Shown here piece by piece: positions 1 through 45,000 of a DNA stretch of 45,000 nucleotides. The notes under the pieces were generated by a model. That model was not told where the DNA came from and did not search any database. It worked only from the letters and a program-made list of their open reading frames with translations. The stretch is from Bolinopsis microptera (lineage: Eukaryota; Ctenophora; Tentaculata; Lobata; Bolinopsidae): NCBI RefSeq assembly GCF_026151205.1, contig NC_087075.1, forward strand, positions 5,920,858 through 5,965,857, given 5' to 3'. The translations under genes and the position numbers were made by a program. The number at the start of each line of letters is the position of its first letter. The first letter of the stretch is position 1.

Positions 1-140
1 TTTTAGATGGGAGCTATCGCTCGTTAGATCACGTGACTCGTCGCCCACGTCGGATCAGTATCACGCCCATGTGATCACGCTTAGATAACCGGGGTAGGAG
101 GTGGTATGTCCTGTGATGAGCGGTGTAATGTGATCTACTA

Positions 141-194
141 GCAGAGTGTTGTTGCCATGTCTACAGTCTGCAGAGTGTTGTTGCCATGTCTACA
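141..194. repeat. 25-bp direct duplication
   Basis: A 25-base stretch starting GCAGAGTGTTG occurs at 141-165 and again at 170-194. The rest of 1-354 shows no exon I can support; it is probably intron of the YTH gene that begins further upstream. Confidence 0.7.
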
Positions 195-354
195 ATTTGT
201 GACCACACGTACACACATGGTCTTTTGTTAGGTCATTCTAACCCAAAATAATTTAGGTACGTAATTTGTATAGTAGTATAGACAAATTGTATAGTATTGC
301 TAGACACAATAAGTATCCTTCAATTAAATAGCGAATGAACTCTTCCCCTTTCAG

Positions 355-3300
355 GTGGACACATCCATACTGCGGTGTATAGTTTCAATACTTAAACAAG
401 AAGAGGAACCCATGAGTCTGACACAACCTGCCGGCATCGCCCAGAGACCATTCAGGTACCATTCTTACAGGGGCGGGGGGGGATTCTTATTTTGGGCAAA
501 TGTTTTTTTTCTCGATTAACTCGATAGTTCATGAAGCTCAAAGAGTTAATGAAGCTTGTCATTAAGCTCTAAATAATACTTCTTGTTAGATAACCGTTTC
601 TAATGATTAATTAATAAAATTAATTGATTTTAACTAATTATATTCCCAGACCCTACGACCACGCCTACCACACCCGGTACCACATGCCTCATGTGATCTC
701 TCCAGCTCTTCCCTTCGACGACATCATAGAGGCTCACTCCCAGCAGCAGTGGCACATGAAGAGAGGAGGGTACGATAATAACAACAACAACAACAACAAT
801 AACAACAACAATAACAATAACTACAACAGCTATAATCGTGATAGCGGGCATAGTCAGCGTCCTGTTTTCTCTGGAGGAAGCGGTGGGACTGGAACGGGGG
901 GTGTTGGTGAGTTTAGTCATTAATTAATTAATTTAGTCATTAGATAATTAATTTAGTTAATTAGCCACACAGTCTAGCGTGATTATTCAGAGAGATTTTC
1001 AATCATTTTAAATACATAATTACTGTTTCAATTGCAATGCACATAAAAAGTAGGAGAGAAAATATCTCTTAAAGTAACAGTGAGTTAACACTGACCCTAG
1101 TAAAGGCTGACTACTAATATATCAATACCAATAGTTATAGTTCCCGTTCATAACTCCATGACTCAAGGTGGAGGAGGTGGTGGAGTGTACTCCGGTGGTA
1201 TGTCCGGTGGTATGTCCGGAGGAATGTCCGGAGGAATGTCCGGAGGTATGGACTCTCTCCCTGGTAACACTGGGTACTCTAACCCTGGATACCCCGCTGC
1301 TAATAATAATATTGAGGAACAGTACTATTCTCACCAGGTTAGAACGACACTTCTATTTTATCAGTCAATAATAAATGGGTATCTTATTGAAACCATCTGT
1401 ATTTTCATTGTTTCTTTTCTTCATCAGTGACAACTTGCCAGCACTTTAGCCGCATAACTGAGGGGTTGAGTTTCGCCCCTTTATTCTTTAATAGGAAAAA
1501 TGGTGGAGGAGTCTTGATAGCAATCAGATCTGATATTCAAGCTGAAATCAAAAGACTGTCTGTACGGAAGGGGTCCGAAATGGCCGCTATTGAAATAAAC
1601 ATAGGTGAAAGTAAATACATTTTTTGTGTGGTTTACAGAGTCGGAACTTTAGGAACAGTAAACCATGAAAGTATTGCCAGTACAATCAAGTCTTTCTACT
1701 CAAGCAAACGCCCTAAAAAACTTTTCATCGTTGGTGATTTTAATCTCAATGGAGTATATTGGTTTTCTGAGGACGGAATTGTTACACCTTCTAGTTTAAT
1801 TGAAGAGGACTTCATTACAACATTCCATAACTTTGATCTAGATCAATGTATAAGTAGTCCTACACATGTTAAGGGTAACATACTAGACCTTCTTTTGAGT
1901 AATTGTAAAAATTTAGTAAGAGATCTTACGGTATTGAAGGGTCACGGTGCTTGCAAATCTGACCATTATCCAATAGCTTTTAAAGTTGCTACAAAAATCA
2001 CTTATTCTAAATGTCCTAAAAGAAAGATTCTCAACTTTAAGAAGGCAAACTGGACGGCCATTAACGAAGACTTGAATTCTATTGACTGGAATGCTATGTT
2101 TTTAAAGCTAGGAGATCCTGAATATTGTTGGCTTGCCTTAAAGTCTGTAATATCGAAAAGTATCTCAAAGCATATCCCAACTATTACTTTAAAGTTAGCA
2201 TATAGAAATCCCTGGTTTGACTCAGAGGCCCATGAGGCATACTTGAAGAAAAAAAGAGCTCATGAAAAGTGGAAACTAACCGGCCAACAAAAGGATTATT
2301 TTAAGTTTTGCTCACTAAGAACACAGTTCAAAAATCTATCTGATCAGAAGATGAACGATAATCTATATAACGATGATGACCCTGCATTGATCTCAAAGAA
2401 ATTCTGGTCGCATGTAAAATCCTCTTCAAAGAATTCAAGAATACCGGATAGGATGTACCTTAGAGAAACACACAGAGAATCTCCATTAGACAAAGCAAAT
2501 ATGTTCAATCAGTATTTCTCAGAACAATTTTCTGACGAATCTAAGTATGATATTGATATTGATTGGAGAAGTGATACTGAATTCGACTTAACTTTCTGTG
2601 CAGAGAATATAAAACATCTCTTAAGGAACATTAATTCTAACAAAGCTTGCGGCCCTGACGGTATCCATGGTAAGATACTGAAGAACTGTGCTGGTAGTCT
2701 CGCTTGCCCACTCTCAATTTTATTTGAGATATCATATAACTCCGGTATTATTCCAACTGAATGGAAGCTGGCTCACGTAGTTCCGGTTCACAAGAAGGGT
2801 AGTAAGGAGGACATTGAGAATTATCGGCCGATTTCCCTAACTAGTCTTATAATGAAAACATTTGAACGCCTTATTAAACAGGAACTCTTGAATAAAACAA
2901 TGCATCTTCTTGATGATAGACAGCATGGATTTCTTGGAGACAGATCTTGTACCACAAATATGATTAACTTTATTGACAGTGTCACGCTATCCCTCAATGA
3001 CTGTTCGACTATAAGTGTAGACATCATTTACTTTGATTTTGCTAAAGCCTTTGATTCTGTAAATCATGATCTTATTCTTAAGAAACTTAAACTCGTCTTT
3101 AATATTGAAGGAAGGCTACTCAAATTCCTAACCAACTATCTTAGTGAACGGGAACAATGTGTTTTAGTTGATGGTAGACATTCAGAGATCAAACCTGTTT
3201 TGTCTGGAGTTCCTCAAGGCTCCGTCCTAGGTCCCATTCTATTTGTTTTATTCATAAACGATCTTCCCATGAGATTAAGTTCAGGCACAAATTTGGTACT

Positions 3301-5813
3301 TTATGCTGATGACACAAAAATATGGAGTCCTATTAAATCATACAACGATTATTGCACACTTCAGAATAACATAAATGAACTTAATTCTTGGAGCATAGAA
3401 AATAAGATGCGATTCCATCCATCAAAGTGTAAAGTCCTCTCTATTCCTGGAAAGAAATTCAGCAGTAGGATATTACCTATTCCATTTATCAGATTTCAAT
3501 ATTTGCTCGGTAATACTCCCTTAGATTACACCAGTACGGAAACAGATCTTGGAGTCGTTATAAATCAGGGCTTTCGTTTTGAAGAACACATAACTAAAAT
3601 ATTGTCCAAAGCTAACCAAAAATTTGGGCTGCTGAAACGCACTTGCTCATTTGTCCAAGATGAGAGACGAAGAAGAAATTTATACCTTGCACTTGTTAGA
3701 AGTCAATTTGAACACTGTTCCCAAATCTGGCGTCCATTTAATAAAACACAACTAGATAAGATGGATGCTTTTCAAAAAAGGTGTATTAAGTGGATTTTTG
3801 ATGAGGAATTCACAAGCTATCAGTCCTTTGAAAACTATACTTACAAATGTCATCAATTGAAAATCCTTCCTCTCAGCAAGAGGTTTGAATTGAATGACCT
3901 GACCTTGTTTCACAAAATAGTCAATGGTGTATGCACACAAGAGCTTCCTAATTACTTACAACTATACAAAGGAAGCACACGCTTAAGATCATGTCACCAT
4001 GACAGCCTAAGTTATGTAACGACTCTTGTTCAAACACAGTGTAATAGCAGTCTCCTTAAGAAATCATTCTTTTATCGGACACATCTGCTCTGGAATAAAC
4101 TTCCTCTCGAAATAAGAGACCATAGCTGTCCTGATATCTTCAAGGCCAAACTTAAGGATCACCTAATCGTCGGAAATGCTACCCACAGATCCAAACGATA
4201 GTCACGCTGAATTCTACCTGTCTGATAATGATTAGATGCATCTCATTTCTCCCAATGCCAATTCTCTAATCTAAAATAACCGATCCAAACTATTTAAGGG
4301 GTTAGGGGTGGGTTGGGTTGTGGGTTGGGTTTTTAAAAGTATTGTATGATATAATCTATTTCATTAAAAAGTTAACAAATTATTAACATTATGATATTTT
4401 ATGCACGCTGTATTTTATTATTGCACAATCATCTCTATTACTATATATCTTACATTTATATGTGTTGATTGTATGAAATGTTTTGTCAGGGACCATATTT
4501 TGTAGGTGTAATTTTTGCACGAACTACGTTCTGGTTTCCCGTCATTTTAGTACATAGAAATCACTTTTTGACCGTGTTATTTTCATGCAATTACATTGAT
4601 GTATGTACTATTTTGAAAAGATTTTCAATAAAAAAAAAAACTTATTATGTAGGTTGTAAACTTGTATTTTCTGTTATAACTATCACATTTTATCATATCT
4701 TATCTTTTATCATATCTTACCCATCAGACAGTACGTGGGAACACAGATCAATACAGTGGACAACTTCAGTACGGCAACAAGATGCAGACTGCTCCCTCTA
4801 GCGCTAAGTATGTGTCACTTTAAACTTTGATTTGAATTCAATCGACTTATTCGCTAGTGGCACAGTAGTTGGATTCCCTTCATCTATTTAATCAATTTAT
4901 GCACTATTTCAACCATTCACTTTCAATACTCCAGCTGTTGCAAATATGGATTTTATCAATTAACTTGTTAAACCTTTTAAATTACCTAACTGTTAACCAG
5001 GTATTTCATCATGAAGTGTGGAAATCAACAAAACATAGAAGGCTCAGTTCAGAGCGGATACTGGCAGACTTCGGTTAATACAGAGAAGAAGCTGAGCCAA
5101 GCGTATGCCATCTGTAAAAACGTCTTCCTGATTTTCAGCGTTCAGACAAGCGGACATTTCCAGGTTTGGTTACCTTTCGAATCTCATTAATTTATCCTTT
5201 TAATGCCGCCAAAACGGAAATTTTCAAAAAATCGTCGTATTTGTTGACTGATCCTTCACGCACTTATCAGGGATACGCCCGGATGATAGCCCCGTTCACC
5301 AGTGGTAGTAACGGCGGTATGGTAAGGATAGAGTGGTTAAAGAGGGCTAATCTACCCTTCCAGCGCTGCCATCATCTCTACAACCCGTGGAATGAAAACA
5401 GGTGCGGTTACTAGAAAAGGTCAAACTGTTCTGCGGGTTAAAATCTTGCGTCCTGGCTTACTTTTTTTCCTCAATTTATGGTATAAATCTTCTAACTCTG
5501 AATGCCTTACTGATATGACGTTACTTTTGTATTATTTAAAAGGAGTGGGTGGTGTTATAACAATTCTTTATCTCAGGAAAGTGCAGGTAGCTAGAGATGG
5601 TCAAGAATTGGAGCCTACCGTGGGAGAGGGACTGTTGAGACTGTGGGACGATCTTCCCTCCTACACACCCCGAGGTAATTAGCTAATTATCTAATGGGCT
5701 AATTAGTAACGAAGCTAATTTATTTGTTTAATTAACAATTAATGATTTAATAACATACTTAATTTACTTAAGTCAATAATTTTTCAGGGAACTACTATAA
5801 CCGACCCATGTGA
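355..5813 (+). CDS. YTH-domain RNA (m6A) reader, 3' part of gene, eight exons
   Basis: I joined exons 355-455, 650-906, 1141-1337, 4728-4807, 5001-5163, 5271-5401, 5577-5674 and 5788-5813 (stop TGA 5811-5813). All junctions are AG/GT and all phases agree, giving 350 residues without a stop. Residues 1-211 are low complexity: a His/Tyr-rich stretch, an Asn run near 776-830, and GGMS repeats at 1194-1247. The YTH domain runs from about residue 212 (KYFIMKCGNQQNIEG) to 340. The expected aromatic cage is present: W233 (SGYW), W288 (RIEWL) and L302 (HHLYNPWNEN). YTH domains bind N6-methyladenosine in RNA. The NPWNEN...RDGQE pattern places it with the DC1/CPSF30-type YTH group rather than YTHDF. 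The segment RDGQELEPTVGE recalls plant CPSF30-YTH proteins. The protein ends only 11 residues after the domain. Upstream exons, where CCCH zinc fingers would lie if it were a CPSF30 fusion, are outside the window. Intron 3 (1338-4727) hosts a LINE. Exon 1 is the least certain; ATG 412 could also be a start. Confidence 0.88.
1427..4201 (+). CDS. LINE endonuclease/reverse transcriptase, 5'-truncated but open
   Basis: A 924-residue open frame. It lacks the N-terminal part of the apurinic-type endonuclease (the catalytic Asn and Glu blocks) but keeps GGGVLIAI, GDFN (about residue 103) and SDHYPI (about 178). A full reverse transcriptase follows: GPDGIHGKIL, NYRPISLTS, FDFAKAFDSVNHD, SGVPQGSVLGP and the catalytic YADD near residue 626. 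The C-terminal region resembles that of the second LINE at 22916-26436, so both belong to one CR1/L2/Jockey-like group. The first residues probably read intron sequence rather than element sequence. Confidence 0.93.
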   Translation: MTTCQHFSRITEGLSFAPLFFNRKNGGGVLIAIRSDIQAEIKRLSVRKGSEMAAIEINIGESKYIFCVVYRVGTLGTVNHESIASTIKSFYSSKRPKKLFIVGDFNLNGVYWFSEDGIVTPSSLIEEDFITTFHNFDLDQCISSPTHVKGNILDLLLSNCKNLVRDLTVLKGHGACKSDHYPIAFKVATKITYSKCPKRKILNFKKANWTAINEDLNSIDWNAMFLKLGDPEYCWLALKSVISKSISKHIPTITLKLAYRNPWFDSEAHEAYLKKKRAHEKWKLTGQQKDYFKFCSLRTQFKNLSDQKMNDNLYNDDDPALISKKFWSHVKSSSKNSRIPDRMYLRETHRESPLDKANMFNQYFSEQFSDESKYDIDIDWRSDTEFDLTFCAENIKHLLRNINSNKACGPDGIHGKILKNCAGSLACPLSILFEISYNSGIIPTEWKLAHVVPVHKKGSKEDIENYRPISLTSLIMKTFERLIKQELLNKTMHLLDDRQHGFLGDRSCTTNMINFIDSVTLSLNDCSTISVDIIYFDFAKAFDSVNHDLILKKLKLVFNIEGRLLKFLTNYLSEREQCVLVDGRHSEIKPVLSGVPQGSVLGPILFVLFINDLPMRLSSGTNLVLYADDTKIWSPIKSYNDYCTLQNNINELNSWSIENKMRFHPSKCKVLSIPGKKFSSRILPIPFIRFQYLLGNTPLDYTSTETDLGVVINQGFRFEEHITKILSKANQKFGLLKRTCSFVQDERRRRNLYLALVRSQFEHCSQIWRPFNKTQLDKMDAFQKRCIKWIFDEEFTSYQSFENYTYKCHQLKILPLSKRFELNDLTLFHKIVNGVCTQELPNYLQLYKGSTRLRSCHHDSLSYVTTLVQTQCNSSLLKKSFFYRTHLLWNKLPLEIRDHSCPDIFKAKLKDHLIVGNATHRSKR
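1440..4340 (+). mobile_element. 5'-truncated CR1/L2-like LINE in intron 3 of the YTH gene
   Basis: The element lies in the sense orientation between the exons ending at 1337 and starting at 4728. The 5' edge falls between about 1430 and 1490, where similarity to the other LINE begins. The 3' edge is not clear: an untranslated stretch with GGGTTGGGTT repeats follows the stop, and no tail repeat or target duplication was found. The reading frame has no stops, which suggests a young insertion. Confidence 0.8.
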
Positions 5814-8139
5814 GCACGGAGCAACTACTCCTCTCAATCTATTAACCTAAGTAAAAAAAGGACTGTTCAACAGAATACTGCTAATTTGGAACTTTTAGAG
5901 TCGTGATTTGTTTCAAGTTAGATTTTCACTAATTAAAATTTCAGTTATTCACTTATTTCTCATTCCATTATTCGTTAAGGTCTTCTGATCTGGTTTCCTG
6001 GTTCCCGACTCTATATCTATAATATTCGTATGATATTTCTTAATAGATATTGCATCCACGCCTTATTATTATCATTGTTTATATATGTTTAATAATGCTT
6101 TCAAAATTTTATTCTCTTAAATTATTATTTCAATATATTTGACTTTTAATAATTTTAATGTACTAAGTTTGGTGCGAAGCTATATTTTATACTCATCCTA
6201 ATTCTTGGTTCACAACTGCTAGTTTAAGTTATTTAGATAAATCAGTGGTAACAGAGTTCAGTGAATATGCCTAATATCGCTGTAAGGATGAGAATGCTTT
6301 TTCGCCATTTTAAGAGCACTCTTGCTGCTTGCAGAGTTTTTATGCTATTTATGTTCTATCATATTTGAATAGATTAATTTTCAATGAACCAGAAAAGCCT
6401 ATATTATTGTTAGTATTTGTTTTACAATGTTTTTACACCTTTTTAGCTCATTTCTATGGATTTTTACAGCTCAGAGCATGATTTATTAGGAAGACCTTGA
6501 TATACTTTCAAGTTCAAAATCTTGTTCCTCACTGTTATATGATATATTATCGGTTGACAAATGGAAGGGGGTTCAAGTTCAACACACAGGTCTGAGTGAT
6601 AACCTGGAAAAAATAGATCTGGACAGGACAAATAACATAGGTTGGTTCCACTATAAGGACGCTCATTGGCATCCGAATCTTGCTTATCCGAACTTACCTT
6701 CAAAATGCTCAAATGTAAGCTATTGGTCTTACTCATCAACGAAATTACGAGTCAAGATCCGCACGTCGGGCAACTACTGACTTTAAAAATCGATTTTAAC
6801 AAAAGTTTGGACTGAACCCCTTCCCCTTGAAGGATTTATTGTTCTAGTAAAGGGTAGACTTCTTGTATCGCTAGATTACAACAAGTTTCTGAAGAATATG
6901 CTGTAACGTTTTCTCTCCACGGGTCAGTTTTGAGCTCTTAATTTAATTTCGCTTACGATTTTTGTATTAGTATAAAATCATGGAGAATGATTACATATAC
7001 ATTTCATATCGTTTATTGACACGTAGAATTAGTGTACGGATAAAAGTGGGGTTTCGGGCAGGGGTTTAAGTTAATTGTGTGCTGATTTGTCTTTTAAAGA
7101 AGCATTTTTGTTACATGTGCTGTTTCGAATGGCCTTAAACTTTTAAAATAAATTATGTTTTTATTGTTTAATGTTTATTATGAAATTTAAACATACACGA
7201 CTAGTGTAAACGCCATTTATATGAGAATTTTGCAGTTGCAAGTTTGTCGAGCAATTATATTAACAAAAAAACGTGACATTATACGGATACCTATAGCCAC
7301 TCATAGCCATATTATGTCCATCACATGCTTCAGTAGTAAGTATACTAGCACTCTCTGACTTTCTTTAAAACTTACTTTGAAATATGAGGAGATGCAGGAC
7401 AACAGAAACAATGGATAACAAAATTGTTCTATTAAATATTATCTTAATATTCACATCATTTACCAAAAGTAAAATCAAACAAACACGTAAATATTTAATA
7501 AATCATCGTTCAAATGCGCCATCTAAAACTTAACGGTCTTGGCCATGTCTCTCAAAAATTTCAATTAATCTGGCCACGTTATAAGTTATAAGTTCTGATA
7601 AGGCTTTGAAGCGAGACTCCGTCGCTGGGACAGTCAGATGATACACCCTCAGAGGGTTTGGTAACCAAGTCTATGGAAAGAAATGTTAATTCAAGATTTG
7701 GTTTGCAGTTGTAATTGAATATGACTTATATCAATGACACATGAATTCTATAAATTCTAATAAAAGCATTAATTTGAAACTTGCTTTTATTTTTAAAGTG
7801 GCAGTGATCGTCAGGGTACCTGATTTTCAAAAGTAAAGTTATATTTTGATATCTTGGTTAACAGAGATGGAACGGAGAGGGGAGGTTGGGGAGGGGATTG
7901 GCTTTAAGTTTAACTACCAATGGTTATGGGCTATGGGGAAGTTTGTGGTGTTCCCCGAAGGGTGATGCAAAGGTTTCTTTGCTGCTTGTGTTTTTACATT
8001 TTTATTTCGTTTATTTTCCCTTACTTATGGGTATTAACTATTAAGGTATTAACTTGGAGTAAACCGTCAGCAAATCAATATTGAATAATAATCTGAAATT
8101 GAGTGGAATTTGAATTGGCTAATAGGGCAAACAGCGACC
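5814..8139. other. Gene-free intergenic stretch
   Basis: AT-rich sequence with many stops in all frames. It includes the 3' flank of the YTH gene. I see no coding exon, RNA gene or clear repeat; a 91-codon frame at 6464-6739 on the minus strand has no recognisable domain. I also see no canonical AATAAA just after the YTH stop. Confidence 0.6.
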
Positions 8140-8590
8140 ACCGCTTAAGAGCCGGTTAAGAGCCGCTTAAGAACCGTTTAAGAACCGGTTAAGAACCGGT
8201 TAAGAGCCGGTTTAGAGCCGGTCAAGAGCCGGTGAGCGGCCGCTTAAGAACCGTCTAAGGACCGCTTAAGAACCGCTTAAGAACCGTTGAAGAACCGCCT
8301 CTAAAACTGCATTTAAACAACCTAAGAACCAACTTAGAGCCGTTTAAGAAACGGTTAAGAACCGTCTAAGGACCGCTTAAGAACCGGTTAAGAACCGCCT
8401 ATAGAAAACAGATTTATAAATCTACTAATAAACTTAGAGCCGTTTAAGAACCGGTTAAGAACCGGATAAGAACCGGCTCTTAACCGGTTAAGAACCGCCT
8501 ATAGAAAACAGATTTATAAATCTACTTATCAACCTAGAGCCGGATAAGAACCGGCTCTTAACCGGTTAAGAACCGTTGTAGAACCGTCTC
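8140..8590. repeat. Degenerate 10-bp palindromic satellite (AAGAACCGGTT-like)
   Basis: Dozens of copies of TTAAGAACCG, TTAAGAGCCG and related words follow each other. Where the two half-units meet they form AACCGGTT, a perfect 8-bp palindrome. Larger duplicated blocks, such as the one containing CCTATAGAAAACAG near 8397 and 8497, are superimposed. Confidence 0.85.
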
Positions 8591-8599
8591 TAAACACCC

Positions 8600-9310
8600 T
8601 ACACCCCCGGCCCCCCTCTTGTCTTTGCCCCCGCTCCCGACCCAGCACCTCTCCACTCCCCTGCTCCCTCTCTTGTTCTTACCCCCGCTCTCGGCCCAGC
8701 GCATCTCCACTCCCCTGCTCCCTCTTTTGTCTTTACTCCCGCTCCCAGCCCAGCACCTCTTCACTCCCCTGCTCCCTCTCTTGTCTTTACCCTCGCTCCC
8801 GGCCCAGCACCTCTCCACTCCCCTGCTCCCTCTCTTGTCTTAACCCCCGCTCCCGGCCCAGCACCTCTCCACTCCCCTGCTCCCTCTCTTGTCTTTACCC
8901 CCGCTCCCGGTCCCAGCGCCTCTCCAGTCTCCACTCCCCTGCTCCCTCTTTTGTCTTTACTCCCGCTCCCGGCCCAGCACTCCCCTGCTCCCTCTCTTGT
9001 CTTTACCCCCGCTCCCGGCCCCAGCGCGTCTCCACTCCCCTGCTCCCTCTTTTGTCTTTACTCCCGCTCCCGGTCCCAGCACTCCCCTGCTCCCTCTCTT
9101 GTCTTTACTCCCGCTCCCAGCCCAGCACCTCTTCACTCCCCTGCTCCCTCTCTTGTCTTTACCCCCGCTCCCGGCCCAGCACTCCCCTGCTCCCTCTCTT
9201 GTCTTTACCCCCGCTCCAGGCCCCAGTGCCTCTCCACTCCCCTGCTCCCTCTTTTGTCTTAACTCCCGCTCCCGGCCCAGCATCTCTCAACTCCCCTGCT
9301 CCCTCTCATG
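8600..9310. repeat. 54-bp pyrimidine-rich minisatellite
   Basis: Units begin CAGCACCTCTCC at 8643, 8697 and 8751, a period of exactly 54, with shortened variants later. The plus strand is almost purely C and T. Because 54 is a multiple of three, several frames stay open on both strands (LLPLLSLPPLPAQHLST on plus, GSGGKDKRGSRGV on minus). These frames are by-products of the repeat and I do not treat them as genes. Confidence 0.9.
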
Positions 9311-9861
9311 TACTCATGTTTCATATAATGTACATTATATATGTATCGTATCTAGTGCTTAATTAGAGTGCTGCTCCCTTCAATGATAGGTCTAATAGCG
9401 TCTGAGAACTCCCAGGTCTGTTCAGGATGTTACGTGCAACATAAGTGAAGTTGTCGAGGTTTAAACAGGGCAGGATATAACGTCTCGTCTTGTTAGGTAT
9501 ACAAGCTGGTGGTGGTGAAGACATTGTTCAGGTTATCATAACGTTAGCTATAACCGCTTATATAGTATACACCTGGCAAACTTTCGTCATAATCACTAAC
9601 TCCTGTGTAGGTGCTACCTTGCTGATACGTGAACCAAAGGCATTCCATCAGTGATTGGGTGTGAGATATAGCTCATATGATTGCTCATCTAAACGCAATA
9701 ACATATTTTCGGCGATTCGTATCACGTGACGTGACTGTGTGCAAATGATTGGGCTGGCGAATTTTGACCGATGACATGCTGTACGTGGCTAATTACCGAT
9801 TTGATGGGTTTAAAAGGACACTGAAACTTGTATTTATCTATTACACATTTACTACATCAAG
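9311..9861. other. Gene-free stretch upstream of the transposase remnant
   Basis: No exon or repeat recognised. A TATA-like TTTAAAAGG lies at about 9809-9817, some 45-50 bases before the ATG at 9862, and could be the core promoter of the following reading frame. Confidence 0.4.
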
Positions 9862-10428
9862 ATGACATCTCCTCACTTCCTCTCTTGGGACGACCTCGAT
9901 AGAGCTAACGTGCTGGCAACAGAAGAGAACTGTATACAGTACTGCGTTGACGTTGGGATACTACGAGATCGCAGATACTGTACCACCTGCCAACAATGGA
10001 TGACGATAGTGAAATGCTCGACTCAGAAGTTTAAAGATGGCTGCTGCTGGCGATGCCCTGGTGGAGCTCACTTCGTGTCCATCCGCACTGACTCCCTCCT
10101 GGCCGGGAAACAGATACCTGCTATGAAGTTTCTACACCTACTTTGGCTCTACTGTACCTTTAGCAGCGTCTGCCAAGCTGCAGTTACCCTCTCTATGGAT
10201 CCTAAGAAAGTCCGGGGATTCTTTAAAGCTATCAGACAGTGCATGGCGGAAGACTTGTTCTCTGGTGACGTGATGATCGGAGGTCCTGGACAGATAGTAG
10301 AAATTGACGAGTCAAAATTCTACGAGTTTATGTGGATGAGAAAACACGGTCTCACTCGCTCTGATCCTGATTGCCGGAGACTTTTCAACAGAGAACTACC
10401 ACTTTTGATGAAAAGACTGTTTGCATAG
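9862..10428 (+). pseudogene. ISXO2/Merlin-like transposase, N-terminal remnant
   Basis: A 188-residue frame. It starts with a zinc ribbon (CTTC then CWRC, about residues 41-69), then a helical segment (KFLHLLWLY), then the hallmark IGGPGQIVEIDESKF at about 137-151, which holds the first catalytic Asp of the IS1595/ISXO2 and Merlin DDE transposases. The rest of the catalytic core is missing: after ESKF come about 37 unrelated residues (ending LLMKRLFA) and a stop. It cannot be an active transposase. It may be a decayed copy; a short expressed DNA-binding derivative is possible but unsupported. The small elements with 8-9 bp target duplications elsewhere in the window would fit a Merlin-type source. 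Confidence 0.8.
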
Positions 10429-10940
10429 TTATAACGTGTGATAGCGAAGTACTGAATGGATTGATATAATATTTCAATTTATTGTACATTAAACTCGTTC
10501 TGTAATTCAACGTTGTATCTCAGACAATAATTGATGTACTATTACTATTCGATTAATCATGCTACTCAAAAATGTAAAACGTGTCTTCGGTATTTTAGTG
10601 AACTGTTCGTATCAATGTGATTTTACTAAGCAGAGTACCGATCAAGTTCGTGCAGATCATTTAGGAATGAGGATCGCATCGCGTGACGCTTTAGCGCCTA
10701 CTAAGGATATCTCATGTTCATCAATCTGGTGACAGGACTGATTCAGATCAGATCCCATCGCAGTGCGATATCTTGTTATGATTTCGAAGGTATGGTATAA
10801 ATATCACGGAGTATATTCAAATTCGATTCCTACTCCTCTTCTACAACTACCTACAATATGCAGAGTGTTAACAGTCTTTCTCCAATCACGAGTTACAATG
10901 TATAACTTAGCTTCGTTGAGTGTTCAATCTTCAAATTTTC
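10429..10940. other. Gene-free stretch
   Basis: AT-rich sequence following the transposase remnant. No coding exon, RNA gene or repeat identified. Confidence 0.5.
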
Positions 10941-11260
10941 AACCGCTATAGAGTCCTCATGTTATAGGAAGGTACCACTCTAGAGTCCTCGTGTTATGGG
11001 ATCTATAAGGGAGGGCCGCTCTACAGTCCTACTTCCGACCTTCACCGGCCTACAGTCCACCGCTCAACAGTCCACCGCTCTACAGTCCTCATTTTAGGAT
11101 CGTACCGCTCTTAAGTCCTCATGTTGTGAGATCTATAAGGGCGGCCGCTCTAGAGTCCTACCCTGGCGATTTGACACCGCTCTACAGTCCTACTTCCGAC
11201 CTTCACCGACCTACAGTCCTACGCTCAACAGTCCTCCGCTCAATAGTCCTGCTCCCATAC
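10941..11260. repeat. Clustered CTCTACAGTCCT motif repeats
   Basis: The word CGCTCTA(C/G)AGTCCT(C/A) and close variants recur about a dozen times. A longer block with GATCTATAAGGG...GGCCGCTCTA...TTCCGACCTTCACCG occurs twice (near 11007 and 11130), giving a higher-order unit of roughly 130 bp. Confidence 0.8.
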
Positions 11261-11755
11261 AGAGCACCTGTCACTCTGCCCGATCCGTGTTATTTGGCTG
11301 AAATTGTCCTGCAGGAATTCGACAAATTCTTCCAGCTTCCCTGAAAAATTGAATTGACGATTTCATTATCCATTTGCCATTATCATGATAAGTTGATTTG
11401 TAATTGAAGCAATTGTAACCTGATTTGGCATAATAATGCGTTTGTATCTTCTTATTTGTCCGTGGAAAATGATCGATGAGCGATGGAACTATATGAAACA
11501 AATTGAGCCTACACTATAAAATTAAAATAGGGTGCATGATTAAGGTAGACTTAAGACTTTATCAATATCGTAGTCGTACCCATACCTAAATCATTGTAGA
11601 AATGTATTTTATATGATCCTGCGACGGGATTTCTTTGGTATTTTATTTCAATATCAAAGTCACTGAATCGAAACCTAAGATCAGCTTCACAGTTTTCCGT
11701 GTCACAGTTGATATATTCTTTCCCTGAATAAATGAAAGCATAACTGCATAAATAC

Positions 11756-11853
11756 TTGATTCACGATGTCAATCCTTCGCATCTCGCCGATCTGTGGTTG
11801 CGAGAAGCATTATTGGATGCGCGCGCGCGACCCAGTAGTGCATCGCGCTACAA
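11756..11853. mobile_element. TTG...CAA MITE (family 2), 9-bp target duplication
   Basis: The element starts TTGATTCACGATGTCAATCC and ends GATGCATCGCGCTACAA-like (GTGCATCGCGCTACAA). Both sides carry CATAAATAC (11747-11755 and 11854-11862). The terminal inverted repeats are imperfect. The same element is at 13794-13897 in copy B and, inverted, at 28680-28839. Confidence 0.75.
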
Positions 11854-11984
11854 CATAAATACTAAATAATAAACACAATCACATCGATTCGTAAAACAAA
11901 TTATTGCTCGCGTGACGGTGCAAAAGATAAAGCTTATTTTATAAATAAACTTAAACTTCTCAGTATCCTATAATTAGTATAATT

Positions 11985-12578
11985 AGGTAGTGCGCCATCG
12001 ACAGTGAGCCGCGCGTGCCGACTGTGAGATGGTTTTTTAGCGCTAATTTCGGCCAGCACAATTTTCTTCAAACAAATAGATATTAAGTATTCTTCCCGAC
12101 CTCTGATTGCAACAAAAATTGGTAAGCTTACTCATAGACTTACAAGAAATGTGTCCGAAAAGTTTAAAGCATATCCAACCATCAAACATTATGTTACAGC
12201 TAAAAGCAACGTATTTTGCCCCATTTTGATCACTATATCAACTCCGATATCCACCAAATTTTTCGGACAGTTGTAAAAGCCCTATTGGAAGATCGTCACA
12301 AATTTTCAGAATGATCTCATTCAAGGAACTGAAGATATATCCAAATAATACGACAAAAATCAACGAATTTGGTCAAATTTGGGCAAATTACGCGACTTTT
12401 ACAGCTAATTTTGCTCCAAAAGCCGCGCACCATCAAATATGGCACCTAGGCAAAACTCACTGATCTTTTCAAAAAGGTATGACAAATTTGGTATTGTGAA
12501 AATTCTCACAGTCTCTAGAAAACAATGGTACAAAAATTTTTAAAATCCGAGCAAGTTTATTTTTATGGTGCACCTCCT
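11985..12578. mobile_element. 594-bp non-autonomous DNA transposon with 9-bp target duplication
   Basis: The ends are inverted repeats: AGGTAGTGCGCCATCG on the left, and AGGAGGTGCACCATAA when the right end is reverse-complemented. AGTATAATT flanks both sides (11976-11984 and 12579-12587) and occurs once at the matching place in copy B (14020-14028), which is the empty site. The interior has no long reading frame, so it must have been moved by a transposase from elsewhere. Confidence 0.92.
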
Positions 12579-12668
12579 AGTATAATTGTGTTTCAGACTT
12601 GTTAAAGATAACTTAAACTAGTACAATTTTTAAGTCCACGTAGATAAATAAGTAGGTAAGTAAGTAAT

Positions 12669-13307
12669 CAACCGTAAGCATTTGGAAACCCCCCTCCCCC
12701 CGGCTGATTAGGTACGTAATATGTGAACGGCCCCTATATACTAAAAGTAACTTCTTAATACCTATATAATCTGGTATGCGGAAAAGCACAGTTCCTTCTA
12801 GGGGAACAGTTGAGTGGAACATCATCTTGACATAGTGTGTTGGTTGGTGCCGACAGGGTTCCCAGAACGCCAGATCTCTCGCATAGGGGCTTTTATTCCC
12901 TTGGCCTTTCATTGGGTCTTTACCTGGGGAAGCGTCAGTCATTATATTTATACTGATCACGGAATCGAAGGAAGAAAACTACTACTAGTAGTATTAATTA
13001 GTTTTCTTTGTCATACGTTGTATGACGCGCCGCGCACGAGTGTGCGGCTCCCCCTGTATCGTAAAATCTCTATAGTGAAACGACATTGGGGGTCACGACG
13101 TGATACAAAGTTTTTTTATTCTCCAAGTACTTAATAAACACAAAACAATAATTCCATTTCTGATTTCTAATTGTACAAAATGGCTCATTAAAGTCCCACC
13201 ATTAATGGTGATCCATAGGCATATGTATTTGGTATTTGTCCGAGATGTTCATTGCAATCAGTGCTGTCTCTCCAATGACCTCACTTGGAGAGACTTTAAG
13301 GGATACT
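12669..13307. other. Spacer between duplicated segments
   Basis: No exon recognised. A family-1 MITE occupies 13008-13108; the rest is unassigned. Confidence 0.5.
13008..13108. mobile_element. TTGT hairpin MITE (family 1), copy 1
   Basis: The element begins TTGTCATACGTTGTATGAC, itself a hairpin, and ends CACGACGTGATACAA. In the middle is CCGCGCACGAGTGTGCGG, another hairpin. It is flanked by AGTTTTCT (13000-13007) and AGTTTTTT (13109-13116), an 8-bp target duplication with one mismatch. No coding capacity. Confidence 0.85.
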
Positions 13308-14102
13308 GAGCACCTGTCACTCTGCCCAATCCGTGTTATCTGGCTGAAATTGTCCTGCAGGAATTCGACAAATTCTTCCAGCTTCCCTGAAAAATTGAAT
13401 TGACGATTTCATTATCCATTTGCCATTATCATGATAAGTTGATTTGTAATTGAAGCAATTGTAACCTGATTTGGCATAATAATGCGTTTGTATCTTCTTA
13501 TTTGTCCGTGGAAAATGATCGATGAGCGATGGAACTGTATGAAACAAATTGAGCCTACACTATAAAATTAAAATAGGGTGCATGATTAAGGTAGACTTAA
13601 GACTTTATCAATATCGTAGTCGTACCCATACCTAAATCATTGTAGAAATGTATTTTATATGATCCTGCGACGGGATTTCTTTGGTATTTTATTTCAATAT
13701 CAAAGTCACTGAATCGAAACCTAAGATCAGCTTCACAGTTTTCCGTGTCACAGTTGATATATTCTTTCCCTGAATAAATGAAAGCATAAATACTTGATTC
13801 ACGATGTCAATCCTTCGCATCTCGCCGATCTGTGGTTGCGAGAAGCATTATTGGATGCGCTCGCGCGACCCAGTACTAGTAGTGCATCGCGCTACAACAT
13901 AAATACTAAATAATAAACACAATCATATCGATTCGTAAAACAAATTATTGCTCGCGTGACGGTGCAAAAGATAAAGCTTATTTTATAAATAAACTTAAAC
14001 TTCTCAGTATCCTATAATTAGTATAATTGTGTTTCAGACTTGTTAAAGATAACTAGTACAATTTTTAAGTCCACGTAGATAAATAAGTAGGTTAGTAAGT
14101 AA
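13308..14102. repeat. Duplicated segment, copy B (empty-site version)
   Basis: Direct copy of 11263-12668 without the 594-bp insertion. It carries the family-2 MITE at 13794-13897, so that MITE landed before the duplication and the 594-bp element after it. Confidence 0.93.
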
Positions 14103-14839
14103 TTAAATAATTAATTAGCCATGTAATAGTAATACAGAGTAGCTAACCTCTATAATATATAAACAATAACATTAGGGAAACAGGTTTTTTACTTACGTGA
14201 TCTCAGTCTCACTAACGAGAAGGTGACTCTAAAACATAAAAGCTCCCAACAGTAGCAACGCTTTAAAGTTAAACATCATTTCATCTGCTGCACATATTGT
14301 AGATAATTAGAATTGTAGATAATAATATTGTAGATAATTAGAATTAAAATAAGGATCAATACAAATGACAATCGGTTCATCATATCGTTAGACTTAGATA
14401 CAAAATTCTATTTCTATAATAACTGGATCGACCAAAAATTATTTTTGTCGCATCTTTATGCTTTAAATCACGGCTGAGGATGATCGTTGATGCAAAATCT
14501 ATCAGCTGCTATGCCTATACTTATAGGCAATAAAACGATTTATACTGCAATCAGAAGACTTAAAATTGACTTTGAGGGTACTAGCTCAATGAATAACATG
14601 TATTGATGCTTTTCATACAAACAAGTTAAAACAAATTCTTTATGCCGTGCATCCTGGGTTTGGACAGGATATGCCCGCTTAAAATACTTCCATCGTGTTA
14701 CACTACATAATTCTCAATAAATAACATGTATGTTAAATGATCATCGTGTGTCTTAAATGATCATTTCAGGTTTATAACTACGAGTACATGTGCTCCAAAT
14801 TCTGAGGTGCTCTAGGTTGAGATTTTAGACGGGTATCAC

Positions 14840-14955
14840 TTGTATCACGTTGCGACCCCCACGGTCGTTTCACGGTCGTTTCACACTTTTATCGTTTTGA
14901 CGATACAGGGGGAGCCGCGCACTTCGTGCGCGGCGGGTCATACAACGTATGACAA
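14840..14955. mobile_element. TTGT hairpin MITE (family 1), copy 2
   Basis: Reverse orientation relative to copy 1. It starts TTGTATCACGTTGCGACC and ends CATACAACGTATGACAA. A perfect 8-bp target duplication, GGTATCAC, lies at 14832-14839 and 14956-14963. The central hairpin is GCCGCGCACTTCGTGCGCGG. Confidence 0.92.
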
Positions 14956-15651
14956 GGTATCACCCGTCGAATGATCACCGTTGATGCAAAATCCACCGAT
15001 TAAACTGAGCACCAATTTAACCGCATGAAATGAGACGCGAGGAGAAGCTGCCTTTATGAATAATATGCATTTAAAGACACAATTACCCTAATTATTACAA
15101 TTACCCTAATTATTACAATAACCCTAATTGCAATTACCCTAATATAATACCTAGCTTGCTATTAAATTAACTATTATATCTTAGATTCTTATTATATCTT
15201 AGATTCTTATTCCGGTGAGATTGTCTATTGTTAATGGACTAGCCCGGCGCGCGCGCTACTTTGTAGCACTTCCCTCGGGCAATATTTCGGGCAACATTTC
15301 GAGAAGAAAGTAGCGCGCGGCGCGCGCTACTTCGAAGAAATTTAGACGAGTAACTATACAACATTAACATTCGTCAACTGGTGAGACTAAGACTGGAGGA
15401 TCTGAATCACGTCATAAGTTGTTAACAATGATTATGAACAGTTGAATTATTGAGATCGTGTTAAGCGAGCCTGTACTGGGCGGACACGTGCGAAGCGCAG
15501 GTCCCCACCTCATGGCCCCGAAGGTGAGGTTGCATTTGCAACGTGAGACAAGCAGAGGTGGCCAAGAGCGATACAAAATACATTCTGACATCAAGATTTT
15601 ATTTGTATTCAAGAAAAAAACGCTCGACATAACTTAAAGTTAACGGGTGTT

Positions 15652-15745
15652 GTAGCATGTAGGTTTACAACCTACCAGGACGCGCGCCGAGTTGGACTCG
15701 TCGACGGACTCGACGGTCCTGATTGGAACAAATATGGTACTGGTA
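15652..15745. repeat. Dispersed multi-hairpin repeat, copy 1
   Basis: About 90 bp beginning CATGTAGGTTTACAACCTAC (a hairpin), then GGACGCGCGCCGAGTTGGAC, then CGACGGTCCTGATTGGAAC. It matches 18836-18912 in inverse orientation. The element edges and a target duplication were not found. Just downstream, 15757-15830 matches 33411-33470 in inverse orientation (GATTCGGAATTAGCGTCC core). Confidence 0.7.
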
Positions 15746-16290
15746 GGTTGAAACCAACTTCAATCGATGTCAGATGTATTTTCGGACGCTAATTCCGAAT
15801 CACCCCCATGACATAGGGTTAAAATGACCGTATAATATAATAGTATAGTATAATATTAATAGTATAGGGAAGTTAGTATAATTTCTCGTTAGGGTTAGGA
15901 TTTCAGCATATGATTTTGTTAAGGATTGGGTTAGGGTTAGGGTTGAGCTCAGATTAGAATTTCAGGGTTTTGAATAATCGTTCAGGGCCAGCTAGAGAAC
16001 GGGTTGAAGAAGTCACGTGACAGTAGAGTGTAGATGGTTGAGTGATTAATCATCATCCCAAATAAAACGAACTATAATTCATTGTTAATAAAATTCAAAG
16101 AGTTGAAATAAAACTCAAAGAGATGAAATAAATGTGACTTTTTCCATTTTCGTTAATTCTGCCAAGATTTCCAGACGTCCGGATGTTAAAAAAACCCCTC
16201 CCCCTGTCCCATGTCCGGATTTGTCCGAAATTCCAAAACCACCCCTCCCTAGGGCCGGCCCTTTTATATATAATAATAAGTAGATGGCCC

Positions 16291-16386
16291 TTATATCACG
16301 TCGTGACCCCATTGTCGTTTCAGTAAGTGTATCGTGAATACGATACAGCCGCGCACTTCAGACACTACGTCTACAACGTATGACAA
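16291..16386. mobile_element. TTGT hairpin MITE (family 1), copy 3, degenerate
   Basis: Starts TTATATCACGTCGTGACC and ends CTACAACGTATGACAA, flanked by GATGGCCC (16283-16290) and AATGGCCC (16387-16394), an 8-bp target duplication with one mismatch. The central GC hairpin has decayed. Confidence 0.82.
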
Positions 16387-17269
16387 AATGGCCCCAAACC
16401 TACAAGTTTCGTTTTATTACCATAATTATTTGGAATATTGAAGAATCAGAGCGAATTAATTAAATTTAGAATTTAAAGCTGCTAATTGGAAAAGTAATAC
16501 AAACGTGCCGTATTGTCTTATCAATATCACTCCTTCACCTTGCGCCATACAAATTCTAATCCGACCTAGAATAAGAAAGCACGTGAAGTGTGGAGTTCAC
16601 AATGGTCCCCAAGGACTCGGAGCAACTGAAATAAATTTTATTTAGAATATTGAAGGATTGCAGAGCGGGGAAGTTTCTGAATAAAAACGTGCCGTATTGT
16701 CTTCTAACTCCTCGTGTCATGTGGAGTGAGTAGTCAGCTGGAAGTTCTATAAAACCCAGGTGCAGCGCCCTACTCATTGTTTGCACGTGCAACGCCCTCC
16801 CCTGCATTGTTTGCACCTGAATTGCACTAGCTCTTGCTCAAGATAACTTACTTATAGAAGGTTGACATTGATGAGGGAGAACCACGACATTTTTATTATT
16901 CAGTTCCGCTCTATCTTATCAGAGCTGGGTCTTTACGATAATTTATTTAACGTCAGATTCCGACGTAAGGTTTGAATCTTTAACGTCGATTATCTATGTA
17001 TTTTAGATTAACCTCCCACTGAGAAGAGTAAAATCTTTTGATGAACCCTAACTTTAACCCAATTCCAATCTTTGACTTTAGTCAAAACATTTACCAAAAC
17101 TCTTTGACTTTATAATTATAAATTAACGAATAATTTGACATACTTTCTTTTCTGATTTCAACTGCCGACATTATTTAGATATTCACACGCTTTGAAAAAA
17201 ATAGCGGGATTTTATATCAAAATGATACAAAATTACTTATTAATATTACTTTATTACTATTAGGTAGCA

Positions 17270-18568
17270 ATGCGACAAATACTAGCGTTGGTACAGGTAA
17301 TAGTTGTGTTAACCTTTGTTGACGCTGAAAATGAAGCTGTGGTGCCAAGCAGGTGGCACTCGTTGGAAGATCAAGATAGCGGGTATAGTCTACTTCTTGC
17401 AGAAATAGGAGACGAGATGTTCACCTTACTGATTACTGCATATAATGCGAGTAGTGTCATCCAGGATATGTGTAACTCTGCAGAATACAGTGTTGTATTA
17501 CCTGCTAATGAAATATTCCCAAATGAAAAGTTGCATGAGTTCCCCTGCATCTACGCCTCGGCCTATGGATTATTCAATCACTGTGCCGAAAATTATGAGG
17601 CTAATTCTGTCTGGGCCTTCAAATGTTTCGAAAGTGATGACAACAGCAGAGACCCGGAGCTGATTGGAGCAGGTCTTTACTTCCTGAATACCAGAACACA
17701 AGAGATAGAGAAGGGGAGAGAAGGTCTGCTGGTTGTCTACTTTAGTGATCAAAGTGCAGAACATGAGACTGACGAATGGCTATCTGGTAGTGGTACTGTC
17801 TGTGATGACAAATTTAATGACCACGCAGCAAATCTATCTTGCCAGTACCTTGGATACGAATACGCTGAGGAGTGGGGGAGCGGCAGACAATTTATCCCTG
17901 CTAGTATCCTGGAGGAGTACAACATAGATATATTGGTGGATGACGTATATTGTGATGAAAGCAAAGCCAACATAATGGACTGTGAAGCTGACGTATTGGA
18001 AGGACACGACTGTAGCAGTAATGAGAATCTGTGGTTAAGGTGTGCTAGCAACAGCCCGGAACCAGCATGGGAGTTCGAACAAGCCTACCTGATGAAGTAC
18101 CAAGACGATGCACTCTCTTACGGATTTGAGGGACTCATCCTTGTAACTCTCCGAGACAGAAACAACCCGGAAGTTTCGCAAACTGGCACTGTTTGTGATG
18201 ACTCTTTTAACGACCACGCTGCTAATCTGTCCTGCCAGTATCTGGGATACAAATACGCTGAGGCATGGGGAAGTGAGCCACAGAACGACAACTACATTCC
18301 ATACCACATTTATGAATTTTTGAAGGACCCTCCCATATTGGTAGACGATGTGCAGTGTGATGAGTGGACAACTAGCATTATGGAATGTGAGGCCCGCTTC
18401 ATAAACCATGACTGCAGCAGATCGGAGAATCTCTGGTTGAAATGCAGTATTGAGGAGGACGAGGAAAAGAAGGACGAGGAAAAGGAGGAAGAGGTGGAGG
18501 GAGGAGAACAAGGACTGGAGTTGGAGTTCGGAGGAGCTATTATTTTATTTATTTATTTGCTGTTTTAG
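17270..18568 (+). CDS. Secreted or membrane-anchored protein with two SRCR domains
   Basis: A 432-residue uninterrupted frame. The signal peptide is residues 1-19 (MRQILALVQVIVVLTFVDA). Two scavenger receptor cysteine-rich domains lie at about 148-258 and 285-392, each with GTVCDD.FNDHAANLSCQYLGY, then LVDDV.CD, then HDC and NLW(L)(R/K)C, six cysteines per domain. Residues 60-120 contain FPCIY...FNHC...WAFKC, which could be a decayed third domain. A highly acidic/lysine stretch (395-413) precedes a short hydrophobic end (about 419-432), compatible with a GPI-anchor signal or a very short membrane segment. SRCR domains mediate extracellular protein binding, often in innate recognition; the ligand here is unknown. 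The coding part has no intron. A possible acceptor (TTACTATTAG) just before the ATG at 17270 may end an intron in the 5' untranslated region. Confidence 0.9.
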   Translation: MRQILALVQVIVVLTFVDAENEAVVPSRWHSLEDQDSGYSLLLAEIGDEMFTLLITAYNASSVIQDMCNSAEYSVVLPANEIFPNEKLHEFPCIYASAYGLFNHCAENYEANSVWAFKCFESDDNSRDPELIGAGLYFLNTRTQEIEKGREGLLVVYFSDQSAEHETDEWLSGSGTVCDDKFNDHAANLSCQYLGYEYAEEWGSGRQFIPASILEEYNIDILVDDVYCDESKANIMDCEADVLEGHDCSSNENLWLRCASNSPEPAWEFEQAYLMKYQDDALSYGFEGLILVTLRDRNNPEVSQTGTVCDDSFNDHAANLSCQYLGYKYAEAWGSEPQNDNYIPYHIYEFLKDPPILVDDVQCDEWTTSIMECEARFINHDCSRSENLWLKCSIEEDEEKKDEEKEEEVEGGEQGLELEFGGAIILFIYLLF

Positions 18569-19084
18569 CTACGCTGCAGCATGGCCATCAATTGAAATTA
18601 CCACCCTTATGCTTTACTTCGGTCTTCGGACAACCATGGCTACATACCTAGTTACGCTGTAACCGGCACTTACATAACAGGAAACCGAAGGATCAAGTAC
18701 TAAGGCTAGCGACAGTTAAGGTGTTATACCACATTTTCTTCGCCCGAAGCTTCGCTGTATTGATCATGTACAGCTCCTCATTTAACCCCCACACACAATT
18801 TCTCTTAACGGGTGATACTCGTAAAATATTTGTTCCATATATTTGTTCCATATATCAGGACCGTCGACGAGTTCAACTCGGCGCGCGTCCTAGTAGGTTA
18901 TAAACCTACATGATTTCTCGAGCATTCGATGACGTCGTTCAGATGTTGCCCCGGACCAAGTGTCATGAGATCCCTGGTGTCCAACACTACAGCACTCCAC
19001 GACAGTTTCTCTACCGTATCAACCTGAATGATTAAACATACAGAAGGAATTATAGTCGGATCCCAACCGTTCTAAAAGGCTATC
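18569..19084. other. 3' flank of the SRCR gene and spacer
   Basis: No coding exon seen and no canonical AATAAA close to the stop. It contains the dispersed repeat at 18836-18912. Confidence 0.5.
18836..18912. repeat. Dispersed multi-hairpin repeat, copy 2
   Basis: Inverse match of 15652-15745: CCATATATCAGGACCGTCGA, then CGCGCGTCCTAGTAGG, then TTATAAACCTACATG. The stem GTAGGTT...AACCTAC is kept. Confidence 0.7.
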
Positions 19085-21690
19085 TCGTTAGCTTTTCGTG
19101 TTAAAAGCGATTTCTCAACGGTTATCACCTCTCTAGATGATTCTTAAAACATTTGGACTTCATGGCAAGGTTGAAATACATGCAATGAGGGCGTTTTCGG
19201 CCACACCCTTTTTCAGGGTTTCGCGGTCACTCGAATTATTGTTTTTCAGCCCAGGAAGGTCTTAAAGACTATTCCGATACACCAAAATGTGCCTATTAGC
19301 CACATTTATATACAACTTATGAAGCAACATATACCTTAAAATGCTTTGTTTCGGAAATATGACCGAAAAACGGTTTTTGGCTTGACGCAGTTCATAATTT
19401 CCGTGATTTTTGGCATTTCCGCCTAGGAAGGTCGTAGAGACTATTCTGATACACCAAAATGTGCCTAATAGCCACATTTATATACAACTTATGTAGCAAC
19501 ATATACCCTAGAAGGCTTATTTTCGGAAATGTGGCTGAAAAACGGATTTTTGTCGAGCAAACAATGACAATATTCACAAATGGGCTATTGGACTGTTAAC
19601 TAGAGCAACATGAGCAACACAGCATTTGTCACAAGATGTAAGATGACTCACTTTGTGTCCAGAAACACCTACAAAAATTGGAGAATGATTTACTTTATTG
19701 GGCATCTCTTTTAATGGGCCAGGCCAGCAGCATATTTGTGTCTTACGAAATGGCAATTTTTCAAAATTACGGTTTCTTTAGTAAAGGTCAATGGGTCAGT
19801 TACAAACAGCAAATTGTTCGCAATTGCCGACTCATGCACATCATATACTCAAAAACGCTCACATTAGGAGTCATTAGTAAATAACTAATACATGATTTGT
19901 GAAAACTCCAACAATTTTTCCTTGGTAAAAATTTAAATAAAATGTGTGACGTGCCAGACCAAAATTCAACTTCAAACTTTTTATTTATTCATGCCATGAA
20001 ACCATAATGAGTTATGTGCCCATCCTTGGAGAACCCGGCGAATGTCCTTGCTGTACGGCAGTGTTAAACAAGGAATTGAAACCGAGGGGTTCCGTTCAGG
20101 CCCTTCACACTTTGTTTCTGTCTAGTTCTAATGTACCGTCACAATAGTGACTTTAATATATGTACCAAGAATACCAGACCTAAAATAAATCGGCACTGGA
20201 TCCGGATCAGATTGTTGCTTGACCGCTGACCAGTACCCCACTTTTTAATTATGATTGATTTCGCTGCTTCGACCAATGTTGGTCTGTAATCCCTGGATTG
20301 AGATTTGTTGGCCGCAATTTAATTTAGCTAATTTCTTATAATACCGCAGTGGTCTGGTTCCCACTTCAGAATGACCCCATATTCTTTTTTTCAGTCGCAT
20401 AGATTTTCCCATCGTTTGATAATGTGTGTCAACTGTCATTCCCTCGTTTTTTAATCAAGTGGTGACTGGCTATTTCTTCTGTTATTACAGCTGTGAGCTG
20501 CCTCGAGATCTTATCTGGGGCATGGGCACAAATACTAGAACATTAGAAGATTAGAACTGTAATTCTAGAACTTCAGATTAAGGTTACTTGGCAGAATAGC
20601 ATTAGCAGGGTTCTCAATCCAGGGATTACAGACCAATATTGGTCGAGGCAGTGAAGTCAATTATGATTATAAAGTGGGGTACTTATACTGGTCAGTGGTC
20701 AAGCGTCAATCAAGCCCGGATCCAGTGCCGATTTATTTTAGGTCCGGTATTCATGGAACATATATCATGGTTTCATGGCATGAATAAATAAAAAGTTTGA
20801 AGTTGAATTTTGGTCTGGCACGTCACACATTTTATTTAAATTGGTACCAAGGAAAAATTGTTGGAGTTTTCACAAATCATGTATTAGTTATTTACTAATG
20901 ACTCCTAATGTGAGCGTTTTTGAGTATATGATGTGCATAAGTCGGCAATTGCGAACAATTTGCTGTTTGCAACTGACCCATTGACCTTTACTAAAGAAAC
21001 CGTAATTTTGAAAAATTGCCATTTCGTAAGACACAAATATGCTGCTGGCCTGGCCCATTAAAAGAGATGCCCAATAAAGTAGATCATTCTCCAATTTTTG
21101 TAGGTGTTTCTGGACACAAAGTGAGTCATCTTACATCTTGTGACAAATGCTGTGTTGCTCATGTTGCTCTAGTTAACAGTCCAATAGCCCATTTGTGAAT
21201 ATTGTCATTGTTTGCTCGACAAAAATCCGTTTTTCAGCCACATTTCCGAAAATAAGCCTTCTAGGGTATATGTTGCTACATAAGTTGTATATAAATGTGG
21301 CTATTAGGCACATTTTGGTGTATCAGAATAGTCTCTACGACCTTCCTAGGCGGAAATGCCAAAAATCACGGAAATTATGAACTGCGTCAAGCCAAAAACC
21401 GTTTTTCGGCCATATTTCCGAAACAAAGCATTTTAAGGTATATGTTGCTTCATAAGTTGTATATAAATGAGGCTATTAGGCACATTTTGGTGTATCGGAA
21501 TAGTCTTTAAGACCTTCCTGGGCTGAAATACAATAATTCGAGTGACCGCGAAACCCTGAAAAAGGGTGTGGCCGAAAACGCCCTCATTGCATGTATTTCA
21601 ACCTTGCCATGAAGTCCAAATGTTTTAAGAATCATCTAGAGAGGTGATAACCGTCGAGAAATCGCTTTTAACACGAAAAGCTAACGAGAT
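19085..21690. mobile_element. 2.6-kb foldback palindrome P1
   Basis: The left arm (19085 to about 20306) is the inverse of the right arm (about 20620-21690), around a loop of about 300 bp. The outermost matching word is ATCTCGTTAGCTTTTCGTG. Divergence between arms is low. The left arm carries about 150 bp (20006-20155) that the right arm lacks. Each arm holds two copies of a module of about 180 bp with the core TTTATATACAACTTATGAAG (19306 and 19480). Small mirrored reading frames in both arms have no known domain. I found no target duplication at the outer ends and no transposase. Confidence 0.88.
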
Positions 21691-22360
21691 TCCGTTTCGT
21701 CTCGGACTATTAATTTAATGTAGTCGGAGGAGTCCTAACTCTCCTCACGTCCGAAAATGGCGTTTCTCTTGTATCAAATATAAAGTAATTTGCCGTTCTT
21801 AACTTTTACAAAGTATTAACTTGGGTCTTTCTTGCACCACTACCAGTTCATTAGTGAAATGCGGAATAGTAAAAAAGTAAAAACTAAATACAGGGCTGCT
21901 CGATCTCCACATTGTATGTAAATACATGAAGGAGAACACGTGATCCAATCTTGTTTGCCATTTTAGAATCATTTAATTGTTCAGGGGCATCGTAATTAGG
22001 CCAGATGAACTGAATTTCAGAAAATGTACTATTATATATATATATAAGTATAGCAAACAAGTATATTACAACAAGTATATTACCATGTAATTCAGTTTGA
22101 CGAGTGAATGCTATGACAACGAATATTGTATAGCTCAACAGTTCTGTGAATTCAATATTTTTCTATATTCGTAAAGCGTTTAAATGTTTAAGCGAGAAAA
22201 GGGTCAGACAAGGCTCTGACGAAGTTTTTTAGTTTGCTGCCACGTGGTTTTCAAGTTGTATTGCGGATTTATTTATTTATGGAAATATTCGGAATCCATT
22301 TTTCAACGAAATGGGTCAATGACCACGGAAATTATGCTTTACAGTACGTGGGTTACTACA
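21691..22360. other. Gene-free spacer
   Basis: AT-rich; includes a short TA run near 22033. No exon or element recognised. Confidence 0.5.
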
Positions 22361-22915
22361 TGATTTGATTTGATTTGAAACTTTTACAAATAGTACATTA
22401 TACAATACAGCAAAGAGAATTAAAAATATACGACATTATTATCATGAGGCATTTTGTTGGGTAAAAGTTGTAGTCCATATTGTATAAATACTAAAAGCAT
22501 GGTTAAGTGGTACAAGTTCTGGGGGTATACGTATTACAAGTAATAGTTCTACTCCCAGACTCACTAACACCACCTCCATCTAAACACACAAAATGTATCT
22601 AAAACGCGCAAATTTAGAATTATCAAAATAAATAGTATAGTGTTACATAATGTATCCATGACTTGACTCATAATGCGCGAAAAATTGCGTGCATATCATC
22701 ACACAGCGCTGAAAAGCAAGATTACATTCTGATATAAAGTTCGCGTAATCCAGTTAAGTAGATTTACTGAGGACTGCACTAGGGTCAAATCATGGCGACA
22801 TAACGTAAATGTTATTTAATAAATTTATTTTTATATTATAGTTGTTATATTCAGTATCGTGACCGATCTATCAGTGGCGGGGGCCCACATATAAATATCA
22901 TTTGCACTCATTAAC

Positions 22916-23770
22916 TTAGTCAGGGTCTATCAATTTGTCCCACAAGTGTTTTGCCAGGTTTGCCTTAAAAGTTCCGGCATCACTTATCTCTTTAAGGTCA
23001 GTTGGTAGGTCATTCCAGACACTGTGTGTTCTGAAGAAGAAGCTTCTCTTAAAGGAGTGAGCTTTTGCTTCCACAGTACACTTCAGGGAAAGGTGGTCGT
23101 GTCTGTTCTGTCGCCTCTGGTTGATATCAGGCATTTGAGATGTATCAACTTCATTATATCTCGAGGGTTGCCTTATGTTTGAACGCAACCTACCCTGTTC
23201 ACTGGTTGTTATCGGGGTTAAATAAGGTGGGAGCTTCAGAACAGATTGACCATTGTATATCTGATGGAATAATAGTAAGTCTGTGTATTCAAACTTCAGC
23301 TCCATTGGCAACATGTCTAGCTCTCTTAATCGAGCCAAGTATTCTAAGTCATTATAGTGATGATCCTGTTCGCCAAGGATCCACTTAACTGCTCTGCGCT
23401 GAATGTTTTCAACTTTGTTATTCAAGACAACACTTGTTGGTCTCCAGACAACACTGCAGTTTTCGAAAAGGCTCCTTACCAGTGCTAGATAGAATGCCCG
23501 TTTTTGTTTACGGTCCTTAATAAACCGTAGAGTTCTTTTCATTAGACCTAGACGAGAACTAGCTTTCGTACAAAGGTTGACTATGTTCTCCTCCCACTTA
23601 AGGTCTGTTCTAACAAAGACCCCAAGGTCTTTTTCACTCTGGACGAAGTCTAGGGCCGTTCCATCTAGGGTGTAGACAAAGAGCTGAAAGGGGAAAAAAC
23701 TCAAAATTCCTTTTTCGCTCAATTTGCTTGATATAGAGAGTACCTTACATTTATTGGGGTGAAACTTCAT
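22916..23770 (-). pseudogene. LINE ORF2, C-terminal part after a frameshift
   Basis: 284 residues continuing the reverse transcriptase and C-terminal region (MKFHPNKCKVLSIS, LGLMKRTLRFIKDR, FFFRTHSVWNDLP). It aligns with the end of the intact frame at 1427-4201. It is separated from the upstream part by one frame change between about 23790 and 23840, just after YADDTKIW. Confidence 0.9.
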
Positions 23771-23802
23771 TTTGTTTCTTACTGCCCAGCAATGCAGGGC
23801 AT

Positions 23803-26436
23803 CTATATCTGCTTGTAGGATCTCATGGTCCCTCCAGCCACAATTTTACGCCATATTTTGGTGTCATCAGCGTACAGGGCAATTTTTGTACCTTCACTTA
23901 CGCATTCTGACATGTCATTAATAAAGAGTACAAAAAACAGAGGTCCTAAAATGGAGCCTTGGGGAACTCCTGATTGGACATTCTTTTGTTCTGATTGGGA
24001 TCCCCCAATTATAACACACTGTTTACGGTCTTTGAGATAGTTCATAATGAACTTCAACAGTGTACCATCAATTTCAAATTCCGATTTTAATTTCTTTAGG
24101 ATGACATCATGGTTAACTGAGTCAAAGGCCTTGGCAAAGTCAAAGTATACAACATCAGTTCTGATATTATCGTTAATAGACAGTGAAAGACAGTCTATAT
24201 ACCCGACCATTTGTGTAGTACAAGACCTCTGAGGAAGAAAACCATGCTGGTTGTCATGTATTTTATGCTGGCATTTTGCCAACAGTTCATCTCTCACTAT
24301 TTTTTCAAAAATTTTCATTGTAAGGCTTGTGAGAGAGATTGGCCGATAATTTTCAACTAAAGTTTTGGGGCCTTTCTTATGCACAGGTACTACGTTAGCG
24401 AATTTCCATTCAGATGGTATCTGACCTATATTATAAGAGATTTTAAAAAGGCTCGAGAGTGGGTATGCAATACTATCTCTACAGTTCTTTAAAATTTTGC
24501 CATGGATACCATCTGGACCAGCAGCTTTATTAACATTGACATCTTTTAGAATTTTTCGGATTCTGCTGGTACTGAACTCAATATCGTTTACTGAGTCATT
24601 ACTATAATCAATATCAATATCATAGTTACTCGCTTCAGAAAACTGTTCTGTAAAATATTCATTGAACATTTCAGCTTGGTCTAAGTGATTGTTTCTAAAT
24701 CTGCCGTTATAGTTTACTGTTCCTGGTATGCGAGTAGATTTTGATGTCGATTTGACGTGTGTCCAGAATTTCTTTGATATAAGAGCTGAATCATCATCAT
24801 CATTCAAATTTGATATCATTTTTTGGTCGACCAAATTTTGAAAATCTTTTCTACATTGTGAGAACTTTTCATAGTCCTCTGCTAGGCATGATCTTTTAGA
24901 TTTGACTCGTAGTTTTTCTTTTTTGAGACACAGCTGATAGGTGTCAGAGTCAAACCAGGGTGGCTGATCCTTATCTGATATCCTAATAGTTGGGATTCGG
25001 TGGTGTATGTGATGGAATAGGATTTTCTTAAAACGGAACCATCCTGTTTCTGCATCACAGTTAAGGTGATCATCCCATCTAACTGATTTCAGATCATTGT
25101 TCAGGCCGATCCAGTCTGCTTTTTTGTAATTTAGGATTTTTCGTTTGATAACCTTCTTTCTAAACTTCATTTTAGCATTAAAGGTTATCCCAAAGTGATC
25201 TGAGGAGCATATCTCATTTTTTCCCAGGACCACCGAATTTTCAACAACACCTATCATATTACAGAGGAGAAGATCGAGGACCTTCCCTTTCTCATGAGTG
25301 GGTTGGTTTATCATTTGTGTTAAGCCTAGGTCATTAAACAGATCTATAAAACGGCCACCAAGAAGTGTGGGGGACACACCGTCTGACCAGTTAACTTCAG
25401 GTAGATTGAAGTCCCCAACTACAAAGTGGGCCTTAAACTTTCTCCGGCTTACCACATTTCTGAGGTGTTTCTCAATTTCATTAAAATTTTTTTCGCCTAG
25501 GGTGCCAACCCTATAGCAGGCAGTTATGCAGTAGCATGTAATGTTTGATTTTAGGCTGACTGAAATCATTTCAGCCCTAGAGCTGACATCAATCTTGTCA
25601 TTTTCAATACTGATGCCAGTCTTGACTGCAATAAGGACTCCACCCCCCTTCCTTCGAAACTTATTTGGGTTATCAGGATCCGGGGGGTGGGATCTTTTTG
25701 ATCTATCCTTCCGATATATCTTGTAGATGCTATCAGGGAGGATCTCATTGTCCAGGTGCTCTTTTGAAAGCCAAGTCTCAGTAAGAACAATAACATCAGG
25801 CTTGTCTTCATAGATCTTAGATTGGAGCTCCAGTAGTTTACCAGCATCCAGTGGCATGTTTTTAGATGCTAGGCCACTAAAGGGGACAAGCCCTCTCAAA
25901 TTTTGGTACATTACCTTTAGATGACTGAGGTTATTGTTATTATCTGGACCCGGGTTAAGTATGCTCGTATTGCAGATTACAAGCAAAACTAAGTTTAGAA
26001 TGGTCGTCCAGATGGTGAACATGTTACTAAGGAACTGATGTCCACTACACTTAGCGGAAGAATAACGTCTGGGACAACCATACTTTACTATCCATAGGGC
26101 TATTCCATTCTGTTTCTTTGAATAGATGATCATGAGGACTACAAGATTTGCACTGTTCATAAGGTAGTCCCAGTCATTTGTCAGTTGTAGTCCGATCTTG
26201 TACGAGCGATGCATACGAAATGTTTGGTCTGAGTATTCACTTGCTGTTTCAATGGCCCCCGCCAATAACAGACAGATCATATACACATATACAACAATCA
26301 TCAATCCATAAATCAGCTTTAAAATAGCACTTTTCTCTATAGTGGTAATTGAATCTACATTCAATTTAGCATTGCATTTGACTTTGGGAGAATATAGACC
26401 AATCACTGTTCTGTGTTGTAAAAACGTGACTCCCAT
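23803..26436 (-). pseudogene. LINE ORF2, N-terminal part: endonuclease and reverse transcriptase
   Basis: 877 residues. The first 170 contain hydrophobic stretches (LIYGLMIVVYVYMICLLLAG; FTIWTTILNLVLLVIC) not typical of an endonuclease start. The endonuclease begins at about 173 (LKVMYQNLRGL), with TETWL, GDFNLPEVNW and SSDHFGI. The reverse transcriptase has GPDGIHGKIL, NYRPISLTS, FDFAKAFDSVNHD, SGVPQGSILGP and YADD near 856. The frame then shifts, so this copy cannot make a full enzyme. Confidence 0.9.
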
Positions 26437-26630
26437 AAATTAGTTTAAAACTTTAGAAGGAAACGGGAAAAATATGTACTGATTATACTCTGTTAAAGAA
26501 GCAAGAAGTTAATGAATCAAAATTTTATCAATAAATATGAGAACAAATATGAGAGCATTGTTAGGCTATGATGCTCATTAAAAATGAAAGAATTCTCCGA
26601 ATTCTCTAAGTTTATCATGTTATAAAATGA

Positions 26631-27104
26631 CTACCTTGGTTGGTTAGCAACGCCAATAAGAACTTTGGCTAACACACTGGTTCCAACAGGATTAAGATGG
26701 ATACCATCCCTGTTAAACAGATTAAAATCTAAAAGCCACATAGTAGGGGTCTTCTTAAGGAAAAAAGAGAAAATGTCAACAAATCTAATACTTTCTTTCT
26801 TACACATCTCACTTAATAAATCATTAAACTTATGCATATTTCTAATATGTGTACGATAACTTGCCTTCCTAGGGACAAGTGAAAAGAAATTAATCTTAGC
26901 TACAGGAAAAACCTGTTTTGTTAGGATTATAAGGTCATAAATGTCTTCAAATATGCGTTTTATGTCAGAGTCTAGGATCAAATTTTCAACATCATTTCCC
27001 CCAACTTGAAGGAACACAGTGGAAACATTAGATGTATTAAATTGCTTGGCACACTTTTCAACTTCGTTATAAATGTGTGGGTTTATGATAATGATATAAC
27101 TCAT
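26631..27104 (-). pseudogene. LINE ORF1, SGNH/GDSL-type esterase domain, 5'-truncated
   Basis: 157 residues with VFLQVGGNDV (block III, GxND) and DGIHLNPVG (block V with catalytic Asp and His). The GDS block carrying the nucleophile Ser would lie further 5' and is absent; a stop precedes the ATG directly. Esterase domains of this type are known in ORF1 of CR1 and L2 LINEs. It sits 195 bp upstream of ORF2 on the same strand. Confidence 0.85.
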
Positions 27105-27143
27105 TCACTGAGTGCCCGATTCATTTATAAATGTATAATATTG

Positions 27144-27395
27144 TTTACCTTACTCGGGAATATTATAGCGGGTTAATTTATGACTGGGAAAATTAATGAC
27201 CATGAAAAATATGGCGGAATTTTCCAAAACCCACCAAGCATCAAAATGTATTACTATAACTATTAGTTTACCTTACTCGGGAACATTATAGCGGGTTAAT
27301 TTATGACTGGGAAAATTAATGACCGGGAAAAATATGGCGGAATTTTCCAAAACCCACCACTTTATCCCAGTCATAATATTCCCGAGTAAGGTAAT
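27144..27395. mobile_element. Small foldback MITE with internal direct duplication
   Basis: A unit of about 93 bp (TTTACCTTACTCGGGAA... to ...TTTTCCAAAACCCACCA) occurs at 27144 and 27267. The right end, CCCAGTCATAATATTCCCGA then GTAAGGTAA (27366-27394), is its inverse. The terminal inverted repeat is TTACCTTACTCGGGAATATT. It lies next to the 5' edge of the LINE. No target duplication identified. Confidence 0.8.
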
Positions 27396-28679
27396 ACAAG
27401 CCTCTATTCACGGGATAGCTATAGCCAGTTACCTGGAAACGCTCACACAATTAGTGTCAGGAGGAAGATACTCATGCATTTCTGCACGAGGAGCCCATTA
27501 AAATGTACAAACGTATCACTTGTGCTTTTATTGGCAAGTTTCCATAACTATTTTTTTGTGATCAGCGGTAATAACCGCTTTTTTTACGCTAAAAAAGCGC
27601 TTATTGATAAAACCCACCGTTATTTGGCGATTATAAAGCGATTATAAACGGTCCCGTTAATAAACGGTTAAAAACGATTATAATCGCTTTTTCCATAAAA
27701 TATTTTTGCAAAAGCGATTATTAGCGCTTTAAAAGCGATAATAAATCGCGAATTAAAATTATTAGTGATAAAAAAACGCTTTTATTTTAGGGTTGTCGAT
27801 TATTATCGCTCCGTAAGCGCTTTTCAAAAAAACGCTTATAAACCGTTTTTTGGACCGTTTTTAAAACGCTTTTAATCGACTATAAGCGATTATATTCACT
27901 AGGGAAAGTTCCAAATTAAAAAGCGCCTACTAATCGTTAAAAAAACGCTTTTTTATTTTAAGTTAATAAGCGGTTTAAATCGATTATAAAACGATTATAA
28001 GCGACAATAAGCGATTTTTTGAAATCTGCTAAAAAGCGATATTTTCACTATGATCAGCGCTTATAACCGCTTTTCTTGAAATTTTCCTACTGAAAAGCGT
28101 TTATAAGCGCTTATTTATTTGCTGTCTATAAGCGATTATAAACGATTATAAGCGCTTTTTTACGTATTTGAAACGAGGAAAAAATTGTCAGGTACGAGAT
28201 ATTATAAGCGATTATAAGTGATTATAAAGTATCGTAAATGTTATTGTCTTCAATTGTCGCTTATAAGCGATTATAAACGATGAAAAGCGCTTTTTGACGC
28301 ATTTTAAAACTATGATCAAAATATGTTTTGATTTGATTTATTTGGGGTATACAAGCGATTATCTAAGCGGGGTATATAAGCGATTATAAACGATTATGAG
28401 CGCTTAATTCTTTACGTATTTGGAACGAGGACACAATTAACAACAACAAGAATTGCGCCCGTTGTTTCGTTTTGGCGGACGCTAGATTTCCATTTCACAT
28501 TTACTATAAATTTAAGTATAACTATAAGCTCCAATCAGCTCACTTCAATCTTCATGATAATAATATTGATCAATTATGCATCAAATACGGGAAACACTTG
28601 AAATTCAGTTCAATTGCCGTAGAACTTAACTTGTATCTGTAATTCAAGAAATTATCAGCAAAGGTAAACTATTATATAT

Positions 28680-28839
28680 TTGTAGCGCGATGCACTACTG
28701 GGTCGCGCGCGCATCAAATAATGCTTCTCGCAACCAACGCTTCTCGCAACCAACGCTTCTCTACCTTCGGTAGATCGGCGAGATGCACCAGTCACCACTG
28801 TGCCTCACCGAGCTGCGAAGGATTGACATCGTGAATCAA
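28680..28839. mobile_element. TTG...CAA MITE (family 2), inverse copy
   Basis: Starts TTGTAGCGCGATGCACTAC and ends GACATCGTGAATCAA. The perfect 8-bp target duplication TTATATAT lies at 28672-28679 and 28840-28847. It is longer than the copy at 11756 because of an internal repeat of CTTCTCGCAACCAACG. Related partial copies lie in both arms of P3 (about 29853-29925 and 30190-30290). Confidence 0.85.
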
Positions 28840-29188
28840 TTATATATACTCGTGTACACATCAATACACTACGCGTGCCACGTACAAATTGGGTGTATTA
28901 CCTAATAGTAATATTATACATTACATGCATCATATACACAGTCGCGCCGCGCATTCATAGATCACAGGCTATCTATACATCACATCTCCGCAAGCAATCC
29001 TCGCGCGCGCCCAACTTCTTCGTTGCATGGTAACGAACGAACACACGACATATTTAAACCCACCTATCTCGTTCTCCAAAATCCACGTTTTTCTGCAAAA
29101 ACCTCCATTCGTAACCTTTCACTATTGCCTTTTTTCAAAAGGGTGAAAAGGAAAAAATTACGCGATAGCCGGAGGTCCCCAGGTAACG

Positions 29189-29333
29189 TCTCCGTCTCCG
29201 TCTCCGTCTCCGTCTCCGTCTCCGTCTCCGTCTCCGTCTCCGTCTCCGTCTCCGTCTCCGTCTCCGTCTCCGTCTCCGTCTCCGTCTCCGTCTCCGTCTC
29301 CGTCTCCGTCTCTGTCTCCGTCTCCGTCTCCTT
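29189..29333. repeat. (GTCTCC)n hexanucleotide microsatellite
   Basis: About 24 perfect or near-perfect hexamers; the left-arm counterpart of the longer run at 30677-30966. Confidence 0.97.
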
Positions 29334-29448
29334 TTCCTTTTTGAATTCGATTGTTTAGGGCTAGGGCTCCGGGGCTCGGGTTAGGGTTGTGGTAAGGGTA
29401 TCGGATAGCTTCGGGGTTATATATATTATGGTCGTTTAGGTTGGGATT

Positions 29449-29620
29449 ACGCAGGAGGAGCAAAGTGCAAAGAAACTGCCACAAACTGCTACAAACTGCT
29501 ACTAACTGCTACAAACTGGCACTAACTGCCACAAACTGGCACTAACTGCTACAAACGGGCACTGACTGCTACAAACGGGCACTAACTGCTGCAATCGCGC
29601 CCACGCATTGCTCCTCCTGT
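29449..29620. mobile_element. 172-bp insertion specific to the left arm of P3
   Basis: The ends are inverted (ACGCAGGAGGAGCAAA and, reverse-complemented from the right, ACAGGAGGAGCAATGC). GATT occurs on both sides (29445-29448 and 29621-29624). The right arm of P3 has the uninterrupted sequence here. The inside is a tandem of ACAAACTGCTACTAACTG-like units. Confidence 0.7.
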
Positions 29621-29671
29621 GATTAGGGTTTATGTAAAACCGTTTTTTACGGCTGCAAAACTATAAAAACC

Positions 29672-29780
29672 TTGTACCCCCATCGTTGTTTCATTATACC
29701 CCTGTAGAGTTTCTACGATACAATTACAGGGGGAGCTGCGCAATTGTGCGCGGCGCGTCGGGTCTTACAACGTATGACAA
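29672..29780. mobile_element. TTGT hairpin MITE (family 1), left-arm copy
   Basis: The same ancestral insertion as 30361-30556, carried on the other arm of P3. It has lost part of the TTGTATCACG end. The flanks TAAAAACC and TAAAACC match the inverse of the right-arm duplication GGTTTTTA. Confidence 0.8.
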
Positions 29781-29969
29781 TAAAACCAAAGTCACATGAA
29801 ATTTTTGGGCGAGCGAATTTATTAGTAAAAGCCAGCTCGGCATTTTGCCGCAATCTACGTGGTTGCGAGAAGGATTATAATTATTTGATGCGCGGCGCAG
29901 CCCAGTAGTGCATCGCGCTACAAGCAATTGTTCTACTTTATTGTATCCCAGAGTGGTATTTGACGCACG

Positions 29970-30043
29970 TTACTGGGCGGCGCTTAGCCTGTCATTCCGC
30001 CGAATCTCTATTATGAACATAATAGCCTGAGGTCCCCAGGTAA
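29970..30043. mobile_element. 74-bp TTACTGGG MITE (family 3), loop copy
   Basis: Starts TTACTGGGCGGCGCTTAG, ends GAGGTCCCCAGGTAA. The 8-bp target duplication GACGCACG lies at 29962-29969 and 30044-30051. Confidence 0.88.
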
Positions 30044-30360
30044 GACGCACGTTATAATTGTTTATATTAGGCGTGCAGAATTTTAACAAGAATTTCAACA
30101 AAAATTTTGCCGCGGGTAAACCACGCACGATCAATTTTTCTAATTGCCAAACACCACTCTGGGATTTACAATAAAGTAGAACAATTACTTGTAGAGCGAT
30201 GCACTACTAGACTGGATCTGGACTGCGCCGCGCATCAAATAGGTAATTCTTCTCGCAACCACGTAGATCGCAGCAAAATGCATTATTGGGCCTTGCCGAA
30301 CTGGCTTTTACTAATTTGCTGATTTGCTCGCCCAAAAATTTCATGTGACTTTGGTTTTTA

Positions 30361-30556
30361 TTGTCATACGTTGTATGACCCGCCGCGCACAGGTGCGCGG
30401 CTCCCCTGTATCGTAGAAACTCTACAGGGGTATAGTGAAACGGCGATGGGGGTTATTGGGCGGCGCTCAGCCTGTCATTCCACCGAATCTTTATTCTTTA
30501 TGAAACATAATAGCCTGGGGTCCCCAGGTAACGATGGGGGTCACGACGTGATACAA
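30361..30556. mobile_element. TTGT hairpin MITE (family 1), right-arm copy with nested insertion
   Basis: Starts TTGTCATACGTTGTATGACC and ends CACGACGTGATACAA. The perfect 8-bp target duplication GGTTTTTA lies at 30353-30360 and 30557-30564. It is interrupted by the family-3 element at 30453-30531. Confidence 0.92.
30453..30531. mobile_element. 79-bp TTATTGGG MITE (family 3) nested in a family-1 MITE
   Basis: Starts TTATTGGGCGGCGCTCAG and ends GGGGTCCCCAGGTAA. The perfect 9-bp target duplication CGATGGGGG lies at 30444-30452 and 30532-30540. The left-arm counterpart at about 29676-29686 has the single CCCCCATCG empty site. Confidence 0.93.
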
Positions 30557-30670
30557 GGTTTTTATAGTTTTGCAGCCGTACAAAACGGTTTTACATAAAC
30601 CCTAATCCCAACCCTAACAACCATAATAATAACCCTAACCCGAGCCCTAGCCCTAAACAATCGAATTCAA

Positions 30671-30966
<296 letters not shown>

Positions 30967-31214
30967 TATCATATCAAATTGTTGTTATTCTCTAGCCGAC
31001 GGCTTGCTAGTTAAATAAATCGTACGCGTAATCAGTTTTAATCCCGGCCTCACGGAAAATCCCGAAACACGCGGTATCATAAACGTATTCGTAAACGGAT
31101 GAAAGGCGACCATGTTACTAGTTCTATATAGATTATAGCTATAAGTATTAGTAGAAGTGTTACTGAGAGATGTGCACTTTGTGTTCATGTGTCGGCAAGA
31201 GAATAACCTCATTT

Positions 31215-32085
31215 GATCTCCTTTTCCTTCTCCTTGTCTCCTTGTTTCATTGTCTCCTTGTCTCCTTGTGTCCTTGTCTCCTTGTGTCCTTGTCTCCTTG
31301 TGTCCTTGTGTCCTTGTGTCCTTGTGTCCTTGTGTCCTTGTGTCCTTGTGTCCTTGTCTCTTTGTCTCCTTGTCTCCTTGTGTCCTTGTCTCCTTGTCTC
31401 CTTGTGTCATTGTCTCCTTGTGTCCTTGTCTCCTTGTCTCCGTGTCTCCTTGTGTCATTGTATCCTTGTGTCCTTGTGTCCTTGTGTCCTTGTGTCCTTG
31501 TGTCCTTGTGTCCTTGTGTCCTTGTGTCCTTGTGTCCTTGTGTCCTTGTGTCCTTGTGTCCTTGTGTCCTTGTCTCCTTGTGTACTTGCCCTGGCCTTGT
31601 CTATTTGTCCTTTTCTCCTTGTCCTTGTCACCTAGCTTGTCTCCTTGTCATTGTCCTTGTTTCATTGTCTTTGTCTCCTTGTCCTTGTCTCCTTGTCTCA
31701 TTGTCTCATTGTCTCCTTGTCTCCTTGTCTCCTTGTCTCCTTGTCTCCTTATCTCCTTGTCTCCTTGTCCTTGTCTCCTTGTCCTTGTCTCCTTTTCCTT
31801 GTCTCTTGTCCTTGTCTCCTTGTCCTTGTCCTTGTCCTTGTCTCCTTGTCCTTGTCTCCTTTTCCTTGTCTCCTTGTCCTTGTCTCCTTGTCCTTGTCTC
31901 CTTGTCCTTGTCTCCTTGTCCTTGGCCTTGTCTCCTTGTCCTTGTCCTTGTCTCCTTGTCCTTGGCCTTGTCTCCTTGTCCTTGTCCTTGTCTCCTTGTC
32001 TTTGTTCTTGTCCTTCTCCTTGTCTTTCTCCTTGTCCTTGTCCTTGTCCTTGTCCTTGTCCTTGTCCTTGTCCTTGTCCTTGTCC
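31215..32085. repeat. TCCTTG-family pyrimidine-rich tandem repeat
   Basis: Mixed CTTGTC, CTTGTG and TCCTTG words grade from a diverse left part into pure (TCCTTG)n near 32030-32085, then directly into (TCCTTC)n. Open frames such as LVSLCPCVLVSL are artefacts of the repeat. Confidence 0.95.
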
Positions 32086-33028
32086 TTCTCCTTCTCCTTC
32101 TCCTTCTCCTTCTCCTTCTCCTTCTCCTTCTCCTTCTCCTTCTCCTTCTCCTTCTCCTTCTCCTTCTCCTTCTCCTTCTCCTTCTCCTTCTCCTTCTCCT
32201 TCTCCTTCTCCTTCTCCTTCTCCTTCTCCTTCTCCTTCTCCTTCTCCTTCTCCTTCTCCTTCTCCTTCTCCTTCTCCTTCTCCTTCTCCTTCTCCTTCTC
32301 CTTCTCCTTCTCCTTCTCCTTCTCCTTCTCCTTCTCCTTCTCCTTCTCCTTCTCCTTCTCCTTCTCCTTCTCCTTCTCCTTCTCCTTCTCCTTCTCCTTC
32401 TCCTTCTCCTTCTCCTTCTCCTTCTCCTTCTCCTTCTCCTTCTCCTTCTCCTTCTCCTTCTCCTTCTCCTTCTCCTTCTCCTTCTCCTTCTCCTTCTCCT
32501 TCTCCTTCTCCTTCTCCTTCTCCTTCTCCTTCTCCTTCTCCTTCTCCTTCTCCTTCTCCTTCTCCTTCTCCTTCTCCTTCTCCTTCTCCTTCTCCTTCTC
32601 CTTCTCCTTCTCCTTCTCCTTCTCCTTCTCCTTCTCCTTCTCCTTCTCCTTCTCCTTCTCCTTCTCCTTCTCCTTCTCCTTCTCCTTCTCCTTCTCCTTC
32701 TCCTTCTCCTTCTCCTTCTCCTTCTCCTTCTCCTTCTCCTTCTCCTTCTCCTTCTCCTTCTCCTTCTCCTTCTCCTTCTCCTTCTCCTTCTCCTTCTCCT
32801 TCTCCTTCTCCTTCTCCTTCTCCTTCTCCTTCTCCTTCTCCTTCTCCTTCTCCTTCTCCTTCTCCTTCTCCTTCTCCTTCTCCTTCTCCTTCTCCTTCTC
32901 CTTCTCCTTCTCCTTCTCCTTCTCCTTCTCCTTCTCCTTCTCCTTCTCCTTCTCCTTCTCCTTCTCCTTCTCCTTCTCCTTCTCCTTCTCCTTCTCCTTC
33001 TCCTTCTCCTTCTCCTTCTCCTTCTCCT
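32086..33028. repeat. (TCCTTC)n tract, about 940 bp
   Basis: Roughly 157 uninterrupted hexamers with only pyrimidines on the plus strand and only purines on the minus strand. Poly-Ser-Pro, Ser-Phe, Leu and Arg frames are artefacts. The absence of interruptions implies recent expansion or strong homogenisation. Confidence 0.98.
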
Positions 33029-33582
33029 TATTACCAACATCTTATCATCGTTGTACAATTTTTGTGGTTGCAAACTTTCAGTTCTCTGGCAACAAGGATT
33101 AAGATAGATCGCTAAATATTATGTCAATGTGTACAGTGTAACCATATATTTCCATATAACATATAGTGAAACAAATGTAATTAACTCAAGATTAAGAAGC
33201 GGTTGTAATTTATCAAAACGCAAATTATTAAAAATCAAAACGCAAATTATCGTCATGACGGCAAAAGATATATCTTTTATTTCCAATTTGCTGCGAAAAT
33301 ATTGGCAGATGTGCAAAAAATCCCAAGCTTTCCTAGAATTCATGTTTTACTAGCCTGTCACGTGACCAAAACGGTTTTTTTTGCTTATAACTCTCCAGGG
33401 AAGCATTTTTACCCTACGTCATGGGGGGCGATTCGGAATTAGCGTCCAAAAATACATCGATTCAGATCAATTTCATACCCAAAGGGCCTTTTCACAAGAA
33501 TTTTCTTAAAATTTGGGCGAGCGATTTAGTATGAGCGCGCCGAGCTATGTCATTTATAATACCTTATAGTTATAATCGCTTA

Positions 33583-34913
33583 TAGTCCAGTCATTTATGG
33601 AAATGAACCTGCAAATTTTCAGATACTCACGAAACTTTGCACAGACCTTCCCAAAGGTATGAATAAACGATTTTCGGTTGGAGACATTTTTTTACCATGG
33701 GGAAAACCCAGGAGGGCCACGCACATATTGACCCAATAACGTAACCGACCCTTTGCTTCTGAAGGTCGTAGAGACTTCAAAATAGGCTTAAACGAAGCCG
33801 CATATATGCATGTTTATATAGAAGTTATTGATCAACACATGGCCTAAAATCCTTAATTTTCGAGAAATTCGCCAAAAACCATTTTGGGCGAGGCGCTGAG
33901 CCAATTTGCTAACTTTTGATATAATCGTGATAGAGTCCTCGGACAAAGTGCAAAAGAACCGCAATTGGCATATTTATATATAACTTATGAAGAAACATGT
34001 GCCTTAAAGTGCTTACTTTTTCAGTTATTGGCGAAAAACTGATTTTCGGTTCCAGAAATCATGCAAAAATATGGGTATCTGGTAAATTGAGCTATGAAGG
34101 CCATAGAGATTTTTGAATAGGTGCAAATTGTGCAGAATGGCCATGTTTATATACAACTTATGAAGCAATATGTACCCTAAAATGCTCACTTTTCGAGTTA
34201 TTTGGGGGAAAACCAGAGAAAATTTTTATGAAATAGAGCAAAATTGGTTATATCAGCCATTTTTGCCTCCCGTTCTATGTTAATAACTCGAAAAGTGAGC
34301 ATTTTAGGGTACATATTGCTTCATAAGTTGTATATAAACATGGCCATTTTGCACAATTTGCACCCATTCAAAAATCTCTAGGGCCTTCATAGCCCAATTT
34401 ACCAGATACCCATATTTTTGCATGATTTCTGGAACCGAAAATCAGTTTTTCGCCAATAACTGAAAAAGTAAGCACTTTAAAGCACATGTTTCTTCATAAG
34501 TTATATATAAATATGCCAATTGCGGTTCTTTTGCACTCTATCCGAAGACTCTATCACGATCATATCAAAAGTTAGTAAAATGGGCTCAGCGCCACGCCCA
34601 AAATGGTTTTTGGCGAATTTCTCGAAAAGTAAGGATTTTAGGCCATGTGTTGATCAATAACTTCTATATAAACATGCATATATGCGGCTTCGTTTAAGCC
34701 TATTTTGAAGTCTCTACGACTTTCAGAAGCAAAGGGTCAGTTACATTATTGGATCAATATGGGCGTGGCCCTCCTGGGTTTTCCCCATGGTAAAAAAATG
34801 TCTCCAACCGAAAATCGTTTATTCATACCTTTTGGAAGGTCTGTGCAAAGTTTCTTGAGTATCTGAAAATTTGCAGGTTTATTTCCATAAATGTCCATTA
34901 ATAACTGGACTAT
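33583..34913. repeat. Nested palindrome P2
   Basis: The left arm (33583 to about 34203) is the inverse of the right arm (about 34282-34913) with few differences and a loop of about 80 bp. Each arm has three divergent modules of about 150-190 bp with the core TTTATATACAACTTATGAAG, the same core as palindrome P1. No coding capacity recognised. Confidence 0.92.
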
Positions 34914-35847
34914 TATTATAATATCGCGTAATTTTGTTGTTAATTGTGTCCTCGTTCCAAATACGTAAAAAATTAAGCGCTCATAATCGTTTATAATCGC
35001 TTATATACCCCGCTTACATAATCGCTTATATACCCCAAATAAATCAAATCAAAACATATTTTGATCATAGTTTTAAAATGCGTCAAAAAGCGCTTTTCAT
35101 CGTTTATAATCGCTTATAAGCGACAATTGAAGACAATAACATTTACGATACTTTATAATCACTTATAATCGCTTATAATATCTCGTACCTGACAATTTTT
35201 TCCTCGTTTCAAATACGTAAAAAAGCGCTTATAATCGTTTATAATCGCTTATAGACAGCAAATAAATAAGCGCTTATAAACGCTTTTCAGTAGGAAAATT
35301 TCAAGAAAAGCGGTTATAAGCGCTGATCATAGTGAAAATATCGCTTTTTAGCAGATTTCAAAAAATCGCTTATTGTCGCTTATAATCGTTTTATAATCGA
35401 TTTAAACCGCTTATTAACTTAAAATAAAAAAGCGTTTTTTTAACGATTAGTAGGCGCTTTTTAATTTGGAACTTTCCCTAGTGAATATAATCGCTTATAG
35501 TCGATTAAAAGCGTTTTAAAAACGGTCCAAAAAACGGTTTATAAGCGTTTTTTTGAAAAGCGCTTACGGAGCGATAATAATCGACAACCCTAAAATAAAA
35601 GCGTTTTTTTATCACTAATAATTTTAATTCGCGATTTATTATCGCTTTTAAAGCGCTAATAATCGCTTTTGCAAAAATATTTTATGGAAAAAGCGATTAT
35701 AATCGTTTTTAACCGTTTATTAACGGGACCGTTTATAATCGCTTTATAATCGCCAAATAACGGTGGGTTTTATCAATAAGCGCTTTTTTAGCGTAAAAAA
35801 AGCGGTTATTACCGCTGATCACAAAAAATTAGTTATGGAAACTTGCC

Positions 35848-36990
35848 CTTTTATTTAGATCGATGAAGTATTTTGAAACAAATTAAAACAAGATTTAACT
35901 TAAAATACTTCCAGCGGAACAAATACATTTACCATTTACAATAATGTAAAACTAAAAGATTGTTATACATCAAACAATTTATTTATTTTTTCAACAGAAC
36001 TGCGATCACTAATATGACATTGGGACGCCACAAGTTAACTCCTTAAAATTCCTATCTATTATTTAAGATATTAACCGTGAAAGAATTAAGAAATTCCTCT
36101 AGAGTTTGAAATCTTTCCTTTTCACTGTGTTGTCTGAGCAACTTGTGTCGTCCATTTGTAAATTGCATAGATTTGGATGGTTAAAAAAGTTTAGTTTTAT
36201 TACCCAAGCAGTGCTCAGACTCTGTTCAGTGATTACAACAAATGTTTTCGGTAAGTTTTTATAATTCAGGGTATTCCCGGAATATATTCTATAATTCCCG
36301 CAGTCATTCTGTCTTAGAATTCAGCGAAAGTATGTTTTTGTGAACATAATTATATTAATTTCCATTACAATACTGTGGTTTCATTGTTCAGTATTAAAGA
36401 ACGTAATTTTTTATTCATAATTTACATTGCTAATTATAATGGAAACAATCGAAATTGGCTGGCAATAAATATATTTTTTCAAGTGATCTGTCGCTCGCTT
36501 CATTTCGATATGAACAATTCTATTACAGCAATAATCTGTATTACTATGAAATTATGACAAATAATTTGTCATAATTTCATAAATTTCGATGATCACTCTC
36601 TAGGAAATTAGAACATTTCAGTTTCACTGAACACTGGTAAATAAATAAAATTCTAAATGATTAACTGAGGTTTCTGTCTGATAACTTCCACTCGAATAAT
36701 ACACGTCCGACAAAAACCTTTTTTTAGCGCGCTTTTAGCTACCGTTCACCGAACCCATGACTGCGGAGTGCGGCTTTGTTGAAAAGGTTTGGCCGGTAGA
36801 GGGTCCGCAGTAGTCCTATTTACATCACCTTAGTATTGCTGTACATCCACTACAGAAGTTATCCCGATAACACTCGACCAAAAACCTAAACAGCCTAAGC
36901 TTAACCAACAATAATCAAGTAAGAATGAACTAGACTCTAAAAATGAACTAGACTTTAAAAATGAACTAAACCTTAAAAGCTATGAATTAT
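35848..36990. other. Gene-free stretch with one perfect small hairpin
   Basis: No exon found. 36545-36562 and 36564-36581 form a perfect 18-bp inverted repeat around a single A (TATGAAATTATGACAAAT). Confidence 0.6.
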
Positions 36991-36994
36991 TTGT

Positions 36995-37000
36995 TTTATT
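36995..37000 (-). terminator. Likely polyadenylation signal of the GPCR gene
   Basis: AATAAA on the minus strand, about 210 bases after the GPCR stop codon. Confidence 0.5.
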
Positions 37001-37208
37001 ATTTGTAACCAGACCTTGTTAAAATGTCGCATATAAATTTGAGTTTAATCAATTTAACCACATTTTTTGAATTATGTGAGTTGTTATATGAACAAAGATC
37101 ATAAAATCGAACGGCAAATTTGTGGTCACTGTCAGATCTTCCAATAATGCAGTGGAAGGAATGAAAGAAAACACAGCTTAAAAACAACATGAAAGGAAAC
37201 TTAAACTA

Positions 37209-40200
37209 TCATACAAACTTCTGTTCCTTTCCATTTTGATTTTTATCCGGCACATAATCACAACTCCGTCCATTCTTATTCTTTGAGTTCACCATTTTCT
37301 GATTATTGACATGATGGTCGGAATTGTTTGTCCTGTGTTTCACGGTGGTCGACTTGCCACCTTGACCAGACGCAGAAAAGTTAGCAATGACACGGTAGTA
37401 CACGATGAAGGGCGTCAGTGCTGACTGGAAAAACACGGTGATGTGGAATGAGTTGGAGATGTACATCCAGGCGCGATCTGTTGTCATCTTGCTAAATGAG
37501 GGGAGCTGAAGTAAAGTTAGGAGATTAGTATAACTAAACAGTATTATTGTATCACTAGTGTAATAGTATCATCATATCATATTGAGAATCCTTCTTGAAT
37601 GGTTTCAATGAAATTCATAGCTTCATGAATTAAATTACGCTTGGTGTTAGATCAGTGGCGTAACGTTGCCTGTTGGCGCCCCCCCCCCCCCCCCCCCCGC
37701 CGAAAAGGCGCCCACCTGTTGGCGCCTCCTCCCCTTTTGGTGACCCTCCACCCTCCCTAAAATTGAACAAATTAGGTTTTAGAGGATACGCCGGTAAAAT
37801 CTCTAAAAAAGTGTGTATCTAGAGCAAAACGCGCAGTTTTGCTAATACTTTAGTTAAGTTTTCGAAATTGTCCCACATTCAAACGACGATTTGGCGCCCC
37901 CTGCACAGCGGGGTCAGCGGGGCCCTTAGCTACGCCATTGTGTTAGATATGGATTCTGGTTGGGATCTGGTGACCCAATCAAAACTCAGAATCACTATCA
38001 CGTGTCATCACCTACCCAGTATTCAGATTTATAATTATAAGTATACTACTATGTATTCTGTGTAAAATTATCTTTATCCCGGTTGTTGCGACAAGTGAAC
38101 TTATAACATGCTGTATAAGATGCTAACCTGTTTCAACTCGAATTTCAGCTCCAACTAGTATTTTACCACTCGACCTACCATGGCACACAATTTGACCAAA
38201 AATGTCTCCTCACGACTAAATATTAGAACAGAAACAACTGCAGAAACAACGTGACCTATAAATTGACCACGTGACCTATAAATTGACCACGTGATCTATA
38301 AATTGACCACGTGATCTATAAATTGACCACGTGACCTATAAATTGACCAGGTGATCTAGAAATGAACGACTTGTCTGTAACCACGTACCTGAGCACCGAG
38401 AAGTACCAGAGTGTTAGCTATACAGATAAACCAGGTGTAGCTGTAGAAGATTGTGTAGCTGAGAACTATTATTAACATGGTGCAACTTGCTCGCGTCAGT
38501 GATTTTACCTTGTGGTTATCCACCTTTGTCCACCTGAGCAAAGAATATTGTTACAGGATGAATTTGAAAGTCGGGAATTCTTGATTTGTTTTTTGGGTTT
38601 GTTTCGTTTACAAACAACGCAGGTAAAGCGTAGAAAAAAAGAGAAAAAAACTCACATTATAGCTGCCCGGAGCTTGCTCATGTTGGAACACTTGTTTAAC
38701 TGCACCGAAGTTGATAACACCAACTGGTTTTGTTTCTCACTGAAAATATAAAATAGGTATTTAAGGTATCTGATCATTTCTCACACATACAATAACATAC
38801 AATAAGATAAATAATTGTAAGGTAACCGAGACAGAATTATGAACAGATAGCTGAACATTGACTTACGTGATGTATTGGTAGCGTTTATACATAATTTTGA
38901 AGAGAACAGCGAAGGAAAGGAAAACTGATACGATGGTGGGTATGAGAAGGGGCACATCTACCAAGATGAAGTAGGGGAAGAAGATCTGCAGTCTGTTGTT
39001 TTGGATGTCACCGGGGGATATTCCTAGCAACTGTAATGATATTTTTATTACGTTTTATCTGAACGAGCGTTTATTAAACTGACATTCCGATCAATATAAA
39101 TAGGTATTTTTATGTTCTTGGGTATTTTACCCTATTTTAACAGATCAGCTTTAACTGACATTCTGATCAGCCTGTTATCAGCCTGTTATCAGCCTGATCA
39201 GCCTGTTATCACCAATCATAACGCTGTTTTAGAGTGTTCCTTCAAGGACAGTGGACATGACACAAATTACTTCAACTGCACAGTAGCAGACTTGTAACTC
39301 TACTATCAGACTTCCAGGTGCCTTTTCAGTAAAGTTGGACAGATTTTATCATCATGAATATCGGTCACCTATAACTGACCAACAGAGAAAAATATCCTAA
39401 AAGAGGGCATTTAGAGGGGCGTCTAGCCCTAAATGAAGCTTCGCCTTCGGCGGGCTTTGCCCCAACGGGTCGAGGCATTTACATTTTAGTCAGCTACTTT
39501 CATGTTTACCTGGGGACCCCAGGCTATAATGTTCATAAACATCCGCCGAATCGAGATTCGGTGGAATGACAGGCTGAGTGCCGCCCAGTAACTTTCATGT
39601 ATACCAGAGCATAATTAGCTTCAGTTGCATTTAAATTCTACCCTATGGGGACTTGTCAAATTGAAGAAAGATGACATGGTCGGCTAGCACGGCGAGAGAA
39701 GTAAGCACATAGCCAGTTCTTGGGCATTTGGAGCTGGGCCCCGGAATTTTTTTGCGTTTTTGCTTGGCCACATTAAAATCTACAATAACTTTTAGCAATT
39801 AATATTTTAAATTAGCTTTCTGATTTCTCCGCGCCGACAACCCACAAGTAAAACACAGCCAGCTGGCACCATTTAATTATCACAAATTATGATAATATGT
39901 CCCTTCCTTCCCAATTTTCGAAAACCTGCCCTTTATGTAGTGAGGTAAGAGGAGCTAGATATTTATTATATTTTTTAAAGTGAGGTAACCTATAATAACT
40001 CAATCGCAACTAGAAAACTCAAATATTAGTACCAACGGTTGAATTTGAAAGTAATCGATCTTATATAGCTAATCAGCTAACTTTACCCCACTTGATTGGA
40101 ACGAAGCCAAAGATGAATGTTACTGGGGAACTAAGATCCTGTTACCAAGTTAAATAAATTAACCACTACTCAGCCGTGGTAAGATGCCTATTATTTACTC

Positions 40201-43200
40201 TGATACCTGAACAATGCCTGAATAATACCTGAATAATGCTCCAAGAACACATCAGCTCCCTGTATAATACCTGAATAATGCTCCAAGAACACATCAGCTC
40301 CCTGGTGTATAATACCTGAATAATGCTCCAAGAACACATCAGCTCCCTGGTGTATAATACCTGAATAATGCTCCAAGAACACATCAGCTCCCTGGTGTAT
40401 AATACCTGAATAATGCTCCAAGAACACATCAGCTCCCTGTATAATACCTGAATAATGCTCCAAGAACACATCAGCTCCCTGGTGTATAATACCTGAATAA
40501 TGCTCCAAGAACACATCAGCTCCCTGTATAATACCTGAATAATGCTCCAAGAACACATCAGCTCCCTGGTGTATAATACCTGAATAATGCTCCAAGAACA
40601 CATCAGCTCCCTGGTGTATAATACCTGAATAATGCTCCAAGAACACATCAGCTCCCTGTATAATACCTGAATAATGCTCCAAGAACACATCAGCTCCCTG
40701 TATAATACCTGAATAATACTCCAAGAACACATCAGCTCCCTGTATAATACCTGAATAATGCTCCAAGAACACATCAGCTCCCTGGTGTATAATACCTGAA
40801 TAATGCTCCAAGAACACATCAGCTCCCTGGTGTATAATACCTGAATAATGCTCCAAGAACACATCAGCTCCCTGTATAATACCTGAATAATGCTCCAAGA
40901 ACACATCAGCTCCCTGTATAATACCTGAATAATGCTCCAAGAACACATCAGCTCCCTGGTGTATAATACCTGAATAATGCTCCAAGAACACATCAGCTCC
41001 CTGTATAATACCTGAATAATACTCCAAGAACACATCAGCTCCCTGTATAATACCTGAATAATGCTCCAAGAACACATCAGCTCCCTATTGTATAATACCT
41101 GAATAATGCTCCAAGAACACATCAGCTCCCTGTATAATACCTGAATAATGCTCCAAGAACACATCAGCTCCCTGTATAATACCTGAATAATGCTCCAAGA
41201 ACACATCAGCTCCCTGGTGTATAATACCTGAATAATGCTCCAAGAACACATCAGCTCCCTGTATAATACCTGAATAATGCTCCAAGAACACATCAGCTCC
41301 CTGTATGATACCTGAATAATGCTCCAAGAACACATCAGCTCCCTGTATAATACCTGAATAATGCTCCAAGAACACATCAGCTCCCTGGTGTATAATACCT
41401 GAATAATGCTCCAAGAACACATCAGCTCCCTGGTGTATAATACCTGAATAATGCTCCAAGAACACATCAGCTCCCTGGTGTATAATACCTGAATAATGCT
41501 CCAAGAACACATCAGCTCCCTGTATAATACCTGAATAATGCTCCAAGAACACATCAGCTCCCTATTGTATAATACCTGAATAATGCTCCAAGAACACATC
41601 AGCTCCCTGTATAATACCTGAATAATGCTCCAAGAACACATCAGCTCCCTGGTGTATAATACCTGAATAATGCTCCAAGAACACATCAGCTCCCTGGTGT
41701 ATAATACCTGAATAATGCTCCAAGAACACATCAGCTCCCTGTATAATACCTGAATAATGCTCCAAGAACACATCAGCTCCCTGTATAATACCTGAATAAT
41801 GCTCCAAGAACACATCAGCTCCCTGGTGTATAATACCTGAATAATGCTCCAAGAACACATCAGCTCCCTGGTGTATAATACCTGAATAATGCTCCAAGAA
41901 CACATCAGCTCCCTGGTGTATAATACCTGAATAATGCTCCAAGAACACATCAGCTCCCTGGTGTATAATACCTGAATAATGCTCCAAGAACACATCAGCT
42001 CCCTGTATGATACCTGAATAATGCTCCAAGAACACATCAGCTCCCTGGTGTATAATACCTGAATAATGCTCCAAGAACACATCAGCTCCCTGGTGTATAA
42101 TACCTGAATAATGCTCCAAGAACACATCAGCTCCCTGGTGTATAATACCTGAATAATGCTCCAAGAACACATCAGCTCCCTGGTGTATAATACCTGAATA
42201 ATGCTCCAAGAACACATCAGCTCCCTGTATGATACCTGAATAATGCTCCAAGAACACATCAGCTCCCTGTATAATACCTGAATAATGCTCCAAGAACACA
42301 TCAGCTCCCTGTATAATACCTGAATAATGCTCCAAGAACACATCAGCTCCCTGGTGTATAATACCTGAATAATGCTCCAAGAACACATCAGCTCCCTGTA
42401 TAATACCTGAATAATGCTCCAAGAACACATCAGCTCCCTGGTGTATAATACCTGAATAATGCTCCAAGAACACATCAGCTCCCTGGTGTACTGTTCCACG
42501 TAAGGAATCCCTGCTAGAAAGGGCAATGCCTGTATACCTGACAAAGTAATGAGATGAACTTAAATAACTGCATTCTTCAATTCTCCAGTCTCCACTACCA
42601 CTACAATCATGTAAGGCAAACTCGATTAACTCTAAATTTAAAGTGCATATCGCTGGGACAGATTAAGGTTGACTTTAAGAGATTATTAAACCCTCCTACC
42701 TAAAGCAAACGCCCATATGATGTAGATACAGTATTTGTATACTGAGTAATAGAACGCCCGCCCGTACGTCAGAGGGAAGTAGATGGCGTGAGTTCGGTCA
42801 ATACCTTGGGGGTGGTTTATTTTTAATTATAATTGCAAGTATGTGTAAGTGTTGGTAATATTTACTATCTACAACTACTGCTAGTAGCTTGTAAATATTA
42901 CAATCTACACTCTACACTCTACACGTATAGTAGTGGTACATAATAGAAGCTTCCTAGTAGGAATCCTACAATGTGGACTGGTATGTTAAACATTACTCAA
43001 TTAGTAATATATACTAATTGAGTAATATATACTAATTGAGTAATATATACTAATTGAGTAATATATACTAATTGAGTAATATATACTAATTGAGTAATAT
43101 ATACTAATTGAGTAATATATACTAATTGAGTAATATATACTAATTGAGTAATATATACTATTGAGTAATATATACTAATTAAGTAATATATACTAATTAA

Positions 43201-44655
43201 GTAATATATACTAATTGAATAATATATACTAATTGAGTAATATATACTAATTGAGTAATATATACTAACTGAGTAGGAGAACTGTAAGACTTGTGACCCG
43301 GATCAACACGTTGTAAGCGTACCCGCTCACCACACACATCGACCTGAACAAAAGTAGTTATAATAGAAGTTTTCATGTCTAGTCCCCACATTTTCAATTT
43401 TAGGAGAATTTTCAAGAATATCTATTCATCGATGATTTTTATCGAGTCATTGATCCGGTTTGAAGGATGTTTAAATTTAATTTTTCGAAATTAATGATTA
43501 AAAAATCTGTTTATTACTTGTGGAAAGTGTTGTTCCGGTATCCAGCGTGGGACTCAGATATTCTGTCTCTTATATCTTCTGGTACACTGGTGTTTCCAGA
43601 GACGTCCGCTGGTCTACCGATCTGTAACGGTGTTACAGTGTTACAGTGAGTAATTCAGCGTTACAGGCAGAGTTACAGTGTTACAGTGAGTAATTCAGCG
43701 TTACAGGCAGAGTTACAGTGTTACAGTGAGTAATTCAGCGTTACAGGCAGAGTTACATTGTTACAGTCAGTGTTACAGCCAGTGTTACAGTGTTACAGTC
43801 AGTGTTACAGTGTTACAGCCATTGTCACAGTGTTACAGTCAGTGTTTTAGTTATTGTTACAGTGTTACAGTGTTACAGTGAGTGTTACAGTGAGTGTTAC
43901 AGTGAGTGTTACAGTGATTATTGTAAGCTAATTACCGGCAGTCGGCACACGCACACTTCAAAGGAAGAAAGAGGCAGTGAGCACAGCTGTTATTAAACAA
44001 TGCCAGTATGGCTTGCAAAATAAATAAAACCCTCTAAAGTCTAAATAGTTTTTGAATCCGTGACAAAACACTAGACGGCATTTCTTTATGTTTCAGGCAA
44101 TTATGTTTTCAAAAGTGGAATATGATAGATATATTTGTAAAACGCGTTGAAATCTCCTAATGACGGTCTCAAACCCGAAACCTCAACTGTGCCTTATATT
44201 TCTGTTGTATCCCCCCTGCACTCGAGGTAAGTAAAGATATATTTAAAGCGGGACTTACTGTGATATAGTAAATCACCCAGGGCATCGCAAATATTCCCAT
44301 CAAAACGTCACTTATCGCTGAAATGGGGATCCTCAATAAGAACTTAACTGAAACTTTAATTTACACCGCCAAATGTTGCCTAGCTTGCTAAATGCTAGTC
44401 TATTGCTCGCTTCTCTCACGTACAGGGATTGGCGAGCCAAGTAACGCCAAATGTTGCTCAGTAAAATCATTTAATGATCTGTTAGTGGGCAGAATCTGTT
44501 ACAGTAGGCAGAATTTTACAACGATTACTTTGAAGGTGCTATCGGGATTTGGAGGGGGGAGAAACTCCTCAGCAATATTACCTATATTAAAGTAGAGATT
44601 CACGGTTTTGGGTGTTATGTTGAAGAACCTGTATTCGTTCTGCTTCAGAATTTTC
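37209..44655 (-). CDS. Class A (rhodopsin-like) GPCR, TM2 to C terminus, ten exons
   Basis: Exons on the minus strand in reading order: 44655-44582, 44347-44259, 43621-43518, 43343-43270, 42804-42700, 42537-42452, 39030-38867, 38739-38656, 38533-38389, 37505-37209 (stop TGA). Every junction is AG/GT and all phases agree, giving 406 residues. TM2 has the class A pattern ISAISDVLMGIFAMP (D38 as 2.50). TM3 runs from C92 to SIDRTHAIYFPLTYG, with exactly 25 residues between C92 and R117, the class A spacing of C3.25 and R3.50. TM4 is about 130-160. C171 (RELMC) is the loop-2 cysteine. TM5 is about 192-225 and TM6 about 273-305, without the usual CWxP. TM7 ends ALTPFIVYY, a changed NPxxY. The tail is about 65 residues, basic and Asn-rich. 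Loop 1 is about 27 residues longer than usual. The N terminus and TM1 lie upstream of the window. The ligand is unknown. Two introns carry arrays that start at their 5' splice sites. Confidence 0.9.
37653..37940. mobile_element. hAT-type MITE in a GPCR intron
   Basis: The ends are CAGTGGCGTAACG and, inverted, CAATGGCGTAGCTAAGG, close to the common hAT terminal CAGTGGCGTAGCTA. The perfect 8-bp target duplication TGTTAGAT lies at 37645-37652 and 37941-37948. It contains a run of about 18 C at 37681-37698 and several GGCGCC words. It lies in the intron between exons 38389 and 37505. Confidence 0.92.
38249..38352. repeat. 20-bp tandem repeat with CACGTG
   Basis: Five to six units of CACGTGA(C/T)CTATAAATTGAC. 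CACGTG is a perfect E-box palindrome. It lies in a GPCR intron, starting about 40 bases after the 5' splice site of the TM6 exon. Confidence 0.92.
39506..39591. mobile_element. 86-bp TTACCTGG MITE (family 3), intronic copy
   Basis: Starts TTACCTGGGGACCCCAGG and ends GTGCCGCCCAGTAA. The perfect 9-bp target duplication CTTTCATGT lies at 39497-39505 and 39592-39600. It lies in the long intron after the loop-2 exon of the GPCR. Confidence 0.93.
40215..42500 (-). repeat. 42/45-bp array of amplified exon end plus 5' splice site (about 52 units)
   Basis: On the minus strand each unit reads (ACC)AGGGAGCTGATGTG, TTCTTGGAGCATTATTCAG, then GTATTATAC. The first unit contains the last codons of the loop-2 exon (RELMCSWSIIQ) and its CAG|GTATTA donor at 42452/42451; the rest fill the intron. 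Units are 42 or 45 bp, so the exon frame stays open for 792 codons, ending at 40166. Rare variants (CTATTG linker at 41086 and 41566, GTATGATACC at 41295, 42007 and 42229, AATACTCC at 40715 and 41023) point to block duplications. Confidence 0.93.
42985..43275 (-). repeat. 18-bp array starting at the TM3-exon 5' splice site (about 16 units)
   Basis: On the minus strand the exon end and donor TACTCA|GTTAGTATATAT form the first unit. Later units read TACTCAATTAGTATATAT: the G of the donor GT has become A, so they no longer look like splice donors. Confidence 0.88.
43625..43920. repeat. GTTACAGT-rich tandem repeat in a GPCR intron
   Basis: A 40-bp unit (TTACAGTGTTACAGTGAG, TAATTCAGCG, TTACAGGCAGAG) is repeated three times, followed by shorter GTTACAGTGA units. 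It begins right next to the acceptor of the exon starting at 43621 (minus strand). Confidence 0.9.
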
Positions 44656-45000
44656 CTGAAAATAAATCTATTAAACTAAGTTTCAAAACTTAACACCGCT
44701 CGTATAACTCTTACATGTTTAGTGTTTACTGTGCACGCCCTTCATTATTATCACACTGAAGCCTATCTTTTGCAGCTCAAAGGTGTAAATTTATAAAACA
44801 GCGCATGTGAAAACTTTTGAAACTTGGTAGACTACAAATTATAAAACCTCAACACTAACTGATTTTTATAGTAAATATTACGCTTGAGGAGATTTAGTCG
44901 GGGAAAAAATCGTGTCTTTAAAGAACACGATGAAACAGTTTTACCATAAATTATGGAAGAATGTCAAGCGGCATAATTTGGATCTGGACCAATAATACAC
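44656..45000. other. Intron of the GPCR gene upstream of the IL1 exon
   Basis: No TM1 exon is visible on the minus strand here, so it must lie beyond the window. No repeat recognised. Confidence 0.5.

Follow-up and report, generated by a model that had tools for sequence, protein, structure and literature searches.

The window analysed here is a stretch of 45,000 nucleotides of Bolinopsis microptera DNA (NC_087075.1, 5,920,858 to 5,965,857); unless a locus is named, positions refer to the window, and a slash in a sequence marks an exon boundary. A receptor gene lies on the minus strand. A protein search identifies it as LOC134814003 of B. microptera, represented by a 183-aa record, and also returns a 380-aa protein of Mnemiopsis leidyi. 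Our model has 10 exons and encodes 396 residues and a stop, with no internal stop and with GT-AG introns. The most 5′ exon recognised in the window (44582..44655, KILKQNEYRFFNITPKTVNLYFNI) precedes TM2 and is followed by the TM2 exon (44259..44317), the ECL1 exon (43518..43621), the TM3 exon (43270..43343, donor TCA/GTTAGT), the exon for the end of TM3 and TM4 (42700..42804, IDRTHAIYFPLTYG...), and the TM4/ECL2 exon (42452..42537). Downstream lie the TM5 exon (38867..39030, LLGISPGDIQ..., acceptor ttacag/TTG), which is placed by the gene model and the Mnemiopsis alignment, the ICL3 exon (38656..38739), the TM6 exon (38389..38533), and the exon for TM7 and the C-terminus with the stop codon (37209..37505).

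The model is 73% identical to the Mnemiopsis protein (280/383 columns; the query contained a few mistyped ECL1 residues). Pfam PF00001 (7tm_1) scores 34.5 bits against a gathering cut-off of 30.5, with a query that contained a few wrong ECL1 residues and was one residue short, lacking the Gln at the start of the ECL2 exon. These typing errors leave the ECL2/TM5 junction unaffected. A frameshift in the ECL1 exon was considered and is ruled out, as the frame is intact in the 10-exon model. The model contains the two cysteines of the Rhodopsin class, in MCVVSGY at the top of TM3 and in RELMCSW of loop 2; we take their roles from general knowledge, and the disulfide between them is predicted. The structure prediction for the Mnemiopsis ortholog has a mean pLDDT of 34 and is too poor to use. 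No close paralog of the receptor appears among the matches listed, the eleven outside this gene being 21-34% identical. Rfam matches nothing within window positions 36500-45000.

The array at the end of the ECL2 exon

The TM4/ECL2 exon is 86 bp long, holds the loop-2 cysteine, and ends ...YTRELMCSWSIIQ at donor CAG/GTATTA. A first-pass annotation of this DNA had assigned the exon, its donor, and its frame to loop 2 of a GPCR, and both the 10-exon model and the junction of the Mnemiopsis ortholog confirm the assignment. On the minus strand, the exon end reads TAC ACC AGG GAG CTG ATG TGT TCT TGG AGC ATT ATT CAG/GTATTA, and this sequence repeats into the intron. Parsed at the donor, the array contains 53 CAG/GTAT[T/C]A sites on the minus strand, with first intron bases from 42451 to 40206. 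Between the 53 sites are 51 tandem units (40229..42451; site parse and TRF), 27 of 45 bp and 24 of 42 bp, each ending in CAG followed by GT in the exon frame, and one 22-bp end remnant (40207..40228), which precedes the donor-like site 53 (intron start 40206).

The 45-bp unit consists of six intron bases, GTATTA, and the 39-bp exon end, and the 42-bp form lacks one codon. This make-up bears out the earlier view that the array derives from the exon end and the intron start, with six intron bases per unit in place of the nine then given. The array keeps the frame because its unit lengths are only 42 and 45 bp; with just two lengths, the in-frame spacing does not amount to 52 independent facts. 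Donors 1-52 share one frame, so that the earlier figure of about 52 donors is the exact count of the in-frame set. The accompanying statement that every unit keeps the frame holds through donor 52 and fails at the very end, where donor 53 loses the frame owing to the 22-bp remnant. The open frame from 42529 runs for 787 codons.

The whole array is made of five unit sequences and the remnant. The 39-bp exon end is exactly repeated in 25 of the 51 units, and TRF reports a 45-bp consensus in 52 copies with 95% matches and a score of 3971; this exact recurrence and this score exclude a chance origin. With head-to-tail, near-identical units in the range of about 10-100 bp, the array is a minisatellite. 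In a genome-wide DNA search, the matches listed, at least 30, are all at the LOC134814003 locus. The array has no higher-order repeat structure: its longest repeated run, five units, is matched by 498 of 500 shuffles.

According to the assembly description in PMC10232365, the B. microptera genome was assembled with wtdbg, gap-closed, haplotig-purged, and Illumina-polished, and Iso-Seq was used in the annotation. Given wtdbg and Illumina polishing, the copy number and the purity of the units are less certain than the array itself. That the array is an assembly artefact, or that its copy number is greatly wrong, is scarcely credible. Although wtdbg with short-read polishing can homogenise units, the interspersed 42- and 45-bp variants are unexpected from a collapsed or looped consensus, and the array passes into non-repeat sequence at both ends. 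Because of these borders, the array is very probably real, and 52 is to be taken as about 50.

Donor strength and the conserved junction

The predicted U1 pairing energy of CAG/GTATTA is -7.2 kcal/mol, which is the third strongest of the gene's nine donors (range, -1.4 to -9.1), and the variant CAG/GTATCA has an equal score. By this measure, the 52 in-frame donors are U1-competent. Therefore, donor strength cannot tell the copies apart, and position can. The exon is 86 nt long with donor 1, 131 nt with donor 2, 173 nt with donor 3, and 2309 nt with donor 52, while the gene's other internal exons are 59-164 nt. RNA hairpins that would hide the later donors were considered and rejected: in the first 460 nt, the mean unpaired probability is 0.23-0.49 at the first nine donors and 0.37 overall. 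The intron with donor 1 (39031..42451) spans 3421 bp. Intron-proximal choice, by which the last donors would win and loop 2 would gain up to 741 residues, would give the shortest intron, 1198 bp with donor 52, but would call for an exon far outside the size range of the gene, in a position where the ortholog has one module. We give it a very slight chance.

At the ECL2/TM5 junction, the sequence of the Mnemiopsis ortholog is VEQYTRELMCSWSIIQ/LLG, which has a single module and no gap, and the two species agree. Therefore, the ECL2 exon is real and donor 1 yields the conserved product. From this comparison of sequences, the one-module product is likely ancestral. At the protein level, the array modules are absent from the ortholog.

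The 183-aa database record covers the 3′ part of the gene only, starting at a Met in the TM5 exon, directly after the array intron. For an intact, expressed gene that uses donor 1, upstream annotation with ECL2 joined to TM5 would be expected. Low expression, poor splicing, or junction reads falling in the repeat would explain the short record, and the last of these, if it is the cause, would favour multi-donor use. The record is also what a harmful array would leave, if splicing across it failed and the locus were going inactive or yielding a 3′ fragment only. This is improbable, however, since the 10 exons found are intact and the model resembles the ortholog along its length.

If many donors were used, loop 2 would form a ladder with steps of 14-15 residues, each module adding a Cys and a Trp, and could act as a ligand or adhesion loop. 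Such a ladder would suit the 52 U1-competent donors in one frame, the lack of a stop for 787 codons, and the short database model, which we would expect if junction reads could not be placed uniquely. The substitutions in the exon-derived part of the units point the same way. Pooled from this array and from an array in a GMP synthase gene described below, three of 4, 5, or 6 substitution types are synonymous, for which the chance is 0.04, 0.09, or 0.15, respectively; the count of 4 leaves out an Asn codon change in two units of the receptor array and a Pro/His change at an ambiguous boundary in GMP synthase, and the count of 6 includes both. This synonymous excess is at most a weak hint: translation could have caused it, but so could gene conversion from the exon, or it may be due to luck. 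Among the database proteins listed within length limits of about 92-294, 178-567, and 433-1379 aa, none has array modules, which speaks against the ladder, but only weakly, as gene annotation often fails on repeats of this kind. Together with the arrays of other genes described below, it leaves many-donor use with little likelihood.

Donor-seeded arrays in the same gene and elsewhere

A second donor-seeded array, with an 18-bp unit, is located in LOC134814003 itself (42994..43275, minus strand). It starts at the TM3 exon junction CTCA/GTTAGT (43270/43269) and shares 6 exon bases with the next unit. Among the 15 copies listed, only the first, the genuine donor, has the GT, and the other 14 lack it. 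Two duplications across a donor thus seem to have occurred in LOC134814003, one of which gave no additional donors, and this weakens the reading of the ECL2 array as a source of variable loops. The second array also bears on the idea that the repeated sites form a U1 snRNP platform, which would aid splicing commitment or block premature polyadenylation without use of the sites as donors. Many U1-pairing sites lie within one intron, as such a platform would have them, and nothing specific speaks against it beyond the lack of repeated donors in the 18-bp array; we regard it as highly unlikely.

Further arrays are seen in the window. One, with a unit of about 20 bp (43630-43916), ends 8 bp before the acceptor of the ECL1 exon and leaves the acceptor uncopied; the minus strand of this array contains no TTACAG. 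Two others are long hexamer arrays, TCTCCT in about 207 copies (31760-33029) and GGAGAC in about 49 copies (30675-30966).

The in-frame design of the ECL2 array is seen again in an intron of a GMP synthase gene (L047:2217-2986, corresponding to C4:14002217-14002986, plus strand). The exon reads ...RIYPVLLPVRTVGVQ/GTAAATCCT and is followed by in-frame units of 54 bp with 11 donors, ten CAG/GTAAAT and one AAG/GTAAAT. Each unit combines the end of the exon with 4-9 bases from the start of the intron, and 50 exon bases match unit 1. The next exon joins donor 1 as ...TVGVQ/GDGRTYSY, and human GMP synthase reads ...TVGVQGDCRSYSY at the same junction with no gap (2vxo, E 6.7e-9). A second, near-identical copy of the gene about 173 kb away has about 22 donors versus 11, as counted from match coordinates only. 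The exon pieces of the two copies are 98-100% identical in DNA, and the array is present in both protein-level matches (C4:14002216-14003130 and C4:13827911-13829415); the second copy may have arisen by segment duplication or be a haplotype that escaped purging. On C12, a third, diverged DNA match (74-90% identity in pieces) has repeated pieces in the same interval, and there is no protein-level match there among the matches listed. Repeated 18-residue inserts at a conserved point of GMP synthase have no evident use. Therefore, the in-frame anatomy is not confined to ligand loops.

We sampled 20 stretches of 10 kb (200 kb) from the same chromosome as the window. They contain 53 minisatellites with units of 15-100 bp, which make up 13.9% of the bases, and 13 of these have at least 10 copies. 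Three of the 13 (L047, L040, and L034), chosen for donor-like units, were inspected by eye, and two (L047 and L040) begin at donors of recognisable genes; the remaining ten may hold more donor cases or none. Eleven further loci (L019-L029), not all of them convincing exons, were selected by similarity to the receptor. Donor-seeded cases were named by similarity to known proteins, as a coding-score scan is too noisy for counting. Beyond LOC134814003, three arrays are seeded at donors of recognisable genes: the GMP synthase array and those of two further GPCRs, L040 and L024.

In L040, a GPCR exon end is followed by 16 donors AGC/GTAAG(T/A) at a spacing of 20-21 bp (L040:5663-5339, minus strand), with 4 exon bases shared with the next unit and a long GACA-type microsatellite after the array. 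The exon piece matches Pfam 7tm_1 with E 3.8e-5 and 23.7 bits, which is under the whole-protein cut-off of 30.5, and more receptor exons lie downstream. From donor 1, the reading frame continues into the next receptor exon; donors 2, 3, and 4, the three tested, carry stops. The C-terminal tail of the same receptor has an apparently coding 39-bp minisatellite with STVSTVQPRTSRV repeats (L040:4107-4342, minus strand).

L024 is a GPR52-like receptor (E 9.4e-11). Its TM4 exon ends in a donor-seeded array (L024:1713-2376, plus strand) with a 40-bp unit and 11 donors CAG/GTTAGA; 12 exon bases are shared, and there is a stop in the read-through frame. Donor arrays are thus positioned near loop 2 in three receptors. 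To judge from the shared exon bases, the L040 array (4) and the TM3 array (6) are weaker parallels to the ECL2 array than those of GMP synthase (50) and L024 (12). The remaining array inspected, with about 107 copies of a 54-bp unit (L034:5759-1, minus strand), begins a few bases downstream of an apparent donor, ATTG/GTAAGT, and the exon has a Pfam match below the cut-off (E 0.015).

Counting the 13 arrays of the sample and five of the window, 18 arrays have at least 10 copies, and four of them have a recognised donor (ECL2, 43275-42994, L040, and L047); L024 is not part of this set. With the ECL2 array left out, the count is 3 of 17, and the probability of at least three is 0.16, 0.03, 0.005, or 0.0016 for 40-bp founder units and an assumed donor density of 1 per 500, 1000, 2000, or 3000 bp, respectively. 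These figures no more than suggest that arrays are enriched at donors. Among the arrays looked at, none that copies an acceptor came to notice; the array of L025 ends shortly before an exon-like frame.

Origin of the array and choice among its donors

The first-pass annotation had offered a length-variable ligand loop as a meaning of the array. The same anatomy in GMP synthase and the donor arrays of two other GPCR genes, whose extra donors shift the frame or bring stops and would break the protein, argue against this meaning and against the multi-donor ladder. A length-variable loop is possible, yet it is not the best explanation. Arrays recur at sites for which a variable loop would be meaningless, and the feature common to the comparators is a working first donor: in the donor arrays, donor 1 leaves an ancestral-type protein intact. 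The ECL2 array is a member of this recurrent set of donor-seeded minisatellites in B. microptera.

Therefore, the ECL2 array is probably a minisatellite that arose, in a repeat-rich genome, by tandem duplication across the donor and persists as a neutral feature, the first donor usually winning. We infer the mutational route, the dominance of the first donor, and the neutrality as follows. Tandem duplication would first have copied a stretch of 42-45 bp spanning the exon/intron junction of a rhodopsin-class receptor gene, and slippage or unequal exchange would later have extended the copies into the intron. Splicing would mostly commit to donor 1, which is the first to be transcribed and gives an 86-nt exon, within the range of 59-164 nt for the gene, and the other 51 in-frame donors would leave with the intron. 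The product would have a one-module loop 2, as in the ortholog. If donor 2 or donor 3 were used now and then, the loop would gain 15 or 29 residues with no frameshift. As the unit length is divisible by three, leakage to later donors would be cheap, which would help the array to persist; the same property accounts for frame compatibility here and in GMP synthase, but is absent from L040 and L024, where the unit length is not divisible by three. Against the first-donor reading, nothing in the donor sequence favours donor 1, because CAG/GTATTA and CAG/GTATCA score the same. A related reading, that ctenophores recurrently form donor-nucleated minisatellites and that the in-frame cases, the receptor and GMP synthase, lead to measurable use of later donors and to graded ladders of protein length, here in loop 2, is unlikely, though deserving of some weight.

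If the choice of AG at the 3′ splice site scans from the branch point, the repeats of an array at an acceptor would enter the mRNA, and such an array would be removed by selection; an array at a donor would not. An asymmetry between donors and acceptors in the survival of arrays is thus a prediction.

To our knowledge, most work on how one of several competing 5′ splice sites is chosen has used artificial constructs with two or three sites. B. microptera supplies genes with 11 to 52 nearly identical donors, some in frame and some not, and these genes encode receptors as well as a metabolic enzyme. As the donors are nearly identical, position is the main difference between them. A readout of donor usage would separate exon definition and first-come commitment from intron-proximal choice, and could reveal a tendency, if there is one, of minisatellites in this lineage to begin at donors. 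The donor-seeded set is in this respect a natural experiment on 5′ splice site choice, and natural arrays of identical donors are of wider interest.

Known systems resemble parts of this arrangement. Exon 3 of DRD4 contains a 48-bp VNTR of coding repeats that varies by allele. There too the length of a GPCR loop is tied to an in-frame minisatellite, but the repeats of the ctenophore gene follow a donor, and variation would come from splicing; the ortholog and the gene model need one module only. The arrays of alternative exons in Dscam likewise provide many alternatives from one gene. In contrast, the units here are nearly identical, are not separated by introns, with only GTATTA (6 bp) between a donor and the next exon-like core, and would change length only.

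Judged by the titles and abstract openings of the papers listed, no donor-seeded minisatellite was found in the literature, although a precedent may well be in print, and the papers combining ctenophores and minisatellites are apparently unrelated. PMC11797021, on the Mnemiopsis genome, uses the word minisatellite 0 times in its main text. In the account given in PMC12783039, earthworm metallothionein genes have minisatellites in the first intron; these are similarly long and intronic and differ between gene copies with like exons, but in that account they are not described as copies of an exon end and donor. Introns gained when an AGGT-bearing segment is tandemly duplicated (Hellsten et al. 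2011, as cited in PMC3443670) are similar in that, as summarised there, the duplicated segment multiplies splice sites and leaves the spliced product unchanged, and differ in that one duplication creates a new intron, whereas here about 51 copies lengthen an existing one. AGGT is present in the duplicated unit of the ECL2 array, as CAG/GT ends each of the 51 units. The acceptor is a separate site and not a second AGGT copy: the TM5 exon starts at 39030, about 1.2 kb outside the array.
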